This document shows, in pieces, positions 1 to 64,000 of a DNA stretch of 64,000 nucleotides; the stretch's first letter is position 1; each line of letters opens with the position of its first letter. Below the pieces are notes generated by a model. The model was not told where the DNA came from. It saw nothing but the letters and a program-made list of their open reading frames with translations, and did no database searches. The position numbers and the translations under genes are program-made. The DNA is from Cladocopium goreaui (Eukaryota > Sar > Dinophyceae > Suessiales > Symbiodiniaceae). The DNA lies in contig CAMXCT020003372.1 of NCBI GenBank assembly GCA_947184155.2, forward strand, positions 1-64,000. The letters are read 5' to 3'.

Positions 1-3000
1 TGCATATCCAAAGTATTCAAATGTTGTGAATGAAACACTTACACAATTTCGCTAGATTTCACAATATTTCAGAGGGATCAGCAAAACCTTGGTCTACGGA
101 GATTTTTCTCGTTGTGCCCAACCTCTATCTGTCCGAAAGCCTCTTCGAGTGCCTTTTCCAAGAACCTGCTTGCAGGCAGTGTCAAGACTAATCAAGCGCT
201 CCAAGATTTTTGACCCGTTTGTACACATCATCTTTTCTTCCTGACAGGCTATTCATTAAACTATTCATTCCGCAAAAACTGCTTGCCTTCTATCCTCTTC
301 GCTCATCTGCTTGAATTGTGATGGTGCTGTGCCATCGTGATACTTTGTACCTTGGTCTAGTTTTGGGTCACCACAAGATGGCACAAGAACATTCCTGGGG
401 GATTGGAGATGTAATAACCCATATGGGAAAACTGCCCAAACAAGTATGTCAATGTGAACATGCCAAATTCAAGCACACCACATACTTCGACAGTGTCAAC
501 CATTTATATACCATTTATCCTTACATACGACGAGTACCATGCTTTGTTCTACATCTTAGCTAAACAGGGTGCAAGTGTGGGTACTCTTGAACAGTCAGCA
601 AAGGTCAAGTTGCTCCAAGCGAGCAGGCCAGGCCAATTAATGTTCGCCATGGCTGTCAATTCTCTGGTGCTATCGGGCTATGTCCAAATCACTGGTGTGT
701 ACCTGGCATCTCACTGGAATAATCAAAGAGTCCTCTCTCCATGCGGTATGTTTTTCGCACACCTGGGCCACCTGAAAGTGGAGTCCTTCTGCTTGAGCCA
801 AGTGCTTCGGCGAAGGTCGCCTCCGAGCCTCCCACCTCCTTCGAGTCGGTCTATGGTCTGCTTCCTTGGCTCTCGGTCCCGATCTCCCCTGAGCTCGACA
901 CTGCACACCTCGTACACTACCAGAACCGTCCACGAAGACTCCTTCTGGTGCCTTGTCAGCGTGGAAAAACATGGAAAATCATGGAAAAACCTACCAAGCA
1001 GATCCAAGCAGCACAAAAACACCGATCCGAACTGTGTCGTACACAGTCCAGTTTCTTTGTTGTCTGTAAAATACCAAAAACATGCTGCTGCTACTAGTGC
1101 TAGCAAGAAGTCTTTTTCCATGTTTTTTTCACAATGACTATCATGATACCACGAGATGCCATGATTGTCTTCACACCTTGCTTCCTACAAAATCATGGCG
1201 CTCCTCTTCCGGAATGGGGGAGCCAGGGGGACAGTATTTCCTGGCCAGCATGACCATCATAAAGCATGCGGACATGGCCTTGGGCAAAAACTGGGAGTGT
1301 GTCAGTCTGAATTCAAATGAGTACTCGCAGGAAGAGAGGAGTCCAAACATGAAAGGCCGCAAACGATCTCCAAGCTGTAACACCGCCAACTTCAAGTTGG
1401 GTTTCAAGTTCTGCACCCTATCATCCCTATCTAAGAATTCGACCCGATTAGGCCCGGGTCACCAGGGTGGAAAACGAAATGCCGACCCCCCACGGCCCCA
1501 ATTAGCTGACCCTGCTGGACATAAGCCCGTTCCAGCTGATGATGCGGCCCGAGCATCACCTTGCAGGATGACTGGGACACTGCGTGGTAGCACCACAAGG
1601 AATGGAAAAACAAACGCTTCGGATTTTGGACATGTCACTTTATTTGAGAGTGTGTAAAGAACCAGGCACACACTGCAGCTTGAATGAAATGCAGGGCTGG
1701 CAGCGGCAAGAAGCAAAATGCATCCAGTAAATTCCAGCGGCGTATGCACAAATTGCACAAGTCTTCAGACACTCTGACTTGGACTTTGTCGAATTTGTAG
1801 ACCAGGGAAGATCAGTGCGCTAGGTGCACTCGTGCTGGAGTTGCATGGACCAGCTATGCCAGCTATCGCTGCTGCGAGCATTTTGAAGAGAAAATTCTGT
1901 CCCGCCAAGTGGAGACTGAGGGACAGGCAATAAGTGCCTGCCATACATTGCCTTGGTTGTCATCTGTAATGCATAAACTTATTTTTAACACGTCTAACAT
2001 GATCATAACATGATCATAACATGATCTAACGTCATCTCACATTTCCTGATGACAGGCTTTCCATGCTTCGACCTTGTCTGCGTCGGTAAATCATCCGAGG
2101 AGATGACTGTGGAGCTCGCATGGCCAATGGGTTGATCGCAGGAAGGGAAAACTGCCAACACCGAAATCAACGGTGAAATCAACGGAAAGTTCAGCTCAGC
2201 AAAGTGAAATTGAAGGCAACTCAAAAAGCCGCACTGTCGGGATCTAATGGAATGATATGGAATGTAGAAATATGATGAAATATGTAACTCGGACCAGATT
2301 CAGTTATTTTTTTTGATCCAATAAAGCACATTTGAAAGACACATAAAGTAACATTTGCATGTTGCCTTCTTCTTGGCCAATCACGAGGAGACGCGAAATG
2401 ACACGAATTTGTCCAAATTGCAGAGACTCCAATCCAAATCTTTGAAAACGAAAGAACATCCAAAAACGCATCCCTCTAGCATCGGAGGTTTGTACGCCAT
2501 ACATCTTGGACAATCGAGCGTTTGTGTGAAAGATGTGAACGCCACTAGTACTGTTGGTCTTCCGAAACATTCTGCAACGCGAAGCTCTGACACTGGCCTC
2601 TGTGGTGGCAAGCACTTGATCCTCTTGAAGCTGGCGAGTGTAAGCCACAGAAGCCTGAGTGAAGATGGTTGAAGATGATTGGAGTGTCGAGTACCTTATC
2701 GTTTACAAAGAAGGCATAACCGGGCCCTAGTATGTATACAGTAATGTATCTTTATATATGAATGTTTGTTCATCTGACAACAATCAGCGAGCCATGGCTG
2801 TCAGTTCCAAACTGAGGGCAAAACATTCCAAGCTTCGCTGTCGTTTCTGGACATGGAAGTATTTCCAGCACTCACATTCGCTCCGGTCCTTGCTGCACGA
2901 AGATGAGAATCGCTCACAAATCTCACACAGGGCCCGTCCAGGCTGATCTAGATGTCGAACTGTAATATCTGTAATTTGCCAAGTTCGCGGCATCCACTCT

Positions 3001-5251
3001 CGCCATTGTCCGGACTTCCTGAATCAATGTGGGGGGAACATTGTCTGGGCTTGATGCATATGGAGTGTGGAGTTATCATTCGAAGGGGTTCCCTTTTGGT
3101 CAGGGGATATCTGCTCACGTCAAGTTTTTCCAAGAGCATGGTGGAGGATATGGTTTGTCCATCTCGCTACAACTCTAACGGCATCAAGCATCCCAAATCC
3201 GAGTCTCCCACAATGGGAGGCATGATGGATTAGAATTCATAAAGTGAAACTCTGGCCAGTTTCTCAATGGTTCCTAAGCTCTCAAAAATAGACCTGAACA
3301 GCAGTTTAAAAGTATGTGCTCACATGTTGTCATATTCTTTAAGTGGAATATACACATATTTGGTATAGAGATCCTTGCCTTTCCTGGTCCCAACATGTGG
3401 AAAAAATGCCGATGCCTCTGCGACACGAGCTGCCTTAATGCTAGCTCTGGCGCCTTGCGACTCGTCACTTAATTTTCTGGTCCAACAATGGGATACCCCC
3501 ATTGTTGGAACATTAATGGGAACCGGGAACATGTTATACCGTATATACCAAACAAATCCAAACAATGTATAGATTATTCATGATATATTCATGATTATTC
3601 ATGATTATTCAAAATGACAATATGAATGATCCTCAACCATGCTCTTTTCTGATAATCACATGCTCTCATGTGTCACATGCAATTGGCCTATTTTCAGTCA
3701 CACCTGTATCTTAGCAGCTGAAGTTTCATTAGAGTGCTGCGTCTGCAATGCTGGAGAAGACATAGTCTTCAGAGCAACCAAAGTCATGGAAAGCTCCAAA
3801 TGCTCCAAGGGTTTTCCATGTAAGCTGTAGACAAGTGATGTCGCTTCCCCAGGAGCGTACAACTCATGCATTGGCATATCCGACCTGGCACAGGAGGATG
3901 GTAGAACTGGTAGAACTGCTAAGTTCAAGGCTGACGACTGAGAAATTATCAGAGGTCTCCGGCAAAAGTCTGCCAAACTCGTTGAGCCGTTCACCCTAAG
4001 GTATTCCTAAGACTGCTAAGACTTCATAAAATAATTCTAAAGAAAAATGAGATTGGTGGGCTGGCAGGCAGAGATTCTGAAGGGAAGTTTACCAAGAGAA
4101 TGTATGAATAGCTCTTCTGATTAACAGCTCGTCATCATGACAGTACATACGTAACAAGTAAACGTCCCTGTCTGAGAGACTTTGCTGTCAGAGTCTTAGG
4201 CGCCGTGGAATGCAGTGATTTGCTTATTCTTCTATAATATATATATAATATAATATATATAATATATATAATATATATATAATATAATATATATATATAT
4301 GTGTACAGTACTATGAATGTACAAATATTTCAAGTTGCTCTTGCCCCTTAGACTTTGGGACGTGACCAACCAAGAACAGAACTCACCTTTTCCTGACGTA
4401 ATGCTTCGCATATGTCAGGACTCTGTTTGAGCCGCTGCTTAACAACGACAACCAAAGCTGCCTGACAATAGCGATATTGGTATGGGTATATAATAGCAGA
4501 AAAAAGATACAACACCACAACTGTTCTGAGAAATGATCTTGTGCAGTAGTAAACGGGCAAATCAGCGAACACTTCTTGCAATTCATAATGTCAACAGGTA
4601 AAGGATGGCATCTTTGGACTACGTTTGCAGGCCAAATGCTAGTCTCCCTGCTCAAGTGGCCCTTCCCCAGCCAGGGTAACAGGGGCAGGCTTTGCACAAA
4701 AATCATCAAAAATCAATAATCCTATTGTTTCGCGATCAAATGTACAATTTAAAATGCATCGGATTCGGCATGTGTCAGCATATCTGTCAGCTCCTTGGCG
4801 TTGGCAGTCGGCCAGGTGGGGTCTTACAGATCTTACAGTTACTCTTACGTGGTAATATGTGATCGTAATCATCGTGATCCAAGTTGGCAGACAGTGAACA
4901 TGTTTATCACTTTATTACGTTTCAAGTTGTGTCAACATGTGTCAACTGATGCTGCAATGCTTTGATTTGATTGACAAAAGCAGAAACTCACAAACCATCA
5001 CCCTGATGCAAAACCACCTAAAGATGGGAACAAGCCTGCAGCTCAAGCTCTCTGCTGTCTACACACTCAACGTCGAGTTGTCCCAAAACGAAACCTTGGT
5101 CTTGGTGTGCAGGACACTTAACTTTCGTAATGAAAAATATCGGACCCCTGAGATTGGCAGCAAGAAAGTAAAATTGCCACGTGCTTTTTGATGCCAGGTG
5201 AAGTAGTCTTTCTTCATCTTTCTTCACATCAACAAACTGCATAATAATCCT
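1..5251. other. Region without a confident gene
   Basis: No protein family is recognised here. Open frames on the minus strand at about 723-1121, 1171-1416 and 3698-3994 have amino-acid composition that could be exonic, for example the stretch ending PIPEEERHDF near 1190, but no splice chain could be built. The rest holds AT-rich sequence and short tandem duplications, such as TGATCATAACA units near 1999-2026 and ATTATTCATG units near 3577-3611. It lies downstream of the minus-strand carboxypeptidase, so it may contain its 3' flank and the next minus-strand gene. Confidence 0.4.
4233..4300. repeat. AT microsatellite
   Basis: An uninterrupted run of alternating A and T units (ATATATATAATATA variants) about 68 bp long. 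It is simple-sequence DNA with no coding potential. Confidence 0.9.
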
Positions 5252-5372
5252 TCATGTCAAGACACCTCGCCAGACAATGCTACCCACAGCAATGAGAAGA
5301 ACTAGAGTGAAAAAGAGCCCCAGCAGCAACGTCGTTATCCGCCATGTACCGGGATCTTGCCTGGCGTCCCAT
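5252..5372 (-). CDS. Carboxypeptidase terminal exon with transmembrane helix
   Basis: This 121-bp exon reads [12 protein letters not shown], then a hydrophobic helix of about 21 residues ([20 protein letters not shown]) and WRGVLT before TGA. The acceptor is AAG at 5373. A single span with a very short tail implies a type I membrane anchor. Confidence 0.6.
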
Positions 5373-8300
5373 CTTTGGCACGGGAAGCAAAATAAATATG
5401 CTCTTTTTCTAGCGAAGATTTGCGAAGCTACATCGTGACATGCTTCAACTAACGATTTGGCCAGAATCAGAACTGATTCAAACATATTCAAACGAGATTG
5501 CATCCACTTGCAGAAAACTGCGCAAAGCACATAAACATCCACACACTAACAAAAAGGACACCTGACGTGCCTGCCAATCCTTTGGGATGGCATGAAATCC
5601 TCATCCTTGGTTTGAAAGATGCCATTGTGCGACGATGACTCCGTTAGATCCAAATCCTCAGTGGGGTTGGCTGTGAATTCGAAGCCTAGCGATTTTGTTT
5701 GCACCTGTTGCTCTGCCAATTCTGCTGAGAATGAGGTGGAAAAGGGTTGTGTTGTCGCTATGAGCGTTCTGTGTTTAATTCTGAGGAGTTTTTGGGTCTT
5801 GGTGCAACCTGCACCTGCTACAAGCAACCTGTCCTGCTTGTACATTACGTTGAAGAGATTTCTTTGGGCATTACATATCATTTTGCTATGATTACATCAC
5901 AGCAAATAGATGCAAATAGAGCATCTTAGAAGTTGACACCAAACCCGCACCAGAGCCGACCCCAACACATGATGTGCAGCATCAAAGCCCACCCTGACAT
6001 TAACATCACCCACACTACCGTTTACCATTCAGTTTCTCTACATAGACTCTGAGAATGTATACCGTAGACTGCTCTGTGTGACAGGGCAAATTGACGTCGT
6101 GTATGCAAACTTTTGCTCAATGTGACTTTCACCAATCTCAAGCCTGTCTGTTCATGTGCCACTGTGCCCAAACGGAAACACGTTTCCAGTCAAAATCTAT
6201 TCGAAACCGATGCAGATTCTCAAATTCGGAAAGCATATGAAAGCCACTTTTCATCCCTCCAAGTCTCATCAAAGAGCTTGTTGAATGCGAAGAGAGCAGC
6301 CCGAGGATTGTCTGCAGGGTTCATGTGCCCTGCTTCTTCAATCCTTGAGGCGTCTGACTCTGGATGAATGTCAAAGCAACAGCTGGTGACCCGGGGGGTT
6401 CAGCTGGTGGATATCTTTCATTTTCTGCACCAAGGTGTGCTGAAAAATCTGCCATTGGCTGGTCCAACATAATTGTAACAAGTGGGAGCAGAAACCAAAG
6501 TCTGCTAGCATCCAGTGGCTGACGCAGGAGATTCCATGAATCCTTGCTTGAAGACTGAACGGTTCATTGTCCTTTGATATTCTGAGGTAGTTGGGCTGGC
6601 GCTGCAAGAAGGTGCTGGACATACATTCCCACAATCTGCATCGGGCTTGCATTGTCAAGCACAGTTTGGGGGAAGCCTCCACAAAGTGAGTCTCCAAGGT
6701 CATTTTGCACAGTTTGCACCATGCTTCCACGAATGACGTGGGCTCCAAACCCCTGTATGCACAGTCTTGCAGACTTACCCTCAGTGATTTGATACCTTGT
6801 ATAGCATGTCCCTTGACGACTACACAAAGCCAACTCCGCTCTGGTCTGCAGGACACCTTTGAGAGAGTCATTTCTTTATTCTATTTCAGTACTATTTCAC
6901 AGATGTTATATATGTTCATGGCATAGAACTTGACCGTGTGTTTCGGGACCTAATAACTAATATAATATGACTATTTATATGACTGCTCAGAGCTGCTCAT
7001 CACTCGTTCCTTCAGCTGACAAGTTGCTGCATCCAAGTCAATCCTCCGCCAGATTGTACTTTCCCAGCTACCGCCCCGTTCAGGAAGAGGTCTTTCGGGG
7101 ATGACTTTGCCCAAAGATCTGCTTCCTTCCATCTCAAGGCAGATGCCACAGCATAGCCGCCTGGCAAAAAAAGAAAAAATCGCGATTCGACAAAACATGA
7201 CAAAACAAACGAAAGAGATCGAACCAGTGGTGTGTTAAAAGGTCGAGGAATAGGACTGCAGTTTTTCAAGTAGTTCACCTCAAGAGGCCGACGTCTTCTG
7301 AAATGCCACAGACATCCACAGACATCCGACCAACTTCAATGATTCATGACGTTCCTATGACGTTCCTGTGACGTTTCGAAAAATTGGGGACCACGTGTGT
7401 CCCCGAGCAGGAGAGTCATTCAACACATGATATCACCAGGACGAAGACTCCAACTGGCCTTCGTAGTTGCATGTGGTATCCTTCATGCCATAGACCATCA
7501 AAACTTGAATTTTCAGCTCCAACAGCTTTGCAATTATCGCCACATTGTCTACAGTTTCGCCAGCGTCGAAGGATTTGGGGAAGGTGATGCACCCAGCACC
7601 GCATCCCCCAAAGGACGCTTCGCCCGCATTGCCACAAACATTTAGTGCTCTGCGCACGTTGGCCGAAGAGAACCACCTCACGGCATAAACGGCATCGAAA
7701 GTGTGCCTGCAAGGCCTGCAAGGCCTGCAAGACTAAGAGAAAACACAAATACGAAATAGATCGAAATAGTACGAATGCTATCCGACTCCTGCCTGTCGAA
7801 GCTAGAGTAGTTGTATCCCATGCATCCGCAGCAAGAGCCGGCGGATGTTCTCCGATAGTCGTAAGTATTGGGCATGTATTTCTTGTAGTTCCAAATTTGA
7901 AACCTCAGTTCTGCGATGAAATATTTGGAAGCAGTTCTCAGCGCCAAGAACTGATTGAACAACTGGCAACTGGCATCACTGGCATCAAACAAAAGCTCAC
8001 CAAGTGGCCGCGCAGATGCCATAGAGCTGGGATGAGCATTAGACGGAATTAGCGACTGCTTTCTGGCAAAGCGCTTGAAAGCACTGAAACCTGCGAGCAC
8101 TTGCAGCTCTCTCCCTCCTGAATTGAGCCCTGGCTTCAATCTGCAATCTACAACAATTTGATCAATTCATATGGTTGTCAGTGCGTGCGCACGTGTGCGG
8201 GCAAGCTCATGAACATACCGCAGAACATGGGTTTGTCTGAAAATGGGGTTTACCATCATATTTCATCATATTTCCACTTAATAATATTACACATTTTGGG

Positions 8301-10598
8301 GTATACCGTATACGGTATACCTTGTTTTTAGACATGCCCATACTAGTTTGCCTTCTGCAGTTCGTCTGCAAATCCTAAACAATGCAACTACTTTCTGCTG
8401 TGAACCCTTGCTTTTATGAAGCAGCAAATTACCATTCACGTCTCACCTCATCAATGCCTAATTGATCCTAATTGTCAATATTTGAGCGGAGTAAAAGAAC
8501 TTTGCGACTTAAGGTTTGCTTCCGTTGGTCACAGCGAAAGACTTACAACCAATCACATCAGTTTGCGTTGAATGCCCCAGGAAAAGGTTTGAAAAGGTTT
8601 CTGATTTCTATTGTTTCCTTATGTGGGTATGTGGGGAGAATAAGCCTGGAACAGCTTGATCCACACATGCCACCTCAAACCTTATGCCTTGATCACTTGC
8701 CTTGATCTCCTAAGCGAGCGGGAGGTCGAAACTAAAGGTGGCAATGAAAACAAGTGGCCTTGAAGTCGTTGATCAATGCATGTGTTGCTCAGCACAACAC
8801 CGGCGACTACAATTTCTTCAGATGGTGTCCTTAGATTTGAGACTCTGTCAGCAAGGAAACCGCAACTGTAACTGTTAGTTTTGCTGAATCTTCATCATTC
8901 TTCATCTTCACTTGCAGATCTTGCAGCCAGGTCTCTTTCTGTTGAATTCCAGAATGGCTTCCGCCCAGGCTGGCACATAATGACCCCCATATGACTCGGT
9001 GGCAAGGACGAACTTGGAGCTAGCAAATTGTGGGAAAAGTCTTCGCCAACCTGAGCAGGTTGTGGCGAATAGCAGGTTCGAATAGCATGCCCAGGTGCAA
9101 AACGAGAAACATCGAAAAACATCGAGAAACTAATAATAAACATGAATAAACTATGGCAAAAGAACAAAAATGACATCAAACATGACAGGGAAACAAAACA
9201 AACACATTTGCAGCGACACCCAGGCACAAACGGGACTGTGTGCCATTTGAGCAGTGTCTAAATGAAAATCCCTGGTTGCTTAATGGGGATTCCCAAAATG
9301 GATCTCAATATGATTATTCGGTAGTATAACCAGCTTGGGTTTTGAACATGCACATTTGTATTATTGTCCCTGGCCATTTTGCAGATCCCGTTGTTCTGAA
9401 TTACCAATTGGCATACGGCAATGCGGCGTGAGAGCAAGCTGCAATACTTTTTCCTCGGTGTCCTGCTGGACTTGAGGGACTCTTTAGACTTAAACAGCTC
9501 TGATGTTTCTGTATCTTCCTGCTGTCCTGTGCACCAATTGCTGGTATCAAGAACTGGCTTACGTGGGTCAGCGTTCTCCTGCATTTCCTTCTTGACTATT
9601 GTAGTTGCTTGGGACCCTTGGGAGTTTGCAAATTCATGCTGATAATTTTGGCACCGGTCATGTACATTCCTCATGATCCTCATGGAGACCAATTGAGTCC
9701 CCGTTTCTGAGAGCATAAAAACCATGACCATCACAGGGGCACAATCACAGCAGCAAGGTCACAATAATAAGAGCAAGACGATTCAATATAAATCAGCATC
9801 AAGAACAACACAGCCAAAGCAAAACAACAAGAATGACATACGTACATTAGGATCAAAGAAAATCAACAAGGACAACAAATGACATACTGTAACATACTGT
9901 AACATACTGTAACATACTGTAACATACTGTAACATACTGTAACATACTGTAACATACTGTAACATACTGTAACATACTGTAACATACTGTAACATACTGT
10001 AACTACAAAGATGAGGCATCATAAGGCATCAGGTTGCGATGCAGAAAACTCAACCAATCCATGGCAGTTGAGAAGCCTCGGATAAATTGCACTATGTCTG
10101 CAGCAGCGTCTTTTGAAGAGAGGACAAAAGGGCCGGAGCCAGTGGAATACCCAACATATCGCGGTTGGTCTACAAAAATAATGTGAGCTCGATGATTCCA
10201 GGCGAAGGGGTTTGAGGACAAGCGTCCTTCAGGGAAAGCAAAGAACCAACTGAAATACTGAAAGATACTGAAAGAACTGCGATGGAGATAAAAGCCATAT
10301 GAAATCTGACTTAGTTTGACCAAGTTTGACCAGACTGTCTAACTTCAATCCTGAATATCCATCTCCAGTCTTCACTCCCTTGAGGAGTAAAGGTCCGATT
10401 TCTGTTGTTGCCCCTTCCATTGAGGTGCAACCTGGTCCACCGTTGCTCCAAAGAATGACCGGAGGGTTGGCATTGCCGTTGCTCCGCGTGTCTTTGGCTT
10501 CGACAAACCAATAGAACAGGAAGTCCCTGTCCGTCACGTTGATGTAACCTGGCAGGAGCCAACCGGAGTCCCATCGCTTGTCCCACCAGCTCGTCCTT
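5252..10598 (-). CDS. Serine carboxypeptidase S10, membrane-anchored (multi-exon, 5' end open)
   Basis: Family S10 serine carboxypeptidases remove C-terminal residues from peptides in the secretory pathway or lysosome/vacuole. Eleven exons read in phase: 10598(approx.)-10336, 10226-10077, 9050-8912, 8829-8759, 8090-7793, 7706-7459, 7160-7028, 6343-6248, 6048-6026, 5724-5562 and 5372-5252. Seen in order: [18 protein letters not shown]; the oxyanion-hole motif [14 protein letters not shown] and FVDQP; the nucleophile motif [10 protein letters not shown] (usual form GESY); the Asp motif KDTTCNYEG; the His motif [12 protein letters not shown]. After the catalytic domain come about 60 polar residues and a hydrophobic helix near the end ([18 protein letters not shown]), the topology of yeast Kex1. 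From the first internal Met (10537) the joined frame gives about 547 residues. Several introns are GC-AG. The true N-terminus and signal peptide were not found. Family assignment is secure; the tail rests on splice prediction. Confidence 0.9.
5562..5724 (-). CDS. Carboxypeptidase exon, polar juxtamembrane tail
   Basis: A strong pyrimidine tract and CTCAG (5725) precede 163 bp encoding a polar, acidic stretch that includes [16 protein letters not shown]. The donor is GT at 5561. It resembles the acidic lumenal or cytosolic tails seen in Kex1-type enzymes. It could instead belong to a separate downstream gene. Confidence 0.55.
6026..6048 (-). CDS. Carboxypeptidase 23-nt micro-exon (predicted)
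   Basis: An acceptor CATTCTCAG and a donor GTAAAC bracket 23 nt encoding VYVEKLN plus split codons. Its phases (1 base in, 1 base out) are exactly what the exons on either side need. This rests on splice signals and phase alone. Confidence 0.5.
6248..6343 (-). CDS. Carboxypeptidase exon with catalytic His
   Basis: It opens with [17 protein letters not shown], the canonical His motif, and continues [14 protein letters not shown]. If the donor at 6247 (GT) is not used, translation stops at 6220-6222 after SYAFRI, giving a soluble enzyme. Used, it leads in phase to the tail exons. Confidence 0.85.
7028..7160 (-). CDS. Carboxypeptidase exon (LRW...GGGLTWM)
   Basis: This 133-bp exon reads [10 protein letters not shown] and [12 protein letters not shown]. 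It matches the S10 strand that precedes the catalytic His (usual form G-x-L-T-F/W). The acceptor is TTTTTTGCCAG at 7161; the donor is GC at 7027. Confidence 0.85.
7459..7706 (-). CDS. Carboxypeptidase exon with catalytic Asp
   Basis: It contains NVRRALNV (the usual V-Q-x-A-L-x-V segment) and [16 protein letters not shown], where the Asp in G-x-K-D-x-x-C-N is the catalytic acid. The exon is 248 bp. The acceptor side is a triple tandem CAG (7707, 7716, 7725); the donor is GC at 7458. Confidence 0.88.
7707..7733 (-). promoter_or_regulatory. Triple tandem 3' splice acceptor
   Basis: The intron end reads, on the minus strand, a 9-nt unit GCCTTGCAG repeated so that three CAG acceptors lie 9 nt apart. 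Each alternative acceptor would add three in-frame residues (Pro-Cys-Arg) without a shift. Confidence 0.6.
7793..8090 (-). CDS. Carboxypeptidase exon, helical insertion region
   Basis: This 298-bp exon includes [17 protein letters not shown] and [19 protein letters not shown], the latter corresponding to the N-x-Y-D-I-R segment of S10 enzymes. It is cysteine-rich near its end ([13 protein letters not shown]). The acceptor is CTCGCAG at 8091 and the donor GC at 7792. Confidence 0.8.
8759..8829 (-). CDS. Carboxypeptidase exon ([10 protein letters not shown])
   Basis: This 71-bp exon reads [20 protein letters not shown]. It corresponds to the S10 segment that normally reads G-x-x-I/L-G-N-G; here GNG is replaced by SNT. 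The downstream donor is GC (8758) and phases match on both sides. Confidence 0.75.
8912..9050 (-). CDS. Carboxypeptidase exon with catalytic serine
   Basis: It encodes [20 protein letters not shown], then HYVPAW. The serine sits in T-E-S-Y-G-G, where S10 enzymes normally have G-E-S-Y-A/G-G. The acceptor is CTCAG at 9051 and the donor GT at 8911. The exon is 139 bp long (phase 2 in, 2 out). No Met-started frame covers it because it is short. Confidence 0.85.
9881..10003. repeat. 10-bp minisatellite, 12 copies
   Basis: Twelve consecutive units of AACATACTGT, the first reading GACATACTGT and the rest identical, lie in the intron between carboxypeptidase exons. Perfect identity suggests recent expansion. 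A 79-residue minus-strand frame across it (repeated [10 protein letters not shown]) is a repeat artefact. Confidence 0.95.
10077..10226 (-). CDS. Carboxypeptidase exon (NPFAWN...FVDQP)
   Basis: It carries [19 protein letters not shown] and ends in DIVQFIRG at a GC donor (10076). At 150 bp it enters with two codon bases and leaves with one, matching both neighbours. The 1,026-bp intron that follows contains the 10-bp minisatellite at 9881-10003. Confidence 0.85.
10336..10598 (-). CDS. Carboxypeptidase exon with oxyanion-hole motif
   Basis: It encodes [20 protein letters not shown] and NGGPGCTS, both diagnostic of S10 enzymes. The 3' end is a GT donor at 10335 (phase 1). The 5' end is uncertain: an in-frame stop lies just upstream, so an acceptor near 10598 is assumed, and earlier exons must exist. 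Confidence 0.8.
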
Positions 10599-11287
10599 TC
10601 CCCAATTCAAAACAAGGCCTCTGTTTGGTACTGCACGGATGTTGTGCTGATACAATCTGAAACACACACACACACAACTGTTCCGTTCTATCTTGGTTTT
10701 GAGATAGTTCAATGTGTGAACTCTTGTCCATTGCAACATGTTTCTCTGCACTCACTGCACCCTTCGTCAAATTGGAATGGAAGTGGGGACTTGGCCAACA
10801 GTATCGGGTTGCTCAACCCACAGCTTCCACCGGATATCCTCAATGATAAATGATTCACATATATTCACATGATGATAAATGGCTGCAGTGATTCTTACTG
10901 ACGTCCATTTGCGAAAACATGCGAAAACATATCTTTACTTGAAAGCCTGAGAAAGGCCCCCTGAAGGCAAGATTTGGTCATTTTGGTCATGTTCCCAAGT
11001 ATCTAGGCAATTCAAAGACCTGGGGAGAGGTGTTGTTTGCAGTATAGATTTCATTAGTCGACAACAGTTGCATCATCCAAACAGTCCAAGTGACCACTGA
11101 ACATTCGCTCATCTGAAAAGTCATTCAGCAACTCCTGTGGAAATGTCACTGGAGCTTTCTCCACGGGCTTGGGACATTCCAGAGCAGCTCCGACCTGGAC
11201 ACTGGACTACACAGGGGTACCAGGGTACCAGCAATGTAACAGCCAGATTCAGACAGTAATCTCTGCATGTTCCATATATTTCCATAT

Positions 11288-11790
11288 TTATTCTATGCTC
11301 CCGCCAAAAAACCGACCAGCAAGAGCAATCTGGCCTGCCATGCCAACGCTGCTATTGTCAACAGCATGGCTCCCAGAGACCACCCAAAGTCTCTCCTTTG
11401 AGCCTTAACAGCTAAGCCTCAAAACGGAGAAATACATTCAGTTGTCCTTTGAGTTCTTTGGAATCGAGAGGTGCGCATTCCACACCCACGATGCCAAAGG
11501 GTAGAAGCAGAAGCAATTCATGAGTAGCTGAAATTGGAAGTCCCTGGAAGTCCAGGATGAAACTCTCTCAACATTCCAAGACCACAAATCCCTTGGGCAA
11601 CAGCTGCAACGTGTTCCCAACATGTTGGGTCACTGAACTCGTAACATCTGCCAGTTCTGCCGCATGCGTGGTGCTGGAGCCCCCAGAGACTCGGCTTGCT
11701 CGAACCTCATGGCATCATGGCACGGCCAGATTTTTGGTCGTCGCCATGTCGTCGGCGAAGGAATCTAGACTGTAGCAGCGAAATACCCTC
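11288..11790 (-). CDS. Exons of an unrecognised gene
   Basis: Three protein-like segments appear on the minus strand: SLDSFADDMATTKNLAVP (about 11715-11765), TTHAAELADVTSSVTQHVGN (about 11580-11690) and VVSGSHAVDNSSVGMAGQ ending AGRFFGGSIE at a TAA (11288). The last resembles the C-terminal Gly/Ala-rich part of some FAD-binding enzymes, but that is only an impression. Exon joins were not solved. It lies upstream of the carboxypeptidase on the same strand and is probably a different gene. Confidence 0.35.
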
Positions 11791-12286
11791 AATGACAAAG
11801 GATACGGCAAGTAATTGCAGTGAAATGATGTGAAATGAACATGTCAAAAGGCCGTAAAAACTAAATCTTATAGCCAACTATCCAACAAAGTAAGCAAAAT
11901 GATCAAACATGATGAAGACATGAATCAAGCAAACCGAAGCAAACCGAAGCAAACCGAAGCAAACTAAACGAAGCGAATTCTCAGAGGCTTCCGACTCCCT
12001 GTGCACATGAAGGTAAGCTTCTCTCATGGTGCTAGCCTCGTTTCGATTCGAGATGGCAAGGACTCGATGACTCGACAAAGCGGCAACCTGCCTCTCCCGG
12101 CTTCACAAAGGTGTGCTGGGACTGGTTGGGGAAGCAATCAGAGCAGTCAGAAGGCATGTCCCACCTGCAAATCTCTCGACGCATCACGATGCCACACTTT
12201 TGAAGATGCTATCTATATCTATCTATTTTGTCTATGCCACGCCTGTCTTGCAGTGTCTTGTGCCTTGACGACTGGTCTGCACTGAC

Positions 12287-12400
12287 CGAGCCTGGAAATG
12301 TTGAAGGATCCGTTGAAGGTCCAATTGTCGCCAGAAGTATTCGCAAAAACCATATCCTCTCCTCGCCGAGACAGGAACATGCTGGCTTGCATTACGGAAT
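12287..12400 (-). CDS. Isolated exon, unrecognised
   Basis: The minus strand reads MFLSRRGEDMVFANTSGDNW followed by TFNGSFNISRLGQC, a segment with two N-x-S/T sites that looks like extracellular or lumenal protein. Its neighbours and partner exons were not identified. Confidence 0.35.
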
Positions 12401-13077
12401 GAAAAGTTTAAGCCCAGCAGCAACTTTTGTCTCCTGAACATGTCCTTCACTAGATGTAAGCACAGTACTTGAGGACATAATCTGACCATATTTGAATATA
12501 TTTGACTTCTCTGACTTCTCTCTTTCTTTTCAGCATGCCATTGTGTTTTATTGTATATTTCACGAAGCCTGGATGGACATTGGTGTAGTTGGAGTCGTTG
12601 CGAGAGCGGTTCACATCTCAGATCGGTCAGATCGGATCAAATGACCAAATTTCAATGGCCACTGATGGCCACCACCACGCTGCCGAAGGATTCCATGATA
12701 TTCCATGTATTTCCACGGCCACTGAGGCCCAGGCAGGTTTGATAAATCAGATCAGAATAGTGCATTTCTGCCAAGCGTCTCGCTTCGTTGATGGCCTGGG
12801 GCTCATAGATTCATCTGTTTGGGTGTCCGGAAACACTGTTGCTCTTTGATGTCTCAAGACAAACATATTATGCATGTACATTCATGTACGATAATCAGGT
12901 AAGTCAGGAAGTCTATCAAGTCTATCATTCTTCGGTCTAGTTTGGGGATGTTCTGAGCATTGGTGGAATGTTGCGGGGATTGGAGGTCATGCATTTAGCT
13001 GATCTGATCAGCACCAAGACCATGCTACGGTGGGATCAACACTAGTTGTACCAAGGTTGGTACATTTTGGTGCGACT

Positions 13078-14441
13078 TTAAGGTACCGACGTTACTAGCA
13101 CGGTCAAAGTCAACATCGACAATACCAGTGAGCAAGTAGCGAGGGCCTCAGATGCATCATCTGTGCCCTGTTCGCATTCTTCATGCTTGAAGCACGGACG
13201 CCAACAGCCGTTTCCGTCGGACTCACTACCAGTACTGTACTGTTCAGTAAATTCAAACTCTTTCAACCTGTGGAAATGCATCAGGTCTGCTCTGTACAGT
13301 CTGGGATGTATTGAACTGAAAGATCCGTCAAATCCAATCAAATCCATTCAAATCCCGCAACTGTCATTCTTTTTTTCGCGCTCATGCACAAAGGGTACAA
13401 AGAAAAGCCACGCTGTAATATCAATGTAAATAAAATCAACGTGCTGTGAGGGTAGATGAAACTGGAATGCTTGAATGCTTGAACCTTGAAGGCAGAGTCG
13501 GACCCCTTTTCCAGCTAGAATTTGCGAGAATCGGCTAGCACTCAGCACTGGAACACGCTCAATGCGGAAAAAAGGCCCAAAGTGATACATAATTTGTGAA
13601 CTCCGATTACAGTACTGAGGCAGCAGCAGGTACCTTCATTACAGTAGGCGCCAGAGGGACATGGCCTCAGTGTGCTCCAGAAACACCTGATAGACCTAGC
13701 AACTTCCATCGTCTTCCATATGTCTTCCGTTCTTCTTTACAGCAAATGGGATAAGAATTGAAGCGCGGAGGGCGAGGGGACTCCATAGAAATAGAAAGCC
13801 CACTGGTTCAGCTTCTTTCAAAATCAGGTATCCAAAACAAAGGTTTGAACATGTTTGAACCATTCTTCATTCACTTGAGTCAACAGTCAAGAACACTACC
13901 ACCTTGTCGAAGCTTCACTCTACATCTGGGTGCAACAGCAAGTCTAAGACTGAGGAATCAGCAAAGGTCGCTTGAAGTTCCACAGCCTCAAAACAACTGT
14001 GCGATTTGGGGAGTTTAGGTGTGGCAACTGTCCAGGTGAAAAAATCTGGTGATATGGCAGGTGGTTTCGGCATGTTGCGACAAGTTCAGTGACCTTAATG
14101 ACCTGCAACATGTCCTCCACACTCTGGGATTCTTTGCGCGTCTCTGGGAATCCTTTGGCATCTCTGAGCAACAAACTTCTCGATATAATGATGAAGCCAT
14201 TGTCTTGCCTGTCGACAAGTCGAGGTTTCAAACAAGGTGATGTTAATTACGGCTCTGCTTTTCCAGCGAATTCCCTCAGGACGAAGGCTACGTACTTGGC
14301 TGTATCTGATGGACCTTGCATGTGTGATTCCTTTGACAATGGAACAAGTTCATTGCTTCTCCGTGGCTCAAACATTTGGAAGGGTTTGTTCCCTTCCATC
14401 TTCCCGAATGGGTTTGTAGACTTACACTTACGGTAATCCAT
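13078..14441 (-). CDS. Multi-exon gene, possible surface protein
   Basis: Minus-strand exon candidates are 14441-14250 (includes STNPFGKMEGNKPFQMFEP and TAKYVAFVLREFAGK), 14210-14080 (GFPETRKESQSVEDMLQVIK), about 13560-13480, and a terminal segment about 13270-13078. The last contains GNGCWRPCFKHEECEQGTDD and ends in a hydrophobic stretch (CSLVLSMLTLTVLVTSVP) just before the stop, which would suit a GPI signal or tail anchor. No family is recognised and the splice chain is incomplete. Confidence 0.35.
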
Positions 14442-14600
14442 AGATTGAGCAAATTTAATTGGAAGGGTAAAGGTTCTTGTTCTTGTCTATGAACGGATTC
14501 TTACGATTTTTTTAACGGATATTTCATGATTCCAATGATGTTTCCTCTAGATTTCTCAGAAAATCCTTAAATTTCCCGTTGATCAGATCGCCGTCGGTTT

Positions 14601-14702
14601 TTAAAACGCCTTCGGGTAGAGAATCACCAGGTCTTCTCGGAACTGGTCATCCGTGATGTTCAAGAGCGTGAGGCCATCGAAGCCTGCGACCCGTTGAACC
14701 CG
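14601..14702 (-). CDS. Exon with SAM-domain-like segment
   Basis: The minus strand encodes RVAGFDGLTLLNITDDQFRE followed by DLVILYPKAF and a stop at 14601-14603. The pattern hydrophobic-x-x-G-x-x-LL-x-I-T-D-x-x-F-x-x-D-L is typical of the middle of sterile alpha motif domains. Only part of a domain is present. It may be the first visible exon of the gene at 13.1-14.4 kb or a separate one. Confidence 0.35.
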   Translation of the reverse strand, partial: RVQRVAGFDGLTLLNITDDQFREDLVILYPKAF

Positions 14703-14749
14703 TTGCCATTGATGTTTGATCAATGATTTTCAAGCGCATACTGGCAAAA

Positions 14750-15760
14750 GGGAGGTCAAAATTCTATAAAATTCTTATATAATCTTCTATATATCTCCAA
14801 GATGGATGGTATGGTATTCTGAATATTCATGAACATTTCATATTAACACTTATTAACATGATATTAACATGTACAACATTATGTTTGATATGTATTAACA
14901 ACAATTAACAGCCCATTTTGTGGCCGTTTTGTGAGTCCAGCCCAAGACTTGACCCGAATTTTCGGGGACCGAGATGCCTGGAGCAAAGAGGTCCAGGTTT
15001 CGCTCTGCTGCAGTCCCTGACACAGGAGGACCAAGTAGGACCTGGAGGACCTGGAGGACTTGATAAACGTTAACAAAACATCTATTTAGACAGTGATGAA
15101 ACATATCGTGAAACATCAAAAATCATGAACACATCGTTAAAAAACACACACACATAAAATATTGAAGAATATCATAGAATGCCATTAGGAGGCCATCCCA
15201 AAAGCATGTAAAGCATGTGAAGCAAGAACAGATCGATCCTTTTCCAGGTATCACGAAGAGAGTCTGGATTAATGAAAGAGCACCTTACTTACTTGGCCCA
15301 AATTGCTGTAGCCAAACATGTTGTGATGGTTTGCAAAAGATTTTGGTTGGAATTCCTCAACAGTGACGTCGGGACTTCGTGCAACAAAATGATGTCGCGC
15401 ACACACACACACATACTTGCACATGGCATATACGCACTAAACCTTCGTAAAACAAGACGGCTTAGAGCAGCTTGGAGCTTGAAGTCCCAACATGTTCCAA
15501 CAAGATTCCTGCTGAGTCCTTGTCAGGCCGTCAGGCCTACTAAATTCCATTCCAATGCTTGCATCTCAAGTTAGTCTGTGAGTCTGTGATTCCCTTGAAC
15601 TTCTAGGTACAACGGGTGATTACGTGGAACACTGCAGGGATTGTTTTTGGGGGGCTGATGCTTCGTGGTTCTCCATGGTTTTCCTTTCCACAACCCAGGA
15701 GTTTCACCTAGATCAAATGAGGGTCGACTGGCTTAATCCACTTGGGTTACTACAAACGTT
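14750..15760. other. Non-coding or unassigned stretch
   Basis: It is AT-rich near 14760-14900. Further on it holds short tandem duplications such as CTGGAGGAC at 15043-15059, and a CACACA run near 15400. No exon could be supported. Confidence 0.4.
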
Positions 15761-15767
15761 ATCCACT

Positions 15768-15871
15768 TACCCTCTGGTAATTTAACATAGCTATTGAAAA
15801 TGGTCATTTATAGTGGAATTTCCCATTAAAAATGGTGATGTTCCATAGTTATGTTAAATTACCAGAGGGTA
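15768..15871. mobile_element. MITE-like hairpin, 27-bp terminal inverted repeats
   Basis: The left arm (15768-15794, TACCCTCTGGTAATTTAACA...) and right arm (15845-15871) are reverse complements with one mismatch, enclosing 50 bp. The outer TA dinucleotides fit the TA target duplication of Tc1/mariner-related MITEs. It is non-coding. Confidence 0.75.
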
Positions 15872-16392
15872 TGTTCCTTTTGCACAATCACTTCCCACAT
15901 TGAGCGCACGTTGCCAGTTCCTGGGTGTCCTCACGACTCTGAATTGAGGCTGACAAGCGTGCGAAACTACGTGCAGACAGGGTGTCCTTAGCCGGCATGG
16001 TTTTGGTATGTTTTGGTATTCGGAATCGTTCCAAGTGGTGATTTATCATGATTTATCAGCAAGTCGCTGTCCAGTCAATTGGGAGATATGGGAGATATGG
16101 GAGATGGGCTCGACGTTCTGATCGTTCTGGGGCAACAGACATTTGCAGCCTTGAAGTCTGCCGCAATGCTATCGAAGGAACTGGACAATCTCTCTGGCCT
16201 AAGGCTCAGGAGATGATGGAGATGTCTCTAAGACTGATGGGACTGGGAACAAAATGCTCAGGTTGTGTCGGGCTGTCTTTTAAAAAAATACATATCCAAG
16301 AGCACGTCGCTCCAAACGTGTTCAAGCCAGAAAAGATTTCACAAGTTGCAAGGACCATGGAGGGCCTACACATCTTCCGCTGCACCAAGAAT

Positions 16393-16800
16393 CTAATTTG
16401 GACCTGAAACTTTCGGGCTTCCCAACGACCAGCAGCAAGCTGCTCTACCCACCAAAGTTCCGTTGACGAACTGAACATTGCATGTGCCGCAAACACCATG
16501 GCAGGTCTGGAATGCGTCCAAGCACGCTTTCAAAATGGATTCATCTTCAATCTTCAGAGATTTTAAGATCATTGTGCCCAGAATCTGTACTATCAAAGCG
16601 ACCATTCTTTCCACGAGAGATGCTCACCGGCTGGAAACCTAACCAACCACAACCGGACCTTCCATCAGAAAATGGATCCAATCGAAACAAACTATTTGCA
16701 ATGCTGAAACCTCTCAAGACATTTCTGACCTCGCCTGATCTTGTCCCCAACCAAACCTTTCTGCCACTCGAGGAACTGTAAGCAACCTGCGAGCATGATG
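16393..16800 (-). CDS. Two candidate exons, unrecognised gene
   Basis: The minus strand carries GTRSGEVRNVLRGFSIANSL in one frame (about 16590-16790). Overlapping it in another frame is a segment ending in GTCNVQFVNGTLVGRAACCW (about 16400-16560). The frame change between them must be an intron or indel. No domain is recognised. Confidence 0.3.
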
Positions 16801-17692
16801 CTTGTCCGCATGGATCCAGAGGGCTGCTGTGAGGGCTCCACCTAAAACAACCCTTCTGAAGCCACTGGAATTGATGTTGGAACATGTTTTTGAACATGTT
16901 GGAAAGCTGTTGGAAAGCTGTTTGGATCATTTAATGGAATGTTTTCAGATGTTTTCAGCATCGCCTCTGGTACTCAACAAACTGCTGCCCGATGCCGTAG
17001 ACACAAATCTTCTCTCTTTCTCTGCTAAGACCTGAGAATCAACGAAAAAGCGACACACCAAACATTGCCAAACTCTCCGGAAAACATCGGAAAACACCAT
17101 TTCAAAATTGTCACTGAAATCTGCTCCCAATCACCCTTTTCATCCTCTTTCATCTGCCATTATTCAATGATTGGTTCCCACGGCGGATCGCCCTGAGTGC
17201 CAGACTTGTGTCCACTCGGATGTCAAAGGTTTTCGGTTCACAGAGCTGGGGCTCGATATTGGTTGCGACCTTGGGAACAAAATGGAAGGACGACGATGCA
17301 TCAAGAGCTTGGGACATGAGAGGATGCTCAGTGAAGAATTCTACATATTCTATGTAGTTTTACACCGATTCCACAATCAAGGAATATGACCAAACACTTG
17401 AACTTGTATGTCCTTGTAGATAAGTCGGAATTCTTTCCGAGGTGATGGGACTGGGAATTACATCGATGTCACGATGTCGATGTTCAGCCAGACAATCATA
17501 CGTCCCCGGAAACATCAAACATAATCAAACACACAATTCTTTCCATTCCACTTATGTAATTGTACTGTAATTGGTTTGTAATTGTACTGGAAACATCATC
17601 ATCATTGGTTTGCCTTCTTTTTGGCTAACTGACAGGCTGCGAAATGCTGGCCTCTCCGGCCCTTCCATTGAAGAGGTGTCATTGCTATGCTG

Positions 17693-17736
17693 CTATGCTG
17701 CTATATCATGCTATATCATGCTATATCATGCTATAT
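17693..17736. repeat. 10-bp tandem repeat GCTATATCAT
   Basis: Three to four copies of GCTATATCAT follow two copies of a related GCTGCTAT unit. Confidence 0.85.
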
Positions 17737-18107
17737 CTATATCTGCTATGCATTGATATGCATTGCTTCAAAGTTCGACTGGACATTTTCTTTTTTTCAC
17801 TGCATGGATCAATTGAAGATCAGTTGGATCATCTTCCATTTCTCCGAGTGACGCCCTCGTCGCACATGAGACCAGCTGGGCAAAGATTCTGAGCACGCGT
17901 AGTGCCACGATCTCCTGTCGCATATTTTGAATGTGGAGATATGTGGAGATCCATGTAGGTCAAATATGGTCAAACTAGGGCAGAATGTACAATGCTCAAC
18001 ATATCATAACATATCAGTGCATTGACGATGGTGATGAGTTTGAACCCATTTTCATGGACTCTTTGTAATGAGTATATTGTACTACAGTTGTATATCAACT
18101 TTCACAT

Positions 18108-19140
18108 TCATTGACATTTCTGGCATACTGGAACAACTGCAAGTGTGGCAACACTACACCCCGCAAGTTTTATGCAAAATTGCTGGAGTTTCAATCGAAG
18201 CCCCTCAAAGGCTGGAAGCAATTCGAGGAAAACATCTTGTGAATAGGATACCCATTCCTCTACTACATGTTGAACGGTAAAACAAGGCAAAACTGGTGAT
18301 GTGTATTGACTTAATCTTCAGTGCATTTAATCAATTTAATATCAATTTAAATGCCCTAAAGTGCTTAATCCCTTTAAAGGATATCCATTTATCAAACCTA
18401 ACCCCTTTAGTGCTTCTGGCCGCCTGGCCGCTTCCATTCTCCAGTCCCAATTGTTGCACCACTGAGGTCAACACTGCACTCGTAGCCACATGGGCAAGGC
18501 AATGGGAGGCGCATGCGACTGTGAGGGCCTCAGGAACATTCAGGAACTGCTTGAACTCGGTACCAAGCGTCATGTTTCAACATAAGATAACATAAGGATA
18601 CATATAAGGATACCTAATTAAGGTATGAATGATTATGAATGCATGGACATAAGATAATCATGAATCATCTATGATGATCTATGATGGTTTCTGATGATCT
18701 TAAACATACAAAGGACCAAAATTCGCTGGCATGTCCTGAAACATACTGAAACTCTTTATTCACTGGCACAAAGTGCGTCCAAATCATCCAAATGAAATTA
18801 GTCATGAAAACCGGCACTGAGCCTCCGAACAAACGCCTCCCTCCAAGCACACAGTGCAGTTCCATTGGCCTTGCCAAGGATTGAAAGAGCCTGGCAAAAA
18901 GCAGCAGCTTAGCAGCAGCAAACAAGTTGCGGCTATCATAAGTCGATCTGACAAGAGCAGCAACACATGGATGGCTCATGTTGGCTCAAAATTGCAAGTC
19001 CTTTCTAGGGTCTGTCTCCCCATTGCCGTCCTGCTGGGCAAGCCACTGGCTCTGTGTTGCCGGGGTACGGCCCGCACCTGCAGCGATTCTGATACCATGG
19101 ACACTGCAGCAGTCCCATCATACCCAAACAATGATTGAGA
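18108..19140 (-). CDS. Candidate multi-exon gene, unrecognised
   Basis: Minus-strand frames with protein-like content lie at about 18975-18680 (ALVRSTYDSRNLFAAAKLLL), 18570-18400 (GTEFKQFLNVPEALTVACAS) and 18280-18120 (WVSYSQDVFLELLPAFEGLR). They are spaced like exons. The gene would lie just downstream of the acidic terminal exon at 19.5-19.8 kb. No family is recognised and no splice chain was proven. Confidence 0.3.
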
Positions 19141-19488
19141 CAACACGAGACAATTATAATCAATTCAAGAGTGCCAACTTCACGTGATTCAAACTGAGAA
19201 CCCTGCATGTACCGCTCCGGGCAGACAATACCTTTGTTTCTCACGACCACTGCTCCAAACAAAGGGTTCGTTTTCAACGCAAACGTGCGCGCACGCCCAC
19301 ACGACACGACACACATACACACACACTGCTGATATCTGCTGACACACTAAAACACGCACAGTTGCAGCGTGCTTGCTCGAAATGCACACAAACTAAGAAA
19401 CGAGAGACTAGTTTGCAGCTGTTTGAAATTAGGTTTCAAGCCGTCTTTTCTGTCAGCAGCGGGCTTGAGTTAGAATCACAAATTGCCC

Positions 19489-19837
19489 TCATTGTTCCTC
19501 TGTGTCGAAATCAAGATCAAGATTCTCGATATCAAGATCCGTAACTTCATCGGAATCATGGTCGTCATTTGTGTCGAAATCAAGATCAAGATTCTCGATA
19601 TCAAGATCCGTAACTTCATCGGAATCATGGTCGTCATTCAGGTAGTCGTCCTCGTCATCCTCATCCTCAAATGCAGCATCTGACCAGGTCCGGTATGGTC
19701 GATGTAGTCGCAGAAAATCATCATAACCGTAGAGTTTTTCATGGCGAGGATCCGTCCAAAGTGTGATTGTCAGCCCCAGATCTTCACTCTGTTCAAAGTA
19801 TTCCTTGCGCGTCCCACAAGAAGCCCATCCTACTGTA
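19489..19837 (-). CDS. Terminal exon, acidic C-terminus with 23-residue duplication
   Basis: After an acceptor CTATTACAG at about 19838 the minus strand reads GWASCGTRKEYFEQSEDLGL, TITLWTDPRHEKLYGYDDFL and a run of D/E (FEDEDDEDDYLN). Two exact copies of a 23-residue acidic unit (NDDHDSDEVTDLDIENLDLD + FDT) follow, then TEEQ and TGA at 19489. There is no Met, so it is easily missed by ORF callers. The protein is unrecognised; the acidic tail suggests a nuclear or Ca-binding protein, which is only a guess. Confidence 0.6.
19501..19638. repeat. Perfect 69-bp tandem duplication, in frame
   Basis: 19501-19569 and 19570-19638 are identical. The unit is a multiple of three and duplicates 23 acidic residues of the terminal exon, so it must be recent. 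Confidence 0.95.
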
Positions 19838-20039
19838 ATAGAAATCCTTTAGTGGATGCCACGGACCAACACATCACAACCTAACATGCCTGTGTCAGGA
19901 AGGATGCATGTTTGACTTGAACAATTGCACTGTTTTGCACAGGCACTTATCTGTCAGGCTTGCAACATCTTATAGGCAACAACGTTGATTTAGAATTGGA
20001 AGTGTGCAGTTCTGACGTGCTAGGAATGAGTCAGCATGA

Positions 20040-20261
20040 GTGAGTATGGTTTCCGCATGTTTCCACAGTTTAGATCCCAAGAACCTTGTACTGTCAACCC
20101 CGGATCAGGAAAGCCGCTTGGGAGACATTTTGAAGTTGAGCCGTTTTCCATCGTTTTCCTATGCACCTGGGGAAGTAGCACTGCGAACTGTTCAAGGTTT
20201 GCTCAGAATGGGTATGGCAGCTGCAGAGCAGAGGTTTTGTCAAAAATCAGTTTCTCACTAG
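20040..20261 (+). CDS. Candidate plus-strand exon, unrecognised
   Basis: The frame SACFHSLDPKNLVLSTPDQE followed by SRLGDILKLSRFPSFSYAPG and TVQGLLRMGMAAAEQRFCQ has even, protein-like composition. No partner exons were found and the surrounding candidates are on the minus strand, so its status is uncertain. Confidence 0.3.
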   Translation: MSMVSACFHSLDPKNLVLSTPDQESRLGDILKLSRFPSFSYAPGEVALRTVQGLLRMGMAAAEQRFCQKSVSH

Positions 20262-20838
20262 AAATGGATCTCTAACTGCACACAAACAGCCGCACGTTTG
20301 CTCAAGTGCATAGCCTGACCATGAGGCACAATGAGTAGCACGTCTCCAAGACTGCCAAAAGCTGATAATTGAGTGTGTGGCTGGAAGCGAACAAGGCCAA
20401 ATCAAACAATAAAAACCAAAGAAGCTGATGACCATAGCCGAACCACATCAAATCACCTATATAGTCTCTAACGAAGCTAGCCAATGTTAACAAAGCCGTT
20501 TAACCTCTAAAGCCGAAATAGCTAGAGACAACAACAAAAGAAACTTAAGAACCATAAAGCCAACCGAGTGAAGTCCAAGAGGATCAAAATCTGGGGAATG
20601 ATGCTGGCTGTCGCGCCAGATAGTGACGGAGAACAAGCTGAGTCATGTATTTGCGTGCCCAAGGCCCAAGGAAACAAAACAGAGATATACAGAGATATAC
20701 AAAGTACTAGTATGAGTCAAATGAGCAACATCTTGATCCAATCTGTTCCAGTCAGGATTCTGGGACGGAACACGCTGAAATAAACCCACGTAACGGTTGA
20801 GAGTACCTGCTCCTCACTTCGAGCTGACTGCTGCAGCC

Positions 20839-21277
20839 ACTAATCGTCTTCTTCCGGAGAATCTGACAGGGCATTGACACATATTTTCTCCCGCAATTGA
20901 AGATTGTGATCTTGATCTTTTGTTATTATAATATATATATATAAACTGTTCTAGATGCCAACGCCATACTCACAGAGATCGAACATTTCGATCTTGAAAA
21001 GATACGGTCAAGAATATCACACCTTTTCTGCAAAGTGACTTCATACCAGAATTTCCTCGTGTTTCAACAGCTTCAAAACATAAGCATACATTGAACAACC
21101 TTCATGTTTCCCATCCCGTTGAGCGATCTTGCCTTCAAATACACTGCATTTGTAAGGACTTGATGAGCAGGCAATCCTATGCGATCTATGACTGCGCGCT
21201 TGACTCTGATCTCCTTGATCCTTGTCCACTTCTCTTGATGAGCAGTGATGTTTGCAGGATGTGCTATTTCCTGACAA
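20839..21277 (-). CDS. Candidate terminal exons, unrecognised gene
   Basis: A minus-strand segment GCSMYAYVLKLLKHEEILV (about 21100-21043) and a short acidic end ALSDSPEEDD before a stop at 20839 could be the last exons of a gene. Evidence is limited to composition. Confidence 0.25.
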
Positions 21278-21580
21278 TTTGCCGCCGCAGAAGGATGAAG
21301 ATTAAACTTTCCACATGCCTGTCAGGCACGGTCAAAAGGAATTGACGCTAGTCTATCGGATCCATTGCTGAGACATTTGAAAGGCAGAAAGGGACGCCAC
21401 CAGGGCCCACAAATCACATACTTGCAATTTTGCTGATTTTTAGTTATTTTCTTTTTTATTCTTGCTGTTATCAATGACTTCTATTGGAAGGATATGTATA
21501 TATGTACACATTTCATCAAATACACGTATCTATTCCATTTCCCCTGAAGGATTTATACAAGCATGTGTTTCAGCGACGCT

Positions 21581-21666
21581 ACTCCAGGGAGGGGGGGTCG
21601 AGCAAAAAAAAAATAAAAATATATATATATAAATATAACGCTACTCCAGGGGGGGTCGAACAAAAA
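21581..21666. repeat. Left G-rich terminal repeat, duplicated
   Basis: Two copies of CTACTCCAGGG(n)GTCGA(G/A)CAAAAA lie 60 bp apart, each followed by an A/T-rich tract with ATATA. Confidence 0.7.
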
Positions 21667-22071
21667 TATATACTGTGACAACACAAACCTGCATGATGTG
21701 GAGAGATAACCAGCAGTGTTTTTCCATAACAGTGTCATAACACAAACCCACATGATTGGACGGCTCATCATCATTGTTCGGTCTTGCCTGCTCCTCACAG
21801 GTCGCCTCTCCTCGATGTTTTTTCCTGGACGCAGCCATATGAATCAAGTCTTGCCGCGCTGACTGCATGCAACAGCAATATAGTTTTTGTTTTTTGCATG
21901 AGCCAGACATGAATTTGTATGCTTTGAAATGCCGAGGCCATGCTTTGGCCGCACTCATTAGGTCATCTTCCTTGCTTCCCTTCGAATTCAGCTGTATCAG
22001 ACAGCATTGGTTTGACATGACACGAATGTTTTCAATGAGTCTGCCGACAGATAGTTTTTCTGCGGTCAGTC

Positions 22072-24536
22072 ATGCAGCCGCCCTGTGGTGTGGCCGAAGG
22101 CACATCTGATGCCAGGGTGTCAGACTTGAAGGAAGCCTTGGTGCAGAACGGCAAAGCACTGAAAGCGGCTTATCGGCAGAATGCCAAAAAACGGAAAAGG
22201 TTGCACTGTGCCGGCCTTGGAGTGGCAGCCCGCAAAACTGTGGTAGCTGTTTACATGCTGTCGAATTTTAACATGGATTTGACTCTCCGCATGGCTTGTG
22301 CTTTGACAACGATATCCTATGGCAGCAATGGGTACCCACGGCAGCTTTGATCCAAGAGATGTTGCTGACGACGCCGCTGCCAGATTTGACCGCTTTGGAT
22401 GACACAGCTTCACGCAAAGCGCAAGCCTTCCTGGCCGAAGCAGCCACGGAGCAGTGGGTCTATGACTGCAATACGAATCATTGTCAAGCACCTTCTGCGA
22501 TGGACACGTTTTTGAAGTGGGAGGAGGCCTTCCATGGCCAGAAGCTGGACATGGGTGTGCCAAACAAACGCATGGTCAATAAGTGGGTGCAGCGCTGGCG
22601 GGCTCGGTGGGGCGTCCGCCGGAAGGTGCTGAAGCAAGTTGTTAGCAGAGACCCCGCTGTACTGCGCGACAAGGCGCGGGCCAGCCAACTTACAACATTT
22701 TGTCTTCTTTTTTTGGGTTGGGTGGCTCCATTTTTGGGGCCGGAATGTGGCCCCAAAAATGGGTCCCCCTCATGTTTCATGCCTGTATAAGCCTACTTAA
22801 TCCCGGTTGGGCGGTCCCATTTTTGGGGCCAGAATCTGGCACCAAAAATAGGCCCCCATTTTCAATCAATTTCTTCCCTCGGAATTATATTTGGGGACCC
22901 TATATATAATAAGGCTTTGTCTTTCACTTCCTGCAACGCTCGAGCAGGTCATGACATTTTGGCGGACCATCTGCTATTGCCACAGCAGGTTCGCAGACAG
23001 GGAGCTACTTTTTATAAATCTGGATGAGACTAGCGTCGGCCACACCATGACACCGCCTATTGGATGTGTGGCAAAGCCACGGACAGCAGGTGGCAAACAG
23101 CCGCATGCACAGGTGCTGAAGCAACATGTTCGAGGTGCGTGGACTTACTTATGTCAGCGTGATTTGCAACTGCAAGCACATCCAAGGGAAGTTGCCTCAT
23201 TTTTTCATTGGCACCCAGGTGAAACTCACGAAGAAGCTCTTGCGCGCCCAGCGCGCTTTGCCACAAACTCGTTTGCGTGTTTTGCGGCAAAAGTCCGCTT
23301 GGACCTCTGCTGCCAACAGTGCCCAAATTCTCAAAGAGATCGCAGAAGTGCTGAAAAGTTTTCCGTCAAAACAAGGCGTTGTACTCCTTGATTGTGCGCC
23401 GGCACACCTGCCACGGCAGGTCATGGCAATGGCACGCAAGTGCAAGCTGCAGCTTGTATATATCCCAGCGCAGACAACGGATTACCTACAGCCGCTTGAT
23501 CTGCAAGGCTTCTCCCCTTTTAAATTTCAATATTTGAAAAGGAAGCACCAGGAGTTGCGCTCATATTCAGAGCATGGTTTAGTGCCTCCTCTGGCCTGGC
23601 TATGGCAGTGCATGCAAGCCCCTCACGAATTTTGGGCAGCTCGGCAATGGCAGAAAAGCTTCGATGCAGTGGGCTGCAATGGCCCAGCTCAAGTGCACAA
23701 AGCGCTTCAACACTTGATGGGTGCAGGGGTGCCTTGGCCTGGGCCTGACAGGCCGACACCCCAGCAGATGCAGTGCGTTTGGCCAGCGCGACGCCAAATG
23801 GCGCACGCGTATAAGGTTCTTTTTCTTTGATGCTGCCGCTCCGGGTGGATCCAACAGATTTGCAGACGTGGGTGGCACTATAGGACAAAGATTTTTTTCC
23901 ATAATACTATGGGGGTACATGGTACGGGAGTCCCTTTGGCATCACTTTTCAAGCCCCCAGTTTTGGGCCCCCACCGGCCATGTTTTGTCACACTATCTTC
24001 CAGTTGTGCAGTTTGAGAAAATTGGCATGGAAGCTGTCCAGACGGCATGGCTTCTGCAGCTAGCACGGCTCACAGCTCGTCGCAGAAAACACAATTTGAC
24101 TATATCTATAGCCATGTCGTCTGCCGCCGCTGGTATGGAAAGGGATGCTGCGGAAGGTGCTGCTGTAGCCCATGTGCCCGGGATGGATGACCGTATAGCT
24201 GCTTTGAAAGCTGAAAGGCAGGCCTTGAAACGCCAGCTGCAGCAAACCAGTCGAGAAGTCAAGGCCCAGGCTGGTTCAATTTCATCCTTGTGTGCCATGT
24301 TTGTGTTGGTGAAGCTGTATTGACATTCCATCGTGCCACTTGCACCTTCATCTTTCCCATCTCAGGTTTTTTTTGGTGAAGCTGCATTGCACCTGCATCG
24401 CACCACTTGTACTTTCAATCTTTTTGTTTCAGCTCTGCGCCGGGAGAAAAAACGACGCAGAGTCCTGAAATCGGCGGGCAAACTGAGCACCCAAGACCTC
24501 TCGTGGCTCCTGGCCTTCAAAATGACCCGTCAGCAG
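22072..24536 (+). pseudogene. Transposase remnant with introns and frame changes
   Basis: DDE transposases cut and rejoin DNA with three acidic residues. The N-terminal part (22072-22690, two frames) includes a basic helical stretch, KRMVNKWVQRWRARWGVRRK, like a helix-turn-helix. The first Asp is in LFINLDETSV (codon 23023). After a frame change near 23126-23146 comes VVLLDCAPAHLPRQV (Asp at 23390), then YIPAQTTDYLQPLDLQGFSP (Asp at 23498), giving 35 residues between the second and third Asp. A likely GT-AG intron (about 23812-24010) leads to FEKIGMEAVQTAWLLQLARL and an Ala-rich coiled segment. The end is KSAGKLSTQDLSWLLAFKMT before a stop at 24537. At least two frame breaks suggest it is inactive. 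Confidence 0.7.
22717..22865. repeat. Two hairpins in the transposase region
   Basis: A perfect 14-bp stem, CCATTTTTGGGGCC / GGCCCCAAAAATGG with a 7-nt loop (22728-22762), is followed about 85 bp later by a diverged copy (22828-22863). They sit in a stretch that interrupts the coding frame, so they may be an inserted element or part of an intron. Confidence 0.75.
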
Positions 24537-24670
24537 TAGCAGCTTCTTCAAAACTATATGTCTCACTGAAGCACTTGTGACTGCTGTCTCCCGAGGAGTC
24601 AGCAGCAGCTTCCTCAAAACTATATGTCTCACTGAAGCACTTGAGACTGCTGTCTCTAAAGGAGTCAGAC
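24533..24670. repeat. 65-bp tandem repeat, two copies
   Basis: Two copies share AAAACTATATGTCTCACTGA followed by AGCACTTG and GACTGCTGTCTC. Part of a third (GACTGCTGTCTCCCAAGG) starts near 24708. The array lies directly after the transposase stop codon. Confidence 0.8.
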
Positions 24671-24774
24671 AGGAATGTGGTGAAGTCACACGCGGCAGGT
24701 TACCTAACGACTGCTGTCTCCCAAGGCATCAAAAACACGTTTTTGCGTGCTTTGGCACCTGTTTTTGCTGTGGC

Positions 24775-25140
24775 CCCAAAAAACTACTAAGGATACTTCC
24801 AACCATTTTCGCAGACTTTGCATTGGCACGGCAGAGTCACAGCTCATGCACGCATGAAAAACTACTAACCCGTGAAATTGAAATCACAATGGCTTGGACC
24901 CAAAACTACTAAGGAATTCTGCCAATTGAAAAGAAATAGAAGAAAGTGTTTCCTTTTTTGTCCATTGAACAATTCCTTAGTAGTTTTGCCACCGAGCCAA
25001 TACAAAGTTTGAAATTCCCCTTAGTAGTTTTCACACAGAAGCATAGTAGTTTTGCGGCAGAGCCAATATAAAGTTGTGACATCGTGCTTAGTAGTTTCAC
25101 ACCGAAGCATGCTAGTGTTGCAGTGGAGCCAATGCAAAGA
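24775..25140. repeat. Dispersed AAACTACTAA motif and diverged tandem units
   Basis: AAACTACTAA occurs three times on the plus strand (about 24778, 24857, 24902). Its complement TTAGTAGTTT, or a truncation, occurs four to five times from 24975 on. The inverted half forms diverged units of roughly 60 bp sharing GAGCCAATAnAAAG. Confidence 0.7.
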
Positions 25141-25249
25141 TTGACATCGCCAACGGCCAGTGAAGCATTTCATCTTGCAGCTGTGATGTGCCACCTGCCG
25201 TGACGGCACATGTGTTTCTTCCTAATTCAAAGGGCCTTTCCGGCCACAT

Positions 25250-25391
25250 GCGGCCCCCCCCCTGCACCCCCCGGAATCAAGGTTGACGAAAATGTCTTGC
25301 TGTGAAGACCTGACGCTTTGGAAGTTGGCTGCTGCAGTGATTAACACCAGGAAACAACATTGATCCTGGGGGTGCGGGGGGGGAGCCGCTG
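25250..25391. repeat. GC-rich imperfect inverted repeat
   Basis: GCGGCCCCCCCCCTGCACCC near 25250 pairs with GGGTGCGGGGGGGGAGCCGC near 25372, extending to GGATCA/GGAATCA. The arms are about 29 bp and enclose about 80 bp. It could be a small MITE or a fold-back end. Confidence 0.6.
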
Positions 25392-25499
25392 CTGTGACCC
25401 TATACGTGGGGCCTCGTGCTGTGAGTGCAAAAGGTCTGAATTTGGGGTCGCTAACGGACGCTGATTTCAGCCCTCTTCATTGAGGGCCCTCCTTGTATA

Positions 25500-25541
25500 T
25501 TTTTTCTTTTTTTTGCTCGACCCCCCCCTCCCCCAACTCCC
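25500..25541. repeat. Right G-rich terminal repeat (inverted copy)
   Basis: TTTTGCTCGACCCCCCCCTC and the following CCCCAACTCCCTG are the reverse complement of the left repeat at 21581-21610, with a few mismatches. Confidence 0.65.
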
Positions 25542-25899
25542 TGTGAGAAGAAAATGCGCAGGATGTGGCCAGTGGGGACTAGATCGATGCCAATGCCAAG
25601 TTAAAAAAAATGGAACACCTGGGGACAAGTACAGGGGACACCTGGGGGAGAAGTAGGGATACACAAGGGTGACAAATAGGGACAAACAAAGTGGGAAACA
25701 TAAGATAGAGACACTCAAAGAGGACAGAGTAGAGACAGACATGGAAGATGACAAACTAGGGACAGACATGGAAGATAACTAGAGGCGCACAAGGGGGGTA
25801 CAATATGGAGACACAGGAGAAGGGGAGGAAACAAAGTAGGAACATGCAAGGGGGTGAGGGGCAAAGTAGGGACAGATTAGGAACATGCAAGGGCATATA

Positions 25900-27250
25900 A
25901 GTGTTTCAGTGCTTCAAGAGGTTATGGTCCTAGGTATGGTATACAATATGTCTATATGCCATATAAATAGCAGTCTTCAAGTAGATATTGATGTCTCAAG
26001 AGCTCCTTGTGATATAGGCAACATGGATGTTGCATATGCTATGGCCATATGCTGTATCAGCACACCCAAGGTGCATATGTGTTTAGAATGCCACTGTAGC
26101 CATATTAAGTGTACATATATATATATGTATATATATATTGATGAACTTGCATGTTCCTTGGTCTTACTACTGTATGCATCTATGATATGAATGGTGCATA
26201 AAAGTAGTGCATGCCAATACATACACACATTCTCCACATGTACTTTGCATATGCAATGCAATTCTTCTAGGACTGACTGCAATAAAGACTCTTTGGTTGC
26301 AACTGACTTTGATCATAAGAGTTGGCACATGGCAAGGGCAACTCCAACCGTTCTCCAAACATATAGGTTTTTCCTGCAAATTTCACAGTAATTTGCTATG
26401 CCACTGCACATCTATTCAGATACCCTGTTACCATAATTGTTTGGCTGCGCTTTTATGACAGGATGAGTAACATATGACAGGATGAGTAACACCCAAAAAG
26501 AATTAAGATTGTTTATAAAACTGGACAGAAAACAGCTATGACACAACACATTGGACTAGGAAGTAGCATCTCCCAGAATGCATTCGCATGGAGAAGGGTC
26601 CCTTCTCCATCCTTTTGATCAATACTCACTCCTGTTCTTAGCTCAGGTGTTGTTTGTGCTTCAGTGGGTGAATGGTTTCAAGCAGTATGCAAGCACATTG
26701 CCACAAGTGTGCAGTAGATATACAGTAGGAATGGCAGCTTCAAACATGCACTGATATCTAGAGGGTTGCTTGTGATAAAAGCAGTACTTTTTTTTTGCAG
26801 ATACCATAGCCATTTGCTGTGTCAACACATCCAAGCTGCATATGCACTTAGAATGCAACTATTTTATATGTACATTTTTCTTATATAGTACATACAGTTA
26901 TGGAATGGGTTGCATGTAAGTCACCTATGCCCTTACAGGCACAAGTTTTGTACATTTTTTCCTGCGTATGCAATGGTATTCTTCCAGGTTTTAATGCAAT
27001 AACAGCTCTTTGCTTAAAATATTGATTGATCACAAGAGTTGGCAAATTCCAAGGGCACTTCCATTTCCCCCTTGCTTCAGAAAAGGCGTTTCCTGCATAT
27101 TCCATGGTAATTTGCTGTGTCACTGCAAATATAACGGCATACATTTTAGAATCATAAATGTACTCATGATTGTGGGTAAAACTTAAATTATGCCAGTACA
27201 AGTTTATCATGGTATCCAAAAGGGCACACAACCAAGTAAAAGAAACACCT
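25900..27250. repeat. Diverged direct duplication of non-coding sequence
   Basis: 25960-26415 and 26740-27130 align in order over several blocks: GCTGT(A/G)TCA(G/A)CACA near 26051 and 26816; CATATGCAATGCAATTCTTC versus CGTATGCAATGGTATTCTTC (26246, 26964); AAGAGTTGGCA (26317, 27031); GTAATTTGCT(A/G)TG (26388, 27108). There is no coding potential. Two copies of GACAGGATGAGTAACA at 26457-26492 lie between them. Confidence 0.7.
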
Positions 27251-27479
27251 ATGCAACCTTACCAAACAATTGTATCTATAGAATGGCAGCCTTGTTTTGT
27301 GCATCGATGCAGCCAGTTACCATGAAGTATGCCAAAAAAATATTACAACTACTTGAGCAGGGACAGTAGATTGGAATTTGCACTTTCCTTTGCTAAAAGA
27401 GTTCCATTGAAACTGTCGTGTCAACCAAAAGGCGACCTGGCAGTCCAATAGCAAAAACCACCAATGCAAATACCAAGTG

Positions 27480-27720
27480 CTATGTACGTATATATATATA
27501 TACACACCGTCTTTGCAATAGCTGTATACCTAGGTAGTACCTATATTTTAATATACATATATATATACATGAAGTACCAACTGACATCATGAATCTAGCT
27601 GTATACCTAGGTAGTACCAACTGATAAATCCTATGAACTTAATAAATATCACATTAAAAATATGCAGTAAATGACAAAAAACACAAAACATATGAAAAAA
27701 CAGAGAAAAAACACTTAACA
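27480..27720. other. AT-rich non-coding stretch
   Basis: It holds ATATATA runs and a duplicated AGCTGTATACCTAGGTAGTA segment (27521-27541 and 27597-27617). Nothing coding is seen between the duplication above and the end of the minus-strand gene below. Confidence 0.6.
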
Positions 27721-27957
27721 ACACGGGCCCTCACAACGTCCCACTCTCTTGAAAGGGGCATTGCTCTTGTTTAGAGTAGAAGTTTGAATATAGATGAACA
27801 TACATAAAAATAGCAGAAACTGAGAAACTAAACACATATATCGATTTCTGCAGGGGACTTTAACGTGGTAAATATTCCGTACAAAGCACGCCATTTGCCA
27901 TCTCATTCTGGAACTGTTCTACCAAACTTCACCCCGCATAGGCCTAGTATGGCCTTG

Positions 27958-29043
27958 TTATGCCGTGTTTACATTTGTAAACAGGGAGATACAGGGAGAT
28001 ATGGGGAGATACAGGGAGAACTGGCCATGACAATCATGACAGGCCTGGTAGCACATACAACGGCACTTGCTCTCTCTCAAGGCCTTCAGAAAATGCTTCT
28101 TGGAGGAGGGCACTTGCACATGGAGCACCATCCAGTTCCTCCACAAGCCCTTTATGACTTCCTCCTTGTCGATTTGATGAAGTGCCAGTTGGACTAAATC
28201 CTCCTTGCCAACGCCCAATCTGCGTAAATGCTCATCCTTTAAACCTCCCAGAGCTCCCGGCGAGCAAATCTTCGTCTCGTAAATGCTTTGCAAGTTCAAG
28301 AACACTTGGGACAATGAGCGCTCGTCCTGAACATCAGTAGGATCATGTGAATGCACTTCGCGAATTTGCAGTCTCAAAAGTGCTGTGAATAGAACTTTTT
28401 CCCAATGGAGTCGAGTGCTGCTCCAGTCTATTGTCCTTTTGCCTGACAAAGCCTCCAGAATCTCTGGCCAAGACGACATGAGGCCAGCACTGTTGGTGGC
28501 GTTGGCCATGTGCCAAAGTAGACTCCACTGAAAAGCATCTTCTTCATCATCCAAACCATCAAACTTGGAATGGACGAGAGTTTGCCACTTCTCAGCAAAA
28601 GCTTCTTTCTGTGCTTCGGAAAGTGACTTGCTTCCGAGACTCTCCTGCAATGGTGCCACTGTCTCAGCCGCACGAGCCTGTGCAACTTGAAGATCACTGG
28701 AGCTTGTGTCCATGCAGCTGAACTCTGTAGCACAAAATGCAACAACCCAGGGCAAGATGTCGGGACATGGTTTGTTGATATCCTGAACATCTCCAAACGT
28801 TGCACCATGAGCTTTTAATGCCACGGCCCAAATCTTGTCTGTAAACACCGGTAAAGTGTATCCAGATGTCGCCGTCTGCTGATCTTCCGAGTCCACACGG
28901 TTTGCTGCGAAGGAGCATTGCATCTCATTGAGTCGATCAGCCTCGCCAAGCTTCGTTTCAGAATCCAAAAGACTGTGACAAAGGAAATTCATCCGTTCAT
29001 GACAAATCAAATCACAATGCCAATCTTTATGTAATCTGTTCAT
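27958..29043 (-). CDS. Large 3' exon of the unknown minus-strand gene
   Basis: A 361-residue open frame, long for this window. It contains ALVHSKFDGLDDEEDAFQWS-like acidic helices, MANATNSAGLMSSWPEILEA and a segment ALGGLKDEHLRRLGVGKEDL that has the spacing of a SAM-domain half, though weakly. The upstream exon (29380-29050) overlaps it in another frame for about 90 bp with no stop in either, so a frameshift or very short intron separates them. The last 30 residues run into CAGGGAGATA repeats and are probably not coding. Confidence 0.5.
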   Translation of the reverse strand: MNRLHKDWHCDLICHERMNFLCHSLLDSETKLGEADRLNEMQCSFAANRVDSEDQQTATSGYTLPVFTDKIWAVALKAHGATFGDVQDINKPCPDILPWVVAFCATEFSCMDTSSSDLQVAQARAAETVAPLQESLGSKSLSEAQKEAFAEKWQTLVHSKFDGLDDEEDAFQWSLLWHMANATNSAGLMSSWPEILEALSGKRTIDWSSTRLHWEKVLFTALLRLQIREVHSHDPTDVQDERSLSQVFLNLQSIYETKICSPGALGGLKDEHLRRLGVGKEDLVQLALHQIDKEEVIKGLWRNWMVLHVQVPSSKKHFLKALRESKCRCMCYQACHDCHGQFSLYLPISPCISLFTNVNTA

Positions 29044-32000
29044 TCTTTGTTCCGGGTATGTTTCGGTTATTGTTTCTTTGAAAAACAGGAGCGCAGAACA
29101 CTGACCCTGCCTCTTTAGCGCTGTTGTTCTCCAAGATTTCCTTCAAGTTGTCTTTGCCCAAGTGATCCAAGCCTTTCTCGACGCAGCTGCCTTTGGAAGA
29201 GCATCGCAGAGAGTTCATGAGTTCGTCGTACTTGTAGCCCAAATCGATTGAACCAAAGGTCCCTTCAGAGTTGTGCATCAAAGGCCACCACTGCTCAGAA
29301 AGCGCATTTTCCATGATCCGCTGATAGGTCCGCGTAGTACACGCCATGAGGGGCTGCTCTTGAGCACCTGAGAAATCCAATGGCCAAGGCTCTTAGAGAA
29401 TATTTATAATATATTATTATTATCATTATTATTATTAATTATTATTATTAATTATCATTATTATCATTATCATCATTATTATTATTTATTATTATTATCA
29501 TTATTATTTATTATTATTATTGTTTGAAGGCTCCAGAGCAAGCTCGTGAAGACACTTCCCCAGCAAAAATTGATGTGACAAGCAAGTCTCCAGTTGGAGA
29601 CATATCAGTTGTCACACTGATATCATTATCAGCATTATTATTATGTATTATTATTATGTATTATTATTTATTTATTATTTATTTATTATTATTATTATTC
29701 TTATCATTATATATATATGTTATATAATACAATAACATACATTAATCTATTAAGGCAGCAAAGCTGTCTGCACCCAAAACAAGGGACACCACACCATGAG
29801 TGGAAACCATACCATTAGTGATTTCTTGGAATGCAGAAAAACACGAAGAGCGAGTCATGACAGCTGCAGCCAGGTTGCACGAGTCCAGCAATGGCAGCTG
29901 ATTCTTTTGAAGTGCCTCCAAACATCGATCGACGCTTCCTACTGACTCAAATCCTTTGGGCGTTGCAGACATGTATACGCCCGGAATCAGGGCGTACAAG
30001 GCACCAGCGAAGTTCAGAAGGACGGCATTCAAGATTGCAGTAGCCACGTTTGGGAAAGATACTGTCAGAGTAGAAGTCAAAGAACTGCCCGTTGCCGACG
30101 TTCCAAGAGCCTACCGAGTAGAAGGCTATCCAAGACCATATGTGACGGAAAGTTCCAACTACACTTAATAACTTATATATGACATTATATAACTTATCAT
30201 CACGTGTCTCCAGGTTGCCAGGTCAGGTTTCATTCATTTCATGCCAAGCAAATGATGCCATTGCACAGCAATTTCAAAACGACGACTGAGTGCATGTTGT
30301 GATAAAACCGAGAACGCGTCGACCATCTGACATCAGTGATTGGCCAGGATGGATGGTTTTTTTCGGTTGTGAACAGCTGGCTTTTTATAGCCATGAACAG
30401 CTACTGAGTTCCAGTATGGCACAGGGACTGGCACCTCTTGGCAATGCTTGTTGTTGATTATCTCTGGAAGCTTCTGCTCAAACATCTGCTGACTCTTCTG
30501 CGTCTGGTCCCTGAGGCGTCGCATGGCATCTCTCATCAACTCCTCACGTGCTGAGGCCAGCAGGGCTGAGACTAAGGCAATACAGGCAATACACGAAAAG
30601 TTCCAAAAGCTTATCATCGAGTTGTTGCAAACTTGTCAACCCAAAAGGATGAGAAGTATTGATTGTGTTAGGATGTGTTGGGTAACCGTAACCCGCTGTG
30701 ATTTCGGAAAGTTAGACTTCGTGAAATGATAAGCACAGTCTATAAAGAGCAAGGCATCACAGAATCACAGAATGCGAATCTGAAGGACTTTAGGAAGCTC
30801 AAACATGTTTTTTGATGTTGTGTGACATTCTTGCGGTGTTTCCATCTATTTCCGGAAGTCTGGCATCTTAAAGATTCTAAACAAACATCCCAGAAGTGCC
30901 TCTTCGTGCTGCTCCACTTCTTCCAAATTGCGCTGCGACAAAGACAGGTGGTTCTGCACAAACTTGTCCGGTTTACCAGCAAGGTGGTCACGCAATGCCT
31001 TCTCAACTTTCTCCTCTGTGATTTCGTGTTCGTCTTCCTGTAGAAGTGAACTCGAGCGCGCTGATCCATCATCTTCTGGGAAAAAGCCATCAAATCGTTG
31101 CTGCATTTCACTGCGCACAAATGCCGGTGCGTAGCTGTATCCAAATAAAGCTGTTTTAACCTTAGGTACAGTACAGTATGGTACAGTGCCCTGTCTTTTT
31201 ATTCTTTTTCGCTTGGGGAAGGATAAGAAGGATGTGAACATTTTGACAGCTCAATAGTGTGCTTCTCCACCTTTCTTACAACGAACATTCAGCAAATGTG
31301 ACAAAGTCTCACTAGTCCAGTTGAGAAATTTCAAGGAGCCAATGTGACAAAGCACAGTTTTCCACGTTGCTGTGTATTTCCTGGGCCTAAGCCAAGCGAC
31401 AGAACGAAGTTTGTCAACAACTTTCTGCACTGCAGCTTTGGTCTTCTTCCAAAGATTTCGAACCTTCTCAAAAACCGTACATACCTCAGCTCCAGCAGGT
31501 TGTGACAACCTAGATCTATCGACAAGATATCAGAACACACCAGTGACAATATAACAGAAGTATGGCATAGTTATGCATAGTTATCATCCGCCCAAAACAT
31601 ACTGTGATGCCTACAAAATGAGATACAGTACTGTTAGAGGCCAAGACTTACCATTTACATCATGTACTAAGGACATTTAAGTACTGCGTACTGAAATATC
31701 TGCCAGTAAAACATCAAAGAATCATAAAGAAGCAACGATAAAGCAAACATCATCATGAGATGGAACCTAGAACCCATGCCTGTTTAAGGTTACAGTACCA
31801 GTCCGCGTATCAAAATTTGTTGTGAGCATGTCTGACAGACTGTGTTGGATAGAAGGACTAAACATCCTTTCTCTCTTTAGCAAAGAGGTCTTCGAATGTC
31901 TTCAAAGTCAACCTGCATTGATGCTCTGCTACCTTCTAGGTGGCACTGCTGGGTCCAATTTGACTCAGGGACCGTGCATCTGCCACACACAACCAGCTGC

Positions 32001-33022
32001 CGCAGGTAGGTTGGTTTTATCCCCAGGTAAGAAGCCTCAGCAAGGGGGACATTGCAAAGTCAAGGAGACATAATTTTATAATGGTGGGTTGCCTTGACAG
32101 CACCTGCAGCCCTGGAAACTGCTGGCTAAAGAATGAGATTAATGGCGTAAGGACTGCAGGCAAATTCATTCGCTAGCTGACAGATGCTGAAAGAAAAATG
32201 CGAAATAAGTTAAACCAAGATAAACCAAGTAAATAATTAATTGCGTGAGTCGCACGAGTGAATCGCCTGAGTGCTGTCAAGCAGCTCTTTTCTTCGTTGC
32301 AGCAGCCTGCTGATTGCATTTCTCGTTGTCGCCACCCAACTCATCTGCATCTTTGCCATCAAGGCCACAGCCTTCTTCCAAAACGGTGTCGACTTCAGGG
32401 TCTTCATCCCAGTCCAACATGTGTGGAGAGCAAAAGAAGGACAGGCTGTATCCTGCAAAAACATGCAACATCTGCAAATCAAGGCAAAATGTATGAGAAG
32501 GCCAACCTGACCTTCCAAGTCCTTTCAAGCAGCCTTGTGCAGTTCCAGCATTCATCATATGCAATATATCATATATAATCAATTATATTATATAATTGTA
32601 TATGTACTGTATAGTTAATACAGTTCATAATTGCCAACCACGGAATGAATCAGTGCTTCAAAGCACGACTCTCTGAGTCTCTATGTCTTGAATATTCTTT
32701 GTGTGAGAAATCATTTAAATCTACATAAATACTGCATTGTGTTATATAAAAGGTGTTGAACCATGTCAATGAAACCATGTTAAACTTTAAACCATGTTAA
32801 TTCAGGTCAACCATCGTTACTTCACGTTCCCAAATTCTTGCCTGGAACAGGATATGGCGGGAAGACGGTCCAGGTCAAGCTAAATGTCTTGTCCAAGTCC
32901 ACCAGGTTGCAGGATTGGCACCTGGTGGTCCCTGTTTCATTGGCCTCCGCAGCCGGTGATGTTCGGAGTGCCGTCGAATGGCACACCAACGTGAAGGCCA
33001 CAAACGTGAGAACGAAATTCAT
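27958..33022 (-). CDS. Multi-exon gene, predicted secreted protein, unknown family
   Basis: The first exon has a clear signal peptide. Exon candidates in order on the minus strand are 33022-32842, 32452-about 32290, about 31925-31866, 31508-about 31260, about 31160-30846, about 30590-30350, 30080-29742, 29380-about 29050 and about 29043-27958. Segments include acidic DWDEDPEVDTVLEEG, basic RNLWKKTKAAVQKVVDKL, helical EEKVEKALRDHLAGKPDKF and a long last part. No known domain is recognised. The first junction is proven by phase; the rest are by composition, and two genes could be merged here. The 3' part changes frame near 29040-29100. Stop codons beyond 27958 were not used to refine the end. 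Confidence 0.45.
29395..29730. repeat. ATT/TTA trinucleotide microsatellites
   Basis: Two impure ATT arrays (29395-29522 and 29628-29712) flank about 105 bp of non-repetitive DNA inside a predicted intron. Confidence 0.9.
29742..30080 (-). CDS. Internal exon, small-residue-rich segment
   Basis: It contains LNAVLLNFAGALYALIPGVY and KNQLPLLDSCNLAAAVMTR, a composition suggesting a buried or membrane-associated stretch. The boundary is set by the open frame only. Confidence 0.4.
   Translation of the reverse strand: MTSTLTVSFPNVATAILNAVLLNFAGALYALIPGVYMSATPKGFESVGSVDRCLEALQKNQLPLLDSCNLAAAVMTRSSCFSAFQEITNGMVSTHGVVSLVLGADSFAALID
30846..31160 (-). CDS. Internal exon, helical region
   Basis: The minus strand reads GYSYAPAFVRSEMQQRFDGF, then ITEEKVEKALRDHLAGKPDK and EEVEQHEEALLGCLFRIFKM. 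It has no stops over about 310 bp, an even composition and no recognised family. It is presumed to belong to the secreted-protein gene. Confidence 0.45.
   Translation of the reverse strand, partial: VKTALFGYSYAPAFVRSEMQQRFDGFFPEDDGSARSSSLLQEDEHEITEEKVEKALRDHLAGKPDKFVQNHLSLSQRNLEEVEQHEEALLGCLFRIFKMPDFRK
32290..32452 (-). CDS. Second exon, acidic segment
   Basis: After a TTTTTGCAG acceptor the frame reads YSLSFFCSPHMLDWDEDPEV, then an acidic, Gly-rich run and KCNQQAAATKK. The donor may be GC at CAGCAG|GCTGCT or a GT slightly upstream; the end is approximate. Confidence 0.6.
32842..33022 (-). CDS. First exon with signal peptide
   Basis: MNFVLTFVAFTLVCHSTALR is a typical signal sequence, followed by polar residues and TFSLTWTVFPPYPVPG. 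The donor is GC (CCAG|GCAAGA, 32841). Its phase joins exactly to the exon starting at 32452, which completes a Gly codon. Confidence 0.7.
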
Positions 33023-34089
33023 ATTGACAACCTATCGCAGGCACGAAAGATATTGGCAGATTATCGGATATTTGCAGATCTGTTCTGCGACTCAAACTTG
33101 AGACACAGCGGCGCTGCAGCAAACGTTGTTTGCAAAACAATGTGACAACTTCTGGCCCAATGGACGTAAAGCTCTTTTTGGTCCAAGATTCAAAAACATA
33201 AAAACACGTCAGCATAAATTCTTTCAGAATGACACTGTGAGACAGTCTCAGGTCGGCAATGAACATTTTCTGTACCATCCACTTCAAGAACTGTTCAGTC
33301 AGTTCAAAGAAATACCTGAGAGACACGCCAGTGTGTCTTGGAGTTGGGCAATATCGCCTTGGGAGGATTCAATGAATCCTGATGAATCCTGGAAATCAGT
33401 GCCCGGGAAAGCACTTTCACATGCTTTAACTAATGGCTCTTCTCACAACTCGCGGCAAATAGCCATTGATATCCAAAGCACAAACTCCGATTTGACCAAA
33501 GCAACGACCGACATCCGCTAAATCCAAAGCAGAACAACGTCCAGGTGCTGAAAAATCCTCCACTATACCTGTGGACATCTGTCGGTATCTGTGGATCAGG
33601 CCCAAGTGGACATGCCCCGGCACCATATGCTGTACTGCTGCCCGGTGGGCAGAAAAAGCCTGTGCAGAGATGTACAAAGCTCCGAGAGATAGAGATCGGC
33701 GACGTTTGACGTTTCATGAAGATTCCAAATTGAAAATTGGCTCCTCCTATCTTCTCCTGGAGATTTACACATTGCAAACCCTGGAAGGAAAATCTACACA
33801 AAGATAACAAAGGCATCCTGATGACAGCGCTCCCCTGGCTCTTTCGGCCTTGATAGCAGGGCTGTGGCGTCGAGAAGTTGGCCGGCTTGGAATTTTGTGC
33901 TTGTGCCCCCTCGAAGCAGTGCAAACCAGGTGGACCTTTGTCAAGACTCTGCAGACATCTGCAGAAGAAACTAGTTTCAAAAGACTGATGTCACAAATCC
34001 GGTCACTGGAGCATAACAAATCAATCAAAGGTATCCAAAGGGCAGGTGCATACAAGTCAATCTGTAGACAAAAAATGACAACAGCTGAC

Positions 34090-34257
34090 CGATGAGTTGC
34101 TCAGTTTCTTCAGGACAGAAGCGTTGGGTGACCACAACAGGTCTTGCCAGTGGAAGAAATTCAGATCTTGGTTGCACTGCTTTTGACTCTTGGCTCCGAG
34201 CAGGGCTTGGGCTTTCTCTTGTCCAAATAAAGCCTCACTAGGAGCCGGAGCAAACAT
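34090..34257 (-). CDS. Candidate exon, unrecognised
   Basis: The minus-strand frame APSEALFGQEKAQALLGAKS followed by NFFHWQDLLWSPNASVLKKL is protein-like. It may belong to another gene upstream of 33.0 kb on the same strand; other frames at 33430-34050 could be companions. Confidence 0.3.
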
Positions 34258-35166
34258 CTTGGTCGTCTACGTCACCTCACGAGGTGTCAATCGTCTTGCT
34301 GCTTGTCAAGCAGTAAGCACCCAAACGTGCTGCGCGGTTCGCGCGTGGCCACACCCTCTTCGCCTTGGATAGCCAAATCAATGAAGATGCATTCTATGTG
34401 GATGTAATTTTGGTGTTCAAACGCCAATCAAACGAAAACAATATCAATAGTCAATAGTAGTACCCAAAAAAAATGCTGACCGAATCCCCAATCAAGGCTT
34501 TCCATGCTTTCCATGGTTTGCCATGGACATTGGGCCCAAGCAGCAGTAGCCACGTGGACATCGCTTGTACGGCACCACCAAGCCTGGAACAATCACACTC
34601 TGATCGCATTCCCTGGTTTATAATCGTTTATATGTCATGCAGGGCAGATCAGGTGAATACATTCCTGTGATTCTTGGTTTGCATAGAGAGTCCTTGTCAC
34701 CTTTGACAGCCCGTGATGGACTGAATGTCTCTAGGGGTAGGTTTAAAAGCCAACACCAGGATTAGAAGTACACACACGTATTTCAGAACAAGATAGACCA
34801 TCCAAACCTCTGTCTTCCCAACTTGCTGGTGGTATTTGCTCTTGAACAATTGCGACAAACTTGAGTAGTTATGCTTTTGACATCTTTTGACCATGCTTGA
34901 GCCCACAGTTGTAGACTGTCTTAGTCAAAATCGATCAGATGCATCTTCTTGAACCTGCCCGCAGCGCCTGGTTCATCACAAACCCAACCACGACGACAAG
35001 CAATTGGCTCAATCATTCGTGCACGAGGACCTTGAGTCATTTTCTAGGCTATCCACGTTGCTTCAACAGATCAAAATACTTCAATCCTCTTCAACCACAA
35101 CGACACACCCTATCACTCAATCTTGCCAAAAGTTGAGACCTGGGTGTTGCCAGTGTGACCAACGTG

Positions 35167-35549
35167 TGTGTGTGTGAAATCCGCTATCACTCATGCGGAC
35201 CTGAGTTTCTGTTAACAAGTTGATTCAAACAATCCATCAGATGCAGGGGCGTGCAGCACCTTTGGCATACTGCACGCAACGAAGCTATTGCCATTGGTGG
35301 GAAGGGGAGACTGATCACCTCCCTGTACCTGCAGAAGTTGGTTTTGAACTGTTGAACAAGCTGTCCATTTTCATGCGTATATGTTGCTAATTTGAGATTA
35401 TCTCAGAAATCAGAGTTTCCCACTGCTTTCCCTACTCGACTGACCAGGATTTTGGACCTAGGAACCCTCAAGGCATGAACTACTTCATCACTATAAAGTT
35501 CCTCATTCGAGTAATGTTACTCAGTAACATGCTCCCATCAGCAGTGTGT
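35167..35549 (+). repeat. 5' LTR-like direct repeat
   Basis: It starts TGTGTGTGAAATCC and ends CAGCAGTGTGT. It contains ATGTTACtcaGTAACAT (35514-35530), a 7-bp stem with a 3-nt loop, and a TATA-like CTATAAAG. It is not bounded by the TG...CA of typical retroviral-type LTRs, though TG starts and a CA-G-rich end are present. Confidence 0.9.
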
Positions 35550-35893
35550 AACGGGCACAGTGTCACTGACTTGTGACTGCCGTCCGCGTGTTTGGTGACA
35601 CGCGTTGAATCGGTACCGGCCTTCCGGAAGAATAGTGGGGTACTGCAATACCTCGAAATCTGACGGGTATTAATTCCCGTGTGAATTGGCTTCAGGCCGA
35701 AATACATGAATCAAATACAATGCAAGATTTCACAAGATTTGGAATACGTCACAAGACAGCAGCAAGCCGTATGGCTGGAATTCTGAAAGACAGACACGAA
35801 TTTATTACATTCTACACGTTCGGGCAACTCAGATCTGTTCTGTCATCATTTAGTTCTTTTGTTTTTCACCTTTCCTCTGTATCTGTTTGAGCC
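35550..35893 (+). promoter_or_regulatory. Leader of the retroelement
   Basis: 344 bp without an ORF between the first repeat and ORF1. No tRNA primer-binding site (sequence starting TGG next to the repeat) is seen; the adjacent bases are AACGGGCACAG. The last 60 bp are pyrimidine-rich and end TTGAGCC just before the ATG, which would suit trans-splice acceptor use. Confidence 0.4.
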
Positions 35894-37606
35894 ATGTCGA
35901 AATCTGATATTCCAGCTGCAGTACCAAAGTCGCGATGTCCACCTAGTCCTACTCCTCCACCATCCTGGATCACACCTGTAAGTCGCCAAAGTCGTCCTAC
36001 AGTTCTTGAATTTACAGGACAATGCGGACAATATCGAATTGAAGGATCCAACATTCAAGAGACACGGGACTTACTCCAGACTGTTCTTCATACGGAGTCT
36101 CAACATGTTCAACATGTTCAACACATGCAGTTTCAACAAATGTTGACTTTGTCACAAAATATGATGTTCTCCAATGCTCTTGGCATTCAACCCAGCTCAT
36201 TTCGTGCACCAATTGTTGATCGTGATGATCGAATGGACGGATCGAACGTAGTTTCTGGATTGGGCTCTCATTCTGCACTGCCCTCAGACACTGTGGAACG
36301 TCAGAACCGTAGCTCTCAAGTTGCACTGCCCTTAGTCACTGATGATCGTCAAAATCAGATCACATCAAATGACCGAGTGGATCGAGTACGTCCCACTGTT
36401 ACAGCTGATTTACCAAGCGATGGAACGGTCCGGGTGCCTCTGACTTCTGAATCAGATCAACGGGATCGAGTTCGGGCATCAATGTTTATAGACCAGCCGT
36501 CAGTCTCAGTTGCTCCCATTCCACGTTGGGGATTGTTCGTACATTGTTTACATGACCATCATGGACACAAGAAGACCTTCACTAGTGATCGAAGACTACC
36601 CGGACCTAGACCAAAGGTTACGACTCGCATTGGACGGCCTCCTTTGACTGTTGAAATTATTGAATTTTTACACCCTCAGAGTGATCAGATTTCTTTTTGG
36701 ACGCTACCCACCACTGCCACATTTTGCTGTGATTGTATTACTTTAGAACAACCTGAGAAATCACCTTGGTGGTTCCTATATCAGTGCATGGGCCGCATTC
36801 GTGAAGAACTCTATCAAGATCCTTACCGTATCAAGAATGCATATGAAACTGGTGCACTCACTTTGGCAGTTGACAAATGGACGCCATCTTTGACATATTT
36901 TCAGCAACAATACTCTTTTCGAACTATTGACTCGATTGCGCTGTTAAAACAACAACTTATGACTGACCATATGCAGATCCTCAAAGATGAGTATTCCGCC
37001 AAGTTTGAAAAATTCTCCTCAATCATCCATTCCGCACTCGAAGTATTGATCTCTACTCTCCTTCTACATTCTGAAGTTTGGGCTTTCGTGGAGTGCATCG
37101 ACTTACTCTTTGATCACCAGAATCAGTCTCTTGTGGCCATTGTCGCTCGCTTGGAACCAGTCGTTTTTACACAAGAACCAGAAATTCCTGCTGCAGAATA
37201 CATATGTTACGCACACAACACGAATCCACAATCTGCTGCAGACAGTTTGTTCCATGGGTATATCAGACCATCATCCACTGACCCACAAGACGAAACATGG
37301 ATCCCGGCATTGACCTTTTTCTGTCGTGGCGTTACTGTGGCAAGACCTGTTATGACCAGATCAGTGATGCTCACAACCTTGAGAAAGGCACAGAAATATT
37401 CCAATTTTACCACTGATCGTCCTACATGTTTGCTCGGTATGTCTAAATCAAGACAACCACATGTGACCAACGTTCTCGGCGGTGTTATTGGAGAACATGC
37501 TTGTACACACTATTTTGACAGTGTACATGGACGTGACAAACGTTGGGGTCTTCGTTCTCATTTGAGTCCGCTTAGCCATTTAGCTTGTATCATCCCATCA
37601 TCATGA
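35894..37606 (+). CDS. Retroelement ORF1, unknown 570-aa protein
   Basis: The family is not recognised. The first 30 residues are Pro/Ser-rich (PPSPTPPPSWITP). At residues 72-80 is a small HVQHVQHMQ repeat. Residues 100-210 are polar, with repeated aspartate/arginine pairs. A folded part seems to start near 215 (PRWGLFVHCLHDHHGHKKTF), with two cysteines (FCCDC) near 280 and helices at 320-400. The C-terminal 150 residues include YICYAHNTNPQSAADSLFHG followed by YIRPSS, then FFCRG. The spacing of H...FHGYIRPS faintly recalls ADP-ribosyltransferase folds, but I would not assign it. It is the first ORF after the leader and lacks introns. Confidence 0.8.
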   Translation: MSKSDIPAAVPKSRCPPSPTPPPSWITPVSRQSRPTVLEFTGQCGQYRIEGSNIQETRDLLQTVLHTESQHVQHVQHMQFQQMLTLSQNMMFSNALGIQPSSFRAPIVDRDDRMDGSNVVSGLGSHSALPSDTVERQNRSSQVALPLVTDDRQNQITSNDRVDRVRPTVTADLPSDGTVRVPLTSESDQRDRVRASMFIDQPSVSVAPIPRWGLFVHCLHDHHGHKKTFTSDRRLPGPRPKVTTRIGRPPLTVEIIEFLHPQSDQISFWTLPTTATFCCDCITLEQPEKSPWWFLYQCMGRIREELYQDPYRIKNAYETGALTLAVDKWTPSLTYFQQQYSFRTIDSIALLKQQLMTDHMQILKDEYSAKFEKFSSIIHSALEVLISTLLLHSEVWAFVECIDLLFDHQNQSLVAIVARLEPVVFTQEPEIPAAEYICYAHNTNPQSAADSLFHGYIRPSSTDPQDETWIPALTFFCRGVTVARPVMTRSVMLTTLRKAQKYSNFTTDRPTCLLGMSKSRQPHVTNVLGGVIGEHACTHYFDSVHGRDKRWGLRSHLSPLSHLACIIPSS

Positions 37607-37990
37607 TCAATGATCATGGAAGTCACACAATTTTGTTGCGCTCCATAGATCAAAAGCTGCGCTCTGTTGTATCACTTTTTGAGCGGTTTCATTTATCAAG
37701 CCATCTCTTCATGAGTCATTTCAGATTTCGTCCAAGTCACCTTTTTGTGAGTTACAGTCACATACGTTTGATGTTTTTCCCAGTGATGATTTCGAAATCA
37801 AGAGTATTTACATTTTGTTAAGTCTAATTCAGCTGCTGTTTTTCTTGAGTACTACAATTTGACTTGCATCAAAATTGTCTGGTTCTGTTCAATTTTTTCA
37901 TTACTGTTTTCCATGATTGGTAGAATTCACAGTGGATCAAACCCGTCAGTAAGTCGTTCTTCAATCCGTTTGTGATCAGTATTTGGACAG
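37607..37990 (+). other. T-rich spacer between ORF1 and ORF2
   Basis: A small frame (37585-37821) overlaps the end of ORF1 but is rich in His/Ser/Phe, as expected from T-rich non-coding DNA. The spacer ends GATCAGTATTTGGACAG just before the ORF2 ATG, giving AG acceptors suitable for trans-splicing. Confidence 0.5.
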
Positions 37991-39079
37991 ATGCAGTCTC
38001 AACGCCGAGATTCTCGATCCAGATCTCGACATCGCAGTCGTGGACATCGTCGACACGAGTCTAAGGAATACCGTGATCGAAGACGACCGCTGTCCCGGAC
38101 CCAAGACCTCAGTCGTGCACGATCACCAGACTTACCTGATTCGTGGCAATCCACACGAACCCATTATGACACAAAGACGGAGTATGGATTGACTTTTCCA
38201 CGACATGTTGAGTCGACCAATTTTTCACGAAAGAACAATACAGCTGGCATTCCTATTTCTGATGTTAAGCTTGTCGACATTGTGTCCAACGGTCTTGAAA
38301 ATTGGGCTTTGCGCCTTGTTGCCAATGGTAGGTATGTCGCATGTGAGATGTTTCGAAATCGCCTTGAAGCCACATTTTCTACCATGCTTTTTCGTGAACT
38401 CTACCGACAAAAAGACAATGTTGATTTTGCGAAGCTCATCCAGCATTTGTCTTCAGAACCAGGTGATTCTCAAGATTGGAAATCCAAGCTTTCAGGAATT
38501 GAGGCGTTGATTCAACAGACTGTTGATTTGTTCAAGACTTTGGCACCCAAAGATTCCAATCAATCATTGTTAGAAGAACTGGAAAGAATGAAGAAAGAGA
38601 ACGCAGCTCTTCGTGCCAACCAAAGTCAAGTTCCTACTCAGGAAGGATCACAGACTCAGAACACTGAGGAACCACCAGGCGGAACACTCCCATCCATGTT
38701 TCGTCAATCAGCAACAGAGGAACTCAGACGCCAAAAAAGTCAGTCGATGCCAAGTATGCCGGGAGCCCAAGATGACCGTTCTCCACTCTCACAATATCGA
38801 CGTGGACAAAACGCACCCATCTTAGGCACACACACACCCAAACATACCATGACTGAACTCGACAAGTGGATCAAGAACAATGTTCCTAAGACGGAACAAG
38901 TCAATGTTGATGCCATGTTGAAGACCATTACTGACGAATACAATCAGTTTCCAGCCTCTGAAAGACCAAATTTAGAATCGATTCTTTCAGATTGGGGTCT
39001 CCCCAGTACAGTACTGGCCAAAACAAAGGCGGAATACAATTTGAAGGTTTTGGCCGCCGTTCAATTCCTTCGAAACTGA
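37991..39079 (+). CDS. Retroelement ORF2, SR-rich coiled-coil protein
   Basis: Residues 1-45 are almost all Arg, Ser and His in SR-type repeats (DSRSRSRHRSRGHRRH), a hallmark of RNA-binding or splicing-factor-like tails. A folded middle follows (90-180, DVKLVDIVSNGLENWALRLV). A short coiled coil lies at about 190-211 (NQSLLEELERMKKENAALRA). After a disordered Gln/Pro-rich linker comes a C-terminal helical part, TELDKWIKNNVPKTEQVNVD. No zinc knuckle is present. By position and composition it could play the nucleocapsid or chaperone role of a Gag protein; that is inference. ORF3 begins 75 nt later. Confidence 0.82.
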   Translation: MQSQRRDSRSRSRHRSRGHRRHESKEYRDRRRPLSRTQDLSRARSPDLPDSWQSTRTHYDTKTEYGLTFPRHVESTNFSRKNNTAGIPISDVKLVDIVSNGLENWALRLVANGRYVACEMFRNRLEATFSTMLFRELYRQKDNVDFAKLIQHLSSEPGDSQDWKSKLSGIEALIQQTVDLFKTLAPKDSNQSLLEELERMKKENAALRANQSQVPTQEGSQTQNTEEPPGGTLPSMFRQSATEELRRQKSQSMPSMPGAQDDRSPLSQYRRGQNAPILGTHTPKHTMTELDKWIKNNVPKTEQVNVDAMLKTITDEYNQFPASERPNLESILSDWGLPSTVLAKTKAEYNLKVLAAVQFLRN

Positions 39080-39154
39080 CATTTTGGATTACAAACCAGT
39101 GAAGTAAGTCCTCCATCATCATGGGGGCAGCCATTTCGCAAGTATTCCAAGCAT

Positions 39155-40018
39155 ATGCATGGTGCAGAGACAACGAAGCTTGCCTCACATTTTCAGTCGC
39201 TGTGGTTTGCTAGCATCCAATTCATGATTTACACTTTGCAATTTTCTCCAGCTTTACCATGGCATGTACAGGAACGGATCATGTGGATACTTAGTGTTTG
39301 GACCATTTTTGCTTACATCATTCGACCTTTTTCAGCCAAAAATCGACGTCTTCTGACTATTTTGCGGCAGTGCGAACTTCCAGAAATTTTGTCATGGACA
39401 TGGTGGAACAGGTCGAGCATCGTGTACTGTCGTTTACATTTTCGAAATGCTCAGTTTTACATTGGCTCCACTGAACAAACCATGTTTTCGAGAGAACAGA
39501 GTCGGTTACGAAAATACCGACAGTTAAAGAAAGACCAACTTGCTTACTACGAACCAGCTTTGAAGGCCTGGTCAGCACAACGCAACTATTTTCAATTTCT
39601 TGGTTTTCCTTTACTCCAGACTGACGTTGACAAGCTTCTTGCAGTTGAAACAGCATGCCAAAGGACTTTTCGCCCCATTTACAATTGGCCTTGGATCAAT
39701 CCTTTGATGAAACAACTTCGGATTGGTAAGCAACAATTCGGACCTTCAACTTTGAAGACCAGTACTCAAGGGATGAAATTTGTGAAACGATTTCGCAAAC
39801 GCAGTCTGCAAACTGCTCAATGCATTCTTAGTCGTCGGATTACGGATACTACAAGTTTGTACATTTTCCTGTATTCCCTTGGTTCTGACACGCATGACAA
39901 GTTCATTTGTTCTCGCATTCTACGTTCGAAGTTGTCAAATGTGCAGTTGATTTTCTTGTTATGGCGCTTGAGCCACCATATGTCGGAACCTTTTCGGACC
40001 AGAGCACAATCTCAATAG
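39155..40018 (+). CDS. Retroelement ORF3, GIY-YIG endonuclease
   Basis: GIY-YIG nucleases nick or cut DNA with one Tyr pair, an Arg, a Glu and an Asn. The domain is seen at residues 88-178: IVYCRLHFRNAQFYIGSTEQ has IVY for GIY (89-91) and an exact YIG (102-104) ten residues later. Arg at 113/117, Glu165 (LLAVETACQ) and Asn177 (RPIYNWP) occupy the canonical order. The N-terminus has two hydrophobic stretches (15-33, 41-57), unusual for a nuclease. The C-terminal 100 residues are basic. In Penelope-like elements this domain is fused to the RT; here it is a free ORF 51 nt upstream of it. The start codon is the first in-frame ATG; another start is possible. Confidence 0.82.
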   Translation: MHGAETTKLASHFQSLWFASIQFMIYTLQFSPALPWHVQERIMWILSVWTIFAYIIRPFSAKNRRLLTILRQCELPEILSWTWWNRSSIVYCRLHFRNAQFYIGSTEQTMFSREQSRLRKYRQLKKDQLAYYEPALKAWSAQRNYFQFLGFPLLQTDVDKLLAVETACQRTFRPIYNWPWINPLMKQLRIGKQQFGPSTLKTSTQGMKFVKRFRKRSLQTAQCILSRRITDTTSLYIFLYSLGSDTHDKFICSRILRSKLSNVQLIFLLWRLSHHMSEPFRTRAQSQ

Positions 40019-40069
40019 CGTTATATTTTCAAATTCTATGCTACTGAATCGCCACCAGCGAATATACCC

Positions 40070-41875
40070 ATGCAGTTACAGGTTTTGTCGGATACAATGG
40101 AACGTCGATTTCGACAATGGTTGCTGGGATTCACTCACCATCATCGCTGTAACTTTCCCATTTTTCACAAAGTTCGTGCACCGTTTGTGACAGTGAAAAA
40201 TCGAACTTTAGCTCAATATTTGTACAATTTTCGTTCCTTTCTAAAGTTGTGGACACCTCAGTTTCGCCCTCAGTGTGCTTGTCAGTTGTTTCCTCTTCAT
40301 GTTCAACGCAATCCACGGAAAACAGATCATATTTCATCCTTCGCCTCGGAATGTTTTCCACTGGATCCTATTCTGACTGCACATTTGGAAGATGAAGTTA
40401 CACCTACGTGGACACAATTTTTCCATCAAAACACCTTCCAATTTGAAAAATGGTTACGACGTTGGAAACTTCGCCGAGATCTGATCCAGTATTGGCAGGC
40501 TTTTCTACAAGACTGTTGGAATTTGCAACTTGATTCAGGTCAGTTGTACACTCAAAAACGTATTCGACAGGCTCGACAAAGGATCGACGGACTTATTGCT
40601 TCCCCAGCAGATCATTTTCCATCGTCTCTCACCTTACATTGTCCTGTCCAGTGGCACAATTTGCTGTGTAAGACATTTCAAGACACCTCTGTTTTTCATC
40701 TTTGTCATGTTGATTCAGCCACTATTCTGAAGAATATTCAGTATGATCTTCCTGGATGGATCACTGACAGATATCCTTGGGCTTTCGATTTTCATTTATC
40801 ATTAAGCAAGGCGTATATTCTTCCAAAACCTTCACGCTCGTTTATGAAAGCACGACCCATCGTTAATTACAGTCGATCTTGGCCAAAACAGATGGGTTAT
40901 ATTTTGTCTGTGGTGTTGCAAGATATTTTGAAAGTTGTTTATCCATCCTTACTTCGCTACAGTGATATCAACAAGGTGATGAACGAAATCAAATGCTTTT
41001 TCCAAATTGATCATGGTGCTGACCTTCTTCTCTTTCAGACTGATATTGCTGGTTTCTACAACCAAGTTGAACATGACCGCATTCTCGGATCTATTGAATT
41101 CGCCATTCATCAATATATTTTACAACATGGACAGACCTTCGATTCTGTACTTCAAGCACACGTATATCAACATGAACGCACCCTGCGAGTTTTTAGAGGT
41201 CAATGGCGACAACACACCAAGATGTATCGTGATATTCGCTTGGGCGACATTCTACCTATTTGTAGCTTTCTGTTGAATCACAGTTTTTTCACCGTCGGAA
41301 TGTCTACATTTTTACAAAAACGTGGTGCCAGCATGGGTAGTCAATGGGCACCTATTTTCTGTGCAGCTGTCGCACTCATGCGAGAACATACTTTTCTGTC
41401 CTGTTTTCGTCAATTTACCAACAATTCCACTTTTCATCATCGTTACGTTGACAATCGAGTGATGCTACTTCCTGTGGGACACTGGAACTCAGAAATGCAG
41501 TTATTTTGGAATCTTTCATTCTATTCACCTCCCATTCTACTTGAACAAGTTGAAGGATCTGAATTGTTAGGATACAACGCTGACGTGTTACAGCGTACAA
41601 CTACATATCTTCAACCTGTGGACAAAGCGTTTCGTTCAACAAGGAGTTCAAGTACGACTAAGGCACTCACGTCCGGAGCTCTGGCCAGAATTCGTCTCAT
41701 TTTGCAGAATACATGGCCCAGTTCTCTACAAATACCTCAAATTCAAGATTTTCTGTCCATTTGGTCTCGACGACAACGTGATGTATTGTCTTCTACTTTG
41801 AGAAGTCAGATTATCAAATTGGTACGCTCACGTCATCCACAACTTGATCCTGATTCTCTTTTTCACTTTGACTAG
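40070..41875 (+). CDS. Retroelement ORF4, reverse transcriptase with YVDN active site
   Basis: RNA-templated DNA polymerase. Motifs are LPKPSRSFMKARPIVNY (fingers, about 251-267), LFQTDIAGFYNQVEH (motif A, Asp325), KRGASMGSQWAPIFCAA (motif B, 417-433) and HHRYVDNRVML (motif C, 456-466), then LLGYNAD (motif D/E region). The G-x-x-MGS-x-x-(S/A)P form of motif B and the N-x-F segment before it (LNHSFFTVGMSTFLQ) are characteristic of Penelope-like and telomerase RTs. The second catalytic Asp of YxDD is Asn. About 240 N-terminal residues are basic and aromatic, possibly the RNA-binding part. The C-terminus is basic (LRSQIIKLVRSRHP). No nuclease, RNase H, protease or integrase domain is seen in this ORF. 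Confidence 0.88.
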   Translation: MQLQVLSDTMERRFRQWLLGFTHHHRCNFPIFHKVRAPFVTVKNRTLAQYLYNFRSFLKLWTPQFRPQCACQLFPLHVQRNPRKTDHISSFASECFPLDPILTAHLEDEVTPTWTQFFHQNTFQFEKWLRRWKLRRDLIQYWQAFLQDCWNLQLDSGQLYTQKRIRQARQRIDGLIASPADHFPSSLTLHCPVQWHNLLCKTFQDTSVFHLCHVDSATILKNIQYDLPGWITDRYPWAFDFHLSLSKAYILPKPSRSFMKARPIVNYSRSWPKQMGYILSVVLQDILKVVYPSLLRYSDINKVMNEIKCFFQIDHGADLLLFQTDIAGFYNQVEHDRILGSIEFAIHQYILQHGQTFDSVLQAHVYQHERTLRVFRGQWRQHTKMYRDIRLGDILPICSFLLNHSFFTVGMSTFLQKRGASMGSQWAPIFCAAVALMREHTFLSCFRQFTNNSTFHHRYVDNRVMLLPVGHWNSEMQLFWNLSFYSPPILLEQVEGSELLGYNADVLQRTTTYLQPVDKAFRSTRSSSTTKALTSGALARIRLILQNTWPSSLQIPQIQDFLSIWSRRQRDVLSSTLRSQIIKLVRSRHPQLDPDSLFHFD

Positions 41876-42163
41876 ATACCATGACAGGAAACGCAGACAA
41901 AACAGTTGCTGGATTTCGCATTGTCGTGTTTTGTCGTCATTCGCCATCACTTTCGTGAAGTCATTTGATGTTGGACATTTTCATCAATGGGCATTCTTTG
42001 ACGTTTTTCATCTGAAGTTCGATAACGTCACACTGTTTTCTTCTTTTTCATTTACCTTTTCAGTTATGTTCATGTTGTGTTTTTCTCAACTCAGTTGTTT
42101 TCATCATACTTTTGCCGATTGCGAATCTTGACTTTGACAGTTCGAATCACACGTTTTTGAATT
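41876..42163 (+). other. T-rich spacer between ORF4 and ORF5
   Basis: A 95-residue frame (41844-42131) overlaps the RT end but is dominated by Phe, Ser and His and is taken as non-coding. Pyrimidine tracts here could serve trans-splicing of ORF5. Confidence 0.45.
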
Positions 42164-42634
42164 TTGAAGAGTATATTTAAGCTCAAACTCAAACCAATCT
42201 ATCTCCTTCTTACGATGCCTTCGTTGCGTGAACTTAGCAATACTTTGGAACAGTGGTCCCTTCGGAAACGTCTCACCGATCGCTCCAGATCGCCAGTTCG
42301 GGAACCCTATATTTGTGATGGTCAGACACGTTCGAGTATCAAGAACGCTTCAGTTGAGTCTCGTTTCGAAAATGAAAGTGAACGATCCAGATCGCAAGTC
42401 CGGGAGCCCTATAGTTATGATGGTCAGACACGCTCGAGTATCAAGAACGTTTTGATCGAGCCACTTTCTGAAAATGCAAGTTCTACATCACATCGACGTC
42501 AAGATCGGTCTTTCACTGCAGCTGATGGTTCATCTGTTCAGTCCTCGTTCCCTTCAACCGATCGTTTTCAGAAGAGTCGCTCTCCAACGGGAACGCAGTC
42601 CGGACCCTTATTCTGTCCCAAGGAGACCATTTGA
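42164..42634 (+). CDS. Retroelement ORF5, small SR-repeat protein
   Basis: 156 residues, or 139 if the second Met (42215, MPSLRELSNTLEQWSLRKRL) is the true start, which the hydrophobic first 17 residues make likely. Two copies of a 22-residue block, RSRS(P/Q)VREPYxxDGQTRSS + IKN, lie 34 residues apart (40-61 and 74-95). The rest is Ser/Thr/Arg-rich and probably disordered. SR dipeptides link it to ORF2. A role in RNA binding or host splicing or phosphorylation is inferred only from composition. Confidence 0.75.
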   Translation: MKSIFKLKLKPIYLLLTMPSLRELSNTLEQWSLRKRLTDRSRSPVREPYICDGQTRSSIKNASVESRFENESERSRSQVREPYSYDGQTRSSIKNVLIEPLSENASSTSHRRQDRSFTAADGSSVQSSFPSTDRFQKSRSPTGTQSGPLFCPKETI

Positions 42635-42756
42635 TTTACAGTGAACCTTTCCCATATGTTGTACAAGAATTTCTAGGACATGTATATATTGCAAACTGAT
42701 ACTGCGATGAAAAACAGCGTTCACCAGCAGCTGCCTCCCCTGCCGGGGGGGGCCAT

Positions 42757-43140
42757 TGTGTGTGTGAAATCCGCTATCACTCATGCGGACCTGAGTTTCT
42801 GTTAACAAGTTGATTCAAACAATCCATCAGATGCAGGGGCGTGCAGCACCTTTGGCATACTGCACGCAACGAAGCTATTGCCATTGGTGGGAAGGGGAGA
42901 CTGATCACCTCCCTGTACCTGCAGAAATTTGGTTTTGAACTGTTGAACAAGCTGTCCATTTTCATGCGTATATGTTGCTAATTTGAGATTATCTCAGAAA
43001 TCAGAGTTTCCCACTGCTTTCCCTACTCGACTGACCAGGATTTTGGACCTAGGAACCCTCAAGGCATGAACTACTTCATCACTATAAAGTTCCTCATTCG
43101 AGTAATGTTACTCAGTAACATGCTCCCATCAGCAGTGTGT
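42757..43140 (+). repeat. 3' LTR-like direct repeat
   Basis: It is the second copy of the 35167-35549 repeat, with one local difference near 42926. Immediately upstream is GCCGGGGGGGGCCAT, a possible polypurine-like primer tract. Immediately downstream is GTGTTATTATG, host sequence. Confidence 0.9.
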
Positions 43141-43840
43141 GTGTTATTATGTTTGCTCTTCTTCTTTTCTGGTGGAGAATTGAAACGTGCTTATACTACC
43201 ACCTGGAAGTTCTAGCACATCAGTTGGAAAAAATCCCCTGAACAGATGATTCTGGGGACTGGACACCAGAAACCTTTCGGGCACAACTGGCATTGAACCT
43301 GTCGCACAGGAATCAAAGCATACTCAGAGCCGTCCACACTGGACATGTCGTTTCCCAGCACCATACCAAAGCTTTGATCATTGTCTATCTGTATTCCAGC
43401 CGGAACTTAGGCGTTCGACAAGATAAGAGACGTGAACAACCGTTTGTCTTCTACTACTGAAAAGTTTGGGGGGTGAGACCCAAATTTGCCAAATGGGGTG
43501 AGAAAACCCCCTTTAAAAATATGAGAAACCATGGGAAATTAGGGAAATAATGGAAGATAATGAAAAAATAAGTATTTTTTCCAGAATCCCTCTCGAAAGA
43601 ACATAGCTTTGTCAAACACCGGTTCAGCTATAACCCGACCTGTCTTGTGAAAGCCATGTAACTTCCCGGGGGACATGGTGTCGGAGTACCTGCCAGCGGT
43701 CAACCGTCAAGCTTGCACAGCCAAGATTCAGCAAAGTTTCATTCGCTGAAACCCTCTGACAAAATTGACAACAATTTCAGAACAATCCTCAGGGTATCTC
43801 AGGGTGAAGTGGCAAATCTCAGACTTGACCTGTTGTTTGC
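43141..43840. other. Host sequence after the retroelement, no gene seen
   Basis: About 700 bp without a supported exon. It includes an A-rich stretch (43500-43580) and the G-rich GTTTGGGGGGTGAGACCC near 43465. Confidence 0.5.
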
Positions 43841-43843
43841 ACC

Positions 43844-44871
43844 ATGCAAACTGAGGTCTTAGCTCATTCCAGCACTCTCGCAGAAATGCCCGGCAGGGCA
43901 GGGCATGATGCGGAAGGTGAAACTGAGATGGACGGGATGGATATCAACGACTTTCAAATACGTTTATGTAACCCATCCTGGATAAACGGACGCAACCTGC
44001 TTGCACTGTTGGACGCAGTGGACACAAGATCAGGAGCCAACCCTTCACTGTCACTGGGAGCGCAGCTCATTGAAGTTCTTGTGCTGGCAATAGTGGCCGA
44101 TGGGGCATTCGCCTAGAGGAAATTGTGCTGAATTCACTGTGAAAAGAGAAAAAACATCTGCGAGAGATTTAGGATGTTCAGGGATTTTCATTTTCATGGG
44201 CCAAAATGCTAGGGAGATCTAGGGAGTCTTAGATTTCCAACCAACTCTCGTTAGATCTTGTCATCATTGGCTATCATGTGCTTTCAGGGGGAGCATCTCT
44301 GCAGGCTTTTTAATGGAGCAAACTCCCAAGGCTCTTGGTATCACATCCTGTTCAATGACAAGCTTGTGGTCCGACGTTTAGCTGTGGTCCGCGGTAAGTT
44401 TCTGGCCCAGAAAGCGGAAGGGCAAGGTTGTGCGCGACCTGACAGCCGACTGTACTGCGCTGCTGCTTGTCCGCTCAATCATTGGCTTCGAGCACAAACT
44501 GGATTTGAACAATGAGGTATTGCAGAGTATTGCAATTGACATGTAAGAATCTAGTACACTGGAAGTGGCCAAAGCTTTTTCCCTGGGATTGCGCACCAGT
44601 CCCTGTTGTTCAGTGTCACTCGCAAGGTGGCATGACCCAAAGCCTCGAAGTACAGTCAGGTGTTAGGTCATATCATGTCATATCAGATCTCATACCAAGG
44701 CAAATATTCAGCAAGTGTTGGCGTATCTCGCCAGAGACACAGAGCACATGATATTCCCCCCTAAAGATGTTGCAAAGACAATAGATGCCTTGCTGGATCG
44801 GGCTGCAAGCATATTGGGCACCTTGCACACATTGACATTGCAATCATTGCACTGCAAGAAAGCTTCTGCAG
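43844..44871 (+). CDS. Multi-exon gene, unrecognised
   Basis: Two exons join in phase. 44411-44542 (acceptor GGCCCAG) encodes KRKGKVVRDLTADCTALLLV, then RSIIGFEHKLDLNNEVLQ, ending at a strong GTAAGA donor in phase 2. 44735-about 44871 (acceptor CTCGCCAG) encodes DTEHMIFPPKDVAKTIDALL followed by DRAASILGTLHTL, probably ending at a GC donor. Upstream open frames at 43844-44116 (includes NLLALLDAVDTRSGANPSLS) and 44285-44393 (followed by GGTAAGTT) may be earlier exons, but the phases do not join directly. The family is not recognised. Confidence 0.5.
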
Positions 44872-45242
44872 GCAAATCCGGTGCATAATTGACAAGGGAA
44901 CGGATTGCAAGTCGCCTCGCACATGATCTGCGAGGATGAAATGAACACCACCGAAGGAGAGCCTGAAACAAGTCAAGGTAAAAAGTGACAATGTCTTGCA
45001 CCCAGAGCTGAAAAAACGTGCCAATTGCAACATATCAAAAATCCATAAAAGCATGTCAACATCTAATGTACCAGGGGTACCAATTCACAGTTGAGTATGC
45101 TTGAGGATCCGACCAATCCATTCGAAGGAGCAGTTCAAACCGGTGCTGTTTAGGAAGCCATAGCCGAAGACCTCAAACTATGCGGCATTGAAACACATTG
45201 GCTATAGAAATTAATTATAGAAGTTTGGTTAGTCTTCAACAT

Positions 45243-46142
45243 CTATGGAGCACCAATATGCACCAATGATCCCACAACATCTTGGGGCCCTGCAGAAACG
45301 AAGCCTCCACCATAGGTGATACCAACCTGCGCTTTGTATTTTGGAAAGTGGAATCTGGCGTTGCTACTCCGTTCCTCAGTGAAACATACGGGAGATGCCC
45401 ACGGTGGAGCTATGCAACATGCCTCCGGATCCACGTTTCGCAGCCTTGGAAACTCTTGGCACTAAGCATGTCCAACGGCATTCTTGGCACTAAGCACCTG
45501 GTCCTGGCATGTCCTGGCATGATAAATCCTGATCATGCGGAGATGAATGAGTCTCTGCTTTTTGCGGCACATGCTGTCACACCCCTCCCACTCCAGACCC
45601 TGAAAAATCGAAGCATCTTATTTTTGTACGCACACAGATCTACTATGACAGTGGAATCCACGCAGTTCCGAACAAGATTAGAAAGTGCGAAGCCAATTCC
45701 ATCGAGCAACAAAATCTGCTCATGGAAGGTGAAGTATGCCATACTCTTCGCCACATCGTAAGCCTTGGGGACTGGAGAAGCTAGAAACATCTAGAAATAT
45801 CTAGAAACTAGATTGGTATGCTGACGTGTCAGTCAAAGCAAGTGGTGCGGCAAGTGCCAGATCCAAGATCTGTCTTCAGGCTTTGCAGTCACTACAAGTC
45901 TTCTATTTGTTGGCCATTGCTGGCTGCATTCCTTTTCCCGGTTCCTCCATCTGTTCTACATTTTCCCGGTTTTTTTGGTACATTTTTTTAATACCTGTCG
46001 AATCAGTAGAATCAGTCGAATTGTCATGATTTGGTGCCTTTTTCCAATAATGCAAATCACCGGATCCGCTTAGCGAGAGTCCGACATCTTCATCTTGATC
46101 CCAAGCTAAGACTCCTGCCAAATGTGGGACCATGACAAACAT
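45243..46142 (-). CDS. Candidate multi-exon gene, unrecognised
   Basis: Minus-strand segments: 46142-about 45990 starting MFVMVPHLAGVLAWDQDEDV with SLSGSGDLHYWKKAP; about 45765-45533 (YDVAKSMAYFTFHEQILLLD, then IGFALSNLVRNCVDSTVIVD); about 45420-45260 (FHFPKYKAQVGITYGGGFVS). They are spaced like exons and converge on the plus-strand gene at 44.4-44.9 kb. No domain is recognised. Confidence 0.35.
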
Positions 46143-46841
46143 GACGAGACTTCCAACAGTGCAACAGTGGAATTTGCCAAGAAACAGGGCGATTGAAGAA
46201 GAGGGCTCATAAACACTCAGTACATCTCAGTACCGAAAGAGTGTTGTTCAACATCCACAGTTCTGTTGTGCTCAACAATGCTCAACACTATGGCTCTTAG
46301 CATCCCTTAGCACCCTGTCGAAGTTCACTTGTCTATGACTCCATATGACTTTCCCTTGTGTTTCCCTCGAACAAGGGACTCAAAACGACTCATTTCGAAC
46401 AAACGACAGATTCACGGCATTTGACGGCTTTTTATGCGGCCTTCAGGAGCAAAGTTTTGCCCGTTGTTGGAAACGTACAAAGGCCTGCAGCTGACTTTCA
46501 AGAGAAGTCGACTGGACCGATGATGCCGCGAAAGCCACGCCACTAGCCTCACTCTTTTTCCTGGTTTTCATAATTGCCAGCTGGGTCAGCGGATTGAAGC
46601 CTTGAATTTATTTGAATTTCATATTCAAAAATATCACATTAGTGATACTATTTTAATCTATTTAATATGATCTTTCATATCAATTAATATCACATAAATC
46701 ACATGTCTAAAATCATTAAAATCAAAACTAGGCTCCCCTGGGACATCCGGGCACTCGAGTCATGTCTTCACTCAAGGTGATCTTCGGCAGCTCCACTACC
46801 ACCTGCAAGGATCTGAGGCACTAGGAACGTTGTTGTGGGCT

Positions 46842-46931
46842 TTGCAAGATCCTACTTCAAGATACTTCAAGTAATTTGTTGTATGACTTATATAACCTAT
46901 ATATAATATAACCAACAGTAGGATCTTGCAA
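46842..46931. mobile_element. MITE-like hairpin, 14-bp arms
   Basis: TTGCAAGATCCTAC (46842-46855) and GTAGGATCTTGCAA (46918-46931) are perfect reverse complements around 62 bp of TA-rich DNA. It is short and non-coding; a chance or cruciform-forming repeat is possible. Confidence 0.6.
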
Positions 46932-47400
46932 GGTATATGATATGAATATAACCTATATGAATATACTTATATAATATAACCTATATATAATAACTTATAA
47001 TACTAAATAATATAGAGAAGTATATTCACAGTGATAGCAAAACTCATCCTGCACTCATTGGAAATTGCCTCTGTGTCCGTGGACGCGAGCGCCGTCTGCA
47101 CCAAGTGCAGCCCTTCCGGCTCGATGGAGATCTGAGGCACAGCATGGCGTAGCAACAACGACATTGCGACAGTATGACACAACGAGTTCGCCTGTTTTCA
47201 ACTAAAGTGAAACCCTCACCAATACAATACAAACATATACAAACAGCCTATCTATAATTATTCCATGTTATTCTATTCTGTGGCATGCGATTCTTTACAA
47301 AACGCCCAAAAAAAAACGCCTGACATGGCCTGGCATGACACCTCTTTCGGCAACGGGAAACATGAGAAACGAAACAGTTGCTGGCCAGGATTCAAGGTCT

Positions 47401-47710
47401 TAGAATGTCTTAGAATGTCTTAGAATGTCTTAGAATGTCTTAGAATGTCTTAGAATGTCTTAGAATGTCTTAGAATGTCTTAGAATGTCTTAGAATGTCT
47501 TAGAATGTCTTAGAATGTCTTAGAATGTCTTAGAATGTCTTAGCATGTCTTAGCATGTCTTAGCATGTCTTAGAATGTCTTAGAATGTCTTAGAATGTCT
47601 TAGAATGTCTTAGAATGTCTTAGAATGTCTTAGAATGTCTTAGAATGTCTTAGAATGTCTTAGAATGTCTTAGAATGTCTTAGAATGTCTTAGAATGTCT
47701 TAGAATGTCT
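47401..47710. repeat. 10-bp minisatellite TAGAATGTCT, 31 copies
   Basis: Thirty-one head-to-tail units. All are TAGAATGTCT except three adjacent central units, TAGCATGTCT (47541-47570). The single variant block in an otherwise perfect array implies expansion after the A-to-C change spread over three units. Confidence 0.97.
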
Positions 47711-47902
47711 TAGAGATCTAAGAGCTGGACGCCGCCAAATCGAACTTTCAGATAGTTCGTGCTGATGAACCCTTGACCTCGGCGCTGACAAGCACCACAA
47801 TATGACATGTGGACGTTTGCTTTTTTGAGATTTTTTGAGTGAGTCAACAAAGCTGACGAATTACCTTCGAAAATGGTAGAGGCAGTCATTCGACATGAAG
47901 CT

Positions 47903-48659
47903 CTAGTAGCGTTGAGACATGTTGAGACGCTTTGAGATGCTTTGAGCATTTTCAAACGTGTCATTGTGAAGATCGATTTGTGAAGCCCGTGGCGAAACTG
48001 CTCTTAAGCATCCGACCCAAGAGTCGAATGCTGAGGCCCTTGTGATTTGGACCCAAGGGTGGATCCACTGCAGTGATCCTGAATCGAGATATATCGGGGT
48101 ACTCAACATATTGTCCATGTCATTTCCCACAAGCAAGTGGCAAGTGTGAAACCAAAACTGCACCAGGACACTCAATTGTTGCTTGCGGCTTGTTTGTGCC
48201 GTCTTTTCATAAGTTGACTTTGCCTGTGCTCTTTTGTGGATTGACGCAAAAGAACATGCAGTTCTTGCATGTTCTTGCAAAAAGGCGACTACTGCACACG
48301 GCTTTGCACCTCGGGTTCTCGTAGTAGAGGAACTTCTGAGTTGCCTGCTTCCGAAAGGTATGGAACAGTTTAAATATGCCCTTGCTTTGCCCATGAGTCT
48401 TGAGAACAGGGTCAATGTCCGAAAGCTTTGCGCTCCTCCACGAAATCCTGCTGATTGAGCGCCACTTCGAACTTGACCTGCGTGAAGCAACAGAAACTCT
48501 AGGTCCTCCAGGTTGATATTGACCCATTCTCTCAACGAGCGAAAGACTTGAATGACTGAATTTGCTCAGGAATCGCATCTTCCGAATTCCCTCACAATTG
48601 CTTGGTGGCACGGGCTTTTTCCTTCCAAATACAGCCACAGCTGCGATCGATTGCTGCAA
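47903..48659 (-). CDS. Open minus-strand region, probably exonic, frames unresolved
   Basis: A 210-residue and a 150-residue minus-strand frame overlap. Protein-like pieces alternate between frames: REWVNINLEDLEFLLLHAGQ, then KFEVALNQQDFVEERKAFGH, then FKLFHTFRKQATQKFLYYEN. Introns or indels must separate them. No family is recognised. Confidence 0.3.
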
Positions 48660-48904
48660 GGCATTCTAGAATTGCTTCGTTATTCTACAAACATTCACCA
48701 TCATTCACCATCATTACCATAATTGTAAGCACTTTTGCTGTCTTTTGGACAAAGAACTCCTGCACCGCTGTCAGAAAATGCTTCCAAGTCCTATCCTCCC
48801 TTCTCCCATGCCTCGCCCTGTGTCACAACCTTAGCAGTTTCGATGTTCTCCGCGTTGCCCGCGTTGCAACATGTTGGCTCTGGGAAATCCAGGATCCAAT
48901 TGAT

Positions 48905-48988
48905 GGAGGTACGTTAGTACCATATGTTTGGGCATATTTTGTGGGGATATTCCCTGAAATTTAGGCCTTATATATGGTAGGTACCTCC
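48905..48988. mobile_element. MITE-like imperfect hairpin
   Basis: GGAGGTACgttaGTACCATAT (48905-48925) pairs with ATATGGTAGGTACCTCC (48972-48988), with a 4-nt bulge in the left arm. The loop is 46 bp and AT-rich. Confidence 0.55.
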
Positions 48989-49561
48989 AATTTAGGTTCC
49001 TGAAATGGCCATTGAATGTTGGCTCTCTCAGCTTTCTCAGCTTCCCGCTGCAGGAGACACACACTGCAAGAATGTGTCATTGACCTGAAATAAAGCTGCT
49101 GTCGGCACTAAGCTCAAGCAGCAACTGACAGCGTCTGTCCGCCAAATGGCCTAGGTGACCTATCGGCCAACATCACAACAGCAATCATGCCCCATCTCTC
49201 TTATGGAGAAGAGCCCAGCTATCTAAAAATAACAGCATTGAATTTGCTGACCTTGCCAGAAAGGTTGGCGAAGCGTTTAGGGAAACCTAGAATGATTTAC
49301 TTACCCAGTATTTCAAATTCAAGTGCTTCCTGAAACAATTGCGATATATTGCGATTGCAAAGTCTTCACAGTCATAAGGTCATAGTCTTCTGATTCTGAT
49401 GTCTTCTGATTCTGCGGTCCCTTCTGTGGCTGTGACGCGAACGCCTGGCACCGTCAGGGTGCCAAATCTGCATCGAATCCTGGAATTGCGAGACGTGCGG
49501 CAAGGAGTTCCTTTTGAGCAACGCTAAGCAACGCTAAGCAACGCTGTTCTATCCCAAAGTC

Positions 49562-49717
49562 CAGCTGAGCCATTAAAAATACCCCTATCCCATCTCATTA
49601 TACTAGTTGGTTGATAGGTTTCCCTATTACACTGTATTATGGGTTATCATAATCCCCAGTAAATCAGGTAGTATAATCCCCAATCAATTCACCAGGGTAT
49701 TTTTAATGGCTCAGCTG
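49562..49717. mobile_element. MITE with perfect 23-bp terminal inverted repeats
   Basis: CAGCTGAGCCATTAAAAATA + CCC at 49562-49584 is the exact reverse complement of 49695-49717. The 156-bp unit also has an inner inverted pair (ATTATACTA / TAGTATAAT). CAGCTG at both ends is itself palindromic and could be either part of the arms or a target duplication. It is non-coding. Confidence 0.8.
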
Positions 49718-50177
49718 ATTCCATCCCAATTCATCCAATTCCATCGTCTTCAGGGCCAAACGATGAAGAGGCACCAACTGGCACAGTCGCAGACTCGACC
49801 AGGACCTTCCGAGATGCAAAAGTGCAACAGTGCGTTGTGTAGATGTTCAAGAATAACACTGTGATACAATGGGGTCACATTGTGTGGTGCGGGGAGTATG
49901 GTTTGCGAACATGTTGATCAAAACTTTGGTCCCCCAAAGCAACATACTGAGGAGATTTTACGCTGCTTCGTCTATCTGATTCAAGCTGTTTTGGACAATG
50001 TTCTAAAGCTATCTAAGCTTGAGTTTCTAGTGTCACAGTTTCACAAAGTTTCACAAAGTTTCACTTGTTTGTCTAAGGCCCAGACAGTGGTGTTCCCACT
50101 GATTGGGCCCAGGTATGGATGCAAGTGGAAGTAGGTGAAGCCTCAAATCTTTGAGGCTTCTGCCGGCTCACAGACTT

Positions 50178-50465
50178 CTACATGTTTGGTATTTGATCAT
50201 TACGTGTCTCGTATTTTAATGCTCTTTGCGTTCTGAGTTCTGGACCCAAGAATTGGAACTTGGCGTCACTGCCACCCTCAGCCGTTTTCCATTTGCGCTG
50301 CTTACGGTGGCGTACGTTCAACTCAGCTCTTGGGATGCGACGGTAAAGTTCTGGCCATTGTTTGACAGGTACACCTGGCAAAAGATCCACAATTTGAAGC
50401 AACAGAAAAACATCATTTCTGCAACCGGCATGGAAAAATATGGAAAAGGTACTCTGTTTTACCAT
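50178..50465 (-). CDS. Candidate exon, unrecognised
   Basis: The minus-strand frame VDLLPGVPVKQWPELYRRIP followed by ELNVRHRKQRKWKTAEGGSD is protein-like and basic. No partner exon was proven. Confidence 0.3.
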   Translation of the reverse strand: MVKQSTFSIFFHAGCRNDVFLLLQIVDLLPGVPVKQWPELYRRIPRAELNVRHRKQRKWKTAEGGSDAKFQFLGPELRTQRALKYETRNDQIPNM

Positions 50466-50574
50466 GTTTTACCTATCTTTACTGGCATGCAACACTGACC
50501 TCACGACTACGCTGCCAGAAGTGATACATCCTTCAAAGATAATGAACTCATATGAAATAATTAAGTTGAAATAA

Positions 50575-50946
50575 GTGAACGAGTTTCGAGTAAAACATTG
50601 CTATGGCTTCCATGGCAAAGTTGTGACTGAGTTCTTTGACTGTGCGCCTGCACCTCTCCAGGTGGAGCAATTGGCGTCCTCTCCAGGCACAGAAAAGTCA
50701 TCACGTTGTCTCCAAGATTTGTGTAGTCAAAATTGCAATCTTCACATATCTTTCATAGGAATTCAAAGGCCACTCCGACTCAGCCTTTGTGTCTGTCCCT
50801 ATTTGTCACCGAAATCTCCCAAATGGCCCAGAACAATAAAAACAACACTTCAGTCGTTCATCTCTGGACCTGCAGAGCACCAATGCGCTGGAGATGAAGC
50901 GGAACGCCTCAAGAATTTGGTCACTGGTTGGACCCCAAATGATTGA
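50575..50946 (+). CDS. Open frame of 123 aa, uncertain
   Basis: The frame includes KTTLQSFISGPAEHQCAGDE followed by AERLKNLVTGW. Its length is notable for this window, but composition is mixed and no splice partner was found. Confidence 0.25.
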   Translation: MNEFRVKHCYGFHGKVVTEFFDCAPAPLQVEQLASSPGTEKSSRCLQDLCSQNCNLHISFIGIQRPLRLSLCVCPYLSPKSPKWPRTIKTTLQSFISGPAEHQCAGDEAERLKNLVTGWTPND

Positions 50947-51397
50947 AACTTTCATGTATACTATTGTTATCTATTGTTATATTTCACTATCCCCTTGGTG
51001 TTTTTAGCATAAAAGGCTACATACGCTCTGCCAGCAGTGAAATAGCATTTAATCTTCCCATACCAGGCTCGTTGGCAATGTTGTAGGATCGTGCCACAAA
51101 CCAATCTGAGTGGATGACACAAGGGGCCCAGCCACACCAAAGAAAAAAAAACAGAAAACATATGGGTTTTCTCCCCAATTCAAGCTGGAGTTGGTGGTTT
51201 GGACTAAATGTGGCCCGTTGTGGACAGGATTATATTAATATAGATTTAAAAAACATCTTCAAGTGTAGACTAGTCTGCGCGGAGGATTATGGAGGACTAG
51301 GCCTGAACTCTGTAATCAAATGAATTAATGACACAGCGCACCTTTATGAGACACTCTGAGCTCCCAAACAGGCACAGTAAGATCCCCAAATTTGCAG

Positions 51398-51800
51398 GTG
51401 AGCCGGCCATCGTTGATGAAGTGCGCGCCTTCCAGTTGAACCTCAGAGCTGATTCAGTGGAACCTCTACGGTCAATTTTCACCGCTTTTCACGTAAATCA
51501 AAGCAGCATGTACTTGCTATGTGACGGTACTTCGGCCCCAGGTTGCCAATCAAATTTCAAGCACGCATCTTGTGTGTTGTCTCAAAGGCAAACCGGTCTA
51601 CATTGACATGAACAATGAACAATGTATTGCCATTCACATTTTTTTGCAGCAACATCAACGACCGAGCCATTACTCTAAGACAAGAGGCTATCGTCCCACC
51701 TCTGGATGATCCAAATGACGGCGTCACCTGGCGATGCAAACCGAATGATTGTCATTACGCGGTTGCATGCACTAAACTAGTGCCATATCGTCATTTTTAA
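51398..51800 (+). CDS. Three exons of an unrecognised gene, with a 26-nt micro-exon
   Basis: Exon 51398-51492 (acceptor TTTGCAG, donor GTAAAT) encodes EPAIVDEVRAFQLNLRADSV then EPLRSIFTAFH. Micro-exon 51562-51587 (acceptor TTTCAAG, GC donor) encodes HASCVLSQ. The exon from 51650 (acceptor TTTTTTTGCAG) encodes NINDRAITLRQEAIVPPLDD then PNDGV. All phases agree (0, then 2). The last exon probably ends before the stop at 51798-51800. The function is not recognised. The chain supports GC-AG splicing in this genome. Confidence 0.55.
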
Positions 51801-52139
51801 GGGCCACCGCATGAACTAGATTCTTTTTGTCTGCTCGGCTTGCCCGGTGTCCCAGGCTGGTCTGCATATCTGGCAAGACGAGATCAGGGTGATCTCAGCA
51901 CCTTCTCACTCCACCAACTTCCCAAAAGTCATGGTTTGAAGACAACTGGCTATTAACAAACCATTCAGTTCTTTTGAATGGCTGGGGAGTTGGTGGTCTA
52001 TAGATTTTACATCGTGGCGTGAAGGCGCGCATTAACTGCAAGGGCTCCTGCTTTGGAAAAACTACTGTGTCTGGATGGCACTTTTGGACCTGAGTTGTTC
52101 TCAAAAAATCGCTTCAGATCGCTCTCCACCTGTCATACT

Positions 52140-53140
52140 CTACCATCCTCCTTGGGATCTCTGAAGTGTTGCTTTGCCTCTACGTATGCCGCTCATCGAC
52201 AGAAAGAATGAAAAAAAACTGCAGCCGGCGACTCGCCTTGAGCCCTCCTCGCTCTGATGTCGAAGTTCTCTTTGATGATCCTCTTCAGCCTGGTTCGCGA
52301 TAGCCTGCGGCAAGTCGCCTGGACCAGCAATCGCCAACAGCCAGTAGCCGAAGCCTTCTCATTGGTAGATCAGGCTGGCTACATCCTGGGGGCCACCGCT
52401 TGGAGGGCCTTTCCTTGTGCCACATTCTTGTCTTGAGCTTCGCGCACTGCCCTTCTAAGAAGAACCCTGCTACTTTCTCACCTTCACGGTCCTTCAAATC
52501 AAACTTCCACCTAAGGAGGCAGCTTTGGGCGTTGTCTGTCAGGTTACGTTCCCAATCCTGCTGCTTCTGCTGAGCACATTGCTCCTCCATCTCGGCTTTG
52601 AGCCTGGCCTTTGCTGAGACTTCTCGCCGCCCCTCAACCGCTTGCTTGTTTTGTTGTTTATCTAGCTCTGCCTTTCGGCTTGACGAGCTTCTCTTTCTGC
52701 CTTTGCCTTCTGTCCTGCCGCGTCTTCAATCTGCTCTCCTCTTTCTGCCTCTTTCGCTCTCTTTTTTTTTGCTTCTCCTCTTCTTGGCGCCTGTCTTTCT
52801 CTTAACGCTTCCTTCTTTCTTCTTGCTGCTGGCGCTGGTTTTCCCTCACCTCCTCCTCTTTTTGGCGAGCCTCCGCTTCACGGTTCTCTCTTTCCTCTTG
52901 GCGCCGCTTTTCCTCTTCCTCCACCTGCTTTTGCCGAAGCTCTTCTTGCGAAATTGCGCTATCCTGTGCTAAACTACCCGCCTCGGCACCTTCGGTGCAG
53001 GCGGATTTCAGGGAAGCTTCTAAGAGCTTCTTTCGGATCTGCTTCCGCTGATTACGGACTACTGCATCTGGATTTCTCAAGAGCTTATCCCGGTCAAGGC
53101 CTATCAGCGCAAAGCCTTTCTTCGACGACATAATAAACAA
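52140..53140 (-). pseudogene. Broken coiled-coil protein gene
   Basis: A start at 53140 (or MSSKKGFALIGLDRDKLLRN at 53131) opens a 112-residue frame that becomes a charged coiled coil (QEELRQKQVEEEEKRRQEER). An in-frame TAA at 52802-52804 interrupts it, yet the same frame goes on EKDRRQEEEKQKKRERKRQK. Further down the best coil moves to other frames: AKEAERGEQIEDAAGQKAKA, then RREVSAKARLKAEMEEQCAQ with WKFDLKDREGEKVAGFFLEG, then AIANQAEEDHQRELRHQSEE. At least one stop and two or three shifts are needed. It is either a decayed, possibly retroposed copy or an assembly with indels; introns cannot explain the stop. Confidence 0.6.
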
Positions 53141-53473
53141 TGTTCTGCGCGATCCAAGCCTTCAATAGTCTTTCCCTAGCAAGAAAGCAAAACCCTTGAG
53201 CCACAACGAGCCGCAATGAACAACGCTTGCATTTGCAGCAGGTTCACCGGGTGGCCGGGAAGAACTGCCAAATCAACATCCACTCGCTGGCTACTCTAAG
53301 ATCTCTAAGCGCTCTAAGCATATTCAAAATGCGGAGCCTTGGCGACAGTTGGCGTGATGTAGTAGGTAAAACCTGATGCAGAATTCAAAATTGACTCCTG
53401 GCTGACATCAGACATATTCACAAACATACGTTCAACCTATAAAAATCACAAGTAATTATCAGTCGTCATCATC

Positions 53474-53545
53474 ATCAGTCATCGTCATCGCCACCGCTAT
53501 CATAATTGTCACCATCATCGTCATCGTCATTCAGCAGCAGCATGA
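53474..53545 (-). CDS. Possible acidic C-terminal exon
   Basis: The minus strand reads LNDDDDDGDNYDSGGDDDD before TGA at 53474, like the acidic end at 19.5 kb. It could equally be a GAT/GAC simple repeat read by chance. Confidence 0.25.
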
Positions 53546-53599
53546 GCATGAATGATTGCCACCATCAGAGTCATATCGTGACCTCATCAACTCATATCT

Positions 53600-55200
53600 C
53601 ATCTGAAGCAGAGGGCAAAACGAACACTCCTCTGTGCCATTCTATGCCTATAGGTGATTTGAATTCTTGTTACTCTTACTTACTCTCTTGCTGCTGCCTG
53701 ATGCATTTCCTACTTCTTTTTGGTGTATTTGAATGTATTTAACACGTTCAAAAAACATAGCAATCAGCATCAGCAGCTTTCGACTTGGAGCGCAAGAAGC
53801 TTCGATACTCCAGGGCCATGACGCACAGCTTCGCCATTGGGTCCGATCTGCACCCGGTTCTGCCCATCCGCAGATAGTGTGAACCTGCCACGACTGGTAA
53901 CCCTTTCAGCACGATGCTGCTCTTCATCTCAAACCCGATCAAATGTTTCAAAAAGCTTTATTTTTCTCCAATATTCTCCAATCATATCAAACAACAGGAC
54001 GGCAGTGCTCCACCATGCCAGGCTGATTAAAGGCGGGAGAAGTGCAAGTGGCCTGTTAAAGCGTGAGAGTGCAATTTCAAGTCTTGTGCACGCGAATGAA
54101 AATTCATGACCACTTAGAGAGAAGTTCACCATTTGATCCTTCACTGAGACTGGCAAGGCAACTTGGGCACCTCGTTTTGAGTGACCATGAAGAGCGGCAC
54201 TGGGATGTTCCCGAACAAGCACTTGATGTTCTGTGAGTTCAAGATTGGGACATCCTGGGAGAGGTGTCTGACATGTTCGTGAACTTTACAACTTGTTCGC
54301 AAACAATAGCAATAGCTATGGCAGTCATACCGTCATACCTCAAAAAGTTTGACACAAGGCTGTAGATATCTCAGATGTCTCGTGCATGCTGTCCACTGGA
54401 AGCTTGGACCCATCTGGGCCGCCCGGCAGAGCGTAGAGAAACCAAGGTGTTTCCAAACTCAGGACCACTCAAAGGCTCAACCTGCAGGGCAATTAAAGGT
54501 ACTGGCGGCACATTCTCTGCAGGGAACCAGACTGGACCAGGTATGTGTAGCTATGACGTATTGTGTATTATTCTGTATTATCATAAAATTTTCATGTTCT
54601 ATAACATAATACATTTTATAGTAGATATAGATTAACAGATGTACCTCTTCGAATGCTGAGAAACTCAGATTCACACCCAGGAAATGCTCGGAACAAAACG
54701 CCGATAGTAGAAAGTGAGCTGCTTCATGGGCTGTTGATTGGAAGCCTCAGTGCGCTGAGAATGCTGAGATAGACAGCTGGACCATGCTGGACCAGTAGGT
54801 CTGCGTGTCTGCGTGTGTCTGAGATAGGAACCGGAGTGGTGCCCTTCACCATGGGTTGAGCTGGAATGGTCTGCACCCGGATATGCGTGCTGAAAAGAGC
54901 GGACAGTGCTTGAGGATGCTTGAGGTGTAGGCCCATGATTACCCTGATTTAGCTGTCAATATGCTGTCAATGCTTATTATTGAAGCTTGTTGTATCGTAT
55001 TATTGAAGCATATTGAAGCAAAGCAAAACAAGACTTGCTGGGCCTCCAAATCGAAATTGGCCAAAAAGCCTGTAGGTGAGTAGGCTCCGTCTACTGGTGG
55101 GGATGTGCCTCACAACTCGAGTTTCAATTCTCTAAACAGAGTCAACGGGGTCAACGGGTTGATTTTGTGAAGCTGCAGCTGTTAAATCCTGATGATTCAC
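53600..55200. other. No supported gene
   Basis: Open frames here are short and contradictory between strands. Small tandem duplications include TATTGAAGCA near 55000. Confidence 0.4.
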
Positions 55201-55439
55201 AAATGAGATGTAGACACTGCAGCTCGGTGTCAGAGATGATCAGTGCCTGGAAACACAGAGCCCTTGTGGAAGCATCGAGTCAAAACAGAGATCTTTGATG
55301 ATCTTTGAACACTTGGAGAACAGGCCGCCAGGCCTTGCTCTTTCGAGAGCCAAAGACACACTGCATGAGGACGTCCTGCAACTTTGCAGAGCCAACACAC
55401 TGAAGCAAACAGCCAGCATGAAGGCCATAAGTCACACAC

Positions 55440-55735
55440 GCACCGCTCTGAGCAAGATAAATAATGCACAATAATGCATATGCAGCATATGTATAGCCAA
55501 GTAATGCTAGATTGAACGCTTCGTTTTCATCTTCTACTTCAGATATCCCAAACTTCACCTGCTTGGTCATTGGTTGCTGTATGTTGCTGCGTATTGTCTT
55601 GGAAGACATCGTGTCTGATTCTGAGGCCCCTCTCCTCGCCATAGGGCTTGAAGTGATGGCCATACGCTCGAACAATTGTGCCGCCTGCAGGAGTCGATAT
55701 GCATTCCTCTTGCCCCTCTCGAATCCTCTGGACAT
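55440..55735 (-). CDS. Candidate exon, possible membrane protein
   Basis: The minus-strand frame MSRGFERGKRNAYRLLQAAQ followed by KQVKFGISEVEDENEAFNLA leads to a hydrophobic stretch, LLGYTYAAYALLCIIYLAQS. One membrane span is plausible. The full open frame runs to 55280, but the rest looks less protein-like. No family is recognised. Confidence 0.35.
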
Positions 55736-57681
55736 CTTGGCATGTAAATATGAAGACCAGGTGTCGAATAATTGAAGCCTGTGGAACAGGAATGAATTTG
55801 GACTATTCTAGAAATTAGACTAGCACTACAAACTCCAGCCCAGGCACCTTCGACTGGCCCTTCATTTGGATCTACAGTGTGGGCATATGGATAAGCAACC
55901 TCGGGGCAGTCTGAACGAAGGCACTCGCGGTTGAATCCGGTTCTGAAAGCCTGTTTATTTCAATATCAGCCAGGTTGCAAAGGTGACGTAAGCGGAAGGA
56001 CTCCTTGCCGTGCCCACACCATCAGAGGCAAGTCGAACCATGACACCTGTCAAAGAATGACCAAAACATACAGTGAACGAAAAAAAATGCATAAAGAACC
56101 ATCCAGCTATATGGAAAATCAGCTGGATGCTTATTCCCTTTAGAAGGCATGGAAGAATTGCTGGATCTACTGGATCTACCGACTTTGCGAACCACACTTC
56201 TGAGATCGCATGTTACTGGTAGAAGCAACGTGGCATGATTATGCATGATTCAACCATGCAAAGGATGACGCTCGGAGACAGCACCATAAGGACGAATCTC
56301 CCAATGTGGAGTGATGCCTGGGAGAGGCATCAAGCGTCAAACCAAGTTGCGTTGTGATCCGCCCTTGGGCATCCCCTTCCTGGAGGAAACCTGCAACCTT
56401 TGAGGCCCTTGCAGACCACTTCTCGCTCACTCGCCAGTGATGCTAAAGGCACCTGGAGTGAAATGATGTGCTCGACCCAGTAGTGCCAAAAACACATACT
56501 ATCATGGTGCTGAATTGGTGCTGTCATTTTTTAAATGATTTAGTACATGCATCCTTTAGCAGGCATGTAGACTCTAATGTAGACGCTCATCAAACGTCAC
56601 TGCACAAACCTTCTCATTTGGAGTACTCCCATCTAAACTAAGGGACGGAAGCGGCGTGGGCGGCAACAACATGGAAAAGCGCAACAACGACGACATACCA
56701 CCACTACAACGAAACAACATGAAACAACTACAACACGCACCGCAGCTGGTCATCCCGGATTAATGAACATCAAGGTCACAAATGTCCAGCCCCTCATCCC
56801 AAAAAAGCTTATCAGCTGCGAAGGTCAATGCAATTTTACATATTTTTACTCACTCTGTTCGCGGCACATCGCGGCACACTGCTTATCTGCTTTAACCCAC
56901 ATTTGCTGCTTTTGCTCAAAGGGTTGAAACTTGGAGTGAGTTGTCACGACATTCAATTTCAAATTTACCATCTGCAAAGACTTCAAAGTGTGTCAGAGTG
57001 GGCAAAGTTTCTTTGATTATGCAGCCCTTGTTTTAGTTTGCGGTATGCAGAATGGTGAAGAATGGATAGGAAACTTCTGTCGATATTCAGTATCCTGTTA
57101 TACTCGAGTGAAGGCGGAAAAAAGGCGACTCTCCTTCCCGTGGCACCTCAATGGCGCGTTCATCTTCCCCAAAGATGCAATAGCGGACATCTGCACTCAG
57201 CCCTGATCCTCCAACATTGCAATTTGCAGCGAAGATCAACATGATTTCCGGATATTTCCATTGCTTTCTTCATTGGCATTTCCAGTTGGTAGTCTTGGCT
57301 CTGCACAAATTCAGTTCAATCTAAACCAGCAAACATACCTACAAACCCACTCACACAGACAATGAGGACCTGCCACAGTCAATGGCAAGTGCCCCAGAGC
57401 AGAGACGTTTGCAGGCTCCACCTGAGTCTAATGCAAGGCAAACATCAGGAGATAGTGGATGAGCATTGAGTCTATGAAGGGAAATCATGACAAGCACAGA
57501 AAAATCAGAAAATGGATTAAACAAAAGAGAAACACAATTTGCACAAACCTCCTATATCCTCATATATCCTTTCAAGAAATTAGCGCTCCATAGTGTTGCA
57601 TTGTGTCTTGTCAATATGATTAACTACTCTGAACCCAAGTCATACAGTGGCAAGTCATCTTGTGCAATGCAATTAAGCAAT

Positions 57682-57912
57682 CTACAGTGCCTTCATGGTC
57701 GGCGGATTCTCTGAGATCCCAGCGGTGACAATCGCAGTGGCCGTGACGAAACGCACCAGCACCTTCAACAAGTTGAAACATGATACAGAAAAATTAATAG
57801 AGCCCTTTAATATGCCCTGCTTGCTTAATGCGCAATGCCAGGGTGCCAAGAAAGTGAATGTATACACCGGAATATGCAAATAGCCCACAGCAAAATAGAA
57901 TGGCACAAGCAC
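57682..57912 (-). CDS. Candidate exon, hydrophobic
   Basis: The minus-strand frame includes YLHIPVYTFTFLAPWHCALS and FNLLKVLVRFVTATAIVTAG. It may be part of a membrane protein, but no partner exons were identified. Confidence 0.25.
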   Translation of the reverse strand: MLVPFYFAVGYLHIPVYTFTFLAPWHCALSKQGILKGSINFSVSCFNLLKVLVRFVTATAIVTAGISENPPTMKAL

Positions 57913-58364
57913 AGTCTACACACAGCAAGACTATCCAAGACTATGATCCAGGCAGGTGGAGTGCCACCAACAAAGTCCTGGCCATTGATGGCAACCTGCC
58001 AGCTACAGAGCTACGGTATAAGCACTTGGCTGTTAAGTGTTGTCTGTACATGTCTACTGCGTGAATCTCGATGTGTTTTTCGTGAGTTCTGGGCTCTTTC
58101 AAATTACAATTCAACAGCACTCAGAAGTACCAGCACCCAAAGAGAAAAAGGATGAAAAACACTTGTCATCGGTGATCATGTGACCTTGCCGAGTTCCAAA
58201 CCTCGACTTCGTATGTGCGGCCACCTGGCGAACCCTCCTGAGCCATTCATGAAGTGCGTTGAGGTGATACTCTTCTAGCAAGCTCTTAACATTATTATGT
58301 CACACATATTCATATAAACATATATTCATTGTATTTCATTACATAAAATACATATACAGTGTGC

Positions 58365-58485
58365 CCACGAACCGACACGAATCGACAAACACGAACCGGA
58401 ACGAACCGCGGGGTCATTGAACCGGTAAATGAAAACGAACCGCAGGAACCGAACCGAAATTTTGTGGGAACCGAACCGAAAATCA
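58365..58485. repeat. Degenerate GAACCG repeat, left flank of satellite
   Basis: CGAACC words recur every 5-17 bp (ACGAACCGGAACGAACCGCG and following). The same degenerate repeat, in the same orientation, flanks the other side of the satellite at 60375-60515. Confidence 0.75.
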
Positions 58486-58567
58486 TAGTTATATTTGAAT
58501 TTGATATGTAAAATTGTGTGAGAATAACTATCTGTCTATACATTTTCTAATTCCTTCCTTTCCTTCT

Positions 58568-59902
58568 TTCCCGGGGTTACGGATAACTAGCACTGCCGAA
58601 CAGCTTTGGCCTCGAAATATCTCTATTTTAATGGAAAGATTGAGCAAATACTGTAATTCCCAATACCCATGTAGTATACTCAACAGTACGATCCCGCAAC
58701 CCCCCTGGAGACACTTTTGGGAGCAAACATTGCTTTCGGGGGGTTGCGGGAAATGAGTACAGCTGACCAGCCTTGGCCTCGAAATTCTCTGTTGCAATGG
58801 AAAGATTGAGCAAATACTGAATTCTCTTTACTTATGTAGTATACTCAACAGTACGATCCCGCAACCCCCCTAGAGACACATTTGGGAGCAAACATTGCTT
58901 TCCGGGGGTTGCGGGAAATGAGTACAGCTGACCAGCCTTGGCCTCAAATTTCTCTGTTGCAATGGAAAGATTGAGCAAATACTGAATTCTCTTTACCTAT
59001 GTAGTATACTCAACAGTCCGATCCCGCAACCCCCCTAGAGACACTTTTGGGCGCAAACATTGCTTTCCGGGGGTTGCGGAAAATGAGTACAGCCGAACAG
59101 CTTTGGCCTCGAATTTCTCTGTTGTAATGGAAAGATTGAGCAAATACTGTAATCCCCAATACCCATGTAGTATACTCAACAGTACGATCCCGCAACCCCC
59201 CTGGAGACACTTTTGGGCGCAAACATTGCTTTCCGGAGGTTGCGGGAAATGAGTACAGCTGACCAGCCTTGGCCTCGAAAATCTCTGCTGCAATGGAAAG
59301 ATTGAGCAAATACTGAATTCTCTTTACTTATGTAGTATACTCAACAGTACGATCCCGCAACCCCCCTAGAGACACTTTTGGGGGCAAACATTGCTTTCCG
59401 GGGGTTGCGGGAAATGAGTACAGCTGACCAGCCTTGGCCTCAAATTTCTCTGTTGCAATGGAAAGATTGAGCAAATACTGAATTCCCTTTACCTATGTAG
59501 TATACTCAACAGTCCGATCCCGCAACCCCCCTAGAGACACTTTTGGGGGCACACATTGCTTTCCGGGGGTTGCGGAAAATGAGTACAGCCGAACAGCTTT
59601 GGCCTCGAATTTCTCTGTTGTAATGGAAAGATTGAGCAAATACTGTAATCCCCAATACCCATGTAGTATACTCAACAGTACGATCCCGCAACCCCCCTGG
59701 AGACACTTTTGGGCGCAAACATTGCTTTCCGGGGGTTGCGGGAAATGAGTACAGCTGACCAGCCTTGGCCTCGAAAATCTCTGCTGCAATGGAAAGATTG
59801 AGCAAATACTGAATTCTCTTTACTTATGTAGTATACTCAACAGTACGATCCCGCAACCCCCCTAGAGACACTTTTGGGGGCAAACATTGCTTTCCGGGGG
59901 TT
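58568..59902. repeat. 165-bp satellite, eight units with 496-bp higher-order period
   Basis: The junction word GCTTTCC(G)GGGG occurs at 58732, 58897, 59062, 59228, 59393, 59558, 59724 and 59889, giving a 165-166-bp unit. Units follow an A-B-C-A-B-C-A-B order: type A has CTGTAATCCCCAATACCC (58651, 59147, 59643), types B and C have CTGAATTCTCTTTAC. The period is exactly 496 bp. Each junction can fold, with CGCAACCCCC opposite GGGGGTTGCG. Several 60-99-residue minus-strand frames here are repeat artefacts. Confidence 0.92.
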
Positions 59903-60240
59903 GTTGAAAACGTTTGCTCCCAAAAGTGTCTCTAGGGGGGTTGCGGGATCGTACGGTTGAGTATACAGTATACTACACGGGTTTTGGGGATTACAGTATT
60001 TGCTCAATCTTTCCATTACAACAGAGAATTTCGAGGCCAAAGTTGTTCGGCAGTACTCATTTTCCGCAACCCCCGGAAAGCAAAGTTTGCCCCCAAAAGT
60101 GTCTCCAGGGGGGTTGCGGGATCGTACTGTTGAGTATGCTACATGGGTAAAGGGAATTACAGTATTTGCTCAATCTTTCCATTGCAACAGAGGTTTTCGA
60201 CGCCAAAGCTGTTCGGCAATACTAATTTTCCGTACTTTCC
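59903..60240. repeat. Inverted arm of the 165-bp satellite
   Basis: At about 59900 the array flips. The next two units are reverse complements of the left array, with GTTTGCTCCCAAAAGTGTCT followed by AGGGGGGTTGCGGGATCGTA. This makes a large fold-back palindrome with one long and one short arm. Confidence 0.9.
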
Positions 60241-60374
60241 CGTCCCGGCAATTTTGAAGGCCAATGTTGCTTTCAGAAAGTTACGAACACCAACGGATAT
60301 AGTTTGAATGCTGCTATACACATTATCGTATACACTTCCTTTATAAAAAGCAATAACGCAGTCAAGTCCAGACA

Positions 60375-60515
60375 AGAACCGAACCGAATGGAACCGAATG
60401 AATCCATGAACCGGTCTCGACACGAACCGCCACGGAACCGAACCGGAACGAACCGCTTCGCGGTTCATGAAGTTATTTTCGAACCGATGCGAATCGATGC
60501 GAACCACGGGAACCC
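60375..60515. repeat. Degenerate GAACCG repeat, right flank of satellite
   Basis: Frequent GAACCGAACCG(G/A)A words continue to about 60515. They are related to 58365-58485 and in direct orientation relative to it, so they are not part of the fold-back symmetry. Confidence 0.75.
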
Positions 60516-61230
60516 TGCATATATACAAAGTATATGATTTTCCAGCAGCTCTGTCCGGCTCTGTCAACAAATACGACAATCACGTCCAAGTGAGAAGTGA
60601 CAAGGCTGTCTAAGCAGCTGGCGAGTTGGAAGCCTGTTGGAGGTACCATGCACAAGAGTGTGTAGTTGGTTCCGATCACCTTGCACTGGGTGTCAATTCA
60701 CTGGGTGTCACCAGCCAACCAAACTGACATCAGCGGCCGCCCTTATGCGGCCTCTGCGGGCGCCAAAATGCGGCCACCCAAGCGACAGGTCGCTGTTTTC
60801 GCTGGGAGGAAATTCTCTCCAGAGATGAACAACCTGAAACCTGGAGTGGAAGTTTCACACGTCAGTCTGTGTCCATGCCAGCCAGAGTATTATATCTATA
60901 TTTATATTTTATTATCTATGCTCTATATATATATATACTGTACACATATAATTATATACATCAACGATTCGGCCATGCAAAGATGGTGAATTCTTCGTGA
61001 CTCATTAAGCTTCTTGACATTCAATTCCCAATGTCCAACATCTGAAGAATCTGAAGTGCTCATCACGTTCTTTGCGCTTAAGAAAAACATTAAAAGCGAA
61101 GAAGTCGCCTTCTGCCTGTTGCTTCTCATCAAACTCAGAAGGATAGATCCTGGTGATTTTCCATGGCCTCATCGCTGAATGCTGCGGACTTCCACAGCGA
61201 AGCAGCTAAGGCGAGGCTTCTGATGCATAG

Positions 61231-61345
61231 CTAAGGTGTCAACTCCACGTAGTCGAATTTGGCATAGGGAGGACTTTGGCATCGGCCGTCTGCCTCAAAA
61301 AAAGCTCGGCACATCTCGAATCTCCGCCACACCCGTGACATCACG
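61231..61345 (-). CDS. Candidate terminal exon, unrecognised
   Basis: The minus strand reads RVWRRFEMCRAFFEADGRCQ followed by SPPYAKFDYVELTP before a stop at 61231. Composition is protein-like; no partner exon was proven. Confidence 0.35.
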
Positions 61346-61630
61346 GTTTTTTCGATGGAATACCATGGATTTTTTGTGATGGACAATGGATAAACATGGA
61401 TCGGATAAACATGGATCGGATCAACATGGAACATGAGAGTTCTTGCTGAGGAACCAAGGACCTACAATCATGTCAATCATCAGGCTGCCTGTGCCACTCC
61501 AATGCTCACTTGAGCAGGACTCTGCGGCCAGGGTGGTGTCTTGCATTGGTAGAGCCTCAGTCAGCTTTTCGTCACTTTGGACCAACGGAGGACTTCCAAA
61601 TGACACACTTTCAATGCACAAGATTCCAAG

Positions 61631-61903
61631 TTAATTACATTGAACAACCATACCAAGTTGAATTGCCAGATCTTCACAATAGTGGTAGAGCAAGCGCGCG
61701 CATTGGATTTCTAACATTGAATTATTTGTCGTGAACTGAGACCCTGGCGTATCTGAGATCCTGCTTGCTGGCATGATGGTTGCCGGAGGCTGGCCAAAGC
61801 AGCAGCTGACCACCTCGACAAAACAAAAAGGACTTGGAATGACTTTCACCCAGCCACCTGTGCCACTTGTCCTCCACTTTCCCTTTCTTTTTGAAAGTAT
61901 CAT
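61631..61903 (-). CDS. Candidate exon, unrecognised
   Basis: The minus-strand frame WVKVIPSPFCFVEVVSCCFG followed by ARLLYHYCEDLAIQLGMVV is protein-like. Opposite and alternative frames overlap, so confidence is low. Confidence 0.25.
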   Translation of the reverse strand: MILSKRKGKWRTSGTGGWVKVIPSPFCFVEVVSCCFGQPPATIMPASRISDTPGSQFTTNNSMLEIQCARLLYHYCEDLAIQLGMVVQCN

Positions 61904-62423
61904 AGTTCATTGTTTTAAAAGGACAACTAGACAGCTTGCCACCCTGGAAGCTGCAAGCATGAATCATGAATCGCTCAAATCGCACTTTGACATATGTGCA
62001 GATCTTGTATCGAAGCGGTCTAACCAAGGCAGTGCTCTTTGTATCTCGTCCTCCGCTTTGACATTGCTGCCTTCGAGATCCTTGAGATCTTTGAGACTCA
62101 GACCTGTGAGAGCTCATTGAACTCAGTGTCGGTGTCTCGCGGTACGTGAACCTCAGCACTGACTTCTTGGTGGCAGTGGAGACGTGTTCAATCTGTCTTA
62201 AACTTTCGTCGGATGGTTTCCTTTCCATGTCTACCTTCCACACATCTCATCTCACTCAATTGGCAATCTTCAAGTCCACAAATTGCCAATGGTGAATCAA
62301 CCAAGTGGAGAAGGATGACCAAGTCAGACAAGTTGCGTCTAGCAGTGTTCCACCTCGCCGTGGGCCAAAGCTTGGATAGACTGTGCCTGCCAGCGATCGC
62401 AAGGCTCGTCAACTTGCAAAACA

Positions 62424-62460
62424 GCATGCTGAACTAGGCTGAACTAGGCTGAACTAGGCT
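62424..62460. repeat. 10-bp tandem repeat GCTGAACTAG
   Basis: Three head-to-tail copies and a partial fourth (GCTTAACT). Confidence 0.85.
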
Positions 62461-63408
62461 TAACTTGCTGAATATTCACCATTGTTCACCTAGTTTCATT
62501 TCATCTCTCATTCATGTGCCATCCCTTGTTCCCATCCGCCTGAAAGTGCAACATGCTGCAACATGCAACTTGACTCTCTGCCCCGGGTCCCAGGTTTCAG
62601 CACCTCGCAACTCCTTCACAAAGCTGAAGTAGGCAGTGCTTGGCCTAGGCACTGACAACATCTGACAACGTCTTCCGTCACTGAGATGTGTCACACGGCC
62701 ATACGCCACCTACGCCACCATACCCTCCGCATATCTCACTACCACTCAGTGCCATCGCTCACAGCTAACAGGACATATCAAGCCTATTCAAGCCTTTATG
62801 CGTGGTGTTTCGGGGACATCCTCTCTGCCTTGTGCATTGTTTCATGACGATGTAAAAATATGTAAAATAAAGCGAAGCTTTCTGGAATCTTAGAGTCCGT
62901 GACATTCTTGTTTCTGGATGCTAGCCTTCCTCAACAATCAAAAGACACGATGCAAGCTCATACAACAACTTCTGCGCCCGGGCTCCCCAGCGTCCAATCA
63001 GACCCCCCATTGATGGAGATAGTCACTGGCACTGTCCTGGTGCAACACGGTGCGACAACGGGGATTGCACAGGTGCTGACCATGGCGGTCTTGTCCTTGT
63101 GGCATCAAAGGCACCAATCACCTGCGGAGAAACCTCAGGTGTTTGACCGCGTGACTCACCACCATGGTCTCCTTGTCTTGTTGGGGTCTTGTCTAGTTGG
63201 TACTCACAATGTCCTAGGGCCAACTACAAGAAACAAATGGAAAAGGGGAATGATTAATGATTGAGTGAACTTTCATTCTACAGTTCTCTCACTACAGAGG
63301 CAGCGCAGAGGCAGGAATTGCTGTCTGCAAGCATGTTTGTATATGGTCATTATATGGTCATTGTATGGTCATCAAATATTGTGGTTGAGTTTGCACTAAA
63401 GTTTGCAC

Positions 63409-63450
63409 CCTTGCGGATCCTTGCGGATCCTGGCGGATCCTGGCGGATCT
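63409..63450. repeat. 10-bp tandem repeat TTGCGGATCC
   Basis: Four units: TTGCGGATCC twice, then TGGCGGATCC and TGGCGGATCT. Confidence 0.85.
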
Positions 63451-63529
63451 TGAGGAACAGACACAAGTAATCTCCTGTCTGCTTATCCATCTTGCAGGAG
63501 CGACCGAACTAGTAGTTCCTTCACCTTGG

Positions 63530-63710
63530 CTTGAGATTGGCTTGAGATTCCACTGCGCTTTCAGCATTGCAATACATTGCAATAGCTGCGCTTCTGTTGA
63601 GCTTCTGGCCAAATCGGCACAACAAGCCTCCAAGTCTTGCTTGTGGAAAGTAGCGGCCATGCAACGAGACCTGAGGGGCAGAGACATGAAGCAAGACAGC
63701 TTGATCCTGT
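63530..63710 (-). CDS. Candidate exon, unrecognised
   Basis: The minus-strand frame MSLPLRSRCMAATFHKQDLE followed by CCADLARSSTEAQLLQCIAM is protein-like. It may be a piece of a gene extending beyond the window. Confidence 0.3.
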
Positions 63711-64000
63711 TGGTGTATTTTTTTACAAGAAACATCAAAACATCTTAATTTTCCAGACCCCGAAACCACCAACCCAAACCACGACATACGTAAGCATGAC
63801 CTGAATGACTGGCGGCTATCAATGGAAAAATGTGATGTTATATGTTTTGATCATTTTTGATCTAATGTTTATGCTGCAATACACTTGATACCTGGACTAT
63901 GGGCAACTGCCTTTTTCAGCAGCTTTCCACATCTGGGTCCCAACATTGGTGCCACCAGTGGATGGCCCAGAACGAGGCGAAAGGCTGTCAACATGAGGTT

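Follow-up and report, generated by a model that had tools for sequence, protein, structure and literature searches.

The 64,000-nt stretch of Cladocopium goreaui DNA analysed here (the window) holds an element in which LTR-like repeats, a GIY-YIG nuclease and a Penelope-type reverse transcriptase (RT) occur together, raising the question of whether it stands for an undescribed class, as the initial annotation had suggested, or for a group already known. Judging from its sequence, it probably belongs to a multi-ORF dinoflagellate branch of the Penelope-like elements (PLEs) with an N-terminal endonuclease (EN), as a recent copy put in place by microsatellite-targeted, target-primed reverse transcription, and can be likened to Chlamys and Naiad by general descriptions of these. 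Little is known of how PLEs, which are mobile relatives of telomerase, move.

Layout of the element

The order read from the window copy (Table 1) was (GT)n, pseudo-LTR (pLTR), ORF1, ORF2, TGA, GIY-YIG/CxC/telomerase-like RT, hairpin, (TG)n, pLTR and (GT)n, and the order pLTR-ORF1-ORF2-TGA-EN-RT-pLTR was kept in families with RT identity down to 33%. The co-occurrence of the proteins at other loci, a check proposed in the initial annotation, was thus confirmed for ORF1, ORF2 and EN-RT in this order, and direct repeats flanked them in the three other families for which a single copy gave both repeats.

Table 1. Positions of the features of the element in the window.
Feature	Positions	Strand	Remarks
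5' pLTR	35167..35549	+	383 nt; boundaries from comparison with other copies; (GT) tracts at both ends
Pseudoknotted RNA in 5' pLTR	35243..35332	+	match to model R1, 81.5 bits; the identical 3' copy is one seed of the model
ORF1	35894..37606	+	570 aa; without recognised domain; C-terminal part shows conservation across the other four families read
ORF2	37991..39079	+	362 aa; N-terminus rich in RS, a stretch resembling a coiled coil, and a conserved module at the C-terminus; TGA at 39077-39079
EN-RT frame, GIY-YIG then telomerase-like RT	39080..41875	+	continues the frame of ORF2; an in-frame stop of the window copy ends the first piece at 40018
EN-RT piece with GIY-YIG domain	39155..40018	+	domain corresponds to residues 86-180 in P0001, a relative with an uninterrupted frame
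EN-RT piece with CxC linker (QCACQ) and RT	40070..41875	+	motif C RYVDNR
Small ORF (doubtful)	42164..42634	+	156 aa from TTG; contains a 102-bp imperfect tandem duplication
GC-rich hairpin	42733..42753	+	just upstream of the 3' pLTR's (TG) tract
3' pLTR	42757..43140	+	384 nt; direct-repeat comparison
Same pseudoknotted RNA in 3' pLTR	42833..42922	+	seed of model R1

Both of the near-identical direct repeats of 383/384 bp that had been claimed were found, aligning in two pieces (215 nt at 100% and 179 nt at 98%), and the reading of a young retroelement with LTR-like repeats was upheld. The five long ORFs claimed on one strand are real as plus-strand ORFs, but the count of five genes had to be corrected to ORF1, then ORF2-TGA-EN-RT, plus one small ORF. 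The latter is doubtful as a gene, as no ORF of at least 120 codons was present between the RT and the 3' pLTR of L050, L051 and L052, while L049 runs into N there. A hairpin before the 3' pLTR was found in all five families, being singly unusual in just two of them (background fractions by family of 0/791, 0.011, 0.11, 0.13 and 0.42), and is suggestive as a conserved feature. The dinoflagellate host proposed from the letters was confirmed by 172 exact spliced-leader cores in the genome, compared to 0 in the control.

A shared frame for nuclease and RT

The GIY-YIG ORF (39155) and the RT ORF (40070) of the window copy share a frame, their starts being 915 nt apart. Among the 20 other near-full-length copies of the same genome (L002-L021, with the fragmentary L022 and C3753 excluded), both domains are covered by one open frame of 923-931 codons in 19, the only exception being L021, where the frame is broken; uninterrupted frames were also present in copies of the 51, 48, 45 and 33% families. 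Therefore, in intact copies the nuclease described at the outset as free sits ahead of the RT in a single chain, and the frame of the window copy is split by an in-frame stop. The window copy is probably no longer autonomous.

A class in which the GIY-YIG nuclease and the RT are separate proteins, with which the two ORFs of the window copy, the split frames of L021 and of L030 (51% family) and C5789, with the short 617-codon frame of L030, would agree, was contradicted by the shared frame and the intact copies and retains almost no probability.

Fold comparison of the intact relative P0001 revealed a telomerase-fold RT plus a GIY-YIG fold, in agreement with the Penelope-type RT that had been claimed, and the RT profile gave a weak telomerase match against PDB sequences (E 0.18). 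The CxC motif of the linker was detected in 13/13 proteins of the set P0001-P0013 and not in P0014, P0017 and P0023, where the region is missing or the protein is shorter, and the 33% family has CPGC in its place. Motif C of the RT was YVDN, not YxDD, in every sequence covering the position.

Insertion sites and pLTR comparison

Within the window's family, all readable junctions lie in (GT)n (21/21 at the 3' side and 18/18 at the 5' side), and a target-site duplication, if any, is hidden because of insertion within (GT) tracts. Two complete pLTRs were kept between adjoining copies, and the pLTRs of the same copy differed less than those of different copies (1.27 versus 2.43 differences, 15 copies, p 0.00015), with an identical pair in 4 of the 15. 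Both observations would be expected from an LTR retrotransposon that gained a GIY-YIG nuclease and whose repeats arose by strand transfer as true LTRs, and the greater likeness within copies also fits LTR-like copying. However, the same differences between paired pLTRs recurred in separate insertions, in L001 and L003 at two neighbouring sites and in L002, L007 and L021 at one site, and strand transfer would have erased them. The RT fold is telomerase-like, and Pfam gave no match to RNase H, integrase or protease for the scanned ORFs, in line with the initial statement that no LTR-retrotransposon domains are recognisable. An origin as an LTR retrotransposon is improbable, and a PLE the preferred reading.

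Recombination or misassembly could also be the cause of the recurring pLTR-pair differences, and L003 shares a flank with L015. The shared flanks themselves (L003/L015 at the 3' side and L010/L012 at the 5' side) may reflect either process, and they weaken inferences made copy by copy. For another copy, L027, the sequence appeared to stop at the hairpin with no pLTR behind it, but the 3' flank of L027 holds another pLTR-like element, which makes an internal start of copying less certain there.

ORF1 and the RS-rich ORF2 were located upstream of EN-RT in 5/5 families read. No match above the cut-off was obtained for ORF1 in a Pfam scan, and its structure model, built from four sequences, was unusable for the fold (mean pLDDT 34). 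Against PDB, the profiles of ORF1 and ORF2 gave weak matches (best E 0.35 and 0.095, respectively), mostly to coiled-coil stretches. Visual inspection alone was used to weigh ORF1 as a possible PARP-like or NADAR-like protein.

In 6/6 families, ORF2 is followed in frame by EN-RT across one TGA with zero spacer, and the base after this TGA is C in 5/6. At the sequence level this is a Gag-Pol-like layout, in which one stop between an upstream protein and pol is conserved between families, and one protein is probably made from ORF2 and EN-RT by readthrough of the TGA. The Candida element Tca2 is an LTR retrotransposon, unlike the present one. Its gag and pol are likewise split by a UGA (PMC2194720).

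Alternatively, EN-RT could be translated separately, by starting at a non-AUG codon, by re-initiation or from a trans-spliced mRNA, or the TGA could encode selenocysteine, as it does in some Naiads. Trans-splicing of dinoflagellate mRNAs would make the former feasible, and a stimulatory structure common to the families was not found after the TGA, where RNA structure was inconsistent between them (z of -0.5, -2.0, 0.9, 1.0 and 0.3). Against both stand the zero spacer, the same frame and the TGA of all six families, as well as the base that follows it, and against selenocysteine the lack of any SECIS match in an Rfam search. Separate translation is further opposed by the constraint on codons ahead of the first EN-RT ATG in the best family pair; dS before the ATG was saturated in most pairs, the L050/L054 pair was weaker (31 codons, dN 0.69, dS 1.10) and the L051/L052 pair revealed no constraint (16 codons, dN 1.43, dS 0.80). 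These alternatives to readthrough are rather unlikely.

The pLTR RNA and the relation to known elements

A covarying pseudoknotted RNA of ~90 nt was found in the pLTRs of 5/5 families examined, supported by covariation and by an own-versus-swapped test. Its fold consists of a closing stem (GCAGG/CCTGC), a 7-bp hairpin P2, a pseudoknot between L2 and downstream sequence, and a P4 hairpin, and some unpaired stretches hardly vary (the GG that follows the closing stem, and CAACGAAG). No Rfam family matched this RNA, which would add a new family of structured RNAs; the window and seven related loci gave no Rfam match at gathering score, and the four Rfam matches that the element gave at E<=5, all at chance level, included no hammerhead. 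Pattern matches in two IMG/VR contigs (L060 and L061) were taken as chance, since P2 was not formed as elsewhere, the DNA was GC-rich and the scores were 22.6 and 11.8 bits.

Hammerheads may trim tandem transcripts in canonical PLEs, and the pLTR pseudoknot could conceivably be a new self-cleaving ribozyme in such a role rather than a protein-binding RNA. The short compact fold, nested plus pseudoknot, its near-invariant unpaired stretches and its presence in both pLTRs of a copy would suit a ribozyme, but pseudoknots are also bound by retroelement proteins, as stated for R2Tg (PMC12222951), and self-cleavage is a possibility on the less likely side.

By general description, Chlamys and Naiad have a CxC motif in the linker, a telomerase-like RT, pLTRs, a microsatellite bias and no hammerhead; a CCHH motif in the EN is present in Naiad and absent in Chlamys, and the IFD insertion is also used as a criterion. 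In these N-terminal-EN PLEs the GIY-YIG domain reportedly precedes the RT in one chain, as is said to have been described by Craig et al. in 2021, so that the fused layout is already in print and does not make an undescribed class. The present element is like them in the GIY-YIG N-terminal to the RT, CxC linker, telomerase-like RT, pLTRs and microsatellite bias, and no hammerhead was found in it. It seems unlike them, by the same descriptions, in ORF1, ORF2 and the in-frame TGA between ORF2 and EN-RT, in the YVDN motif C, in the pLTR pseudoknot and in its dinoflagellate host. What looks new is the ORF2-TGA-EN-RT arrangement, ORF1, YVDN, the (GT)n targeting and the pseudoknot, and no named PLE was among the sequences returned by protein searches with the element.

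More tentatively, these features might mark a deep dinoflagellate lineage of telomerase-related retroelements, with Gag-Pol-like TGA readthrough, a YVDN RT and an undescribed pLTR pseudoknot (either a new class of self-cleaving ribozyme or a site at which the RT docks, as on telomerase RNA) shared with short pLTR-like elements at the same (GT)n sites.

As an N-terminal-EN PLE, the element would have its RNA transcribed from the pLTR. Most ribosomes would stop at the TGA, giving the RS-rich ORF2 protein as a putative RNA-binding, Gag-like partner, and a minority would read through to give ORF2-EN-RT, which may bind the element RNA, perhaps via the pLTR pseudoknot. The GIY-YIG domain would then cut at a microsatellite of (GT)n/(CA)n, where the liberated (CA) end would base-pair to a (UG) tract in the element RNA and so prime reverse transcription, and the other end could be closed by annealing at another (GT) tract. 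Young copies, a microsatellite target, a defined pseudoknot and a separate upstream protein would allow direct tests of the choice of RNA and primer by a telomerase-like RT.

The element would extend PLEs into dinoflagellates, and in open-licence literature on Penelope in dinoflagellates or Symbiodiniaceae no dinoflagellate PLE was apparent by title or abstract start. The brown alga Ectocarpus carries Chlamys PLEs, and PLEs were stated in 2025 as previously unreported in TSAR (PMC12477816); those of Ectocarpus are likewise PLEs in a TSAR lineage, but with a stramenopile host. With canonical Penelope/Poseidon elements (PAc, PMC11167929; Adineta vaga, PMC3846280) the element has in common pLTRs, a GIY-YIG nuclease plus telomerase-like RT and tandem copies, whereas these carry a hammerhead near the pLTR-ORF junction. 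The EN of PAc is C-terminal and its targets are AT-rich (PMC11167929), in contrast to the N-terminal EN and the (GT)n sites of the present element.

Nuclease and RT in one frame

The genome searched (1.166 Gb in 6202 contigs, the window contig among them) was taken to be that of a dinoflagellate because the conserved core of the dinoflagellate spliced leader occurred 172 times exactly, versus 0 for the reversed control. With the RT ORF as query, at least 78 matches were obtained (73 of 1393 candidates scored). Apart from the window copy, those listed included 20 near-full-length copies with 98-100% identity (the window family), fragments of this family at locus L022 and on contig C3753, and further families at about 51, 48, 45, 41 and 33% identity. 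Every copy analysed came from one assembly, and copy and match counts are lower bounds.

The direct repeats (pLTRs) described in the initial annotation were present, with a series of ORFs between them, all on the plus strand. The GIY-YIG nuclease, which had been regarded as free, was instead found in the same frame as the RT: both parts formed a single open frame (EN-RT) of 923-931 codons in 19 of the 20 near-full-length copies, the frame being broken in L021 and in the window copy, and the database protein P0001 (906 aa) matched the intact form along its length at 100% (rounded). These intact copies contradict a free-standing nuclease.

Features of the window
Feature	Positions	Strand	Remark
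5' pLTR	35167-35549		direct repeat
3' pLTR	42757-43140		direct repeat
GIY-YIG ORF	39155-40018	+	one frame with RT ORF, 915 nt apart
RT ORF	40070-41875	+	one frame with GIY-YIG ORF
DDE_1 superfamily endonuclease ORF	23126-23830	+	Pfam match above cut-off (E 1.7e-8); relic of a DNA transposon
Open frame, 361 aa	27958-29043	-	no Pfam match at E<=0.01

The layout equals that of Penelope-like elements (PLEs) with the nuclease before the RT, reportedly described by Craig and colleagues in 2021, and assignment of the element to these N-terminal-EN PLEs draws its support from the order of the domains, the linker and the fold rather than from a tree. In a 2025 paper (PMC12477816), Ectocarpus PLEs are called new for TSAR.

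ORF1, ORF2 and the TGA junction

Upstream of EN-RT, the window as well as L049, L050, L051 and L052 have ORF1 and ORF2 in an unchanged order, so the linkage that the initial annotation had proposed to check held at these other loci. Genome searches gave at least 84 matches for ORF1 and at least 114 for ORF2. Copies with split ORF1 (L052) or ORF2 (L050 and L051) are damaged, and in the L050 family ORF2 is uninterrupted in L055 and L058. ORF2 begins RS-rich and has a conserved core, a stretch resembling a coiled coil and, at the C-terminus, a module that is again conserved.

TGA was the ORF2 stop in all 22 window-family loci and in all eight loci examined for the 51% family; each of the remaining four families has it in one copy or more. 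The codon right after it already lies in the EN-RT frame (spacer 0), in five of the six families the TGA is followed by a C, and the first ATG lies 21 to 89 codons downstream. In L053, a sense codon in place of the TGA gives a frame of 1321 codons; P0015, from another record, has ORF2 and EN in one chain, possibly through a gene-model splice. Most other family pairs are saturated; of the unsaturated ones, codon constraint before the first ATG shows in L051/L054 (61 codons; dN 0.45, dS 1.19, 49% identity) and, more weakly, in L050/L054 (31 codons; dN 0.69, dS 1.10). Constraint was absent over 16 codons in L051/L052, and no RNA structure 3' of the TGA was common to the families. We infer a putative Gag-Pol-like readthrough from ORF2 into EN-RT.

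ORF2 homologues (open frames of 458, 442, 428 and 370 codons, 27-35% identity) also occurred on C366, C6113, C678, C216, C308, C535 and other contigs, outside the RT matches listed (73 of 1393 candidates scored); they may represent additional lineages or ORF2-bearing elements of other types.

Ends, (GT) tracts and copying of the pLTRs

In all window-family copies with readable ends, the pLTR begins after a (GT) tract and stops before one. The outer tract exceeded the same copy's internal one in 18/18 cases at the 5' side (10-16 versus 9, once 11) and in 16/16 at the 3' side (7-18 versus 6), and was at least 7 at all 21 readable 3' ends; independent sites are one fewer on each side, because one 3' and one 5' flank are each common to two copies. 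Of the window sequence not belonging to the element, (GT)>=4 tracts make up 0.13%. Several window-family copies adjoin other pLTR-like elements, which offer such tracts, and the truncated 5' pLTR of L018 is joined to GT-rich DNA.

Within-copy repeats with (GT) tracts at both ends were also found in L057/L050 (411 bp, 99.3%), L051 (368 bp, 98.1%) and L056/L052 (671 bp, 99.4%). For the 51% family, comparing the L049 5' repeat with further loci gave six whose 3' repeats matched at 96-99%, five ending in (GT) tracts and one (L023) adjoining another pLTR; no matching 3' repeat was found in L027. Two loci of the 45% family (L058, L059) have two complete pLTRs between adjoining copies.

Among 15 copies with both pLTRs, mean differences were 1.27 within versus 2.43 between copies (20,000 permutations, p 0.00015), and the two pLTRs of a copy are therefore coupled. 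At two neighbouring sites, the window copy and L003 have an identical 5'/3' difference, and at another site L002, L007 and L021 have one in common; these speak against classical LTR copying, which would erase them. Coupling and common differences fit both template switching in target-primed copying and recombination. Two pairs have one flank in common and the other different (L003/L015, 3'; L010/L012, 5'), which is a warning that copies may have recombined with each other or been misassembled.

The canonical PLE PAc has its copying start at an internal, AC-rich stem-loop of the RNA (PMC11167929); by analogy, the hairpin-(UG) site is a candidate start, from which copying of the window element would proceed.

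Pseudoknotted RNA in the pLTRs

Side by side, the pLTRs presented GCAGGGG, a 7-bp hairpin, CAACGAAG, a strand complementary to the hairpin loop, a hairpin and ACCTGC. Nine distinct sequences were used in a swap test, five from pLTRs of five families and four from pLTR-like stretches beside copies; the one from L017 has no P4 hairpin. The 7-bp stem had 7/7 pairs in all nine and a mean of 4.0 when swapped. The loop-to-downstream helix scored 10.1 on average versus 6.4 swapped (0/20,000 permutations as high), although it scores 7 in three of the nine, including the window's own, owing to inner mismatches, and individual swaps score up to 12.

A covariance model of the closing stem, P2 and P4, with the pseudoknot omitted, was scanned against 31 sources, some overlapping, taken from among the window and 59 loci. 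It gave 36 matches, nine of which were model seeds matched by construction; 35 had E<=6.1e-6, both window pLTRs included, and the 5' pLTR of L005 showed a decayed form alone (E 0.035). In 13 distinct rows, whose alignment had been fitted to the structure, 93.7% of cells pair, 13/18 pairs changed on both sides versus a shuffled mean of 9.0, and covariation was 0.614 versus 0.159 after shuffling and no more than 0.081 after sliding; the closing stem says little because it is nearly invariant. Single-sequence folds, which cannot show a pseudoknot, gave z of -1.2 to -5.1. No Rfam match was found at gathering score in the window or the seven related loci scanned, nor at E<=5 in the window pLTRs. 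The RNA may act in self-cleavage or RT binding, both candidate functions.

In the flanks of L005 (L034), L009 (L038), L016, L017 and L027, PLE copies directly adjoin pLTR-like stretches with (GT) borders, which may be solo pLTRs or derivatives that are non-autonomous. The L016 flank is similar to that of L005; the RNA scan covered the other four and detected the pseudoknot RNA in each.
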